The notes below the pieces were generated by a model that saw nothing but the letters and a program-made list of their open reading frames with translations, searched no databases and had not been told where the DNA came from. Source: Sanguinoderma infundibulare (Eukaryota > Basidiomycota > Agaricomycetes > Polyporales > Polyporaceae). From it: a stretch of DNA of 64,000 nucleotides. Of the stretch, positions 1-64,000 are shown in pieces. The stretch covers positions 2,418,001 through 2,482,000 of the forward strand of contig JAVLRN010000001.1 in NCBI GenBank assembly GCA_032821775.1. Reading direction: 5' to 3'. Within the stretch, counting starts at the first letter, position 1; each line of letters starts with the position of its first letter. The position numbers were made by a program, and so were the translations under genes.

Positions 1-3000
1 AGGTATTCGGGTTCGCGCACCCGCCAGACCGACTATGGCATTGACGGCGATGAGGTCCACTATCCAACTCGACCGGTGGATAAAGACAAGGCGGAAGGCG
101 AGCTTGTGGTGAACATCAAAAAGGCTACAAACCCAGACGAGACCGCGCCTAAACAGAAACACGTCCGCAGTGTGTATCCCAGTCTCTCGTGCTGTGTAAC
201 CTCACATTGACCGCGTGCTGCAGAATGCATCGTCTACACATGGGACTACCACTCGTCAATATCATTCTGGACTGGCCTTCGAGTGCAACCTATCCTGTCA
301 GATGAAGTCCAGACATTCAAGGCCCTCATCACAGTGCATAAAGTGCTGCAAGAGGGACATCCTGTGGTACGCCCACGCTATTACTGCATCATGCGCGACG
401 AGTAATGGGGGGCCGCAGACGATCAAGGAGGCGCATGGACAGACGGGATGGTTGGAGACTTGTGCACGGACGACAGGCAACGAGACTGCACGAGGTGCGT
501 GACTGTTCGTCATGAACAGCATGGCGGACCTCTGATAGTCCGTTCAGGATACGGCCCTCTCATCAGGACGTATGTGCAGTTCCTCTTGGCTAAATTACGA
601 TTCCATAGGCTTCGTCCCGAGTTCAACGGCCTGTTCGAGTACGAGGAGTACATCACACTGAAGGGCATTGACGATCCGAACGAGGGGTGCGTACCTTTCC
701 CATCCTACCTTCGAGCTGCGCTTAGGCGATACGAATAGTTATGAGACCATCTCCGACCTCATGGGCCTTCAAGACCAGATTGACTCTTTCCAGAGGATGA
801 TCTTCGCTCACTTCCGTCACTCCGCAAGCAATGAGTGCCGTATATCTGCGCTTGTCCCACTGGTCAAGGAGAGCTGGGGTATCTACCGCTTTATCACCAG
901 CATGCTCCGCGCCATGCACCGGCGTGGGTACTTTCTCTTGATACGATGTTTATTGGCGACTGACATCGGTGCAGGAACAAATGACACCGAGGCTCTGGAA
1001 CCGTTACGCTCCCGTTACAGCCAACAACACTATGCCCTCCGCAAATTCTACTATGAATGTTCCAACTTGAAATACCTTACCGGATTGATTAATGTCCCTA
1101 AGCTCGGTCAAGTATGTTGCGACGCATTGCTATCACCGGTCACCATCCTGACACCCCCGTAGGAGCCGCCAAACCTGCTGGACAACGGCTCTGCTCCAGA
1201 CCTCCCGGCTCGTCCGACCACTGCTCCCGTGAAGACGCCCCCACCTGCGACTCCTACTCCGGATGCGGTGAACGTTGCCGAACAAGCTCGAATGCTCAAG
1301 CAATACGAGGACCAGCAGGCAGCTCTCACGGCTGCGCGACAGGAAGAGGAACGTCGCCGTAGGGAACTTGAAGAGCAGCAGCGACGGGAGTTCGAGCAAC
1401 GACAAGCCGAGCAAGCTGAGAGGGAGAGGCTCGCTCAAGAGCAGCTCGTGCAACAGCAGATGCAGCAACAGATGATGCAATACAGCAATCAAGCTGCTCA
1501 GCAGGTGCACGATCTCGAGCGCGAGCTGCTCGCCATGCGCGGCCAGTATGAACGCGATCAACTCATGTTGGAACAGTACGATAGGGTTAGTTTTCGCCTT
1601 GCTCTGTGTTGACTCATGGGCTCACCTCTGGTATTAGAGGGTCAAGGCGCTGGAGAGCGAACTCAGCAGCGTCTCCGCGAATGTCAACTCACAGATGATG
1701 TCCAAGGACGAGCTCATACGTCAGCTCCAGGAACAAGTCACGATGTGGCAGAAGAAGTACGAGGCGCTAGCAAAGCTCTACAGTCAACTCCGTACAGAAC
1801 ACTTGGATATGCTGTCGAAGTTCAAGCAGATGCAGCTCAAGGCAAACTCTGCCCAGGAGGCCATCGACAGGATGGAGCGCATGGAGCGCGATCTGAAGGC
1901 GAAGAACCTCGAGTTAGCCGACATGATTCGCGAGCGTGACCGTGCCCGTTTCGACCTCGACCGCCAGAAGTCTGCGCACAAGGACGAGATCGACAGGTTG
2001 CGCCGCGAGATCAGCTTCGCCAACGAGCGCGCCGAAGATGCCACTCGCTCGAAGAGCTCGGAGGTGTCTGGTGTTCTTGCCAAGTACAACCGCCAGATGT
2101 CCGAGCTAGAGGACTCTTTGAGGGTATGTGTAAGCATGGCCCTCTCCGATCGCGATACTCATTGTTTCGCAGGCCAAGCAGATGCAAATCGATGACTTGC
2201 TGTCCAAGCTTGACCTGGCCAGCGGCGACTTGGACCGTCTGCGGGATGAGAAAGATCAGGAGATCTCTCTCCTTCAGGAGGGTATGGATGCGACCATCCA
2301 GCAGCTTCATGACTCCCAGCAGGCATGTGTATTCCATTCCCTGCGGTGCTCGTTTACTCATCGCTTGCTCAGAACCAAGGTCTGAACGACGAAGCGACCA
2401 ATGCGCAAATAGACACCTTGATTTTGGACAACAGGAAGAAGTTGAACCAGATCATCGGTAGGTCGCTCATTTGCTTACCGTGAGCTTCAGTTGATTGCCC
2501 TGCCAAAGACTCTATCTTCAGCGCGTGCGTGGCGAAGATCGACGAGGCCATCTACGAGCTCGAGTCTCCTGCGCAGGCCGGCAACCTCAATTCCACGCCG
2601 GAGTACACGCTGTCCATGATCGAGAAGGCGGTCAATAACGCGACCGACTTCGCGACTACCTTCAACCTCTACCTCGGCGGCGAGGCTGGCGGCGACCACG
2701 TCGAAGTCATCAAGGGCGCGAACGAGCTCGCCCAATCGCTTTCCGACGTCCTCATCAACACGAAGGGCATCACCCGTCTCGTCGAGGATGACGTCTCCGA
2801 CAAACTCATCACCGTCGCAAAGGCCGCCGGCGACACCGGCCTCCGGACCTTCCTCAACCTCCAGTCGTACAAGCTCGACCTCATCGCCCAGCCTACCCAG
2901 CGCAAGGAGGTTGCGATGCGCAACAACAGCCAAGTCCGCGGCGCGCTGTCCAAGCTCTCGGAGACCGTCGACGGCCTCGTGCCGAAGGGTGGCAAGGCCG

Positions 3001-3746
3001 GCGCGGTCTCGAAGACGAACGGCGACCTGGGCGACCTCGTCGAGCAGGAGATGCTGAGCGCCGCGCAGGCCATCGAAGCCGCCACCGCGCGCCTCGAGCA
3101 GCTCCAGTCCCGCCAGCGCGACTCGTCCCGATACAGCGCGGTCGACATCCAGGTCCACGACGCCATCCTCGCGTCCGCGCTCGCGATCACGAACGCGATC
3201 GCGCGGCTCATCAAGGCCGCGACCGAGTCGCAGCAGGAGATCGTCGCGCAGGGCAAGGGCACGAGCACGACCCAGCAGTTCTACAAGCGCAACAACCGCT
3301 GGACGGAAGGCCTGCTCTCCGCCGCCCGCGCCGTCGCGTTCGCGACGAACCTGCTCATCGAGAGCGCCGACGGGGTGCTCTCCGGCACGCACACGCTCGA
3401 GCAGCTCATCGTCGCGTCGAACGAGGTCGCCGCCGCGACCGCTCAGCTCGTCGCCGCATCGCGTGTGAAGGCGAACCTGATGTCCAAGACTCAGGAGCGC
3501 CTAGAGCTCGCGGCCAAGGCCGTGACGGAGGCGTGCAAGGCGCTCGTGAAGCAGGTCAAGGCGATCGCCGCGAAGCAGGTGCAGGAGGAGGACGTCGACT
3601 ACAAGAACATGGCCGTGCTCGAGTTCAAGCGCCGGGAGATGGAGCAGCAGGTCGAGATCCTCCGCCTCGAGAAGGAGCTCAACGCCTCGCGCCACCGCCT
3701 GGGTGCCATGCGTCGCGCTGGCTATCACACAGACGAGACGGACTAG
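1..3746 (+). CDS. sla2: SLA2/END4 (HIP1R-type) endocytic actin adaptor, 5' partial
   Basis: Couples clathrin-coated pits and PtdIns(4,5)P2 membranes to actin during endocytosis. The window opens inside the N-terminal ANTH domain; the segment VVNIKKATNPDETAPKQKH at about 99-165 is typical. Short exons through about 1100 continue the ANTH fold and its tail. A long heptad coiled coil rich in Gln, Glu and Arg runs from about 1230 to 2450. The exon from about 2529 to the stop encodes the C-terminal I/LWEQ (THATCH) actin-binding module and ends in a charged helix typical of the family. The early exons are separated by GT-AG introns of about 50-60 bp, for example from 160, 366 and 687. The true start lies upstream of the window. 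SLA2 flanks MAT loci in ascomycetes; here the homeodomain locus is about 46 kb away on the same contig. Family assignment is very secure; exact junctions of the first exons are less so. Confidence 0.95.
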
Positions 3747-4373
3747 GGAGGATCTGAGAGAGAGAGCAGGCCGTTGGAATACTTTCGAGGAACTTGTAAT
3801 ATCGGAATTACTTGTACATATTTGCTGCCTCGCCCTCACGCGCATCCGAATGGATGCTTTCCCTTCCGATTACTTTTTTCACCGTGATCTACATAACAGC
3901 GACCCATGCATTTGAGTGGTGTGACCGAAGCCCGCGCGAATGATATGTGTAGTACAGCGTCGCAGGCGAGTGTGAGTGGGAGTCCATGAGCCAGAGCAAC
4001 AGCAGCAGCAGACAACAGCGGGGATGTGTGCGTGAGTGGATGATGATACGGTGGTCAGCGATTGCAGGAAGTGAGAGATAGATCATCTAGAAATTAAGAT
4101 GGGTACCAGCGAGTGACTGCGAGAAGGCCGTAAACGTATATGCAAGTAAGGTAAACACAGAGCAAAGTTCGTGTGTGTGGTGTATCGTAGGAATAAAGAG
4201 GTATACATACGAATGAATGGAAGGGGGTGGTGAAAAGGGGATGGTGAATGTTGAGAGGAAAGCAAACGAGTGGGTGAGTGAGTGTAGCATCCGCTGGCAG
4301 TCAACGGCGAGAGCAGATGCACGAGCAAGACGCACAGCAAAAAAGGAAACGGCCATGTAGCTACCTAGCTATG
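3747..4373. other. Intergenic gap between convergent genes, no gene seen
   Basis: This 627 bp stretch between the sla2 stop and the stop of the next gene on the other strand should hold both 3' UTRs. Short purine-rich tracts (GAGTG and GAGAG types) are visible. No coding pattern or RNA gene was recognised. Confidence 0.5.
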
Positions 4374-7300
4374 TTACACATAATCAGCACTCTCCGCGCT
4401 CCGCAAAGTGTCGAACGAGTTCTTGCCGCGATCCATGTCCAGGAAGCTGCTCTCCATCGTCGGCGACTCGGGAGGCACCTCCCCCTCCTCTTCCGATACG
4501 TTCTCCGCGCTCCCGTCGTGCTCGTCCTCGATGTCGAGGAACGACGGCTTCTTCATGAGCGACCTCCGCTTCATGATCTTCTGCCGATCGAACGCACTCG
4601 GTGGTGGCGAGACGATTGTCGACGCCGTACCCGTCGAATCGTGCCGCGGCCTGACCGTACGCATAGGCGGCGGCGACAGTGGGTTCATCGGGACGATACT
4701 GGCGCGCTTTGCCGCCGACTCCTGGAAGTCGCGACGAGCAGGACGTTGCCGTGGAGGTGGTGGAAGGCTCGCCGACGGCGGTTCCGAGGAGTGCGAGGTG
4801 TAGACAGCGGATGCCAACCTCGGCGACAACGGTGGAGTGGTGCTGGATTGCGCCGAGGACGGCCGAGCGTTCAGGGATGGCGGCTTGTTGACAGCCTTCG
4901 CGAGCAAGGAAGTCGCCCGTGACGGGCCGCCCCGCCCTGGGTCCGTGAGCCCCATCTTCCTTGACGTGGGGCTCGTCGGTGACGGCCGAGAGCTGCTGGA
5001 CATGATCGACGACCGCGACGACAAGATCGACGCGCCTCGCGTCACCCCAAACTTGTCCCCAAAAGCAAGAGTGCCTGTCGACGAGCTCGACATGACGGAG
5101 TTGGATCGTGAGCGGGGACGAGGGCTGTATGTCAGTCCAAAGTCACCGGGGTGGAGATCAAGAGTCGGTTTTCGGATCTGGTAATCCGGCTCCGCCTCTT
5201 GCACCCCGCGTATGGACGCCGTTGCCTCTTCGTCGTCCAATTTCTCCGCGAGCTTAAGCTGCTCCGCCGGTGCCATGATGTACTGTGGAACGTACTCTGA
5301 CTGTGACATCCGCTTGTCCTTCCCATACTCCGCTGTCCCGTCCTCCCATAGAGACGAAGGGGATATGCATGCATTCCGTGTCGTCAGTGAGAGAGGACCT
5401 CCGGCAGCGCCAAACGACATCGTGAGCGTCTCAACTGGAATAGACGTTGATGGACGCGAGTCACTGTCCAAGCTCAAGACTGAACGCTTGTCGTCCGCCT
5501 CACCAGGGCTCGTTTGACCGTGCGACGACGTGCTCCTGCGTGCACTTGACCCAGAAAAGAGTCGTTTTCTAGGAGTCGTGACGTTTCCGCGGCGAGGCTC
5601 GATGACAGGAGAAGGCGGAGGTAGCGTCTCGATGCTCGTAGACGGATTCGAACTGCTGGCAGAGGAGCGCAAGCTAGGCAATGGCGGAATAGGCAGCGGA
5701 ATACCGCGAGGGGCATGGAACGACCGCTGTTTGCGTGGAGCCTTTCCTGGGTTCGGGTAAGGATGACCATTGCCATGGCCACTCGGATCGTCGAGAGGGG
5801 TGGACGGTGTAGACCTGACGCTCGCGGCCGTGCTCGCGGCGGAATGCCGCTGCGAAAAGTTCTGTTGAGAGGACATCTTCCTCAAGAGCTTCGCAGCTTT
5901 GGGAGTGACTTCACCGTGTATGAGGGTGGGAACGGGAGGGAATTTGCTTAACGGCGAAGGGAAGGTCAAATCGGCGTCCACCAGCCCAGTAAGACTGAGG
6001 TCCCCGTCCAGAATGTACGTGTCCCGGTTCTTGCCAGTCGCGCCCTTGGATGGTTCCCGCGCTTGTGGCGCGTCCCGAGCTGGCGGCTCGAACGGACCAA
6101 GGTCGTAATGGCTATTCAAGATCTGGGAAATAGGATCGTCTAGGTCCAGATCGTGAAGGTCTACACTGGGCGCAAAGTTCAGGCTAGATGAACTTGAAGA
6201 CGCCCGGAACTCTAGCCGAGGGGAACCATATGGAGAGGCGGGTAATGGTGAACGGTGACCTGGGGTTGGTGGAAGGCTAGTGGCAGGTGGCGCTGCAGAA
6301 GGAAGAGGGGGAACGTTGCCTCGCGAGGAAGACGCCTTGCGCACGAGTACGAGCGGATGAGTGGAGTTGGGAGACACGGGAGATTCCAGAGTCGCTGAGG
6401 AGGCATTGCGGTTACTAAAGACGACGGGCGAGGGGGAAGGGGTATTTGAGGAAGATGGGGAGGAAGAATCGGTCGACGGCTGGCGAACAAGCTGGAGTGG
6501 GCGGGTGGACTGGATCAGAATTGGTAGGGCGGTCAAGGGCGGGCTTCGCTGGTGGTCCATGGTACCGACGGTCATCCCTCTGGCGCGACCGAGAGCAGGA
6601 CTGGACCGTTGGCGAGGTAGGTGGACGCCGCCTGGTGGCTCGCTCATTCGACTCCTGTAATCGGTATGGGTCAGAGTCGAATTGGATGAATTCGAACCTG
6701 AGGGAGTCTTTGTTCGTCGTGCGCGCTGGGCCTGTGTTTCAGAAAGCGACGGTTGATCGAAAGAATACTGATCACCGTTCTGCATAAGATCATGAGCAGA
6801 ACGACTGCGGGTAGATCAGTATCCAGGCACGAGGAGGAAATTGGATGGCAGGAAACATACATTGCAGTGGGTGACCTTCCAAACGAGGTAGCGGACATGG
6901 GGGAGAGGGCCTGTGGGTCGGAGTAATTGCCATGGGAGTTGGAGGAGGAGGAGCCGTAGGAGACTCGGCGGTTGATTGGGGGAGGGATATCTGGCCGCTT
7001 ATGCTGTGGGTCAAGCATGGACGAGTCTGAATAGACGGAGAGCCGGTTGGGATCCTGAGGCAAAGGCTTGACGACGATGCCACCGGAAGCGAAGGAGTCG
7101 ATCTCGGAGAAGGTCATGACCGAGTGTTGGTAGGAGAGTCTGTCCCGAGGATGATCGGAGGGGGTGCGGGGCTCTGAATGGGGTTCTGAAGCGGCATCAT
7201 AGTCGTACTCGGAGGAGCGGACGGTTGAGACGGACTTTGCGGGAGGGCGATTTGAGTAGAAGGGGGAGGGAGCAGGGGAGGAGGAGGCGCTGTTTCCGGA

Positions 7301-7588
7301 GATGGGACGAGACTTTGAGTGGGCGTGAGTGGGGGCCAGTGGGGAAGGAGGATCTTGGATAGTCAAGGCTGGAAGCTTCTTGGACTTGAAGCCGATGGCG
7401 GAAGCGAGGGAGTTGAGTTTGAGGGCATCTTTGGGCCTGGAGGAAGTGCTAGACGCAGGGGAGGGGTACTTCTCGTCTTCGTCAGCAAAGCTGGAGACTG
7501 AGCGTTTGGTTCGGAGGGAATCCTTGGAGGACTTTGAGCGCGACCACCACGGCCTGCTTGGGGCGTTGTTCGGGAGAGCGGAACGCAT
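4374..7588 (-). CDS. Large Ser/Pro-rich disordered protein, unknown function
   Basis: Two exons (7588-6861 and 6804-4374) join across a 56 bp GT-AG intron to give an open frame of 1052 residues, which fixes the model. The protein is almost wholly low complexity: Ser, Pro, Thr and Arg runs, many SP and TP sites (possible CDK/MAPK targets), and no membrane span or catalytic motif. The only stretch with hydrophobic order is near the C terminus, where a basic segment (KIMKRRSLMKKPSFLDIE) is followed by an acidic one and a second SSFLDMD motif. The paired SFLDxxD motifs could be short linear docking sites; that is inference. Its start region faces a 2.4 kb gene-free stretch. I do not recognise the family. 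The splice-restored frame and consistent composition argue for a real gene rather than a chance frame. Confidence 0.75.
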
Positions 7589-10025
7589 ACGCGGAATGGA
7601 AGGAAAAGAGTGTGTGTGCCGTGTCGTGGGACTGATTAAGGGTAGAGCTGGAGTGGAGGGATAAGGTTACTGATTTGTAGGTGAGGCTGGGCAGCAACCT
7701 GCTGCTGCGGGGCGACGCACCGGAGGACTGCCAACGTTCACGACATAGAACGAGGGCGCGGGGGAGAGGGCGGGAGGAGGGAGCGGAAGGAAGACTGCAC
7801 TCGAGACAGGTGCGCGGACCTGGGAGAGGAGCAGAGGCAGGTCTGGCAGAGAGAAGCAGCTTGAAGCAGGCAGACGGACATCCCGAGTCCGTCGCGACGG
7901 CGGACCTCGACCAGTCCGTCCCAACAGACGCCCATTCATATCACCTCTCATTAAACGCACACTCTCATCGTCCCTTTTCTAACTCCTCCTTCCTCTTCCC
8001 CTTGCGATCTACAGACACACAAAGCACCCTCCTCAGCATCCGTCCCCGCCCCCGCCGCTGCAAGTCTCTCGACGTGCACGCCCGGCGTGAGCTATTGCGA
8101 CCAACGTTGGTGGCAGGCACGCCCCATTGTCCACAGCTTGCCGAGATGGCTTCGCGTTCCTAGCGTCAATCTTCCCCGCCAATCAGCCCCATCACACAAC
8201 CCGTCTCTGGAGAAAACTTACCCGAGAGAGCACCCAGGCGCGTGGCCCTTTCCGACGTCTCATGCGGCCACGCGTCCGAATTCGCCTTCGCAACCCCCAT
8301 CGAAGTGACGACCCCTGGAGCCAAGCGCCACCCTTACAGCGTCGAAAGATCCTTGTTCCACCTACTATGTTGCCACTACTCCCTCATTATAGCATGGCCA
8401 TTCGGATTCAGATGGTCATTGGACCACTATTAGACACATTTAGCACCGCGCGCTGCGATCTAACTCGTTTTGCATTGGACGCGTCGCCAAACCGATCACT
8501 TAATTACGCGCCACACTTGAGCACCTTCAGCTCGTTCAACCCCGACGCACCGCGGTCATCAAGCCCCGCGCCTCTCCGCAGTATGCGCGACTCGGAGTCC
8601 CTGTGCCGTCATCGTTTGGCCTAGGGCCGCCTCGCGAGACATACAAACGCGTTTCGGACCCGCCCAACGCCCTACGACCCTCGCTCAAAGTCCGATCCCC
8701 GTCATTGTATTCATCAGGGTCCCCGCGCGCCTCACCGTGCAAGAATTCAACCTCCCGGCCCCGACTCGGGCGCGCACCGTTGAACGTGGTGGTCGTGAAC
8801 AGTTACAGACGGCCGCCGTCCTCGGAAGAATGGTGTAAAATTTACTACATACGATACAATCTCCGGCCACAACACCCCTCGGACGCCGGGTCGGCAGAGC
8901 ATGGGCGCGGTGCGACTATGTACAGGAGTACTGTGTCCAAGAAAGAAGCACCCACCGAGTGCACACACACCGCTGGATTGGATATTCTCAGGTGCGTCGG
9001 TCCTGAATCCTCCAAGACGTAAGCGTACTGACTCTCGGGAGAACTAAGTTCGCGCACATCGGAAGGGGAATGACCGCAAATCCACATCTTCGCAGACAGA
9101 GGTACCGGTGCCTACAGTACAGCTGTGCCCCACCGGGACCACCGAAGCGAAGCGAACCTTCCACTTCGCCTCATCACCTTCTAGTGCCAGGAAGACGTCA
9201 GGCAGTAGAACGTGAGATCAACTTGAACAGGATGAGAACCGTCGGACATCGCTCCACTTCTTGCTGCCCGCACGTCAGATAGGCAGCTGACAACGCTCTG
9301 GCACTGTTGACGATGATCAACAGTCACCATCCCGGATGCGATACACCCAAGACATCGTCTCACAGGTGGTTAGGCACTGCCGTGGACGCACAGTAGCCAT
9401 CAGGCGGTACGCTCAAGACTCCATTCGGAATCAGAACACCCTGATCGAACATCCGGCATCCTAAACCAGGCAGCTTTGCTCCTGCAATTGTCCGACAGTG
9501 AGAGACGGCGGAGATAAGCAATGCAGACAATGACGGTGGAACAAACCGACTGGGCGCAGCAAACCCAGGAACTCGGATGACACGTTGACATAACTTACTT
9601 TTGCACACCTTCTGATTTTCCAGGCACTATAGACTTGGCACAACTTGACAGACAATGTTGCAACATCGATGAATTGAGCCGATTCAGAGACTTATTATTC
9701 CCTTCAGCTTGAAGGACGTGCAATCGGACCTAGTCCATCAAGTGTTCCGCGGACACACTGCATTACGCCGCTCGGGGGCTGATATGTAGCTGATACTAAA
9801 CAGATCTGTGGCAAGACATCATGCATCAGCCTCGGGTTTCGTAAGGAGCATCAAAGGGTGACTGGCATAGCAAGGGAAGAAAACATAGCACTCACTTGAA
9901 AGTTATCTACATACAAGAAAAGAAATCCGGAGACGTCGGATATCTGTCGAATACCGTCCCGTCCGCCATACTGAGCTGAGAACGCAGGAAAACACAAGAG
10001 ATCCCGGCGCACATCATCATTGTCG
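7589..10025. other. 2.4 kb stretch without a supported gene
   Basis: Several short open frames occur on both strands (for example 8127-8624 plus and 9360-9608 minus), but none shows family-like sequence, a splice pattern that lengthens it, or hydrophobic periodicity. The first 300 bp should contain the promoter and 5' UTR of the minus-strand Ser/Pro-rich gene, and the last part the 3' UTR of the voltage-sensor gene. No terminal repeats or transposase motifs were seen. Confidence 0.45.
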
Positions 10026-11085
10026 TCAGCCGAGCGACGCCCACATATCCTCCTCATCACGCTCCTGCGCCGCCTGCACCGCGCGCGGCATGTCCGTCAT
10101 GGGCGCGTGTTGTGGGTGCTCCTCGCCAGCATCGAACACGACGTCGCTCCGCATGAGGGGCCGTGCGAGCTCGCCTGCCTCCTCGTCCTCCATGTCGATG
10201 TCCAACGTGAACCCACGTCTCCGGGCGGCCGAGAGGTCGATCGGCTTTGGGCGTGTGAATATTGATTGACCGGACCTGCAAGCGGCCCGTCAACGAAGGA
10301 ACGACGGGGATGCGACACACGGAAGGTTGCGGACGCAATGTGCACCCATCGCTCGCGAAGAAGGAAGGGATGGGGGAGACGTCAAGAACACGTACTGTCG
10401 CATAACCGTGGCCAGGCGGCCGAACTGGAGCACGTTCCGGACGACGAGAAGGAGGGTGTCGACCAGCTCCTCTTCTTTGCTCGTGTTGTCGCATCCGGAG
10501 AAGAAGATGACGAGCAGGGTGATGACGCAGAACGCAGTCATGACCAGGTCCATGATGTTCCAGAGTGATTTCCAGAATTGCTGCGTGGAGGTCGGAAGGT
10601 CGGACGAGTCGCAAGAAATGACATGACCGAATATCACTCACCCGACCGAATGCGACAAACCGGATGCCGACCTCGAGAATCATCGCCGCGTTGATGATGA
10701 ACTCCAAGATGTAGAAAGCTAGTGTTGGGCAGTCGTTCACCAGACTCAGGACGACCGTTGCGATCGAGAGCGCCGCCATGGCAAGATAGAGTAGGATGTA
10801 TGTCTGGGAGTGGACGAATCGATTCGCGATGTTCTTCGTGATCTCATCTTTGGTCATTGAGTATATTGAACGGGTTGGTCTGCATGGTTAAGACGGGGTG
10901 GAGACGAGCATGCTATTAGGTGTCCATGAGTTGGCAGGGCCTCGTCGGACAGGCGGGACGTACGTTGTGGATGCGCCATTTGTGAGAGGCTCGGCCTCGC
11001 CTGCCTCGATGTCCGCTAGTCGCTGGTCGGAAGAGGATGTCATGAGTCGGGTCAAGGACACGACTCCAGGGCGTCGACTAGCCAT
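10026..11085 (-). CDS. Four-helix voltage-sensor-like membrane protein (ion_trans type, no pore)
   Basis: Four exons (11085-10964, 10879-10642, 10580-10396, 10275-10026) give 264 residues. A polar N terminus of about 50 residues precedes four hydrophobic helices. Helix 1 follows a KNIANRFVHSQTY motif. Helix 2 carries Glu residues and an Arg near its end (FYILEFIINAAMILEVGIR). Helix 3 begins with an Asn-x2-Asp pattern (NIMDLV), the usual S3 acidic anchor. Helix 4 contains spaced arginines, RNVLQFGRLATVMR. This is the S1-S4 layout of a voltage-sensing domain. No S5-P-S6 pore follows, only an acidic soluble tail that begins FTRPKPIDLSAARRRG. It could be a stand-alone voltage sensor, as Hv1 proton channels and voltage-sensing phosphatases have, but the Hv1 S4 signature (RxWRxxR) is not visible. 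The start is divergent from cwc25, with 187 bp between the two. Fold class is probable; transport activity is unknown. Confidence 0.8.
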
Positions 11086-11272
11086 GGCCCTCCAGCCTTC
11101 CGCAGCGCCACCCTCGGCACTCCTATCTCCCCAAATATGGACAAACAGCGCTTAATCACACCGTGCTCCAAAGTCAACGTCCGAGACTCAACTGTTGCTA
11201 CATCCATCTCATCCTCCTCCTCTTTGACCGTTCCACTCTTCTTTACCGCCGTACTCGAGACAACTATTCAAG

Positions 11273-12672
11273 ATGGGTGGCGGTGACTTGAACATGAAAA
11301 AGTCCTGGCACCCGCTCCTGTTGAAAAACCAGGAGCGGGTGTGGCTCGAGGAAAAGAAAGCGGTACGTCTCGTCCATCAATGCTTAATGAGCTGTAGTAC
11401 TGACTGAGCCCCGTGTTTAGCTCGAGGAGAAGAAGAAGTTAGACCAGCTGCGTAAGGAGAAGGAGGAGGAGCGTCAGTTGCAAGAGCTGCAGAGGTTGCA
11501 GGAGGAGCGGACGGGGAAGAAGGGGACAGAGAAACTGGACTGGATGTATGCCACTCCAGCGACTGGTAGCAGTCAGAATGCGAACGACCTGGAGGATTAC
11601 CTTCTGGGTAAGAAACGGGTTGACAAGATCTTGACAGCGGACGAGAACGAGAAGGTGTGCACGATACATTACTACCACTGACGATTCTTGTCGCTGACCA
11701 CGGGGACGACAGATTGGTGCTGCCCACAAGAACTTTATCGCTACCCAGTACGCCAACACCGTGCGGGACACCGCTGCGAAGATCCGCGAGGATCCACTTC
11801 TCGCCATCAAGCAGCAGGAGCAGGCAGCGTACCAGGCTCTCATGTCCAACCCTCTCCGTCTCCGCGAGATGCAGGAGCGCAACGGCATCAAACCCAAGAA
11901 GGAGAAGAAAGACAAAAAGGAGAAGAAGCACAAACACCGCAAGGACAAGCACAAGGCAGAATCCCTCTCCCGTTCGCCGTACGATGACCGGGACCGGCGG
12001 CGTGTCGATTCGAGGGACCGCTACTCCCGCAGACGTTCGCCCAGTCCATACTCCCGCCGTTCCCGTTCCCCGCCGCCCTCACGTTCGCGCTATGATGACG
12101 ATCGCCGCGATGATCATTATTCAAGTCGCCGCGGTCGCAGTCGTGAACCTTCTCTCGAACGCTATCGCGATAGCCGGCGACGTTCTGCGGAGGCTGGAAG
12201 GGTCAGAACTTGGCCCCGATCAGACGAGTCGGACGACAACGGGCATGTCTCTCGTCGTGGACGAAGCCACAGTCCAGCTGCACGCCAAGACGACTACGAG
12301 AGCAGGAAGCGCAGGAGAAGCTCGAGTCGCAGCCCTCGGCGCCCGGATCCTGTACCCCCGAAACGGACACGGATGAGCCCTCCTCCACCCCGTCCATCCA
12401 CGAGGCCTGCCGACAGTGGTGACGACCGGGCAGCGCGGCTCGCCGCCATGTCGTCTAACGCCACATCGCTCACGCACGAGCGTCGCGAGCACCTCACGAA
12501 GCTGCTCGAACGAGAGAAGGAAGAGCTGGATGCTGATGAACGGGCGCGGGCAAAGTCGAAGGGCATGGGTGGTTTCCTCTCTCACGAGCAGAGGAAGGTA
12601 TTCGGAGGCGCAGGTGGGCTGGAGGACCGGATCAGAAGAGGGCGAGGTCAGATGCGTGTTGAGGCGGACTAG
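11273..12672 (+). CDS. cwc25: Pre-mRNA splicing factor CWC25
   Basis: CWC25 joins the Prp2-activated spliceosome and promotes the first transesterification. Exons 11273-11362, 11421-11654 and 11713-12672 join in frame to 427 residues. The N terminus [20 protein letters not shown] and the following coiled segment ([20 protein letters not shown]) are diagnostic of the CIR_N/CWF25 family, followed by [12 protein letters not shown] and [14 protein letters not shown]. Residues about 120-180 hold the conserved [12 protein letters not shown] helix; after that come Lys-rich runs and a long Arg/Ser tail typical of splicing factors. The C terminus ([16 protein letters not shown]) is also conserved in orthologues. 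The ATG chosen is the only one giving the family N terminus, 187 bp from the divergent membrane-protein start, so both probably share a bidirectional promoter. Confidence 0.95.
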
Positions 12673-13134
12673 ATTGTTGCCTCTGTTTCAGGCCACTGGT
12701 GTTTGGTTATTGTGAGTTTGACATCTTGTACGAAGATACACCATTACTCGAGTTCTGTCTCAATTTCAAGGAGTCACCACAGAGCTTCTCGGCAGCGATA
12801 TGCTCGCGTTTGTGGCAACACACGGGGACTATGGGCGCGCCGTGAAGCTCGGCCGTCCACCATCTGGCCAAAAATGGCGCTCGGATTGACAATCCGACGG
12901 CCGAGGTGGTGTCTCGCCGCCGAGAAAGGTAGCAGTAGTTTACGAGCTGATGACACAGAGAATGGCCAGCGACCGCACGAGGCGGCTTCAAGGGCCATAA
13001 TTAGCGTCTCAAGTTCCTGAGAAGCAAATACGCCCTTCTCTGCGCCTCGTGCCTAGGGCTTGAGTACCCCGCGTGTTCAGTAAGTACGTGAGCACACTCG
13101 TGTCCAGCACTCGTCCGCACCTTTGTCCACCTAG
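12673..13134. other. Intergenic, cwc25 3' end and MFS promoter
   Basis: This 462 bp gap between two tandem plus-strand genes shows no coding pattern. It should contain the cwc25 3' UTR and the promoter of the MFS gene. No convincing TATA box was seen. Confidence 0.4.
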
Positions 13135-15197
13135 ATGCCTATCCTCGAGGAGCAACTGCCTCAGTCGCGGTCAACAAGTCCCCTTGATAACGTTGACGAC
13201 AATGTTACGGCGGAGACTGCTGCCATGGCCGTTCAAGACGGTGAGTTTGTTTGCGACATTTTACGCTACTTCGCGACACCGTCTCACTCAGATACCCCAA
13301 CTAGGGCGAGACAGGCAGACCAAGCCCATTGCTCAGCCAGCCTCAAAACCATATAGCGTCTATACTCCGAACGAAAAGTGGTTCATCGTCGCAGTGGCCT
13401 CATTCGCCGCTTTGTTCAGGTAACACCTCTACCGCACCTTCTCGACAGGCCAAGCTTCGGATTGACCAAATACTTGCAGCCCCCTCACCGCGAACATCTA
13501 CTTCCCGGCCATACCTGCTATAGCCAAGGCTTTCAACGAGTCGGTGGAGTTGATCAACCTGACCGTCACGGTTTACATGGTCGCTCAGGGAGTTGGTGCG
13601 CCTTCGCCGCTCATGCGCATTTTTGCGCCCGCTCATCTCTCCCGCCCACAGCACCGATGATTTGGGGCACGCTGTCCGATCGCTGGGGCAGACGACCCAT
13701 GTTCATCGGCTGCATGATCACGCTGTCGCTGTCCTGTGTCGGACTCGCGCTGGTGCCCACAAACGCCTACTGGGCCCTCATGCTCCTCCGGTGCTTGCAG
13801 GCGTTTGGCTCCGCCAGTACAATAGCGCTGGGTAAGTCCCCTGTGCCGGCCCGTGGCCGAGAGTTGCAGGGAAGCGAAGTTGAATGATGTGACCCTCGGG
13901 CAGGTGCTGGTGTTATCGCGGATCTTGCTGCACCGTCCGAGCGTGGCAGCTTCTTCGGCATGTGGAGCATCGGCCCGATGGTTGGGCCATGTTTGGGCCC
14001 TGTGTTTGGCGGCGTCCTCGCCGATAAGCTGGGATGGAGGTGCGGGCTTCCGTCAAACGTATTTGGAGATCCCGTGCGTGGCTCATCTCCCGTTCCTAGG
14101 TCGATATTTTGGTTCTTGGTGATCTCCTCCGCGGTATGCGCGGTGTTCATTATTCTGTAAGCTGCTGCTTTCCCGTGAGCTGCTGGCCATTAACAGATCG
14201 AACAGCCTCATCCCGGAGACGCTCCGTTCTATGTGTGGCGACGGCAGCGTGCCTCCTCCGAAGGCGTACAGGCCCGTAATGCCTATCATCGGCGGGAAGG
14301 CACACGAGCCGGACTATTCGAGTAGAGGGGCCCGCAGAGGGTTCGCGAACCCGTTTCTGCTCTTCCTCTACCCCGACGTGACGCTTCTGCTGTTTTTCAA
14401 TGCCCTCGTATACGCCGAGTTTTACGCAGTCATCGCCACCATCTCGACCCTCTTCGAGACTGCGTACCCGTTCCTTGACGAGACCGACATCGGTCTGTGC
14501 TTCCTCGCCATCGGCGGCGGCATGCTCTTTGGCAGCGTCGTCACGGGGAGGTTGCTCGACGCTGACTATCAGCGCGTCAAGAGGAAGGTTCTCCGGACAT
14601 TCCAGTCGGATCCAGAGATGAAGGTCGCTCCCGAGGACGTCACGAAGGAAGAGCACTTTCCCATCGAGTATGCCCGCCTCCGGACGATGCCCGTTTACTT
14701 CGCTATCTTCACGGTTGCCTGTGTCGGCTACGGTTGGTGCTTGCACGCCGGTGTGTCTATCGCCGGCCCCCTCGTCTTGCAGTTCATCAGTACGTCACAC
14801 AACCCTCGCAGAGTCGGTTTTCACCTAACGCTCCTTCCGCAGTCGGCTGGGTGGGCTTGGCGATGATGAACACCGCTCAAACCCTCATCATCGACATAGC
14901 TCCGCATCACGGCTCAGCTATCACAGCATGTGTACGTTTAGCCCACTACTACTCGTCGTTCCCCGTCGGCCTAACCACAGCTCGCAGAACAACCTCGTCC
15001 GCTGCTCCACAGGTGCTGTGTTCGTCTCGGTCATAGACATCATTATGAAGCGTCTTGGGACGGGCTGGACATACGTCCTTCTGTCTGGCATTTGCGTTGT
15101 CTTCTCCCCCATTTATTGGATCTTGATGAAGTACGGGCCTCGATGGAGGGCATCGCGTCGGGCGAAACGGCTAGCGGACGAGACCAAGAGCGTTTAG
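13135..15197 (+). CDS. DHA1-family MFS drug:H+ antiporter (QDR/TPO-like)
   Basis: A plasma-membrane exporter of the 12-helix drug:proton antiporter family. The start ATG opens MPILEEQLPQSRS, and the first three splice joins restore the frame into KWFIVAVASFAALFSPLTAN and IYFPAIPAIAKAFN, the classic DHA1 helix 1 sequence. Next come the family motif A loop (GTLSDRWGRRPMF), motif B helix 4 (LRCLQAFGSASTIALG) and motif C helix 5 (GMWSIGPMVGPCLGPVFGG). A central cytoplasmic loop follows SLIPETLR, and then the second six-helix half runs to the stop. Introns are about 50-60 bp. It is convergent with the Zn2Cys6 factor gene. The substrate cannot be read from sequence; QDR- and TPO-type relatives export organic cations, acids or polyamines. 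Confidence 0.9.
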
Positions 15198-15599
15198 ACA
15201 TGTCAATGGCATAGTTATATGTGTTTCGGTCCGCAGCGTAGACCCGAGTATAGACCGTGTTGTAGGCCGGGGGTTGGGTGGATATCCTGATGTGCACTGT
15301 TTGCATCTCGAGTCGGCATCTCAAAAAGCAGTGCATTGCGGCAGCGAATTGAAACCCAATTTGACAGCGACCTGTCGTCGGCCGATCCGTCGTGGGGTTC
15401 GCGCGCCTACTAAAACACGCAATGTCATGGTCGCAAACGTGTTCACAGGTGTGGACTAAGAGATGTAAGTTTTAAGTGTCGATACGAATAAATACTGGGG
15501 AAAGCAAGACATAGACTGTATCAACGTACACAAGTACAGGTACAGTACATCAGCAGCCCAGCACTAGAATAAAACAGCACGATTCGCCGAGCCATATAT
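15198..15599. other. Convergent 3' intergenic gap
   Basis: This 402 bp stretch between the MFS and transcription-factor stops holds their 3' UTRs. No gene was seen. Confidence 0.4.
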
Positions 15600-18500
15600 T
15601 CAGTGCGGAGGGCCTGGCTCGTGCCGCCCGCCGCCCGTGTGCGAGCCGAAGCGGTCAAAGTGAAACGACGGATAGTGAACGCCCTGGATGAACTCCTGGG
15701 ACAGGTGACCCTGGTCGAACGTGAACGGCTCCTGAGCCTGCATACTCGGCTGCGGAGGCGGGTGTGGAGGCGGAGGCGGCGGCTGCTGGGGCTGCGACGC
15801 CGACGACGACGAAGATGACGGGTGCGAGGCCCGCGGCGGTTGGATGTGGGCGTAGCCCGGCAGAGCGCCATACGACACCGGGGCATTCACGGAGGGCACG
15901 TCCATCGGCGCGCTGAGCGTCATATGCGAGAGCCCGTCGGTCGTGACCAGCTGGCTTGGCCACCACTGATAGCCCGGGTAGAACGACGTCGACGCCTCCG
16001 CGCCCGGCTGACCCACCCCCAGAGAGTGCGCAACCATGCGTGCGTGGTGACTGGAGTCCCAGTTACTGCCGCTCGCACCGCCGGTACCGCGGTAGGCATC
16101 CACGGGGGGCATGGTGTACAGATCGCGCGCCGAGACGTCTGGATTCTTGAAGCTCCCCAGCGCGTCGTCGACGCTGCGCTTCCGTCTGTTGTTGATCTCG
16201 TGGGAGTACTTGGATTCGTCGAGGTGCACTTTTGCCCCCTCAAGGAGCGTTCGAAGACGAGTAGCCGTCGGCCAGAGTCTCTACACGAGACTCATCAGTA
16301 CGCTATTCAAGGACTCTGGAAAAGGTTCGAAACCGACCTCGATCTGTTTGCATGCCTCTATGCACCTTGCGAGGCCGAGAGACGCCTGAGGATCCGAAGG
16401 TCGTCGCCCCACTTCATCACGACAGCATGTCAGCACCACAACGAGATCAGTTCAGTGGATGTAGACCCACAGGCAACAACATGCATGATCCTAAGGCCCA
16501 GTCAGTGCCTGATGGGTGACACGCACACGCATACAACGTACCCTGCACTCTGAAGGTAGATGCACAGGAACGGCGGAGCCCTTTCGAGCCCGAACCGTTC
16601 ATTGTAAGAGTCCACTAGCACTGTGTTAGTCCAGGACCGCTCAGGCTACGCGGACGATAACGCACCCATTGAATTGATATGCACAGCTGCGCCCGCACAA
16701 ATGTCGAACGCCTTCAGCGCCAACGGATCGCTATGCAGGCCCGAGTGTTGCGAAACGCTTCTGGGGGAACCGTGAGAAGCCATCTGACGACGCTGGAACT
16801 GGACCCACTCCTCGTAGGTCGGAAGGCTGGGCACGAAACAACTCAGCAGAGTAGCGCTGTTGAGAAGAAGGTAAACGCGTACAAAGCGCGATGAAGCAGC
16901 AAGACAGCGGCGTTGTACTCGATGTGCAGCATGAGGACGTGAGGCAGAACCGTTGCGTGTCTGTCGCTCGGCGAGTACCGGAGGTCGTCCGGAAGCTCTA
17001 TCAGCCACTTGTTCAGGCGCGACTCGAGCTCCTCAAACAGGACGCGACGAAGCGTGCTTGTCGACGCCTGGACAGGATAGATCTTGTCCATGATGTCAGT
17101 GATGATAACGGCTGCGTACGATATCAGCTTCGAATGCGTGTGGTCGTGACCGCCGAACTTACACAGGTGACACGCTTCTCGGAAGCACGTCATCAGTCTT
17201 GCCCTCTGCGGAGAGAAGTCTCCCAAAACGCCTGGCGGATAGGGCTGCCACAGCTCATTCTCGTCCTCCTGAGACACGGCACATTGTCAATAATGGCGAC
17301 AGCAAGTAGAATGCGGATCGAGCGAACCTCATCAATGTCGGGTAAAGGGGTCGAGTAGTCGTTTGCGCGGAAGGTGATCGGCCTCCCAAGCCACACAGCG
17401 GACAACCTGAAAAGAAGTATAAGACTCACGACCGTCATCATTAGTTCGGGAATGACACTCACTTGTCCGAGATGCAACAAGACCACCAGATATGCTTGCG
17501 GATCTGCTTCTCAACGTCGGTGAACAGCGATTGTTTGCCATCAACCGTCCAGCTGTCGGCATTGCGGTTCATGCCCAAATCCACAGCCTAAGGTATTGTT
17601 AGCTGGGTATAACCATGACGTCACTCTAATGAAACGTACCATGCGCAGGGCCATGCCTGCAAGACGTTGAGACAGTTAGCACAAATATGATCCGCGGCAA
17701 GAAGGCAAGCTCATTGCCCACCGCTGTATAACCATCCTTTGTCCATCGCACCTGGTCGCGAGTTGGTGAATGGGTCTGAATAAATGTTAGCGTCACACTC
17801 ACCCATGCCGAACTCGCGGATAGCAAGAAGTAGCAACGCTTGGCAGGTGGACGGTCGACTGCTCTGATACTTCATGTCTGCGGTACCATCAGCAACCTGA
17901 GGGAGTTGATTTGAATCGCCTGCAATGCTTGCCGAGAAAACGATGGGCATCCTGTGCGTATCGCTGCCCGGCAGCCACGTAGCTGCCGTCCGGCATTTGG
18001 TGGTCTTCGGGCCTGTTCGAGTATCTTGCGGCGATCGCAAACATGGAGAGCAGCAACATCTTGCAAGGTCGCTGCATCGGATGGCAGTTCATGATCGTCC
18101 TAGCCTGGGGTGGAGGAGAAGCGGGATTTCTGAAGATAACGTTAGCTTCATCCCAGCAATGGGCATGTTAATACGAACTCGCTGATGGTAAACCTATTGG
18201 CATAAGCGAGAGAAGAGATACTCAGGAAACACGCACAATGAATTGTAGTGATACAAGAAATCCTGCTTGTGGATGACCGGGAAGAACGGGTGGACGTATG
18301 CGAAGTAAAGCTGGAGGAGGTAACTCTGCATGTCTGGTGGCGGCATCTCAACGTCAATGCTCTCCTCCTCGCGCGCAGCCTCGTATGATGCTTGTTCTGG
18401 ATCCACATTAGCAGAAAACCTCCTGAAAAGGTGACACAATGTCAGACGACACCACGCGGTGCTGCGTGGCGGTGGGGACGGACCAAATTCTGTTGACTTG

Positions 18501-19784
18501 ATGGTCATCGCTAGTGCTCCGGTGGCTCTGTGCGAGCAGTGGAAGTCCAGATGCGGGCCCATGGTAGCGGAACTTGCCGGAGGTGTTAGGCTACATGGGA
18601 CTCACGGTACGGAAGGACGAACCTCTTTGCTCTGATCGACAGAGAGATGGCCAAAGGCTTCGGCAGTCTCGTCGACGTCCCTGAGTGGGCAGGTTTGTTC
18701 TGGGTGCGAAGTGAGCGCCTGTACAAGAAAATACGGGGATGGATGACTTGCGTGTTGTATCGTGTAGCGTATAGAGGTCGTCCCAGTTCTGTTGTTGTTG
18801 CAGAGGCGTACCATAGGACGAGAGGTCGATCCTTCTGCGTGTCCTTGAATAGTCGCCGCCGGCAGAGGACGAGGAGCGAGAAGTAGCGCTGACTGGGGAG
18901 GACGCATACGGCCGCTGGTTGTTGAGTGTAAGCCGGCGAGACAATTGATCCTGCCATTCTCTGGTAGGTGTCGCTGAGGCAGTCGGGTCTAAGAGAAGGT
19001 GAGAAGGGAAGATAGCTGGCGTCGGTGGAATGGACGAACCCTGGGAGACGATCTCGCGGGAGACGCGGGACTGCCTGCGAGAACGTCTATCATCCCTAAG
19101 AGGAGTGTGCTCAGGGACTTGTATGAGGGACGCATAGAAGCTCTCGATGGACGGATCCCGCTGCTGGGTGCGGCTCCTGGCACCCTAGAGAGAAGGTCAA
19201 GAGATGACGGGCGGGAAGAATGAAAAGGCCAACGTATGGACCAGCTTGGACACGATCGAGAATGGCACTGGCGAAGGCATCGTTGCGGAGGTCGTTGATG
19301 ATCGCCTGGGCACGGGGCGCTTCCATGATGGTGGCGAGGATACACTCGACCTGGTGCCATCGCTGCTCGATGGAGTGGATATAACCCTTTGGGGGGCCGC
19401 GTTTGAAGCTGGGACCTGATGAGGCAGAGTGAGAAGGCATACTGTAGAGTCACTCTAGACGTGTGTGTACCTTGGAATGTACAGACTAGCCAAACTTTGT
19501 CAGAGGACGGAGGCGGTCGAGAAGGCAAGAAACGCACGGGTGTTTGCACCTTCGCAATTCTTACACTTGTCGCCGGTGCCCACCTCGCACTTGCTCTTTA
19601 TCTTCCTGCATCTGTCGCATGCTAATAAGAAGCGTCTGGTGAGGTTCCGGATGGGGGATAGATGATGCGGTGACGTACCTCGAGTACCGCGCTTAACTGC
19701 AGGGTGTTTGCTTGGGCCGGGGTGGGGGAGTTCGTCTTCCTCGGAGGGACTTAGGGAAGGATGGTGGTCTTGGACGGAAGCCAT
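15600..19784 (-). CDS. Zn2Cys6 transcription factor with fungal_trans domain (XlnR-like class)
   Basis: The start at 19784 opens MASVQDHHPSLSPSEEDE. After one intron comes the zinc cluster ACDRCRKIKSKC, then DKCKNC. The sixth cysteine and next residues lie on a 15-nt microexon at 19471-19485, which rejoins the frame into FKRGPPKGYIHSIEQRWHQV, the linker and dimerisation helix of this class. Further exons encode the fungal-specific middle homology region: YLLQLYFAYVHPFFPVIHKQ near 18300, KLLLLSMFAIAARYS near 18050, IWWSCCISDK near 17480, and LGRPITFRANDYSTPLPD near 17350. The last exon (about 16229-15600) is a disordered tail with poly-Ser, Gln and Pro runs, a likely activation region. Close relatives are often annotated as xylanolytic-activator-like, so control of plant cell-wall enzymes is possible but not shown. 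It is divergent from rev7. At least ten introns, some assigned only approximately. Confidence 0.88.
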
Positions 19785-20157
19785 GATGGACGGACGGATG
19801 TGAGACGGCTGGAATATGGGGTCGGGATAGCAGGAGAAGATAGCGACGGGTTCGCGGCGGACGACGGACGGGCATGGTGTGCACTGTTGACATCACCGCG
19901 CAGGTGGGGAGGGTTGGAGAATGGTGTGAAAACCTACTCCGAGCTGCAGCCCCACTCCAACCTGCCGCTCCTCAGACGCGCCATCCTCGTCGTCTCCCGC
20001 CGGTCCTTCTCCCGCAGCTCCGGTGGCGCGTCCCACCGTCACGTGGACGCGCTCCCCACCCTCGACGCACGCTCGGCCGGGTCCGAGGCGAGCGTGTTTT
20101 CGATCGACAACCACACTCGCCATCCCTGCGACCGTCCCCACCTGCCGTCGTCATACA
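19785..20157. promoter_or_regulatory. Shared upstream region of the Zn2Cys6 gene and rev7
   Basis: A 373 bp divergent intergenic region. It is GC-rich on the rev7 side and has no clear TATA box. It must contain both promoters and 5' UTRs; no specific operator is recognised. Confidence 0.45.
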
Positions 20158-21244
20158 ATGGCAGCAGCCCTCCCGCTGACTTTCAATCGTGAGCATGACA
20201 CACTCCCGCGCCAGACGTCTTGTTGACAGCCTGTCAGAGGCGGTTCGCGGAATTGCAGAGTTCAGTGAGCACTTTCTCCACACCGACGCTGGACTATCCT
20301 AACTCCGAACGCCGCCAGTCGAGGTTGCCATACACACCATTCTCTACGTTCGCCAAGTCTACCCGGCGGAGATTTTCGTCCGCCGGAGAAAATACGACAC
20401 CCCTGTCTTTCAATCCCGTCACCCCGCTCTGAACGAATACATCGCCGGCGCAGTCAAGGCAATCGCGGACGAGCTCTCCCTCGTACGAATTATATCCACC
20501 TCCACGCGTGTTTCAGGACTGATGGCCTTTCCGAGTCCAGGGAAATGTCGACAAGGTCGTTGTGGTTATTAAGGATCCAGAAGAACAGCCACTCGAGCGC
20601 TTCATCTTCGCCGTCCACAACACCCTCGACGTCGAGTCCTATAACAAGGACACCAGGTAGGGCGTCCACGTTCACAAAATTGACTGACACGCGATCTGTC
20701 GTCCGCTGATGGCCTGTGTTTAGTGTGGAGGGTGCTGTCTCCGTAGCCTCGTTCGGTCAATATTTTCGGTCTGCCCTTGTCAAACTCAACATGATCGAAG
20801 CCCAGCTGGGGCAGATGTATCTCCACGGTATCTCAAGCCTTTCCCCTCGCTCGTAAGAGACACTTTGACGTCACTCCAGATCTTTCCTTTGCGGTCCTGC
20901 TCGAACTCAAGGGCGGCAAGGCACCCACCGCCACCCATGGCAAGGTACGTTTCTGGAATGGTGCCCGATGTTTGACTGAGTGTGGGTCCCCATTCAGGAC
21001 CCCCCGCCTTGGATCCCCGCAACGGCGCAGCACACTACGTCTGGTGTCTCAGATACCGCACAACTCCACATGGTTCGTGCTGTGGAGACTGGAATGATTA
21101 ACGTATGTCGCCCTCGATGCAATCAACCGCTGTCGCGAGCGCTCATGGCCGGTCCAGTTATCCCTAGCAGTGCAGGAGTCCGAATACAAGCTGAATCTCA
21201 CCAACGAGCCCGGCACCAAAGGAAAGGAGAAAGCCATGGAATGA
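20158..21244 (+). CDS. rev7: REV7/MAD2L2 HORMA-domain protein
   Basis: The accessory subunit of translesion DNA polymerase zeta, also an adaptor in shieldin-type repair and in spindle-related complexes of other eukaryotes. Exons 20158-20188 and 20239-20265 and an exon starting at 20319 splice to MAAALPLTFNQAVRGIAEF and then IEVAIHTILYVRQVYP, which matches the conserved opening of REV7. The HORMA core follows: a basic stretch FVRRRKYDTPVFQSRHPALN, then VDKVVVVIKDPEEQPLERFI and the seat-belt region. The C terminus includes WIPATAQHTTSG, the counterpart of the safety-belt turn seen in family members. The protein is a little over 200 residues, normal for REV7. Its first two exons are very small. 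It is convergent with snx4, with only 101 bp between stops, so transcripts may overlap. Confidence 0.92.
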
Positions 21245-21345
21245 GACTCGCCACGCAACGTTATCCAAGAACCGGACAACTCAATATCAAGGCGTAATGC
21301 AGGCTAGAGTACAACGGACACGGCTCAGTAACAGAGTCCGCACGA

Positions 21346-23219
21346 TTAAACGTCCACTCGTATACGCTGAATAATAGGTATGATCCTCTCCCACTCCTCC
21401 ATCGACTGCGGAGACCAAATCCTGGTCAGCCACCGTTCTCGGTCCATGTGAAAACCGTCCGACGTACCGCTTTGTAGAACTCGATCTGACCGTCGACGTA
21501 ATTGCCAAGCATCTCCTTCATCTCGGACTCCTTGGCGCGTTGGAAGATCTTCTGCTCACGAAGCGTCTCATCGCTGAACGCATCCGACGTCTCGTGTGCT
21601 GTCTGCACAGCGTCTTGCAGCTGGACGACAGTTCGAATTATTGGACATGTAGGCGTGGCCTGGAACTATGTGTCCTCACCTCCTTGATCTTCCCGTCCAA
21701 CTTGCGCATACGCTCGACCCTGGTCCTGTCGTCGTCCGTGCCGCGAATGGAATCGACCCTATCCCGGATGTATGCGCTCAAGCCAAGTCCGCTGCTCCCT
21801 GCCCGACCGCTGATCACTGCGGCCAGCCGGTCGCGCTCCGCGGTGACCTGCGACAGGTACTCGGAGAGCTCCTCAAAGTCCATCTGCTTCTGGTCGCGGA
21901 GCTTAAGCACCGCGCGGTTCGCGTGCGAGTACTGAAGCAAGGCGTGGAGATGGACGAGGAACGGGTCCGTCGTCATTTGCGTCTGTAAGGACCGCGTCGC
22001 TCAGCACTACACCCTCTCAGAGACCAAGGAGCGGGGCGACGAACGGTGTGGCGCAACAACGCGGAGAATTCCAGCAGCGTGTTCGAGAAGTGGTTGAGCG
22101 GGTCGGTGATGCCCGACTCGAGGAAGCCGAGACCTTGCACGGCGACGGCAAGGTCGTGGTAGTCGCCCGTGAGATCTTCACCGGGTTCGGGATTGCCATC
22201 TCTTTTAGCCTCAGATCCTCGCGCACGCACGGGTGGAAGTGGGGAGCGGCCAGGTAGTTGTACTCACCATTGGTGCGGTTCCGGACGCGGCTGAAGAGCC
22301 GCTCCGAGAGCGAGATGCCCTCCTCGAACTTGTCCACGTGCTCGCGCATGGCAAGGAAGCGCTCGTCCGGCTTGCGCACGCGCGAGAAGGCGTTCAGTAG
22401 GCTGTCCGAGATGCTGTCTATCACTCCAGCGGATTGCTCGGGAACTGGAGGGTGCGCGACGTGTTGGTGCATGATTACGTGCTGGGAAGCGTCAGCTGCA
22501 GAGCAAGATACGGCAATGTCTGGTGGCGCACCCATTCTGTCGACTCAAAGAAGGCACGAAGGAGCGTACTCCTCTGAAGGGTGGGGTGACGGGCGAGACG
22601 TTGGAGGAAACGGTGCAGACTGCGTGTGATGAGACTCGATTCTAACGACGAAGGGCACAAGACTTACTCCGAGCGTCGTCGCTCCATGAATTCAGGGCTG
22701 AACCTATCCCCTGTGACATACTCTGTACAGTCTTCGCATCAGGAAAACGAAATGAATATGGTGTTTCTGAGAGTGACAGACCGAGTCGATGCTTGTCAGG
22801 CAGAGGAGGCACGACACATGCGGGGAAATCCTTGGCAAGGTGCGATCGCAAGAACACGAAGTCCTGGAACCGTCTCCTTGCGGAAGGATTGGGCGTGGAG
22901 AATATGGGGAGGTTCGTCTGCTCCCTTTTAAGCCACCCATCACCCTAGGACACGACCATGCGAAACACACCTTCGCAGATACCAGATACGAGACGTAGGC
23001 ATCCTTCGTCTCAGCGAGCTCCTTGACCGGGTCCTTAACGCTCGTAATGAGGTATCCTTCCCACTTGGGGTCGTGGGGTCCACGACCATCCTCGCTGTCG
23101 GATGTGCTCTGCCTGAATCCAGGCCCTGTGGGGGCTGCGGAGGAACCTTCGTACGCTACCGGTGCTGCGGGGGACTCCCAGGTGACGCTGTCGAAGACAT
23201 CCTCGTCGTCGCCGAGCAT
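21346..23219 (-). CDS. snx4: Sorting nexin SNX4/ATG24 (PX-BAR)
   Basis: A PtdIns3P-binding sorting nexin that retrieves cargo from endosomes and serves selective autophagy. The chosen start gives an acidic N terminus (MLGDDEDVFDSVTW). The PX domain follows across exons: KWEGYLITSVKDPVKE, then RRRFQDFVFLRSHLAKDFP with the RRF phosphoinositide signature, the PPLPDKHRLEY loop and GDRFSPEFMERRRS. The BAR domain occupies the rest: SDSLLNAFSRVRKPDERFL, LTGDYHDLAVAVQGLGFLE and a helix with KEMLGNYVDGQIEFYKA. The last exon ends EWERIIPIIQRIRVDV. An upstream acceptor-like TCTTCTAG at about 23250 leaves open an extra 5' exon, so the start is slightly uncertain. It is divergent from the GOST gene, 230 bp between starts. 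Confidence 0.92.
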
Positions 23220-23449
23220 GTCGCAGGCGTGGCCGGGGGGCGCGGAAGGCTAGAAGGGCGTGCTGCGCGGTGACAGAGAGCGACGAGGACTGAGTAGACC
23301 GAGGGTCGAGCGGCTCGAGGCTCGCTTGGGAGGGCGACGTGAGATGGATCTCTCCAAGTCCGGCCACAGCGCTGCGCGAACACTCGAGTCTGCACGCGTC
23401 TCTCGGTCAACAACCGTCAACACTCTCCTTTCTCCCCTCACCGACCGCC

Positions 23450-25856
23450 ATGGTCTGCAGATGGTCATGGCTCCTGTTCTTCTCATTGCTTCTTGTTGCC
23501 TGGACCGCCGCCGCCTTCGAGGTCCCGATAGCCGACACCGACTATGACCGCCAAATATGTTCTGGAATGTGGGGAGGCAAGAACACATACATAAACGGTG
23601 CGGCTGAGAACACCCCCTGTGCGCATGACCACGACTGACCCCCGGCCCCTGCAGTAACGTTCGGCGCTGCCTCACAAGGACAACTCGCCACTGTCATATA
23701 TGAGTGGGGGGACGTAAACTATTTGGGCAAGGACACGTCAAGGGAGGGGGACCTGCCGGTGAGTATGCGCTAATATGCGCAGCGCATTCCCTGAACGCGC
23801 GTTACATAGCAGAAGACCTACGTATGCACATCGAGTGCCAGCAAGGCCGGCTTTTGCGACGCGTCCCAGGAGGGGCGTTTCATCATCGACCTACCAAGTG
23901 GGAAGTCCGTTAACGACACCAGCTTCTGGTCAGCGCGAGTAAGCTTCCCTCAGGGCAGTTCCTCCTCCGAGCATGGGTCAGAGATTTCCGTCTCTGGCCT
24001 ATGGGACAACCCTGCCGGAAATCCGGAGCTGTCGAAGGAAGACGCGAACTACACCTCCCCTTGGCGTAGGGACACCAGGCTACATGCGCGCCAGGGCGGC
24101 GCATCCCTCAATCCGAGCCCTACGGGCATACTCGTCTACAACGAGCCCATTCAGTATCTTGTGAGGAAGACTGGCTACTACTGCGTTGGTGCGTGCGGAT
24201 CGTGCCGACAGCCATGGGTTGTGCTGACTCCCCTATAGCGGTTGTCCCTATTACTGTCATGCCCGCCGCGGCCGCCCCTCGACAAGCAGGCACGGATGTT
24301 CCCTATCATCCCACATATACCGGCTCTGTGCTTTTCCGGAATACCTTCGATGGCAAACTGCCCGCGTCAGACTACCCCAAAGTCAATGTATGCGTCCACC
24401 TTCAGACAGTTTGGTTCCGTTCCTGACCAGTTCGGTTACAGTTCTATTTCGCAATGTTCCTCGTGTACTCTGCATTAGCAGTTGCGTGGGGTTGGCTCTG
24501 TTACCAGAATGTGCAGGACCTGCTTCCCATCCAGGTTTGTAACAATTTGCTGCGGTGGACGCTCGGTACACTGAGCTCATGCGCCCATAGTACTACCTGT
24601 CTGGCCTTTTGGGTTTCTTGATCATAGAGATGCTCGCGAACTGGGGTACGTTTTATATACGCATGATGGGACACCAACTAACCGTGTCCCCTTCAGCATA
24701 CTACCGTTACTTGAACGCGCACGGTGAGGGAACAGCTTCGACTGTGTTCCTGATTGTTGGTCAGTCCACTCTTGTGATGTATGATGCTATAGAACTCGGC
24801 TTATATCTTGCGTAGTGGCCATCCTCGACGCGGGTCGAAATGCGCTCTCGTTCTTCCTCCTTTTGATCGTGGCTCTTGGGTTGAGCGTCGTCAAAGAGTC
24901 CCTGGGTAGGCTTATGCTTAGGTGCCAGGTCCTTGCCGTCGCGCACTTCATCTTCGGAGGTTAGTTTAATCACCGTCCGTCTTCCGCGTCTCCTAGGCTG
25001 ACATGCCGCGGTCTAGTTCTCTACGCCGTGGGCATCGTTGAGTTGGAGCTCGAGTCCAGCTCTGCATTTATCCTTCTCCTCTTCGTCATTCCTTTGGCGC
25101 TCACTCTCAGCGGATTCCTTCTCTGGATCATCTACTCGTTGAATGGTACGTCTGTCATCCTGTCCAGGGACGTTGACGTATCTGCCGTTTGACTCATGTC
25201 GGACATGTAGCAACCATCTCGCAGCTTGCAGCCAGAAAACAGCACTACAAGCTGTCAATGTTCACCTGGCTTCACCGCATCCTCCTGATGACTGTCGTCG
25301 TCATCGCTATCTTCTTTGTCGTCTCGACTATGACATTCTCCGGCCGTCTTGCTGAAGGTACGGTTTGAGCCCATTATGTTTGCTACTAACGGGTTCTTAA
25401 CCTGGGACGCAGACTACGGATCAAAGTCGTGGAGGTCGCAATGGTGGCTGCTGGACGGCTGGCTGGCCCTCCTGTACCTCGTCGACTTCGTCGCCATCGC
25501 CTACTTGTGGCGTCCTTCGCCGAACAACAGAAGATATGTTTCCCCGATTGCTCTGTCTTCTTGCTGTACTTACCTCGACCGCCTTTTCTACGCTAGCGAT
25601 GTTCGACGAGCTGGCACAAGACGAAGCCGATGCGGAAGACTACGACCTGGAAGCCCTGGAACGCCGCGGAGACGACCACAGCCTCAGGGAAGACGACGAT
25701 GCCGCAACGCTCGTTGGCCGGCCCGTCGGCGAAGATGCCGTTGTGTTTGAGATCGGCGACGAGGACGATGAGGATGCCACCACTCCCAAAAAGCGGCGCG
25801 GGGAGCATCACGAGGGCGCGGAGGACGAGAGGCAGGGTTTGATGAGGGACGATTAG
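23450..25856 (+). CDS. GOST-family seven-helix Golgi/endosome protein (PTM1-like, lung 7TM)
   Basis: Related to yeast PTM1 and the human TMEM87/GPR107 group. The start MVCRWSWLLFFSLLLVAWT is a signal peptide, cleaved near AAAFE. A luminal GOLD-like domain with short exons follows (KNTYIN joined to VTFGAASQGQLATVI). From about 24400 seven hydrophobic helices are readable across exons, including YYLSGLLGFLIIEMLANW, YYRYLNAHGEGTAST, a helix ending in DAGRNALSFFLLLIVALG, and GRLMLRCQVLAVAHFIFG. The segment WRSQWWLLDGWLALLYLVDF and the WRPSPNNRR junction mark the last helix. The tail is strongly acidic (EIGDEDDEDATTP) and ends DERQGLMRDD, as in fungal PTM1 homologues. Nine or so introns break the frame. 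Its stop is 98 bp from the rpb2 stop on the other strand. Confidence 0.88.
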
Positions 25857-25954
25857 TTAACACCTATGGATCCGTATCTAATAAGGCATATGTAGAGTAC
25901 ACGCAAATTATCTCTATCCTGAGCTGGGGCGCGAAGGAAGAGTCCATGCATTCA

Positions 25955-28900
25955 TTAGTCCCGAATTCGTCCTGTTGATGTGGTGTACAACCGTGCTGCG
26001 ATGTTCATAGATTGCAGTTCCTGGAAATCACCCAATGTTAGCTAAAAGCAGCGACTGGGCGGCAGCAAACTCACCTGGAACAGCAGCTTCGCGGCGTAAG
26101 GAATGTAGATCTGTGAACATGCAGTCTTGTTCTTACACGCTCGACACTCGAACGTTTGCTTTTTCTGTGAAGGACGTCAGCAACGATACGTAGGATAGTC
26201 AGGGTAGGTGCACTTACGAGGTTGGCGATGGCTGTGAGCCCGCAACTGCAGAATGCGGCGTCAGCAACAACCGGGTGGAACTCAAACATGGACAAGCGTA
26301 CATGTCACAGACGTGCAGTCGGTACGCATCGCTGGCCTCAAACAGACGCTCTTTCAAGAACGCCGCCACACCATGTGAAATCATACAATCACGCTCCATC
26401 TCTCCGAACCGCAGACCACCGTCACGACTACGACCCTCGACGGGCTGGCGGGTGAGGATCTGCACCGGCCCCCGCGCACGGGAGTGGATCTTGTCGTCCA
26501 CCATGTGCTTCAGCCTCTGGTAGTACGTCGGGCCGAGGTAGACCTGCGCCTGCAGCTTGCGCCCGGTATGGCCGTGGTACATGACCTCCAGACCACGCGA
26601 CTGGTACCCCTTCTGGCGGAGGAACTGCGAGACGGACTCGACGGTGAGGTCTGTGAAGGGCGTCGCGTCGCCCTCATTTCCGATGAGGGTCGCGAGCTTG
26701 GAAAGCAGACACTCGACCAAGTGGCCGATGGTCATTCGGGAGGGGATGGCGTGCGGGTTGATGATGATGTCGGGCGTGATACCCTCCGCGGTGAACGGCA
26801 TGTCTTCCTGCCGGTAGGTGATACCGATCGTGCCCTTCTGACCATGACGCGAGGCGAACTTGTCGCCAATCTGAGGAATACGGGTGGAGCGAACACGAAT
26901 CTTGACGAACTTCTGGCCCTCCGCGTTCGTGGTGATGAGCACCTGGTCGACAATACCCTGCTCCGTGCTCTTGAGCGGCGTTGAAACGTCGCGCTTCGTA
27001 TGCGTCCGTGTCCTCTGGCCAAGCTCCTCGCTGTCTGGGGGAATGGGGGCGGTCTTGCCGATGATGATATCCTCCCCGTTGACATTTGTACCAGGGGCGA
27101 TGAGACCATCATCCTCGAGCTTGTCGTACGTTCCGTGCTTCATCCGCAGCGTGGTGTCGCGAGTGGGTTTCTCGAACTCCTCCAGCTGCTGAACACCGCT
27201 CTTCTTCTCCAGATCCATGTAGCTCCGGTAGTAGATACTGCGGAACAGACCTCGGTCGATAGAGCTCTGGTTCATGATGACGGAATCTTCCTGGTTGTAG
27301 CCGCTGTAGCAAAGAATAGCGACGATGGCATTCTGACCAGCGGGCAACTCTCGGAAGCGGAGGTACTCCATGGAACGTGTGGTGGCAAGCGGCTTCTGAG
27401 GGTAGTAGAGGATGTTTGCCATCGTGTCCATGCGGATGAGGAAGTTCGTGAGGAAGATACCCATCGCTTGTTTACCCATGGCAGATTGGTACGTGTTACG
27501 AGGCGACTGTATGCACGTCAGTACATCATCTTGCAGGGGCAACGCTAAACGTAGCTTACTTGATTGTGGTCAGGGAAGGGAATGATACTGGCGCAAACAC
27601 CCAAAATCATACTCGGGTGAATCTCGCAGTGCGTCCATGTATGCGCGGAGGTCGGCGCCTTCAAGCGAGCCGATGGGTCATCGTTCTCCTCGTCTGCATG
27701 GGGGTCTATACCGGCAGCCTGAAGCCTTGAGTTCTCCAAGTCCTCCGGCGTCATACAAATCATAACCGTCTCCTCTTCCTCCGCGTCCAGCAGCTCGATG
27801 ACACCATCCTTGAGCAGGCTGTCCCAGTTGTAGGATATGGTGGGGTCGTCCTTCGCACGGACCAGGCTCTCGATGTGTCTCTTCTGGATGAGCAGTTGTT
27901 GGTTCTCGACGATGAAGAGTGGTCGGCAGACGCGACCAGCATCCGTGTAGAGACGAAGTTCGCGCTCCCGGATATCACGGACTACGGATACCTCGCAGTT
28001 GATGTCGTCCTTCCGACGGAGCTTCCTGAGGGTGCTGACGAGCTTCACAGGATCTCGGTGGACACCCATCCAGACGCCGTTTACGAACACCTTCGTGCAA
28101 GGGGTTGAAGCGTGAGCGTTCTCCTCCAGAGACTCGAGACCCCACTCCTCCAAGAACTCGATGACAGGTGCCGAGAGTGTACCGACGGATATGCAGGACA
28201 TGAGAGACAAGTTCTTGACGAGACCACAAGCCTGTCCTTCAGGGGTTTCGGCAGGACAGACCATGCCCCAGTGGGTGTTGTGCAGCTGGCGGGGCTTGGC
28301 GATCTTGCCCTCGCGACCTAGGGGCGTGTTGCAACGACGCAGGTGGGACAGAGTCGACGCATATGTGTAGCGGTTAAGGACCTGTGAGACACCCGCCTTC
28401 GACGACATCGTCTTCTTCTGGTCTCCCCAGTTACCAGTGGCAAGGGAGTACTTGAGGCCATTGGTGATCGTGTTGTGCTTGACCGCAAGCGAGATGTTGA
28501 ACTCCTTATGCATCTCGACGCACTAAAAATGATCTACTGAGTTTCCGCTCAAGTGATGCAAACATGTCTCTCACCTTTTGGAGGTAACGATAGACGTCCT
28601 TAGTAAGTTTACGGAACAGCATCCGGAAGAGGTTCGCCAAAAGAGGGCCAGCAAGGTCTAGACGCTTCTTGCCGAAATGGTCACGGTCGTCGAGGTCTCT
28701 ACGCTCCAAAGCGGCAAGGAGAAGACGGTGAATCATGTACCCGAAGAAGTAGGCCTTCTTGGACTCGGAGCCTTCGGCCATGGAGACATGCGGCAGCATC
28801 TCCTTCTGAAGGATCTCCTGCGCGTAGCGCAAGCGACGTTCACGGTTGAGACCCGTCGTCGTTCCACGATTACCGATGTAGTCCAGTGCGATCTAAACGA

Positions 28901-30110
28901 GAGGTTTCAACATCATGCTCAAGATGGACGGCTCTTTGAACCAACCTCGCGGTCCTGGATAACGAAACCCTCGTCGATACATGGCTTCAGCATCTCCAGC
29001 ATCTGGTTGTCCTGCATGTCGTAGCAAATATGCTCGAGGATGTCACGGTCGGAGATGACTCCCAGCGCACGGAAGACAACCCAGATAGGTATGTCCACCT
29101 TGATGTAGGGGATAGTCGCCTTCATAACGTTTCCTAGCTGGGAGAATGGATGAGAATGGTCTTCAGAATCGCATGCAAGACTTGGCACATACCGAACGTT
29201 CCTGGCTCCTGTGGTAGAGTTTGACCTGGAACTGACTGATGGTCTTCCCACCCTTCTCGACCGCGCTTCGAATCTCCGCCAGAAAGCTGATAGGAGAGGG
29301 CTGTGCCTTTGCGAAGACGTAGACATGGTTGGTCGCCATACGTTCCTGGGCGATGAGCACCTTCTCAGAGCCGTTGATGATGAAGTATCCTCCGGAATCG
29401 TATGGACACTCGTTCAGGTCAAATAACTCCTTGTCTCCGAGTTCGTGGAGAATGCAATAGGTGGACCGCAACATGATGGGCACCTGGACGAAACCCCGTA
29501 AAGCAAGGACCAGTATTCTAACCACGACGTGACATACCTTTCCTATCCACACTTTCCTCGTGTCTTCAGGATCATCGTCCCTTTGCACCTCCCACATCAT
29601 ATCCCCGGTCCCGTCAGGGTCCTCCCTGCCAATCATAACCCTCTTCTTCATCTCGATGTATAGTGGCGCGGAGTACGTGAGGTTTCGCAAACGCGCTTCT
29701 TGAGGGAAAACAGGAACCACAGCACCATCCGCCTCGGTAACGGTCGGTCGTGAGAGGTATATCTGCCCGAACTTGATCTCATAGCGACGCGTTACGTCCC
29801 CATCGTGGCCTGTATGCTGGTCCGCCTGGTCGAGGATGAGGTCCGAGTTCTCGTCCACAAGTTCCTGCATGGTATTCTGGACGAATTCGTCGAAGGAGTC
29901 TAGTTGCTGCCTAACAAGACCCTTTTGGTCGAAGAAGCTTGAGATGACCGTCCAGCAGTCTTCTTGGGTAATCTCCTCGTACTCTTCCTCCAACTCTCCA
30001 TCCAGGCCATAACCGTCGTTATAGAAGGATTGTGTAGCATCGAAGTCTGGTGGTCTATAATCAACATCTGTAGCTACTTCGTAGACGGAGGCGCACCCAC
30101 CTTGACTCAT
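25955..30110 (-). CDS. rpb2: RNA polymerase II second-largest subunit RPB2
   Basis: RPB2 forms half of the Pol II active centre. Large exons at about 30110-29560, 29330-28920, 28830-28580, 28513-27560 and 27510-26300 carry unmistakable RPB2 blocks: [99 protein letters not shown] and [17 protein letters not shown]. The final exons complete the C-terminal zinc site: the join at about 26290/26246 gives CDICGL, and the next exon gives FECRACKN. The last exon ends [14 protein letters not shown]. The chosen ATG at 30110 leaves a short non-conserved lead ([18 protein letters not shown]) before the conserved N terminus. The frame stays open upstream to 30437, but that extension looks non-coding. RPB2 is linked to the HD mating-type region in several Agaricomycetes. 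Confidence 0.97.
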
Positions 30111-32053
30111 TTTGAGGAGGGAGGTGAGGGGGGCAAAGCTAGTCGGGGTCGTTGCAGACGGTCCCAACCACAACCACAACGTAGAAGATACACAAGCTGA
30201 GAGGGTCAACCAAGCTCCCCAGACAAGGTTTAAAGAATAAGCCAGATACGAGTGGGGATGTTTTTGAAGGCAGGGGGTAGAGGAGGACGTGGACGATGGT
30301 GGCCAACGATGCTGCTGCCTCTCTCGAACGCGTCCTCGCTTACACAATACCATCAAGCGCCCACGAGCCCCAATAGGCGTCAGTGCTGAGGGTCGCTCCC
30401 AAAGGCTTGTTGTCTGGCTCCCTTGATCTCTACACATCGACCACAGCTCTCATTTACTTGAAACGCCTGGTTCCATGGATTCTGGATTGTCCCATTATAT
30501 ATACCTGTGCAAGATAGGCGGGTTCACGACGAATACAAACTTCTCGGTGCGTCGCCGGAGCCTCCTCTTCCAGCCTCATTGGACATCGCAGCGATGGTGG
30601 CTCTTCAGAAGATACAGAAGGTCTCTTGAAGGTTTCGTGCCACTGATTTCCAAGTAATCCATTCCAATCAAATCACTCCAACGCAACGGAGAGGGCCTAA
30701 GTCAGTGTACAAGATCTGTCTGCGCTATTGGCGATCGAAGACTCTGGCGTTGGGGAAATGAGGGCATCAGAATAGATGCCGGACGCTCCACAAAAGATGA
30801 CTTCGACGGGATATGCGGCGCATTTTGCAATCCATCGTTGGTTCGAAGCTCGTCGAAGTGATCGTTTGTGTGGACAGCCCGAGTCATGTTAGACACTCAA
30901 CCATTGGCCATGTCATATGCTGTCCAGGTGCTCGAGTAATATAACACATGAGGTGAGAGGACCATAAGTCGGGGCATGCCTCCATGCGTCGGTGAGCGAC
31001 CAGCCTTGCCGGAACGACCAGGTACCTACGGAACCTGTGAGCCGGCGAAGCTGGTCGCTCTCGTTCCCTGCTCCGACACTGTACACGCATGGTCGTCCTT
31101 GGAACGGACCGTCCTCGGTAGTTCTTCTTTAATTGCTGTTGTGGAAGCTTGAGCTGCCGAGCCGTTGTGGTCGGTTGATTTCAGTTGCTGACTTCCATTG
31201 CTCATCGTCATACAATTCGAAAGATCATATTTCGTTGCTGTATGTGACATTCGCACCGTGTTCGTCCTAAGCTAAAGCGTATTTGTTCTTTGAATGTGTG
31301 GACCTCATGATTTCCATTACCAATATGGACATGCAAAGAAATATTGTCAGTGCGGGGTGGAAGCAACCACAGCACCCACTTTCTTCAGCATATGTCACAT
31401 GCGCAATGTGAACTGGATTATAGCTGTGGCAGATCTTCCTTCGCAATTTATTCTACTTGGTCATGCTTCACCTGTGCTTGGCAGCTCTCTTCGACTCGCT
31501 CCGGGGCCACCGTGTCTTCTCCGTCTCGAGTCTCGCGGGCAGGTGGTGCCGACCTATCCCATGCTGAGAAGCGTTGGCATGCTTGCCAGACTGACGTTGC
31601 AGGGGTAATAGTCGGATGCATGCGAAGCATAACCCTTGCATCCGCCTACTACTTTCGGTGTTCCTAACGCTAGGTTAAAAATATCCCAAATACCTCGAGA
31701 CCACTTTGACCACCAAAATTCGGAGTCTCCTCGGTTTGAATGAATATCACTGGCCTCGGGAGAACGGTAATGAAGCAGTGCTTCTTAGCCTCGCCGGCCG
31801 GATACACTTCGGCTGCGTGCACAGCTGTGTGTTTCAACACCTTCGAGGTTAAGGACCACAAGAAACCATACAATTTTGGTAGGCATGCGGTTTAGTTCTG
31901 CAGGGAGCTAGTCGCGCGTCCCCTCAAGCTTATAGACGCGCTCAGGTACGGACTGGTCTCCTGAGGCCTATAAAAGCAGTCGTATTCGTCGAGAGCCTGC
32001 ATCGAGCTGACACTCGACACTCGACAAGCGCACTCTCGATACTTCTCAACGAG
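30111..32053. promoter_or_regulatory. rpb2 upstream region and 5' region of the cellobiohydrolase gene
   Basis: This 1.9 kb stretch contains no convincing gene. The right part should be the cbh promoter. Two sequences fit the SYGGRG catabolite-repressor (CreA/Cre1) consensus, GCGGGG at 31352-31357 and CCGGGG at 31501-31506. Such short motifs are common by chance in GC-rich DNA, so carbon-catabolite control is inferred from what is known of GH7 genes more than from the sites themselves. Confidence 0.5.
31969..31975 (+). promoter_or_regulatory. TATA box (TATAAAA) of the GH7 gene
   Basis: A perfect TATAAAA lies 79 bp before the cellobiohydrolase ATG. It is followed by a short CT/GA-rich leader with ACTCGACACTCGAC repeats, where transcription should begin. 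Position and sequence suit a highly expressed fungal gene. Confidence 0.75.
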
Positions 32054-33536
32054 ATGTTCCCCGCTGCCACTCTCCTCGCGTTCTCTTTCCTCGCGACCGT
32101 TTACGGTCAGCAGGTCGGCACCCTCACCGCCGAGAACCACCCCCAGCTCTCAGTGTCCCAATGCACGTCGGCGAACAACTGCCAGCAGCAGCAGCGTTCA
32201 GTCGTGCTCGACTCTAACTGGCGCTGGCTCCACCAAACCAGCAGCAGCACCAACTGCTACACCGGTAACACCTGGGATACCTCGATCTGCCCTGACCCCG
32301 TTACCTGCGCTGAGAACTGTGCGCTCGACGGCGCTGACTACGCTGGTGAGCAGCTTCGAGGGGTTCTCACTTGACGAGTAGGTTATTGATGAGACGACAG
32401 GCACCTACGGTGTCACCACCAGCGGCAACGCGCTCACGCTGAAGTTCGTGACCCAGGGCCCGTACTCCAAGAACATCGGTTCCCGTGTCTACCTCCTCTC
32501 GCAGGACGACACCACCTACGAGATGTTCCAGCTCAAGAACCAGGAATTCACCTTCGACGTCGACATGTCGAACCTCCCTTGCGGTCTCAACGGCGCGCTC
32601 TACTTCGTCGAGATGGACGCCGACGGTGGCAAGTCGCGCTTCCCAAACAACAAGGCTGGTTCCAAGTACGGAACCGGTTACTGCGACACCCAGTGCCCGC
32701 AAGACATCAAGTTTATCAACGGCGAGGTATGAGCAATGGTTGTCTCCCCAAATAACGCTTTCCTAACGAAGTTCATCTTGCAGGCCAACATCATTGACTG
32801 GCAGGGCTCCCCCTCCGACCCGAACGCGGGCACCGGCTCCTACGGTTCCTGCTGTAACGAGATGGATATCTGGGAGGCCAACTTGAACGGTGCTGCCGTC
32901 ACCCCCCACGTCTGCAACGTCCAGGGCCAGACCCGCTGCTCAGGCACGGCGTGCGGCGAGGGCGACGAGCGTTACGACGGCATCTGCGACAAGGACGGCT
33001 GCGACTTCAACTCGTGGCGCATGGGCGACCAGACCTTCCTCGGGCCCGGCCTCACCGTCGACACCCGACAGAAGTTCACGGTCGTGACTCAGTTCGTGAC
33101 GAACAACAACCAGACGTCGGGCACGCTCTCCGAGATCCGCCGGCTCTACGTCCAGAACGGCAAGGTGATCGCCAACTCGCAGACGAACATCCCCGGCATG
33201 AGCCAGTTCGACTCGATCACCGACGCGTTCTGCGACGCACAGAAGACCGCGTTCGGCGACACCAACACGTTCGAGTCCCTCGGCGGCCTTGCCCAGATGG
33301 GCAACGCGTTCGCGCAGGGCATGTCGCTCGTCATGAGCATCTGGGACGACCACGCGGCGAACATGCTCTGGCTCGACTCCGACTATCCCACCGACGTCCC
33401 CGCGACCAACCCCGGTGTCTCTCGCGGCCCGTGCGCGACCAACTCCGGCGTCCCCGCGACCGTCGAGTCCCAAAGCGCCGGTGCCTCCGTCACCTTCTCG
33501 AACATCAAGTTCGGCCCCATCGGCTCGACCTACTAA
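32054..33536 (+). CDS. cbh1: GH7 cellobiohydrolase I, secreted, without CBM1
   Basis: A reducing-end cellobiohydrolase that processively releases cellobiose from crystalline cellulose outside the cell. Exons 32054-32345, 32401-32726 and 32784-33536 give 456 residues. Residues 1-18 ([18 protein letters not shown]) form the signal peptide and the mature enzyme begins [15 protein letters not shown]. The GH7 catalytic motif EMDIWEAN is intact; its first Glu is the nucleophile and the second the acid/base. Paired Cys characteristic of the fold are present ([30 protein letters not shown]). The protein stops at FGPIGSTY, the end of the catalytic core, with no Ser/Thr linker or cellulose-binding module. 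Codons are strongly biased to C or G at third positions, as in highly expressed genes. Many basidiomycetes carry several CBH paralogues, some with and some without CBM1. Confidence 0.96.
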
Positions 33537-33879
33537 GCGTGGCTTGGGTGGGTGATTGGGTCATATCCGACATTATCCACAGGCTTCTAACTTCTATCCA
33601 CCCAGATGTACCCTGCGTAGAGCACTGGAGGTGAAAAGAGATGTGCTTCTAGTGGTTTAGCGAGTGTTTGGGTCTCAGGGTTTCAATGATAGTATCCATC
33701 GGTTTCAAATATTGTATTCTCGAGGCACTTGGAGAAAATCATATGGTTCTATCCTCTGTATATCGTACAAGCACGCGCATCAACAGCCTCCAGTGGTGAA
33801 GTCGCGCTGTAGCCGTTCAATGACCCCCCTGGGATGGTCAGGAGAGCAAGCGGAGACGTACATTTGATGATGTTGGACA
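33537..33879. other. Convergent 3' gap
   Basis: The 343 bp between the cbh1 stop and the fructosamine kinase stop on the other strand should hold 3' UTRs only. No gene was seen. Confidence 0.4.
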
Positions 33880-35034
33880 TCACTCCTCTACTGCCGGAAC
33901 TTCTCTTAGCAATTTATCCATTTTGCCTCTGGCACTGCCGGCGTAGCCGCCCTCGAGGGAAATCAGCAAAGGTCGAGGACGCATAAAATAGAAATGAGCC
34001 TACACCGAAGAGAACAGTGTGGTTCAAGTAATGATACAGTTGGTACAGGTCCTGCCGGAGACCATACTGCTCTTTTGGCTCGGACTTCGGTTGGTTTTCG
34101 TGGTAGGTTGTGTAGAACGATTCCGGGATTCCTCCAAACATTCGACCTATGGCGAGACTATGGGGCGAGGTTTAATCGGCAGACTGACGCATCTCACGTG
34201 GTACGTACTCTGCCTCGTTGTGTCCGTAATACGACGAGGGATCGAATATCACCGGTTCTCCAGTGGATCGATCAACGCCGGTGTTACCGCTCTGTGATAC
34301 ACAAACATCATCAGAAGACCACGCGGCCGTAATTAGCGTCAGAAATTCGTGCTTGCGCACCCACAGGTCCCCGTGGAGAAGCACAGGTTGGATGTCAAGA
34401 GGGCTCAGAAGAGCCGGGATGACACTATGCGAATATCAATTAGTGGATCCAACCCCTGGGCGCGTACCGGCAATGCTTCGCACACTCACCGTTCTCTTAC
34501 CTGGTTTGCCTGCTTGCAGAGACTATCATAGCCTCCCTGGGCACCGAGCTTGTCCACGAGTCCGCCGATGAGTGCGTCGAAGCAATCCGGCCACGTTTCG
34601 AACCAGCCGTTATCTTGCCTGGTCGCCCCGCAATACGTCGGGACATGGAAGCCATACCCATCCTCGCTCTTGTAAGCGTGGAGTTCGGTGGCCAGCCGCT
34701 TACCGAGCACTTTCGCAGCGGTGCTAGACAGCGAGCCTATGTCCTTGTACTCGGACAGGAAGTACGGTCGGCCGATATCGCTATCGCGTTCCTTGGACTC
34801 GGCGTCGATGGTACCCCAGTCGAGCATCCTCGGGACAAGTCCAGGAGCGGCAGCATACATCGCCTTGAGAGACTCGGCTTCTCCAACAAACTGATCGTTG
34901 TCACTCGAGCTTCCGATCTTCGCAAAATAGCGCTGACCAGTGGAGGACCGAAGGGACGGGCCCTCCTGCGATAGAGTGACACCGGGCTGCTCCTTGTCGA
35001 GGATTCGGGCGAAGACACGGTGTGCGTGTGACAT
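33880..35034 (-). CDS. Fructosamine/ketosamine-3-kinase
   Basis: Phosphorylates the sugar of glycated lysines and so destabilises the adduct (protein deglycation), a cytosolic repair reaction. The first exon encodes the N lobe: [20 protein letters not shown] contains the ATP-anchoring Lys and the Glu-rich helix, then [24 protein letters not shown] and an [19 protein letters not shown] block typical of the family. The second exon ends in LLHGDLW, and splicing to [20 protein letters not shown] restores the catalytic HGDLWxGN and FDP metal-binding motifs. The C-lobe exon holds [18 protein letters not shown]. The last exon ends [13 protein letters not shown]. Length of about 300 residues is normal. 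It is divergent from the oxidoreductase gene. Confidence 0.93.
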
Positions 35035-35440
35035 AGCTGATCTGCACTGGCAGGGCGGAAGTCAACTGGCTGCTCTGGTGGGTGCGTTCTACCATAACAA
35101 TCTTACCAACGTAGTCCGGTGAGCGATCAACACCGGGATTACGCTACTTGAGAGGACATTAGTATTGTTTGTGCGCGATGCCGTTACTAATGCCAATCAG
35201 ATGGACCGATGGGAAACGATGTCGTCATCACCTACTACTGCTATCCTCGCGCTCCCTCTCTGTAAGGCAGAGTTCGTTCTCCGTCCCTGGGCCAGCCCGC
35301 AGTATATAATCAGCTTTGCAAGGCGTATGAACGTTAACTGGCCAAGACGTCTCTCCTGCACGAAGTTCTACAGGTTCTCATCTTTCAGCCTTTCTACCAG
35401 AACGATACCCCGCAGACCACATCCCACAGCTACCCGAACC
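35035..35440. promoter_or_regulatory. Divergent upstream region of fructosamine kinase and OYE genes
   Basis: A 406 bp region between two divergent start codons. AGTATATAATC at about 35300-35310 is a plausible TATA box for the oxidoreductase, about 135 bp before its ATG, farther than usual. No other site is recognised. Confidence 0.4.
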
Positions 35441-37140
35441 ATGTCCTACATAAACAAGCGCGTCCCAGATGCAGACCAGTATTTCCCTTATAACGAGCCT
35501 ATCATTGGCTCTGCATACCCTAAGGCAAGCCTATCCATTGACCGTCGCGGTGGTCGATAGTACTGACTACTTGCACCAATCCAGGACGTATACCCTCAGA
35601 ACGCCGAGCTTCCTGCCCTGTTCAAACCGATCACCATCCGCGGCGTGACGTTCAAGAACAGGATCTTTGTCGTATGTCTAGAGGAAGGAGCTTTCCCCTT
35701 GGTTCCGCTCGCTGATACGCCTATCATCAGTCTCCCATGTGTCAGTACAGCTCTGATAACGGCCATGCGACCGACTGGCATCTCGTTCACATCGGCGTAT
35801 GTCTGGGAAACCCAACGTGGCAATCAACACATTCACTGACATGCTAGCACAGGGTTATGCGACCCGTGGAGTGGGGGCGATTTGCATGGAGGCCACCTCT
35901 GTCGTCCCTGAAGGTCGTATCTCCCCACAAGATGCAGTACGCTCATACAATCGTCCGTCCTCTCCATTCAAATGCTGACTTGGCGTGACTGTGCAGGGAC
36001 TCTGGACGGACAGCCAGATCGCGCCTCTTAAGCGTATAGTAAGCTTCGCGCACGCTCACGGAACGCTTATCGGCGTCCAGCTTGCCCACGCCGGCCGGAA
36101 GGCCTCCACCTACGCCCCATGGGTACATGCCAACATCGCAAAGACTTGGAAGGCTCCGACATACGTCGCTGGCGACGACGAAGGTGGTTGGCCTGATAAT
36201 GGTATAAGTTTCTGCAGAGATAATTTGCGAGATTTGCACTGACCATTTCATTTCGTCTTGCAGTGTCTGCTCCGAGCGAAATCCCCTTCTCGGACCAATA
36301 CCCAAAGCCCAACCCGATGACGGAGGAAGAGATGCAGCGTATCGACGACGCATTCGTCCAGGCTGTGGAGCGTTGTAAGAAAGTTGGATGTTAGTTACCC
36401 TACCCATCGTATTCCCAAGGGACTAACCTAACATATTTTCCGTTGCGTACAGTCGACTTTATCGAGATTCACGGCGCACACGGCTACCTCCAGCACGAGT
36501 TCATCTCCCCTCTTTCGAACGTCCGCACGGACAAATACGGAGGTTCGCTCGAGAACCGTCTGCGCTGGCCGCTCCGGGTCGCGCAAAAGGTCCGGACTGC
36601 CTGGGACAAGCCCTTCTTCTACCGCATCAGCGCAACCGACTGGGCCGAAGGCCCAGAGCGGGATGCGAATGGCGAGTGGAAGCAGTGGGGAATCGAGCAG
36701 AGCAAGGTCTTCGTCGGAGAGCTTGAAAAGCTCGGCATCGACCTCATCGACTGCAGCAGTGGCGGAAACTGGGTCAAGCAGAAGATCGCTGTCGGGCCGG
36801 GATACCAGGTGAGCGACTTCTACCAGGCACTGCCCCCGCGTGTTTGAATGCTGACGACGATCGGCTGGATTAGACTCCATTCGCTGAGGCCCTGAAGAAG
36901 ACCCATCCAAGCCTACCGATCGGCACTGTCGGGATGGTCACCGAACCTGAACAGGCCGAGTCGTACCTGCGTGACAGAAAGGCGGACGTTGTCTTCCTCG
37001 CGCGTGCATTGATCCGGGACCCTCATTGGGCGATCCACGCTGCCGAGAAGCTTGGTGTGGCGGTCAAACCAGCGAACCAATACGAGCGTGGGTGGGTAAC
37101 CTTGCTCACTCCCGCTCCGGCAGGAGAAAGCAGCAAGTAG
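35441..37140 (+). CDS. Old yellow enzyme-family NADH:flavin oxidoreductase (YqjM-like)
   Basis: An FMN-dependent ene-reductase. After a short first exon (MSYINKRVPDADQYFPYNEP) the barrel begins with LPALFKPITIRGVTFKNRIF and splices to SPMCQYSSDNGHATDWH, the flavin-binding segment of the YqjM class, with Cys tuning the FMN. The next exons give GVGAICMEATSVVPEGR, then LIGVQLAHAGRKAS. FIEIHGAHGYLQHEFISPLS carries the His-x2-His substrate-anion site. The end holds IGTVGMVTEPEQAESYL and VFLARALIRDPHWAIHAA. About 400 residues. The first intron (35525 on) starts GCAAGC rather than GT: the codons CCT AAG join to GAC GTA TAC only with this GC-AG splice. Fungal relatives act in xenobiotic or secondary metabolism; the native substrate is unknown. 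Confidence 0.93.
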
Positions 37141-37424
37141 TGGGGAGGACTGGGAAGAAGATGCTAAACCAGTGTGGCAACGCAGTAGAGAACTAGATGA
37201 AGAATATCAGTGTCTGTAACATAGATGTTCTCACACCGTTCTCTTGATACTCCTGGACGCTCGCAGTCAAGTAAGTCTAGAGCGGGAATCGCATTATGTA
37301 TGCGTGCTGTAAAGTATCTAGTCTACAAACTGAGTAAAATACCTGTTCGTGTCCGTGTGCAGCGAGCTTCTAAGGTTGCTGTAAGCTCATCTAAATTCCC
37401 GGTGTAAGCCTGAAAGGATGGCCA

Positions 37425-39824
37425 TTAGATCGTGGAACGAGCAACGCGGCAGAGATCATCGTACCAGTCGTATTTTACAAGGTCATCGGCGTTAACGAGT
37501 GCCGCCGAGGCAAGCTCGCGTGCCTCCATGTATACCCAGAGCTGAAAGCGGCGTTCAACAATCTATTGCGCTCTTCACGTCGAGTGACGCGACGCACCTT
37601 CAAGAACGCCCCCATCTCTCCCGAAGGCAACTGCTTCATGCTCTCCTGCGTCGACATCTGCCGCCCAAGCTGCCTCAGGATCGGCAGCGCGCTCTTGAAA
37701 AGATCCAACCGAGGGTCCAGCTGTCGTCCGATCCCCTCCAGCAAGAGTATCGAAATGACCGTGTTCACAAAGTCGCCCTCCATCTTGACGTGGTGCCTCC
37801 GGACGGCCTTCAGCACCTCGTTCAGGATGTCCGAGATCTTGATCTGCCCGAGCGAGAACGTCTTGCGCTTCACGTTAAGCACGATGTGCTGCATGCGGAG
37901 CGCGAACGTCTCGACGTCGATCGCGAGCTCGGGCGTCCGACAGCGCTCGACCATGAGCACGCCCGCGCGGTAGCCGTCGAACTCGGCCACGGCGCGGAAG
38001 AGGTCGAGGAAGTTCTTGCGGTTCACGCCGTTGAGCGTCGTCACCAGGCCGGCGTCGACGAAGACGATCTCGGGCTGGTACCTTTCGGCGCCTAGCTCGG
38101 CCAGCTTGGCGCGCCAAGCCTCTGGGTCGTGAGCGAGGGTGCGGAGCTCGTCCACCGCTATATCGCCGGAAGTGCGCTCCCCTAGCTTGGGAGCGGGGAC
38201 GTCTTCTGTGCCAAAGAGGGATGAAAACCACGACTGATCGGCCTTCGACCGCCCGTTGTGTCTCATGAACTTGATCATGATATTGCCAGGGTGTAAATCG
38301 GAGTGCACGAAGTTGTCCAGGAGCAGCATATTCTGTGCACGGAGGTGAGGATCATGAATAATGCTGGACAAGAGACGAAACATACCAAGAAGGCGTCAAG
38401 TCCAACCTCTGCAAGGGTGTCGTTGAACGGACCACCGCCATTTGCGAGGAACCACTCGAGCGGCAATGCGTTTTCATACTCCTCCACCAGGAGACTCGGG
38501 GTACTCCACAACCCGAGAGAGCGAGGGAACGACACGGGCAGCTTACGGGCTTCGAAGTTCTTCTCGAACTTAGCCAGATTGTCCGCCTCTATTCGCAAGT
38601 CGAGCTGCTCGTGCATCATGCCGCCAAACACCTCGACTTCCTCCGGGAGCGAGAGCCATTGCATGCCAGGGAACAGTGTGATCACGTTCGCAAAGAAAGA
38701 CATGATGCGGAGGTCCCTGTTGATCATTTTCGAGACATGAGGATGCAGAACCTTGATCGCGACAGACGCAGTGGGAACCGAAGGTGGCGGCTCATTCGTC
38801 AACGAAGGGGGTAGGACCGCTTTCCGTTTAGTGCGCTTCGAGGTTAAATAGGATGGCGGAAGAAGGTCTTGCTTCAGAGTCGCCCGGTAAACCTGGAACG
38901 GAGCCATCGTCTATTAACGGCAATAAAATATCCGGCACGACAGGGCACCTACCTGAGCTATGGCACCGGTCCCAATGGGAGTCTCTTCAAACTCCTCAAA
39001 GACATCGTCAAAGGGTCGTTGAAAAGCGTCCTCGATGACCTCCCTTGTATGCGACAGAGGATGTGCCTTCCCTCGCGAGTGCAGTGCGCCCATACGTTCG
39101 CACAGGAGAGCAGGGAATAAGTCGGCCCTCGATGCAGCCCATTGAGCCAGCTAGCATGGAATGGTCAGTTTGCGGTCTCCCGATAGCACATAAACAGAGA
39201 AGGTCGGCTTTGGGAAGGAGATGATGTCATGGGTAAACGGAACTCAAATGAGCTCACCTTTATGAACGTCGGTCCAGCTCGCTGCATCTGCCTGGTGAGG
39301 AAACCATACCACCAGACGGCTCCCCATCTATCTCCTCCAAGCTTGCTCTCCGGCTGCCCGATGAGCAGCAGTGGGGCGGTCAAGAAGACGGGAATGAAGA
39401 CGAAACATAGGTAGACGAATCGCTTCGCCGTCAGGATAGGCTCCAGGACCCTCGCGCGCAGGAATGTGATGAAGCGACTGAACAGCGTCCGGTCAGATTC
39501 GGAGGGGGACATGATGACCGGATCCAAGGCTTCCGCTGCTGCCGCGTCGGAACAAGGTATGAGGTCCGGGGAGGCGAAGACATTATGAGGTTTCTGGCCA
39601 GTGGGCGTCGCAAAGAGCGCAAATCCACCAACGACGGGTATTACCCATAAGAACCTTTTGGAAAACAACGGACTTGGTGCGGCCGTACGCGTGAAGAAGT
39701 GAGACGAGAACTGGCGGGGGCGTGTCGTCCGGGGCGAAGTTTTGGGGAAGAACCAAGTGCTCAGAGGTAAGAAAGGCTGCCTCGGGCCAGGCCGGAGGAA
39801 GGAGCGAAGCACTACAGGTGGCAT
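37425..39824 (-). CDS. Mitochondrial ABC1/UbiB-family atypical kinase (MCP2/CQD2-like)
   Basis: A member of the ADCK/COQ8 superfamily, probably of the yeast MCP2/CQD2 branch in the inner mitochondrial membrane, which affects coenzyme Q and lipid distribution. The N terminus (MPPVVLRSFLRPGPRQPFLP) is basic and Ser/Arg-rich like a presequence. A hydrophobic helix follows (VYLCFVFIPVFLTAPLLLIG). Then come IKLAQWAASRADLFP (the KxGQ-motif position), the Ala-rich nucleotide loop GTGAIAQVYRATLK, VAIKVLHPHVSKMI with the ATP lysine, HSDLHPGNIMIKF and VFVDAGLVT, the catalytic and metal sites. The last intron (about 37573-37605) restores the C-terminal exon IVERRFQLWVYMEARELA, ending at the TAA at 37425. 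It is divergent from glycogenin. Confidence 0.92.
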
Positions 39825-40804
39825 GAGTACATCATGGACGACGAGGACGAGGGCGACACGGAGTCAGACGATGAGCAGCGTCACTGGCGCAGTGCACATC
39901 GCTCACCAAAATCATGTGCATCCCGCTCTCACGGTGTCTAATGCGATGACGTAGGATGCATTGTGTGCCGGGTCCACCAACGGCCATGGCATTGGCATTG
40001 CGGCACCTCGTCCTCTCGTTCCTTTGGTTCACAGCAGAAGACGTCACTAATGACATGGTCGAGGGATGCCTAGACTTAACACGATCTGGGGTAGTATATT
40101 CCCGCCGAACTTTCCCACTCACAAAAATTCCCACTCGGCCACCTGCCTTCGCTATTGATTGGCATGAGATAGCTCACCTGGCAATGTCGATATGCCAGAC
40201 GGTACGTATGCAACAAACACAACCTTTACACCCCGCTTGCCTTGGTTCTGCAACACCAGACCCAACTTTCCACAAGACGTCAGGTCACTGACTACGTCTG
40301 CTCCTGCTCCCGACAAGTCAGTTGCTATAATACATGTCGGTCGCAGAGAAGGCGGCGTAATCGGGCTTCGTTATCACAACCCACCGATCGTCGCAGCCCA
40401 AATGGTGTTTGGCCTGAGAGATTAGCCCAAGTCAACGGAGACATCATGGTATCTTCTCTCCAGAAGGCGACTTCTGCCCGTCGAAGTTACGCCGTCGGAT
40501 CACTCAGGATAACTTAAGTGCAGCCGAGGACACTGTAGCATGTTGTTGAAAGAGCATTGAATATTGATGACAGAAGATAGACGGTTCAGAGGACTGGACC
40601 GTTGATCAAAGGGGGGATGGAGGAGTCGTGATGGACGGCGACGGGCAGGCTGAGGGTTTCGTGAACGCGGTTGATGGCAAGTAGCGCTGTTACGTAAGAT
40701 AGATAGCCGGCATGACGGGACGAGGGCAGACGCGCGAGACATTAGCTTGTCTCCGACTCGACGAGCGTGCCCCGACGCTGCTCCCTTGCTCGAGCCGTGC
40801 GCTC
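39825..40804. promoter_or_regulatory. Divergent upstream region of the UbiB kinase and glycogenin genes
   Basis: A 980 bp region between two divergent starts. Small open frames on both strands lack family features. No TATA box is obvious near either start. Confidence 0.4.
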
Positions 40805-43800
40805 ATGGACACTCCTTATGCCTTCGTAACCCTCGTCACCTCCGACCATTATCTTCCCGGCGCCCTCGCTGTCGCCGCCGCACTCAAGGATCTCCATCCT
40901 TCTCCTCCGGTCCCTCCTGAACTTCCCTTTCAAACCCTATGTCTCGTTACGCCCGAGAGCGTGGACGTGTCAACTATCAAGTTCTTGCGAAGAGCGTTCG
41001 ACGTTGTCATTGGCGTGGAAATCATCGAACAAGAGGATGGACGAGGGTTGCAGCTCCTTGGTGAGTCTCAAAGTCCTATCTTACCTCTTCCTAAGCAATC
41101 AAGTACGGCGCACCGACGCGTCCTTGCACTAAATTCTTGGCGTGTTCTAACGTACGAATTTAAAAAAACATTTTTACTTTCCATTCGAAGTCTATCGAAG
41201 GCACAGTTAATTTTTATGACCGCATATAGTCGCCTCTTAACAACTCTTTTGGTGGAACGCTCCGCCTCAATGCGTGCTGACCACTTTCCACCGCAGGTCG
41301 CCCGGACCTTAATCTCGTCCTTACCAAGCTGCATATCTTCCGTCTCACCCAGTATGCCAAACTCATATTCCTCGATGCCGATGTTCTTCCTGTACGGCCT
41401 ATGTCTCACCTATTCACGACCCCCCACGAGTTTGCTGCCGTTCCGGACGTTGGCTGGCCTGATATCTTCAACTCCGGTGTCTTGGTTTTCACCCCTGGAC
41501 AAGAGAAGTTCAAGGAGCTCACGGAACTACTCGAGTCGAAAGGCTCATGGGATGGTGGTGACCAGGGCATCCTCAATGAATGGCGCGGAAATGACTGGCA
41601 TAGGCTCAGCTTTACGTATAACACCACCCCTACCGCGGTCTACACGTAAGTTCCGACGGCTCAATGGTCTTATGACGAACCCTCTAACTTTCTCCAACCA
41701 GGTATGCCCCCGCGTACGAGCGTTTCGGTTCTCAGATATCTGCCATTCATTTTATTGGACCAAAAAAGCCTTGGGCCTCCATCACCTACCGCCCACCTGG
41801 TATGAAGTGTTCTCAAGCCTCCGATACTCCCAAGAATACGCAGACACAGTCTTATGACTACGATTCTCTTGTCGACCGTTGGTTCGACGTGTACGACAGG
41901 CACTATCGTTCCGACCTCCACCCGGAGCACGCGAACTTCGAATTCACGCGTTATGACTCCGTCTGGGATGCGGGTACTGGCTTCGGTGCTGAGATCACCC
42001 GTCCCCAGTCTGCGACGCCGAGCGGTGCCTCCCTCGGTCTAGACGACTTGCGCAAGATCGCCGTTGAGGGTATCAACAGCTATACCAATGCCCCTCAGGC
42101 TCGACCGAAGGTGGGCGAGTATCGCTCGATGCCACTGGAGGGGCGTGTCGACTTGATGCGGCCCCGAAAGGAGCCTCCGCCACCGGAGCGGGAGAAGGAG
42201 AAGGAGAAGGAGGAGACTGCCCACGACCAAGGCGGGGACCAGAACTTGACCCCCAAGCAAGCGTTCACCGTGCTCGAAGGGGGCGAGGTTCCGCAGATGG
42301 AGACTCTACCAAGTCCCCTCTACCAGGATTTGGCCCCCACTGCCCCTCCAACCCAACACGTCGTACGACAGCAGCAACCACAACAGACTGGTCCGTATTT
42401 CTCATCGGCATCGGAAAGTGCTTCCATGCATCCACGACTTGATGTTCATGCACCATCACTAGGGATGTCTTGGGCTTCACAGGGAGACAGGCACTTCCTC
42501 GCTCAGAACACCTTGCATTATCAAGAAAGCGAACAGTCGGACGACCAAGCACCCCCCGCTGTGCCTTGGAAAGCATCGACACGCGTCCCCTCCCCGGTGG
42601 CAGAGCGTCACCATCGCAAGGATACAAATCACGTTCGTCATGGTCATTTGTCCCCTCGCGGTAGCGGATACCACTCGCCCCACGGGATTCAATCCCCTCG
42701 GGGCGTTCAGTCGCCACGAGGGCATCACTCTCCCACCCAGCGGCGACATTCTCCTCCCCCTGTAGTGCGTCGTCATGCTGGACAGAATCATCATACACCC
42801 TCTTATCAGGACGCTTCTCATCAGCATCCGTCATCGTATCAGCACCAGTACCAGCAGCACCCGCCTGCGTCTCATCCCCAGGTCCAAACCCATCAGGCGC
42901 GAGCACCGCGTCCGTCATCTCCTCCGAAGGTGGAGTGGAATCCTGCGATTGAACCTCCCCCGAAAACGCTGCCTCCGCCATCCGGGTTCCCTTCGGATAC
43001 ATACTTCCAAAACATCTGGGATCAAGCACCGAGTCGTGGCCCAGATACTACGTACCAGTCTTTCCCCGCCGATCTACCTGGTCCGCAATCGGGGACGTTC
43101 TTCCAGCCTCCGCCTCCTTCCAGTATCCCGGAGCAACTTCTTCTTGAAGGCCAGTACGAGAACGTCATTGGATGTGTCTCAGGTCCTTCCCAAAGCTCCT
43201 CTTCCGCCCCTCCCATCCCCGACCGCACAAAAGTTCACGCTGTCTTTCCTTGGGAAGAGAAGCCAAGGTACGCACCGCGGCGTGTATTCCCTGTCTCGGA
43301 GTCTCCACCACCTGTTGCCAAGTTCATCGACGAACCGACCCCTGCACCCAAGTCGGCCTCAAAACCGCCCATCGTGTCGCGGACTCAAAGTCTTCCTCCA
43401 CCCATTGCCCTGCCGTTCAGCATCGGCTACGCGAATGCATGGGATACAGTGCCGAGTATCCAGAAGTACGCATCGAAGCTTGTACGGCCGCACCATTCAG
43501 TTTTCCAGCCTGCCCCTCCGGAGCACGACGAGAGTTGGCGGAAGTGGGACGAAGAGCGGGAGCGGGAGTATCAGGACAAGCAGGACGCGAGCAGCATGGA
43601 CGGCGACGACGAAGATGATGGCGATGATGATGAGGATAACGGGGGGCAACCTGCGCGTCACGACAGCGACAGCGGTCGAGAGCGCAACCAGCCTCGCCGG
43701 ACGCGTGCGGGTAGTAATGCATCCGCAACGTCGATCAAGACCAAGAAGTATCGCGGGCGAGGTGTGCAGACGATTCCTATTGAAACACGCAGTATGGGCG

Positions 43801-44567
43801 TGCAGATTAACGTCTGGGCAGAGGAAGTCGACGTCGTTCGCAAGGGCAAGAAACCGAGTCGTGGTTCTGGTACGAGCGCAAGACAGTGGCCGACGTCGCC
43901 GATGTCGCCGCCGTTGCAGCCTGCGGTCACGTCGAAGGTAGATCCAGGCCAGATGGCAGTCGGAACTCCGCCGGTGACTCAGCCTCAGCACGCGGTCACC
44001 TCGCCCTTCTCGCCGAAGACGTCGCCCACGAGACTCAGGTCGCCGCGCACGTATTCTCCGCCGACGGGGACGAGTCCCAAGATGGCATCCTCGCCTCCGA
44101 GGGTCGCGTCTCCCCAAGCTCTTTCCCTTCCAAAAGTCCCCTCGCCTTGGGGACCGTCCTCGCCGAGCGCGACCATGTCTCCGAGCCGCCTTTCTGGTGC
44201 ACAGCCGCCGGCGAGCAATTTGGCTCCGTCCTCGCAGACGCCGAACATACCTGCTGGCGCTCCGCCGCCTACCTCTCGTCAGCTTCCCAAGCTGACAACA
44301 CTGGCCTCACCGCCCCTGCAGCGTATGTCTTCGAACGATACGACGGTCACCTCTTCGCCTTCGACTTCGACAACGGGTCCCATCGAGACCCCTGAGGGCA
44401 CTCCGGTCTTGGGTCCTCAAATTCCTCAGCGCAAAGGCAAAGGCGGCCGTGTGTGGGACCCGGCGCGCGGCGTGGATGTGTTTAAACGCTCATCCGAGGA
44501 GGTTTTGGCACGGTTCTTGCGATCCGGCTCGTTTGACGAGGAGGACGGCCAGAGACGTCACGTCTAG
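40805..44567 (+). CDS. glg: Glycogenin with long disordered C-terminal extension
   Basis: Self-glucosylating primer of glycogen synthesis (GT8). The start gives YAFVTLVTSDHYLPGALAVA, the standard GT8 opening. An unusually long intron (about 41059-41297) splices to GRPDLNLVLTKLHIFRLTQY and LIFLDADVLPVRP, where DAD is the DxD metal site. DVGWPDIFNSGVLVFTPG and DGGDQGILNEW follow. After the last intron come AIHFIGPKKPW, and then hundreds of residues of disordered tail. The tail contains a KE run, SPRG/SPHG/HSP repeats near 42650-42750, an Asp-rich run near 43600, and near its middle FPWEEKPRYAPRRVFP and YANAWDTVPSIQKYASKL, the type of motif through which glycogenins bind glycogen synthase. Glycogenin is a known neighbour of the HD mating-type locus in Agaricomycetes. 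Confidence 0.95.
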
Positions 44568-45169
44568 GTAGCATAACGCCTCTTCTGCATCGCTCTCCTA
44601 CGAGTTCTTTATTCTCTGTGAATATTAGATGTTCCTCCTCTCATTATTCTCTTCCTTTTGTATGTAGCCAGCAGCTTCCCGTCCCATTCTCTAGTCCCGT
44701 CCCGTCATGTCTCTCTATCCTCGCCTCTCGCTCTCATCCGACGCGCGCCCACCCACCATTGTACCCATGATCGAAGCAACAATCTGTCTTCTTATGTCTC
44801 CACATCGCAATCCTCTCACGTTTGTTTATCTCCCACACTCGCTATTTGTGTCCATCCAGCTACTTATTGAATCATGCATGTCCCCCTCCAACTCGATCTC
44901 GGATACTTACCCCTCTATGCCATCTGTGACGAGTTCTGGTTGTTCACGCAGGTCGTTTATGTCCGTTCGTTGGTTCAAACACGCATATCGCCTCCGGCGG
45001 ACTGTTGATTTGAAGAGGCGGTTTTGTTTGCATTGCACCCCAAGTCATGTTTGTCGTTGTTTGTGTTCCCTCCTCAGGGCCTCAAACCTGGCCGTTGTTT
45101 GTGTCTGTCTTACTGGGCATACGGGCTCTGTTTGCATTACCCGTAATTGCCATCTGTCTGCCTGCGTCT

Positions 45170-45177
45170 TGACGTCA
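45170..45177. promoter_or_regulatory. CRE palindrome TGACGTCA
   Basis: A perfect ATF/CREB-type bZIP site lies 192 bp before the LEA-like ATG. A second partial copy (TGACGTCG) lies at 45241-45248. Fungal Atf1/Sko1 stress factors bind this element; regulation here is inferred. Confidence 0.5.
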
Positions 45178-45298
45178 CTGACTCCCGATGATATAGGCGC
45201 CTAGAAGTTGGGTTCAAGCTGGGCGGAGCCGCGGGGCGGATGACGTCGACCAAGCTTTCTCTGCCCCAGCCCCACGACGACGGCAGTGGATACAGCAG

Positions 45299-45304
45299 TA
45301 TAAG
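45299..45304 (+). promoter_or_regulatory. TATA-like box (TATAAG)
   Basis: Lies 70 bp before the ATG of the LEA-like gene, at the spacing seen for the cellobiohydrolase TATA box. Confidence 0.5.
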
Positions 45305-45368
45305 ATGGGCGGCGCACGGCCCACGACGTTCTCCACATCTCACGCACATCCTTCCATAACTCACCATC

Positions 45369-46132
45369 ATGTCTTCCGTTACTCTCCCCTCTGGCAAGTG
45401 CGTGCTCAACCATATGTCTGCTTGCTTTGCTACCCACGAAGACTGACAATCCCCGCAGGAGCGACGCACGCTACTCTACCAGCGCTGCTGTTGCTGAGAG
45501 TGAAGCTTCGACCACGCAGCTGTCGAACCAGGTTCAGCAGAACGCGAACCAACTCCACACCGCCGCCACGGACGCTGCGCATTCTGCCCAGGTCCGTCCC
45601 TTTATCCTGTGGACTCATTTCAACAAGCGCTCATGTACTGACGTATCGTTCAGTCCAATGAGCCGAAGGCCGCCTCCGCTGTCGGTCAGCTAGAACAAGG
45701 TCTCAGCGAGAAGACCAGCGCCGCGGCGACGCAGGGCGCCCACGACATCGAGTCTGCAAAAGCAGCGGCGGCTGGCTACGTCGAGCAGGCCAAGCACCTC
45801 GCCAGCGACGCCCTTTCTACCGCACAGGTATGTGATCATGCTCTCCAGACCGAGAAGCATTCTCATCCGCTATCAATCCCATCAAGGACTACCTTGCTTC
45901 CGCACAAGCCGCTGCAAAACCTTACATCGAGTCCGCCGCTGGCACCGCACAAGCGCAGGTCGCGAAGGCGAAGAGTGCGATCTCCGGGAGCGAGACTGGC
46001 TCCTCTATATCGGGCAGACCTTCTGAAGTGCCGTCGACGACTGCCCAGCTCGAATCTGGGCCGGGCGTCGTCGGCAGCGCCAACCCCGACTCCCCCGGAG
46101 GCCACCCGCCGAAGAAGGTCGCGGAATTGTAG
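45369..46132 (+). CDS. Small LEA-like amphipathic helical protein
   Basis: Exons 45369-45397, 45459-45591, 45654-45827 and 45887-46132 join to 193 residues. The first line reads MSSVTLPSGKSDARYSTSAA. The body is Ala, Gln, Glu, Ser and Lys rich with no Cys, in repeating amphipathic blocks such as QNANQLHTAATDAAHSAQ, AHDIESAKAAAAGYVEQAK and DYLASAQAAAKPYIESAAGT. These resemble the 11-residue repeats of group-3 LEA or apolipoprotein-like helices, which are usually linked to desiccation, lipid surfaces or stress. The tail is disordered and ends HPPKKVAEL. No signal peptide or membrane helix is present. Two CRE elements upstream fit stress control. Function is inferred from composition only. Confidence 0.75.
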
Positions 46133-46802
46133 GACGTGAGGGCGGGCGATGAATCGTTTACGAGTCATTTACGTCTTATTGTGGACGATTGGGAACTTGT
46201 AGCCAACTTATATTTGTATTATGTCGATGTCATCGTATAAGAGTTACTGTGTTTGGCCAAAGCGTGCAACGGTTTCAGTGTCACCCAACATTGATGGCAC
46301 GCTAAGGCGAACGGAATTCACTCCCAGCGGCCGTCACCCACTATCATCCGTTCATCAACAATGTCGCCGTATTGGGCATCCATTGTAAGTACGCCACGCG
46401 ACCGCTTTGTGCTCGAGGTGACGACCCGCCGCCTTGCAAGGCACTGGCTAACGACCTTACGCTTCGTGCGCCAAAGCCATTGTCATTGTCTTTCAGCTTT
46501 TCCTTTAGCTTTGCCTTCAGTACACGAGGCTAGTAATGAATATAAATACGACGCGGTGAAGCCAGTACAAATCGTATCGCCGTCTCTCTCCTCTCCTGCT
46601 TCCTATGCTTCCTACGATGTGGACACCACCACCACCTACGACCTATCAGGCCACTGATCAACCGTCGGTATACCGTTCCTGCGCATCGCAGCATACGAGA
46701 GTCGTGGTTACATTATGGGCGTGATGAAGTCCAATTACTAGGGTATGTCCGTCATACGTGGTCATCGTGCAGAAGTGAGGCGAAGGGATATACTCTCTCC
46801 TC
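46133..46802. other. Intergenic, one doubtful small open frame
   Basis: 670 bp between the LEA-like stop and the convergent MFS stop. An open frame at 46361-46657 (98 codons, plus) starts MSPYWASI and is followed at once by a GTAAGT donor-like sequence, but no acceptor gave a sensible continuation. It is not called as a gene. Confidence 0.35.
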
Positions 46803-49198
46803 CTACTTCGCATGCTTGCTCATCCCGCGGATCTTCTTCCCGTGCGCCCAGAACATCCAGATCCTGCCAGACGAAACGAACATCAAGACGTCAGCGTTTC
46901 GTTACCACAACCACAGACCGGGGGCTATCACGTACGCGGGAACGCCGATGACGAGCGCGACCGCGGCGAGGATCGTGTTCCCGACGCCGTACCCGAGGGC
47001 GGCGAACATCGCGGGCGCGAAGAGCGGGAACCCGAACCCCGCAAGGGACCGGAGGAAGGACACGGCGGCCAGCGCTACGGAGGACAAGGGCACGAGGAAC
47101 AGTCAATGCGTGCGTCCCAGAATCGTTCATGCGCGCGAGGAGAACTGACCTGAGGCGGCGTACTGGGAGAACGCGTCGATGACGTACATCTGCATGCCCT
47201 GGAACGTGAGCACGATGCCAGCGCCGATGAGCGCGAAGCCCTGCGAGAGGTGAGTGGTTAGCTTGGCGGGGCCATCGGTTCGGAGGGGAGTGCAGAGCAG
47301 CTGTCGGCGACGCACGATGTCAGGCACTATCCAGTGCACGTGCTCTTGGGCGCCCCACCCTGCTATCAAGAGCCCGGCGGGCAGCAGGAGAGTCCCGGGG
47401 AAGATACATGCTGTTGGTGTGAGGAGCTGGTCAGCTTCCACGTTCTTGACAGACGAGAGATGTACTGACGCAGGCGGAACTCCGGCTCGCCCACGCCCCC
47501 ATTCTTCGCCTTGAGTTTCCTATACACGATGTCCAACAGACGGGCGTTGAACTGCGATGCGATTGTAAGGCCTGGCCAGTAAGGGAACGCGTCAGCTTGT
47601 CAGGAACGCCGAGGTTCAAGGACACGCACCGGCACCGAGAGAGATATATTGCAAGCCGACGATACCGGGATTCTCGTGATAAATATCCGTGAAAATCGGT
47701 GGCATAGTTGTCAGCACCACTACGGTTACACAGATGGGTTGGGTCAGATGCGGGAAGAAAACTCGGACGGTGAAAGCTAAGGGCGAGATACCGACGGTAA
47801 ATTACGCCGTACACGAACGCAAGGTATGTGCCGAGCAGCTGAATTATGGGTTCCTGCGCTGACATGATAAACGGCCTACAGAGCGAGATAAAGAAGAATT
47901 GCTTGTAACTGTGTAGAACTCCGAGGTCAGCTTGATGCATCTCCGTATACGTTTGGCGCTCTTTGAAGACAGGTGGGTACTCACTTTCGCCTGGCCGTCT
48001 TCTGGTAGATGGTGCGAACCTCCTTGCTCGCACCTCCGCCCTCGGCGTCGAGCTTCGCGCGGATCTTCTTGGCCTTCTGTTCAAGCAGGAAAGGAGCGTA
48101 GGCTGCGCATGGATGTCAGCTCGGGGTAATGATAGCAACAACACGGTACGTACTCTCTTTCAGCGTCCACAAGCCAACAAATTGAATGGCAGCTGCGACG
48201 ATAGAGGTGGACCAGAAGACCCACCGCCAGGTGGACTTCTCTGCGATCCATCCGCCTGCTATGGGGCCGACTACAGGACCAAGGAGGGGCGCGAGTGAGT
48301 AGATGGCGACCGACTGGCCGCGTTCCTCGGGTGTCCACATGTCACCGAGGACTGCACCGCCGGCCTAACCAAGAAGTAAGTCATGAGTAAGGTGTGTGAC
48401 TCGACGACAACCATGACTTACCGCAAGCGGAGAGCTGCCGCCGATGCCGGCGAGAAAGCGGAATGCGATGAGTTGACCTTCTGTTTGAGCAAAGCCGCAT
48501 GCTAGGTTCCAAGCTATGAAGCGCTGTCAGGTAAATCTCGAACAGAATGTATGTTGCACTGACATACCGAAGAAGAAGATATTACATGCTCGAAGCACCC
48601 TTGCGCGCCCAAACACCTCGCAGAGCGGTCCAAGAATCAGTGGGCCAAAGGCTACCACAACGTGACACCGGTCAGACACCACGGTACGTTTGGCAAATGA
48701 ATGCCACTCACCGTATGCAAGGACAAAAATGGAAATGGTGAGGTTGACTTGAAACGCGCTGGTGATGTTGAAAGCGGATGCGATCTGACTAGCGGCAGGG
48801 GCGACCATAGACGAGGACACGGGGGAGATGAACGTGAACGCCGACACGGTCAAGGCTTCCGCCCATTTTCGTTTCAATGGCCAACTGTGCACCGATGAGT
48901 TCATACTACTGTGACATAGCGAAGTCATAGGGACGCACTTTCTCGGATTGGCGGGGTCGTCCGGTCCATCCCATCCGACTATGATCACGTTCTCATCTTG
49001 CGTCTTTGACTTGGCAGTATCTCCGTCCTCGTGTCCCCCCTCGTTCAGCTGGTCATTCTTCTCTGAGTGCACAGTGTTCGATAGACTGATTGCAGAGTCT
49101 AGCCGCTCGATCAAGCGCACCGGCGGTGGCGCTGGTGGTTCAACATCGGTTGAGTCCTGACCTGACGAAGTCTCGTTATGTGGGTCGGCAGAAGACAT
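46803..49198 (-). CDS. DHA1-family MFS exporter (TPO/FLR1-like)
   Basis: A second 12-helix drug:proton antiporter, of the branch with a long polar N terminus. About 80 acidic residues (MSSADPHNETSSGQDSTDVE) lead to VGWDGPDDPANPRKWPLKRK, the signature just before helix 1 in this branch. Then come FISPVSSSMVAPAASQIASA, FGPLILGPLCEVFGRARVLR (motif A) and the SSPLAAGGAVLGDMWTPEER loop. Motif C helix 5 is IYSLAPLLGPVVGPIAGGWI. The second half includes KQFFFISLCRPFIMSAQEP, FTDIYHENPG joined to IVGLQYISLGAGLTIA, and SFLRSLAGFGFPLFAPAMFA. Splicing of the last exon gives WMFWAHGKKIRGMSKHAK before the stop at 46803. Such proteins export azoles, polyamines or fungal metabolites; the substrate is unknown. 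Its start is 353 bp from the divergent beta-flanking gene. Confidence 0.9.
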
Positions 49199-49551
49199 TC
49201 TGAGAAGGGAACGCGTACGTCAATGTGCTCATGGCGTGTCTTTATAGCGGAGGTCGGGCATATATGACATGAGGGACTGTGAGTAAGAACGTAAGAGTAA
49301 GAGGAGCTCCTCGGCATCCTTGACCGGGCGACGACGTGCCTGCCACTTTTGGCACACCGATCAATCTCGTGCCTGCTTGCGGCGATGCACCGATGCTCCA
49401 GATAGACGCCCTCCCGCGATATCAAGCCCCGTCTCCAGGCTGTGGCGCATCCCTCTCTTTCAACCACCAACGACCATGGTGCGTCAGCTACCGCAGCCTG
49501 CAGCGCTATACCGCGGAATTCAACGGGCCCGAACATAATCAGGATAGTTTT
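49199..49551. promoter_or_regulatory. Divergent upstream region of MFS and beta-flanking genes
   Basis: 353 bp between two divergent starts. The frame of the beta-flanking gene is open upstream to 49336, but that part is not conserved in type, so it is taken as 5' UTR. No TATA box is evident. Confidence 0.4.
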
Positions 49552-50449
49552 ATGAACTTTGCGAAGCAGGGACTCGATGCCTACGAACGATCTCATTGTG
49601 AGTGCCGTGGTCAACAACCTGGGCCGTTCGCATCCACATCACCGGACTGATTGCGACGTTGCCCACCGTACAGCCGATGTCTCGAAGACCGGTGGGCACG
49701 AGTACAACTCTCCTCACCACTCTGAAGGTGGTCACAGTGGCGGAGGCCGTCCCCATTGTGCGTAAACTTGTTGCAAGCGCGAATGTCGCGGCTCATTGAA
49801 TCTGGTTGATAGTCGATGAGGACGAAGTTGTGAGCACCGCCAGCCGTGAGGGCAGCGGAGACCACTCGCTCTTTACAAGCGCGTTGGGCTTCGTCAAGCA
49901 GAACAAGGTCAGCGATCTCCTTATCTCTGGGATGTTCTAGAATGTCACTAACAGATGCTCTAGGACGAGCATGAACGTCCCATTGATGAAGAGCATATCC
50001 AGCACGCTCATCGTAAGGCTTACGAAGAGGATTCGGCCGGGTCACTGCCCGCAAGCTCTCTGGGTAGTGCTGCCGCGCTTCAAGTATTTTATTCATTCTT
50101 ATTCGATTGCGGAGTGCTTGCTCATAGTGGGTCTAGGTCCTGAAAGGGTTCACCTCCAGTGGTGGCGGTGGTGGCAGCTCGCAAACACAGCTCATCAGCC
50201 TCGCCATGGCGGAGGCGTCCAAGTTGTTTGACAAATCTGGGGGTGCTTCATCGGGAAACAAGCAGGACGCAGTCAATGGTGCCGCTATGACGGTTATGAA
50301 GCTTCTCGTCCAGTCGAAGTTTAGCGGCGGTAGTATTGGTGGTAGCAACAGTGGTGGACTCAGCAGTTTGATGGGCTTGGTGAGTACTGCATTGTATTCA
50401 TACTTCCGTGTGCTCAGTGCTTGGGTATCAGGCGTCCAAATTCATCTAG
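49552..50449 (+). CDS. beta-fg: Beta-flanking gene product (DUF7721-type Gly-rich fungal protein)
   Basis: Six exons (49552-49597, 49674-49757, 49813-49907, 49964-50083, 50137-50379, 50432-50449) sum to 606 nt, giving 201 residues in frame. The protein starts MNFAKQGLDAYERSH. A polar Gly/His-rich region follows, then an acidic linker (FDEDEVVSTASREG) to HSLFTSALGFVKQNK, a helical part DEEHIQHAHRKAYEE, SLGSAAALQVLKGF, a Gly run, and the conserved core QLISLAMAEASKLFDKSG, NKQDAVNGAAMTVMKLL. It ends in another Gly/Ser run and ASKFI. This is the family I know as beta-flanking protein next to basidiomycete HD genes. Its biochemical role is unknown. It lies 382 bp from HD1, convergent. A 6-bp inverted repeat (CTAGGT/ACCTAG, 50446-50463) overlaps the stop codon. 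Confidence 0.85.
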
Positions 50450-50831
50450 GTTCGAAGACCTAGCAGATACATGTGCCGAGGTGAGCGGGCATGGCAATGT
50501 ATCTTCCGAATCATCTCTCTACGATGAACGTGCGAATTTGGGAGTATGAATGATTCCTTCGTGCTATAGTTTGTATAAAACGAGATTATATTAGTCTGAT
50601 AGCGATATACAACGAACACAACCAGCGAAAGCAGCGATATTCAGGACAGCGATGCAGTGGGAACCAAGGTATATAGAACAAAATAAGACGGCAAGATAGT
50701 GATAAGTTAATAGCAAGCAGAGATTCGTTAGATGGGGCAAAACACGAAGTTCCAAACCCAGCGCAACCGGTACGCAAGTCATCCGACTTGACAACATAGT
50801 CAACCATGGAAGGGATGTTCTCAGAGCTACG
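50450..50831. other. Convergent gap between beta-fg and HD1
   Basis: 382 bp of AT-richer sequence between two stop codons, presumably both 3' UTRs. No gene was seen. Confidence 0.4.
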
Positions 50832-52338
50832 TCATGCCGCTTGACAGGCGGTGTGATTGTAAGGGGGTGACGGGAAAGCCATCCAGGCATGAGGATCGAG
50901 CTCGCCGAAGAGCGAGGAGAGTGTCGAATCGAATTCGATTGGATGTGTTTGACCCAAACACCAAGGAGCAGAGGTGTCATCTCGAGCATCGCTGACGTCT
51001 GATGAGTCCAGCAAGCACAGAGGACCTTTCTGATGCAGAATGTCGGTTGGGAAGACGACACCATCCTCTGATGATGGGTAGAGGCCAGAGGATTCCCCAT
51101 AGACAAGAGGATCGATGGTGATCGTACCACCCAATAGTGGGGTAGAGGGATAGGACGGCGTCCCATCCGATGATGTAGGGGAAGAGGAAGTTTCGGGGTC
51201 TGCATCGGGAGTAGATGCAATGGAAGCGGTGTCGCTCGCATCTTGTGGAAAATTGCAGCTGGCTGTGCAAGCATCGGGAGATGGCGATGCGGTAGGCATG
51301 GATGGGAACACAGGCGTGTCGAGAAGCGATGTGAGGAGAGAAGTGAAGTTGTCGTCCAAGTCGAGCGGTGGCAAGGGACTCGTCATGGGTTGGGACCAAG
51401 TGTCAAAAGGTTGTGTGACATCGACGTAGGGCACTGTATCGGATACATTTATCAGCGAGCGGCTTATAGAGGGGAAAGTATCATCAACTTACACGAACAG
51501 AGATGCAGAGGATCGAACGGTTGAATATCGAGACACGTGTCGGCGTCGTAGCAGGAGAGAGGAAGATCGGATGGGCCAGTGGAAGTACGCGGGACCGAAG
51601 TGTTCGCTTCGGAGGGACGATGCGATACATAGGAGTCGGAGACTGCATGGAGTCGGGGTCCAACGTGGACTCTCTTGTGAGCGGGCGGCGAGGCATCAGC
51701 GTCAGAAAGCCGACGTTTGCGGGTCCTCCTAACAGAGACAACGGTATCGGATGGTGGAGAGGGAGCAGGCAGTACCGCAGAAGGTTGGGATATGGGCGTC
51801 GACGCGTCTCTTTGCGTTCTACGAGAATGTCAGTACCGAGGGGAAATTATTGCTCTATGAATGCCAAACATACCGTCTGCGCTTTGGAGAAACGTGTGCA
51901 TCATCTGAGAGCCTACTACGCTTGCGACTGGGTACCGGAGCCTCACTAGTTGTCGACGACGGTTCAATAGACGCAGGCAGGCGCTGCGGATCCTGAGGCG
52001 ATGAGGAGCGACAACGCGTCGCGGACATGGGAGGGTCGGTGAGGGAAAGGTCGGACATCATCGAGTCAAGTTCGTCCACGAGCTTGGCACTGAAATTGTC
52101 ACATGTGGCGTACAATTCGATGGCGGCGTCTGCAAGCTCAGCTATACGCAGAGCAGCCGTATGCGCAAGGGCCAGGACCTTGGGTTCGACGTCAAATGAC
52201 TCGTACGCGGCTTTGACGTCGTTGAGGAGTGCTTCCATCTGGCCGTCGAAGGTAGATATTGCATCTTCTCCTCCATTGAGAGCAGACAAGAAGGAGTCCT
52301 CAGCGGCGAGCAAGCGAGATTCGAGAGAAAGGCTCATG
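50832..52338 (-). CDS. HD1: HD1-type mating protein lacking a recognisable homeodomain
   Basis: Three exons (52338-51874, 51818-51491, 51433-50832) give 464 residues. Exon 1 has the HD1-type N terminus: MSLSLESRLLAAEDSFLSAL, VEPKVLALAHTAALRIAELA, CDNFSAKLVDELDSMMSD. This region mediates non-self dimerisation with HD2 in the family. HD1 proteins normally follow it with an atypical (TALE-like) homeodomain containing a WFxNxR helix. Here it runs directly into a Ser/Pro-rich linker, the basic cluster RKRSRLSDDAHVSPKRRR at the exon 1 end, and a similar cluster RKRRLSDADASPPAHKRVH in exon 2. The remainder is acidic, Ser/Thr/Pro-rich and could activate transcription. No WF-x-N motif occurs in any minus-strand frame. 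Identity rests on the N terminus and on the position divergent to HD2; the frame is otherwise intact. Confidence 0.85.
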
Positions 52339-52542
52339 GAGATGAGGAAAGGTGGGCGGGTAAGGACGTGGTCAGTAGCGCCGGAACCACGAGTGATAAT
52401 GGAGAGGACAATGGGCTGGAGAATTCTCACGGTGGAACCCGATCCTATTGTTCGACTTATACTAATGTCACCTGGCGGCGATACGAGGATGTTCCCTGTA
52501 TACGTCCCTTCTCCACCTCCTTCAACGCCCCTGCGATTCGAC
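52339..52542. promoter_or_regulatory. Shared HD1/HD2 promoter
   Basis: 204 bp between the two divergent start codons. The HD1 frame is open across it into HD2, but translation there would overlap HD2 and resembles nothing. No TATA box was seen. GATA-N9-ACA at 52395-52410 is one base away from the GATG-N9-ACA element known for HD heterodimers. Confidence 0.55.
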
Positions 52543-54414
52543 ATGCATCCCCGCTATGATACAGCTGAGCTACGGCGACTCTACGCGTCCGCCAGCATCT
52601 TTGCGCAGAGGCTTTCTGTGCGGGTGCCTCCTAAAGTCGCTTCCAATACCTCTGCTTGTCACCTCTCTGCCGATGCCCTCGTTCTCCATATGCCTCCCCC
52701 CTTGACTTCCGAGCTCATCGCTATTGGCGTAAACCCAACCTTAGCCGATCGCATATCCTCGACGATGATAACTGCGCTTCTTCGTCTCAAGTCCGACTGC
52801 GAAACAGACTTTCAACGCAAACTCCCCTTCTTCGAAGCTCAATTACAGCGCATACCAGATCCCAAGTTTGCCGCGGCCATCACGTTCACCTACGTGACAA
52901 ACTACAACACGGCCATCCGCGACCTCACCTCCTACCTCTTGAATGAGGTCGCGCCTCGGGTTGTGAAGGCGCAAACGTTGCGTCAACGGATCGCGAAGTC
53001 CAGTCCGTCTGACGGTGGTTCCGCGATGAAGCGGCCTTTCAATCTGGTACGTTTTTGGTATCGCTTGGCTTGAACTACTAATTCAAGAGCATGTAGAGCG
53101 CCATCCCAATTCTCGAGCAATCCTTCGACGACAATGCTTTCCCAAGTCGTCTGGAGAAGTTCGAACTCGCGTCTAAGTGTGATATGGATTATAAGCAAAT
53201 TCACGTATGGGTGAGCCTGACCGTTCAGTTGAGTCCGTGATTAGACAATGATGACCCCCATGCAGTTTCAAAACCGACGTAGTCGACATCGGAAGGAGGG
53301 AAAGGAGTTGAAGCGTCGGACGGAAGAAAATCCTATCTTCGATGAGCTGGAGGAGTCTGTCATGAACGTCCTATTACCTGTGCCGCATGAAGACGACAAG
53401 TCTGAGATTGCGGACTCGAAGGTGAGCACGGAGTCCACTACACGTCACGTTCACAGTGCACCTAACATACATTGTTCCCTCGATTTCTTAAAGGCTACGG
53501 CAAACACCGACGAACGGACCTGTTTTCACCTGGCCCGTCCGCCTCACGCGTTTCCATCACCCTATCCTTCTCTCTGCTCGTACGACCCTTTCCCCGTCGA
53601 GCCTGGATGCAGAGCTTTCAAGACGAGTTGGTTTCGATCTCCGTCGAGCAAACCTCATGCACCTGAGCGTGTTTACGACGTATCCGAGCTGGTGCAGGCT
53701 TTCAGCAAGATGACTTTGTCTCGGGAAGGGACATCGAGTGACGGGGCTCCCACCATCCTAACACCTCACACCCCCTTGGATACATGCGCTCGCCCTTGCA
53801 TCGGATTCCTTACACCCTGCTCTCGAGCTCCGCACCCCGCTCTTATTAGGAGACCAAGACGGCTGCCACGTGGCGGAGTTGTCAATCGCTGTCGTTCCTC
53901 TGTCTGTCCCACGGGTGCTCTCGTCAAACCGCTCAAACGGTCTACCGAAGATCCTGCGCCGCATCCATCTACCAACTCGCTCTTCCTATGCACTCCTCTC
54001 TCCCATCGGCCCAAGCGCACCATACCCCGACGCCTCCCCAAGCATGCCCCAGTTGGCTCAGGGAGAACCAACAATCCTCGTTTTCCTGACGACACTGCAT
54101 TACCGACCCCGTCCAGGACGTCTTCCAATGCATCTACGTCATCGAAAAGCAGTGCCTCGGGTAGCGACACTGAATCTCTGCTGGACACGCCCCCAATCCT
54201 ATCGGTCGACTTATCTCACCCTCATCTTCCCTTCCGTTCCGAGGTGTTAATTGGCGATGATCTCTGGCTTGAACCGCCCGCGATAAATGCCGTGGATCAC
54301 ACGTATCTTACGGCTCCATCTCTCTTAGAGACCGATGTCAAGTTGTCGCAGTCTACAACAGAACGCTTTCCTTCATCTGTAGCCATCCCCTATTCCTCCA
54401 TGCTATCTCTGTAG
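52543..54414 (+). CDS. HD2: HD2-type homeodomain mating transcription factor
   Basis: The A mating-type factor whose heterodimer with a non-self HD1 binds DNA and triggers dikaryon development. Exons 52543-53046, 53097-53210, 53266-53421 and 53494-54414 give 564 residues. The N-terminal 150 or so residues form the helical specificity/dimerisation region (LTSELIAIGVNPTLADRISS, FTYVTNYNTAIRDLTSYLL). The homeodomain spans roughly residues 162-225: KRPFNLSAIPILEQSFDDNA, FPSRLEKFELASKCDMDY, and recognition helix KQIHVWFQNRRSRHRKEGK with the canonical WFQNRR. An intron splits the W and F codons, as in other HD2 genes. Later residues include APERVYDVSELVQAFSKM, a conserved post-homeodomain patch, then a disordered basic and Ser-rich tail. 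The third intron is 72 nt, free of stops and a multiple of three, so it could be retained. Confidence 0.95.
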
Positions 54415-54793
54415 TTTGCCATGCTCTTACACTATTATGGTCGCGCTCTGCTCATGGAATATTGCTCTCTTGCTCTGTTGTTTTGTAGATCATTGCTCCG
54501 TTTTGCTTTTCGCTATATGTTTTGTATCCTTATTCCTATGTATCATGTAGTTTTACAACCTCATGTATGGGTGCTCGGCAGTTTGACAATCATCTTCTGT
54601 TGCGAAGGACGGCCAACAATTTTTTTTGGAAACCCCTTCCTCGCCAGCATTGACGACTCTACGACGACAGAGATCAGGGAACAGCTTGTAGAATCCAGGC
54701 GCATCATGTCGTTGTAGTGTTTGAATGCACGTCTAACCTGGCAGTTCTTGCTGCGTCAACCGACGCGTCATGCATGAGTATCTGATCACAATT
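54415..54793. other. Convergent gap between HD2 and MIP
   Basis: 379 bp between the two stop codons, T-rich near HD2 and with a T8 run near 54620. It should hold 3' UTRs; no gene was seen. Confidence 0.4.
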
Positions 54794-57287
54794 CTAGTGT
54801 CTACCTAGCATAGCTACTTCATCTTCGAATCTCCACCTTCCGACTTCCGCCATGGCTTCAGTGTCTCCGCTTCTCAACTCCGGTGAGCCAAGCAGGACGG
54901 CGACCATCTCCCAAGGATCCTTCCCGCCGCCGTACCGGAGGACTTCGCACTTGTAGCGTTCGCCCATATTCCGGCTCAGTGGATCCCGCATGAATAGTCT
55001 CCTCCATACCCGCGAAGCAATAGCGCGATCGAACAGGTAGGAGTAGTACGTAGCTCCATACCCAAACAGATGTCCGAACTGCGTGTGCCACGACGTTCCG
55101 GGAACGTAAGGGATGAGACCACGCTCCGCATAGAGCCCTGCTAACGTGGCCGTGGTGTCGAAGTCGGGGACAAGGACGCCGGGAGAGTGATACATCTGAT
55201 CCAGCATCGCCAGAAGAATCTGGGTGTGCGTGTCGATGGAACGGCAGGGATCCTCGTGATGGTGGCCGGTTCGGCGGACGGGAAACGCCCCGTCGGTGAC
55301 GAATAGCGATAGAACGGTGGGAGAGTTAAGGAAGTGCTCCATGAGAATCGAAGGCAGTTCCACGAAATCGGTAGCGCATCGCGTACCCGACACGTTCTGA
55401 TACTCCGTCTGACCGATCATGGCTAACTCAGTGCGATAGATGTCAATGTTGTGTCCCTCGGAGTTGAGCGGTAAAGCACTCACAGTGCATTGCATGGCCC
55501 ATTTCGTGGAAAAGCGTCAATACTTCGTGCCATTCAAGGACAGTAGGACCGCGCCCGGTCGTTGGCCGGACAAATTCGCAAAGAAGGACAACGACAGGCA
55601 GCTGAAATATTACGTCTCGACCCGGGAGGTGAGCCTGTCGTCCTGCCTCGAATTCTTGGGAAAGGCGGATAACGGTAAGATCGTCTTCGTTGGTGTTCTT
55701 CAGGTCACCTCGCTCGTCGTCGTCGTCAGTTCTCCGCGAACAACGTACGGTGTAGTGCGCGGCTCCACTGGGCTTTCCCGGTCGTCCAAAGAGATCCGCG
55801 TAGACCCATCCAAGGACGCCCCGTTCCTCATCTATTACTTCTAGTTTTCGAACGTCCGCATGCCAAGCCTCTCCTGGAGACACTTCCGATACCTTGAGGG
55901 AAATGCCGAAAAGAGCCCGGAATAGACGCGATAGGGCCATGAAGACCGTGCCGAGAGTAAGAGGTGGGAGGGTGATGGGAGGGGCAGGAGGTTCTGGAGG
56001 ACAGTAATAGTCGCGGTCCCATGCTTGGATGAGAGGGAATGGCGGAGTCTTCAAATGCTCCTGCTTGCGCATACTGAGAGTACGCAGAGCCCGTCTGGCG
56101 TACGGCTGTGTGTGATCCATCAGAGCACCTAGAAAATGTTGCACGTTTTCTATCGCAAGTGGTTAGAACTACGCTTCGTAAATGAACGGAAACAGGATAC
56201 CTGGTGTCTTCGCCATCTTGTCTGTCAGAGCCATGTGCGCAAAGCCGTCCTTGCCCACCAAGCGTGCGAGCTCCCCGCGAGCACGCAGGAGGCGCTCGAG
56301 AAGCTCGATTTGCGTGACCGTACTGTAATTTGCGGCCATGTAGACTTTCCTCCTTGCTTCTTCAGAAGGGGCAGACCGCATAATCATCTGAGCCTGGAGA
56401 GAGCCGGGATATACGAGGAGATCCCGCTTGGTGACCTGAGCCTGGAGACGTAACCTTGCCCCCATACCCAGATCCTTGACGCCCTGCAGCTCGGACCACT
56501 GTATTCGTGCAGGAGGTCGCGGCGCCGCCGTTTCGTTCAAGAATTGCCGACCGAGAACCAAGATCTCAGTGGACAACGACACAAATCGTTCGCGCTGTGC
56601 AGGGGGTAGGTTTATACCAGACTTCTCGAAGTCCCGCCAGAAGATGAGTGCTGTCTGGTACGCTTCCGGACTGAGGGACTTGACAACCTCCTCGTCAGAC
56701 AGCACGTCACGCAGGACCTGATCCGCATTTCAGTCGTAGGGAATCGAAATAAGAACACGGGCGATGCGCACTTCGTACAAGCCGACATGGGTATTGAGCA
56801 CATTCATAAACTCGCACAGCTTCTCGTACACCTCCTCGGCACTCTGGGTCCACGCCTGGTCCGGATGCGCGTTCCTCAACAGCTCCGCGAGGTCTATGAC
56901 GCCGCACAACATGTCGCTGAGCCTGTCCAAGTTCTTCACGACCCTGAACAGCTCGTCCCGTGACTCCCGCGCCCTCAGGATCCGGTCCGTCAGCAGTTGC
57001 GCGCGGCGAAGCGTCGAGTCGGCCAGGGCGACGAAGGCGGATGGCGTGGTGAGCATGTGGTGTCCGAAGATCCCGGTGGGCGCGGTGACCTTTTGGGGCG
57101 CATAGGGCTGGTCGAAGAAGGCTATGAGGTTCGCGTCGTCGACGGAAGGGGGCTGGATGGCGGAGGTGGTGGCTGCTCGCGTGATGACCGCATCCCTGGG
57201 GAGCCGCTTCGCGCCGAGGCACCCGCGGAAGCGAGACGGTGGTTTGGCGGACGTGGAGAGAGCATTCCTGACCGCCCGAGCGAGCAT
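54794..57287 (-). CDS. mip: Mitochondrial intermediate peptidase (OCT1/MIP)
   Basis: A matrix metalloprotease of family M3 that removes an octapeptide from imported precursors after MPP cleavage. The start gives [20 protein letters not shown], a basic mitochondrial presequence. Conserved blocks follow: [60 protein letters not shown] and [20 protein letters not shown]. The zinc site is [11 protein letters not shown] (HExxH). Splicing there (donor at about 55488) gives [20 protein letters not shown] and [13 protein letters not shown], which carry the third zinc ligand region. The C-terminal exon has a [20 protein letters not shown] block and ends [13 protein letters not shown] is the most constant flanking gene of Agaricomycete MAT-A loci and is used to anchor the locus. 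Confidence 0.96.
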
Positions 57288-57740
57288 TCAGCGAAAGAGG
57301 GGAGAAGACGGCGAACGGGACGAGCAAGACGCGACCTCGTCGAAACCGCTTTCTTGCCAAACTCGCACCGCGGCAATGTCCGACCAGAACGCTTCCCCAT
57401 TCATCAGACGCCCTTCTCGGGCTAGCCCTGCCCAGTCATGGCCATTGCCTTTGTCACGCAACAACGGGCACGCCGCACACTGGGACAAAGTAAAAAGCAA
57501 ATAACTCGATTCAACATCGGGCGTCGTTTAATACTATGATGAGTCTATACGGGCTTGCGATTACGAGGTAAATAGGTAGTAACAGCGTGCTGATGCCTGC
57601 GTGTATGGTGAAGAAAGCTAGATGCTCGTCTGAGGCGGTGAGAATGCAGCGGCGAAACAGGGTTGACTAGTGCGGTGGTGGGATATGCGGGGTTTGAAGG
57701 GGAATAAACAAGATGAAACGTACATACTATGGTTGAGAGA
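57288..57740. other. Intergenic between tandem minus-strand genes
   Basis: 453 bp holding the mip promoter side and the 3' UTR of the next gene. No gene and no clear TATA box were seen. Confidence 0.4.
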
Positions 57741-59925
57741 TCATGACTCGTCCATGCTCGATGCTGGTGAAAGGCTACCGCCGATGCTCTTCTCGTAGAG
57801 CTCGTCGGCGTTCGAGCCTGATGCGGAGGGTGTCGTCGAAGGATATCGTGCGCCGTTACCGCCACGTGCGTCGGACATGATATCGTCTACGTCTGCCTTG
57901 TCTCCTTCCGCACTGTCCGATGTCGGCGGTGGCTGAATGGCCGAGGGGGCGGCACCACCCACTGGCTCGACGGCGTAGTACCAGAACCTGCTCTTCTTCT
58001 TCCCCGCAACAGTCTCCACAGCCGTCTCCGTTGGCTTCACGGCGGCTGCGCCGTTGATCTTAATTTTCAGCCCGCTCCCCGATTTTCCATTGGTCGCCGG
58101 TGCGTCACCGGAGTTCCCACTCACAGCGCTGTCGTCCGTTCTTGCGCGTTTTGGTGGAGGCTCGTCTAGCAGCGTATCTGGTGGTGCGCCTAGCCGCACC
58201 GAACGACGCTCTCCCCTCCACTCGGTCCAGTCATCTTGAGCCTGAGCGCCGTTGCTCCGTGTGGATCGTCGTGTGCCCGTAGCTCCTCTCTGGGATGTCG
58301 AGGGATCGAGATCGTCGAATTCCCCTTGATCTTCATACTCGTCGTCCTCTTCTTCTTGCGGTTGATACGTGTATTCGTCCTCCTCGTGCTGGATGAACGA
58401 TTGCGGGTGAGTGTTGCTCGCTCAGTCGGACCGGAAGGCAGCACTCACGTCGCTTTCTGGATTATTCATGTAAGCGTAGTCCGGACGGGTTGTACGCCGG
58501 CGGGTGCGAGTTTCTCGCAACTCCGCCGATGCGATAAGCAGATTCCGCTGCTGAATCTTGCGCTGGACACGTTGAATTCGCTGCAAGCGTGCATCCGTTA
58601 GTCACGTGCATCGCAGACGTTGCCAACAGCCTCATAGCTACGCCCAAATAATTCTGGCGCAAGCTAGGGTGCGGCACCGTCCAAAAACGATTGGTTCAAT
58701 AGAACGCACCGCTAATTCGTTGTCAATGACTTCCACTCTGTCCTGAAGCGCTTTGAGCAAAGCGAGGTGGGCGGTGTCGAGCTTCGACCGCTTCTGACCA
58801 GGTCTGCCTTCAGGAGGGGCGACCTCCTTCACCTTCTCCAAAATGGCCATATATTCGTCGCGCGTAGAGGCAACCGTCTGGAACGTCGCGGTTATCTTCC
58901 ACGGGTTTGTGGACATGTAGACCCTTGGTGAATCTAACGTAAGGAACGAGAGGGTCAGTTAACAGCTCTCAAAATCCCGGTCAATTTTAGAAGCCGCAAA
59001 GTGCCGGCAGTCCGATACGATCCTGCAGCCGCATGGACGGCAAACACCCGCAAATATCAAAATACGAGGAAATGCCACGAAACGCACCATCTACAACCCA
59101 ATAACGTTTCCGCTCCTTGTCTTGACCCAGGGGAATCAACTGTAATCGTTCTTGACTGTGTGGGTCACCGGGAGGAGGAGGGACAGATGGCGCCTCCGTC
59201 TTCTTGTGCTTATTGTGGATGACGCCCCATGCACGGTCAATAATGGCCTTAATCTCCTGACTGTGGCATAGTTGCAGTTCCACCAATTGCCGCAGTATCT
59301 TGAGCTGTATGGAAGGGGTGTGGATATGAAACGTCGTAATAAGAGGTCGGAAAATCATTGCGACGCACCTTCGTGTCCCAGTTCGCAGCGAAGAAGCTCC
59401 CCTCGATCTCTTGGAATGGATCCACATTCGCTTTCAACGTGTCGTCCCAGAACACACTTCTCTCCGGGGTCTTGAAGTACTCCTGTAGCACCCCCGCCAC
59501 AGTAGACGTGATGACATCCGAGCTGAAAGTTTCGCCACGTCGGTAAAACGTGTTTTACGAGCCCTTGGGTATACTGGAACCACGCGCACCTCAAATTACG
59601 CGTCCCCGGACGCAGGTTGAGAACAAATCGCGCGAGGATTTGGGTCATAATAGGGTTCGGCTCCGGCGACAACACCGCGTCCTCGAAACTGATAGTTTCG
59701 CCCCGCGAACGTTAGCGGACGTCGATTCAGACTTTTATGAGACAACCACACGTACTCCATTGGCGTATGGAACCCTTCGACCTTCGCCCGCAGCTGAGTG
59801 AACCTGCAGATAAAGCCATACACAAAGAGCGATTCCCAGCGGTCCGAAGGATGCGTTGCGGTTGACGGCGGACAGACGTGTCCTTTTTTATCGAGAGTAG
59901 GGTCCGGGGCGGCGGCGGCCTTCAT
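57741..59925 (-). CDS. DDT/WHIM-like chromatin-remodelling-associated protein
   Basis: A nuclear protein of the DDT-WHIM type found with ISWI remodellers; the exact yeast counterpart is not clear. The start gives MKAAAAPDPTLDKKGHVCPP. The first exon has the helical DDT-like segment LFVYGFICRFTQLRAKVEGF ending HTPM. Splicing gives DFEDAVLSPEPNPIMTQIL and ARFVLNLRPGTRNL. The next exons carry FWDDTLKANVDPFQEIEGSF and ILRQLVELQLCHSQEIKAII with DRAWGVIHNKHKK. These precede LGQDKERKRYWVVDG, the WHIM-type motif contacting linker DNA in ISWI partners, and NPWKITATFQTVASTRDEYM. The C-terminal part is acidic, then disordered, with a KLDTAHLALLKALQDRVEVI coiled coil. About seven introns. Domain type is inferred from these motifs; complex membership is not established. 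Confidence 0.75.
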
Positions 59926-60217
59926 CGTGGTTGTGGCGAGCGGAGAAGATGCATGGACGAGAGAGAGTTGAGGCGAGGCACGGACAGGCGCGATGTGTGG
60001 TCACGTTTATAGGGCCACCATCTTATTCCGTCATATCTAATGTACAAACACAGCCCAACACTCCATTTATCTTTTGGGATAGCTAATCTCTGATTCATTG
60101 CCAACCAAACGCGGCCGGTAGAATTTCTTGGCACCCCAGGGTACAAGGATGGTAAAGAGGACAGAAAACAACTGCATTGTAGCACAAGGGATACAAGGAT
60201 GCGAGATACGGGATGTG
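59926..60217. other. Intergenic between tandem minus-strand genes
   Basis: 292 bp with the promoter of the WHIM-like gene and the 3' end of the FAM32A gene. Nothing further was recognised. Confidence 0.4.
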
Positions 60218-60794
60218 TTACCCAGGTCCGACCTGCACGGATGTCAGACAATGCGTTACAGCAGTGGTTGGACAAGCATACCTTCGGGATATCGTGGTGC
60301 TCGCTGAGGGCCTCAAGTTTTGCGTTGAACTCGCTCACGCGATCCTTGTGGGTCTGACTCGCCAACTTCGCCACCTTCTCCGCCAACTGAGGTGCAGAAG
60401 CATTGATATGCCAGCTCGCAGTAAACACACAAGAAGTCACGCACCCGCTTCCTCTGTACCTCCTCGAACCGCTTCTCCGCCGCGGTCTTTCTGTCACTGC
60501 TACTGCTGCTTGCAACCGCAGGAGAGTTACGGCCGCTATCAGACGGTGACGCAAACTTGGCCTCGTCTTCCTTGATTGCGCGTTCCAGTGCCTTTACGCG
60601 GTCCTCCTCGGCGGGAGAAGCAGCCTTCTCCTTATCCTTCTTGGTTTTCTTTTTCCTGTATTGTAGTCAGCATCGGCCCCACGAAAACGCGCCACAACGG
60701 GCCACATTACTCACTTCTTCACAATCCCGCCATCCTTGACGCCGCCCTTGAGTTTGAGGGAGCCGCCTGGGCGGAAGTCGTAGTCCGAGGGCAT
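60218..60794 (-). CDS. FAM32A-like small nuclear protein
   Basis: The start gives MPSDYDFRPGGSLKLKGGVK and then a Lys-rich run (KKKKTKKDKEKAASPAEEDR), the FAM32A signature. A disordered Ser-rich middle leads to KTAAEKRFEEVQRKR, and the next exon gives LAEKVAKLASQTHKDRVSEF and NAKLEALSEHHDIPK, the conserved C-terminal helix. The last mini-exon adds VGPG and the stop. The family is about 110-150 residues in animals and is a component of late spliceosomes; the human protein was placed near the exon-ligation active site. Its presence in the same window as cwc25 is coincidence as far as the sequence shows. It is divergent from TMEM115, 280 bp between starts. Confidence 0.92.
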
Positions 60795-61074
60795 TGTCCG
60801 CCGGGCGTGGTGGTCGTTCAAGTCATGGGGAGTGGCCGTCACGGGTCACGGCGTCCAGAGAAGCTGACAGAAGTGGGACGTGACAGGTCGTGACGCACGC
60901 GCATCGCGTCGCCAAACGAGAGACGACGTCGCTGCTGTCGTTCTTGCGGCCTCTCTCGTCCCTGGCTTTGTCCTCCGCCTCCTTGTGCCCGTCGCTCTGG
61001 TCGCTGCATTGTTCAACACTCCTCTCGTACATTACTGAATGACGCTGTGAAGTAACTGCTGAGCTCGCGTTATC

Positions 61075-62400
61075 ATGGCCGTCCTCTCGCTCGCACCACT
61101 GCAATTTGTAGCCTCAATACCTCCCGCAACACGCGGCTTCACCGCGGCCACCATCGTGTTTTCATTACTCTACTACTTCCTCCTCTGGACAAACGATGAA
61201 GCTTTTGCTGCTCCGTATCTTGTCCTCATCCCAGGGTCCAGCCTCTTCTATCCGTGGACGTTCCTCACATCTGCGTTCGTCGAGAGTACCATCGTAGAGG
61301 TGCGTGCGTCCCTTATTCTGCATCCTGCCCCTTCCTGACATGCATTTTATAGCTCATAGTCTCCCTTCTCGTCATCCCGGCATCCCTCCGCTACCTGGAG
61401 CGACTATGGGGATCCATTGAGACGGTTAAATTCGTCGTGGTGACCATCGTTGCATCAAATATCATTGCATTTGTGGTGAATTGGTTGGAATACTTGCTCT
61501 TCAGGATGCCTATGTTCTTGTGCGTATTGTTGGCTCCCTACTCTATATGCCCATTGACGCTTGCCTAGGTATGAACATCAATACCATGGGTTGATGGCGG
61601 TGCAGATTGGGGTTCTTGTTGGGTTCACACAGATTATTCCTGAACATCAGGTTCAGGTTATGGGTGTGTTTAAGGCGCGGGTGAAGGTGCGTTCCATTCG
61701 ACAGCCGTTATATGGCTGAGTGCTGATGCGCTTCTCTCTCAAGACGTTGCCCATGGCCTACGTGACGTTCTCGACCGTCATGTGTATCATCGGGTTTCAA
61801 GTACCCTTCATTATTATCCAGTTTGGATGGCTCGTGTCCTACATCTGGCTCCGCTTCTACAAGAAAAACTCGGGAGAGACGTTGAGTGGAGGTCCCATGT
61901 ATGGGGATAGAAGCGAAACATTCGCGTTCGTCAGCTGGTTCCCTCCTTTCATCCAGTCAGTGGCGTCGTCATCTTGCGTTCTGCACCTTACTTGTGCTAA
62001 CCTGAGCGACTTCAGTGGGCCCATCACTGTCCTCTCCAACGTTAGTTACAACGTCGCCAGCAAGTTCCACTTGATTCCCACTGGAGGGAGCGATATCGAA
62101 GCCGGGGGATACAGTCAGATTCCAGGGGGCCAACGCGCCGAGGCTGAGCGAAGACGGTCAGTACCGGTATGCAATGGTGTGACCCTATCTCACATCCCTG
62201 TCTGTTCTAGTGCAATGGCTTTGAAGGCACTCGATCAGCGAGTTGCATCTGCTTCGCCTGCACCACCACGAGCCGCCAACGGGTCTGCTGCACCCCCTCG
62301 CGCTGGACCTTCTTCAGCTTCAGCACCTGCTGCGGTACCACCTACTGCGAGCGACGAACCTTCAAAGGACATCACCGAGAATCGGTCAGAAAGCCGATGA
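61075..62400 (+). CDS. TMEM115-type rhomboid-like Golgi membrane protein
   Basis: A multi-pass rhomboid-fold pseudoprotease of the TMEM115 (DUF1751) family, which acts in the Golgi, partly with the COG complex. MAVLSLAPLQFVASIPPATR leads to helices ending in TAATIVFSLLYYFLLW, then YLVLIPGSSLFYPWTFLTSA, the family signature. Later exons give SLLVIPASLRYLERLWGSIE, FVVVTIVASNIIAFVVNWLE, EHQYHGLMAVQIGVLVGFTQ, LPMAYVTFSTVMCIIGFQVP and the WLVSYIWLRFYKKNSG motif. No catalytic Ser-His dyad is evident, as expected. The C-terminal exon is disordered and ends DITENRSESR. The next gene encodes COG1, and TMEM115 is known to interact with COG; the adjacency is suggestive only. Confidence 0.92.
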
Positions 62401-62746
62401 CCTACCCTTCTTTCCCCATGCTGTGATTACCTGCACCTTACCTCTCTTCGCGTGTTATGTACGAGCGCTTAATGACCCAAAACGAGAACGCATCTCATCA
62501 GTCTCGACGCGTGTCGGTGGACTTCTCGGATAATGCTAATCTATATAGAAACGCTATGTTAACTGAACGAGGCACGCCATTCGACTAGCCGAGTGCGTCG
62601 TGGTGTATGCCAGAGCGGCCTATGGAAGCTTCTGTGAGCGCAAGCGCTTTGAAAGACGCCCGTCCACGTTGTTGGCGCTTGTGGGCCAAGTTGTGTGAGC
62701 TACCGCTCGTTCGCCATCCCTACATACCGTTCCCCAAACGACCTCC
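62401..62746. promoter_or_regulatory. Intergenic, COG1 promoter
   Basis: 346 bp with no gene. It should hold the TMEM115 3' UTR and the cog1 promoter. An AT-rich stretch (CTATATAG near 62543) could be a TATA element, but it is about 200 bp from the ATG. Confidence 0.35.
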
Positions 62747-64000
62747 ATGGCTCGCCGTCCGTCTGCTGGGTCAATCTCGCTTATCACCTCCCCGGAGATT
62801 CCTCGACAAAATGGCCTAATATCTGCGACCTCCAAAAGGCCGCCTCCTCTCACCTTGGATAACCCCAGACGGCCTTCGGTTCGCTCTGCATCATTGTCCC
62901 AGAAGCTGGATCCCCTGGCGAATGCCAGCGAGATAGACCCCGATGAACTATTCGTGCGGCATAGTGTCTCGGAGGTCAGGATGATCCAGCAGCGCCTCAG
63001 GTATGTACGAGCTCTAAGCAAGGGGCGCAGCTTGGTGATTTAGGTCGACGTGTAGAGCGGATGCGGACGCGAAGCAGGAGGAACTTCGGGTCATGGTTGG
63101 GTGCGTTGGACTCTCTCAATTTGTACTGTCGGGGTGTTCAGAGGTGTCATGAAAGCGTAGGGAACGGTACCGCGACCTCCTAGAGGCCTCCACATCTATC
63201 CTAGGTCTGGCGAAGTCATCAAATCATGTCCTGGAAGCGTTGGAGGAGATGCGCGATACCGTCAATGCGATTACCCCCGTTCGCGCCCCGAAACGCGCAG
63301 CTACTGGCGAAGGTGTGTGGCCTTCGGTCATAATTTGGAGCGTGTTCTGAAACATAGACCTAGACAAGCACCTGCAAGCGTTGCAGTCGTTGTCTGCACA
63401 TGTCAAGCTGCTTTTGGACGCTCCGGAACACTTGTGGAGGCTGATGGAGAAAAGGTCGTATTTGAACGCTGCGTGGCTGTTCCTCCTCGCGCGGGTGGTC
63501 CATCGTGCACTTTCTCAAGAAGACGATGACCAAAGCTGGCATTCCTATGGTATTGATGTCATGGTAAGAATTTCGTCAATGAGGCCAAAAACGAGATTAT
63601 TCATTTATGTACAGGACCAGATGCCTCTGGTGCAGCGCCAATGGGACACAATCACACCCTTCCGCTCACAAATATCGCATAGGGCCACCCTGTTTCTTCG
63701 AGAAGCGAGCAGCACGCCTGGGGTATGTTGGTCCTAGTTTAACTACATTCCCAGCACTCAGCCATATACAGGAAGTCTGTGCAACTCTGCTCACCCTCCA
63801 TCTCCTCGAGTCGCGACCGCTACCAGAGACGCTTTCGATATACCTTGCCCAGCGTTCGAGGACGCTGTCCGGTCTCCTCACTCGGAATGCATCGACTTCC
63901 GCAAATGGCTCTGCCACAGACGGCAGTTCCAAGGTATCCCATCGACCTCGCAAAGTTGTCCTTCGGGAAACGAAACAGAAGGCGGAGGCTCTATTAGATG
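62747..64000 (+). CDS. cog1: Conserved oligomeric Golgi complex subunit 1, 3' truncated by the window
   Basis: COG1 belongs to lobe A of the COG tether for retrograde vesicles at the Golgi. The start gives a disordered leader MARRPSAGSISLITSPEIPR, then IDPDELFVRHSVSEVRMIQQ, the Vps51/COG-type N-terminal helix. Splicing continues with AKQEELRVMVGERYRDLLEA and STSILGLAKSSNHVLEALEE, then the RSYLNAAWLFLLARVVHRAL helix. Further exons give DQMPLVQRQWDTITPFRSQI and ATLFLREASSTPGEVCATLL. The coding sequence runs off the right edge in the segment with SKVSHRPRKVVLRETKQKAE. The start is supported by the frame and by lack of conserved sequence upstream. An ATG at 62607 is in another frame. Introns are short and consistent. 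Confidence 0.92.

Follow-up and report, generated by a model that had tools for sequence, protein, structure and literature searches.

An HD1 mating-type gene without a homeodomain in the A locus of the polypore Sanguinoderma infundibulare

An HD1 mating protein lacking its homeodomain is an already published trait of polypores, and the present work adds one more genome. In Coprinopsis cinerea the HD1 homeodomain is dispensable and that of HD2 is required (stated in PMC4915694, citing other work). The HD1 homeodomain of Pycnoporus cinnabarinus is recognisable only by alignment, helix III being degenerated and helix II carrying a deletion (PMC4101180, 2014). Earlier work on Postia placenta, according to the same source, had been unable to detect the HD1 motif, and function is not necessarily lost when the HD1 homeodomain is defective. 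HD1 of Wolfiporia hoelen showed neither WFXNXR nor the three-helix motif (PMC9503964, 2022). HD1 of Grifola frondosa has an NLS and no DNA-binding domain, retention of its function being argued from Coprinopsis, and the order of its locus is beta-fg, HD1, HD2, MIP (PMC10607315, 2023). Taxonomically, both G. frondosa and W. hoelen belong to the Polyporales. Polyporus umbellatus speaks against such a loss: SWISS-MODEL is said to show homeodomain features in both of its HD proteins, although its HD1 is 457 aa long (PMC11766841). HD1 proteins of Trichaptum combine a homeobox with a bipartite NLS and also possess a conserved region at the C-terminal end (PMC8970355).

The locus described here lies in a window of 64,000 nucleotides, the whole stretch of DNA that was analysed. 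It contains an intact HD1 mating-type gene, the product of which has lost the TALE homeodomain together with the segment following it and probably serves as a recognition, import and activation subunit, HD2 alone contacting DNA. The rationale offered in the available parts of the Pycnoporus and Grifola papers is much the same as in an earlier sequence-only reading of this DNA. The present analysis contributes two points: an excision common to nine full-length relatives, the flanks of which are conserved, and a helix that is a candidate for activation. Neither was met in the literature surveyed on HD1 mating genes, as represented by the available parts of the papers, and both may still be published.

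HD1 of G. frondosa (PMC10607315) resembles the window HD1 in the order of the locus and in combining an NLS (NLS-like clusters in the window protein) with the lack of a DNA-binding domain. The G. frondosa protein is described as having a 'C-terminal domain of homeodomain 1', whereas the window HD1 has no such Pfam match, the two proteins being compared by description. The comparison with W. hoelen HD1 (PMC9503964) is likewise by description, and that species is bipolar with an additional HD3. HD1 a1-1 of P. cinnabarinus (PMC4101180) is similar in length (495 aa), in keeping the N-terminal domain and in having no normal homeodomain; there, however, the homeodomain is degenerate with a deletion in helix II, and in the window HD1 no remnant was found.

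The three HD1 exons (Table 1), joined across GT-AG introns, form a single open frame of 463 aa plus stop. This confirms the intact 464-codon frame of the sequence-only reading, two details of which had to be corrected: the start (ATG 52337-52335, not 52338) and the intron sizes (55 and 59 bp, not 55-57 bp). Coding DNA for residues 98-187 is contiguous except for the 55-bp intron. Homologues match the window HD1 at E down to 3.9e-27, so the gene is not a product of chance. The neighbouring genes are arranged in the order beta-fg, HD1, HD2, MIP with HD1 and HD2 divergent, which corresponds to the pairing and flanks of HD1 in an A locus. The beta-flanking gene was recognised by DUF7721, which we take to be the beta-fg family. 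The N-terminal frame of MIP (56730-57287) gave no Pfam match and is counted as MIP by position. The WFxN motif of HD2 is split by an intron. An HD1 with the N-terminal domain kept and the homeodomain absent thus adjoins an HD2 with an intact homeodomain, as in the homeodomain-less HD1 loci of Polyporales.

Table 1. Features of the A locus in the window (positions are those of the window).
Feature	Position	Strand	Basis
Beta-flanking gene (beta-fg), recognisable part only (DUF7721)	49812..50379	+	PF24845, E 3.9e-27 on manually joined exons
HD1 gene, 463 aa, without homeodomain; exons 52337-51874, 51818-51493, 51433-50832	50832..52337	-	Spliced translation, Pfam, profiles
Possible activation helix, residues 291-303, DNFTSLLTSLLDT	51315..51353	-	Weak match to relatives' motif; low-confidence helix in P0001 model
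HD1 intron 2, 59 bp, GTAAGT...CAG	51434..51492	-	Spliced frame
NLS-like cluster 2 and conserved RKRRLSDAD..KR..GPRLHAVSDS, residues 187-217	51632..51724	-	Alignment
HD1 intron 1, 55 bp, GTATGT...TAG	51819..51873	-	Spliced frame
Basic cluster 1, NLS-like, residues 137-155, SRKRSRL...SPKRRR	51874..51929	-	Alignment
N-terminal domain, recognition/dimerisation by homology; residues 1-97, helices predicted at 5-22, 24-46, 52-97	52047..52337	-	Relatives' matches, hhalign probability 99.6, AlphaFold2
Intergenic region, 205 bp, between divergent HD1 and HD2 frames	52338..52542	.	Frame limits
HD2 gene, 588 aa; exons 52543-53046, 53097-53210, 53266-54414	52543..54414	+	Introns 50 and 55 bp
HD2 homeodomain, intact, residues 165-216, WFQNRR	53035..53295	+	PF00046, 48.9 bits, E 5.7e-13
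Mitochondrial intermediate peptidase gene (MIP), approximate limits	54797..57287	-	Peptidase_M3 in 3/4 open frames scanned

Pfam detected no homeodomain in the window HD1 at E<=10, the sole listing being Mating_N (residues 7-86, E 0.054), below its cut-off. A profile was built from the homeodomains of four homeodomain-bearing (HD-bearing) relatives, P0005 of Hygrophoropsis aurantiaca and three Mycena proteins (P0005-P0008 together). These four scored 141-149 bits and the window HD2 scored 7 bits; the window HD1 was not listed. With this profile the highest score of any of the 2125 six-frame pieces into which the whole window was translated was 5.9 bits, and pieces overlapping the HD1 gene reached at most 3.1 bits. 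Sensitivity was controlled by building profiles with one group of HD1 homeodomains while the other group was held out and also cut in halves. The profile of the three Mycena homeodomains gave 88 bits with the held-out Hygrophoropsis sequence, 41 and 38 bits with its halves, and -0.5 bits with the window HD1. The Hygrophoropsis-only profile gave 72-78 bits with the three Mycena proteins and 32-37 bits with their halves, and did not list the window HD1. Neither control profile gave any of the 12 homeodomain-less (HD-less) relatives a score above zero. WFxN is absent from all six frames of 50500-52545, the pattern being blind to a motif split by an intron, as in HD2. The window protein thus lacks the TALE-class homeodomain with the WFxNxR helix III and by domain definition is no HD1; its sequence marks it as a homologue of HD1 from which the homeodomain has been lost.

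A search with the window HD1, a query without a homeodomain, yielded five proteins at E<=1 (about 8000 candidates scored): HD-less proteins of Lenzites betulinus, Lentinus tigrinus, Trametes sanguinea and T. polyzona, and the HD-bearing protein of H. aurantiaca. A profile of the window HD1 and its four HD-less matches (again about 8000 candidates scored) added the three HD-bearing Mycena proteins. Eight new proteins were obtained by the NLS motif of the Lenzites protein P0001 (11 candidates, 10 matches), namely T. cubensis twice, Dichomitus squalens, T. gibbosa, T. meyenii and three N-terminally incomplete ones, none of the eight having a homeodomain annotation. In a Pfam scan of 17 sequences (window and 16 others) at E<=10, Homeobox_KN was found in four and Mating_N in 13; annotations and the homeodomain profile identify the four as P0005-P0008. 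P0009, P0013 and P0014, in which the predicted protein has no N-terminal domain, were excluded from full-length counts; P0003, with 2% query coverage in BLAST, aligns over its length. The full-length homologues retrieved comprise nine without a homeodomain (eight named species) and four with it (Hygrophoropsis, Mycena), and because retrieval was narrow (HD-less query, selection by NLS motif) the counts describe the retrieved proteins and not the order as a whole. The nine HD-less homologues (Lenzites, Lentinus, Dichomitus, Trametes) share the same short architecture, and the best-scoring matches are among them. Lenzites, Lentinus and Dichomitus, as well as Trametes, are Polyporaceae; Hygrophoropsis belongs to the Boletales and Mycena to the Agaricales.

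Since 9 of the 13 full-length homologues retrieved lack the homeodomain too, its absence is not explained by an assembly error. RKRRLSD follows the N-terminal domain after 66-109 residues in all ten full-length HD-less proteins, window included, and after 242-329 residues in all four HD-bearing ones, which are some 130-260 residues longer between the conserved flanks. The homeodomain of HD-bearing relatives is positioned between the N-terminal domain and the stretch matching basic cluster 1. Both the homeodomain and the segment after it are missing from the HD-less proteins, and the next K/R-containing stretch aligns in both groups. In its sequence pattern, the loss looks like a shared excision with conserved flanks. 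The sequence-only reading had described an HD1 without a homeodomain and without a WF-x-N helix in the minus-strand frames. Both statements were borne out, the former by Pfam, the HD1-specific profiles with held-out controls and structure prediction, the latter by the six-frame scan of 50500-52545. The HMM check for a degenerate homeodomain at residues 110-260, which it had proposed, was run with Pfam and the HD1 profiles and proved negative. Its view that HD1 dropped the homeodomain is well supported; its treatment of the loss as a property of this locus was mistaken, given the nine HD-less proteins among the 13 and the other published cases in Polyporales.

The retained parts were examined by alignment and modelling. 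Hhalign of four HD-bearing against nine HD-less relatives aligned the N-terminal domain with a probability of 99.6 and reported no second segment, missing also the shared NLS motif. Homology of this domain to the recognition/dimerisation domain of other HD1 proteins is present in the window HD1, dimerisation itself being predicted. In an AlphaFold2 run of window HD1 exon 1 (154 residues, with nine relatives) the three helices listed in Table 1 were obtained with high confidence, followed by coil with a pLDDT of about 48-56. The model of the full-length Lenzites relative P0001 (mean pLDDT 52.5) has helices 4-21, 23-45 and 51-96, which correspond in position to those of the window HD1, and one at 287-304 with a pLDDT of 63 (block 291-300) and 55 (block 301-310). 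Of 67 PDB matches returned at E<=10 by a fold search with the exon-1 model, not one reached E<=0.001, so that the fold gives no independent name. C-terminal to the position of the homeodomain, alignment shows NLS-like basic clusters, putative import signals, and a motif that the window HD1 shares with HD-bearing HD1 proteins. The window HD1 shares with P0005-P0008 the N-terminal domain and the RKRRLSDAD cluster, and with P0005 also GPRLHAVSD; unlike it, they possess a TALE homeodomain (Homeobox_KN) and a Mating_C match. Only fragments of the GPRLHAVSD motif are present in the three Mycena proteins. GPR[LV]HAVSDS occurs in 13 of 13 HD-less sequences, partly through selection, eight having been fetched by that motif. 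Eight of the ten full-length HD-less proteins, all but P0004 and P0010, have a further basic cluster (four K/R in six) in the interval from domain to motif. The mean majority fraction in the ten HD-less proteins is 0.61 for the N-terminal domain, 0.75 for residues 187-217 and 0.29-0.43 elsewhere. GPRLHAVSDS (within 51632-51724) is near-invariant in HD-less relatives and the remaining C-terminal half is variable. The RKRRLSD of the window HD1 resembles a basophilic kinase site.

A degenerate homeodomain could persist in the window HD1, unrecognisable by sequence, as reported for P. cinnabarinus, where the available text of PMC4101180 places one by alignment; residues 98-187 (90 residues) could house a shrunken domain. 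However, residues 98-136 are among the least conserved (0.29) and are modelled as low-confidence coil, and no signal was obtained from profiles which detect held-out HD1 homeodomains and even their halves. That hhalign aligns the N-terminal domain only carries little weight, since the shared NLS motif was missed too. Persistence of such a remnant is decidedly unlikely, and loss of the domain is the preferred explanation.

Assignment of the window gene to HD1 by descent relies on relatives and synteny, its Pfam Mating_N match being below cut-off. In whole-assembly searches P0005 finds the window HD1 via its residues 5-99 (E 4.4e-6), and its residues 412-459, containing the NLS/GPRLHAVSD motif, match the window HD1 at E 0.002; residues 3-132 of P0008 match it at E 1.3e-5. 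For the homeodomain stretch of P0005 the sole match is a weak one to a gene on contig C7 (E 0.34), and that of P0008 matches the C7 gene at E 2.8e-4; the segment after the homeodomain gives further matches on C12 and C1 (E 0.26-0.30). The window HD1, P0005 and P0008 as queries yielded one HD1 and no second one in the assembly, and a MIP piece as query gave a single good MIP match, besides another on C7 with E 0.068 and 33% identity; a second HD1 or second allele was accordingly rejected. HD1 residues 119-181, in the Ser/Pro-rich stretch with basic clusters, also had one match each on C9 (E 6e-4) and C4 (E 0.016), and these two were set aside. Searches of the genome with the PF12731 and PF12737 families gave no match; the controls were equally without a match, and hence the result is uninformative.

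Six-frame search of the assembly with Homeobox_KN gave a single match at E<=0.001, a strong one on C7. A separate TALE homeodomain protein, for example the product of the C7 gene, could therefore be imagined to be recruited to the HD1-HD2 pair and to share the DNA contact, but no link between the C7 gene and mating was found, and this arrangement is very unlikely. That the window HD1 is a decaying remnant, HD1 function having moved elsewhere in the genome, deserves hardly any credence: losing a defining domain can look like decay, with no tool result in favour, whereas the 463-codon frame is intact with normal introns, the flanking motifs are strongly conserved between species, the assembly is without a second HD1 (window HD1 and two HD-bearing HD1 proteins as queries), and the same architecture occurs in two different T. 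cubensis proteins.

Other homeobox genes of the assembly were also noted. Matches at C1:2527624-2527734 and C1:2532497-2532734 (loci L014 and L015), which share their contig with the A locus and lie about 45-50 kb past the right end of the window, are not recognisably mating genes; as a second A sublocus they were rejected, since they have WFQNKR/WFQNRR units and no HD1-query match was found there. At C1:3541475-3542760 (locus L016, about 3976-5261, minus strand) three homeodomain matches follow one another in about 1.3 kb, and a single 545-aa open frame contains two of them. L016 may be one gene with three homeodomains, which to our knowledge is unusual for a fungus. The same homeobox match with the same nearby translation occurs at C9:2396923 and C18:406712, which suggests some duplicated or alternate-haplotype stretches in the assembly.

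An LDxFLxSLL-like stretch is located some 49-93 residues past HAVSDS in most HD-less relatives. Motif seeds were picked by eye in 10 sequences, window excluded, and scored by leave-one-out against 1000 shuffles. In 10 of 13 HD-less proteins at most 41 of 1000 shuffles equalled the score; among these ten the window protein, with 41, has the weakest result. The motif fails in P0004, P0013 and P0015, in the last despite its being a seed. Among HD-bearing proteins P0008 (44 shuffles) is near that level and the other three are not. The low-confidence helix of the Lenzites model spans most of the stretch. The LDxFLxSLL-like C-terminal helix is thus a possible, weakly supported candidate activation element, a lead and not a proof.

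Loss of the homeodomain from an intact HD1 is best accommodated by the division of labour that the sequence-only reading proposed; by analogy with the Coprinopsis precedent and in view of the retained parts it appears the likeliest mechanism. The N-terminal helical domain of HD1 would pair with HD2 of a different mating type, and the basic clusters would bring the pair into the nucleus. Transcription would be activated by the C-terminal region of HD1, perhaps by the LDxFLxSLL-like helix, and DNA would be contacted by the HD2 homeodomain alone. A wider reading can be offered tentatively, as conceivable though somewhat doubtful. The homeodomain may have been cleanly removed with the following segment early in Polyporales or the polyporoid lineage, and the regulators may since have used that of HD2 alone. 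HD1 would then supply recognition, import and activation, the last through a conserved C-terminal helix, and the targets would be half-sites or need another partner.

In the usual model of the mushroom mating switch two homeodomain proteins jointly bind DNA, and here one of them is without a homeodomain. Homeodomain-based annotation can miss such HD1 genes in polypores. Evolution appears to have brought about the loss of a domain which, according to reports on Coprinopsis, can be tolerated, and polypores amenable to laboratory crossing make it possible to test the division of labour.
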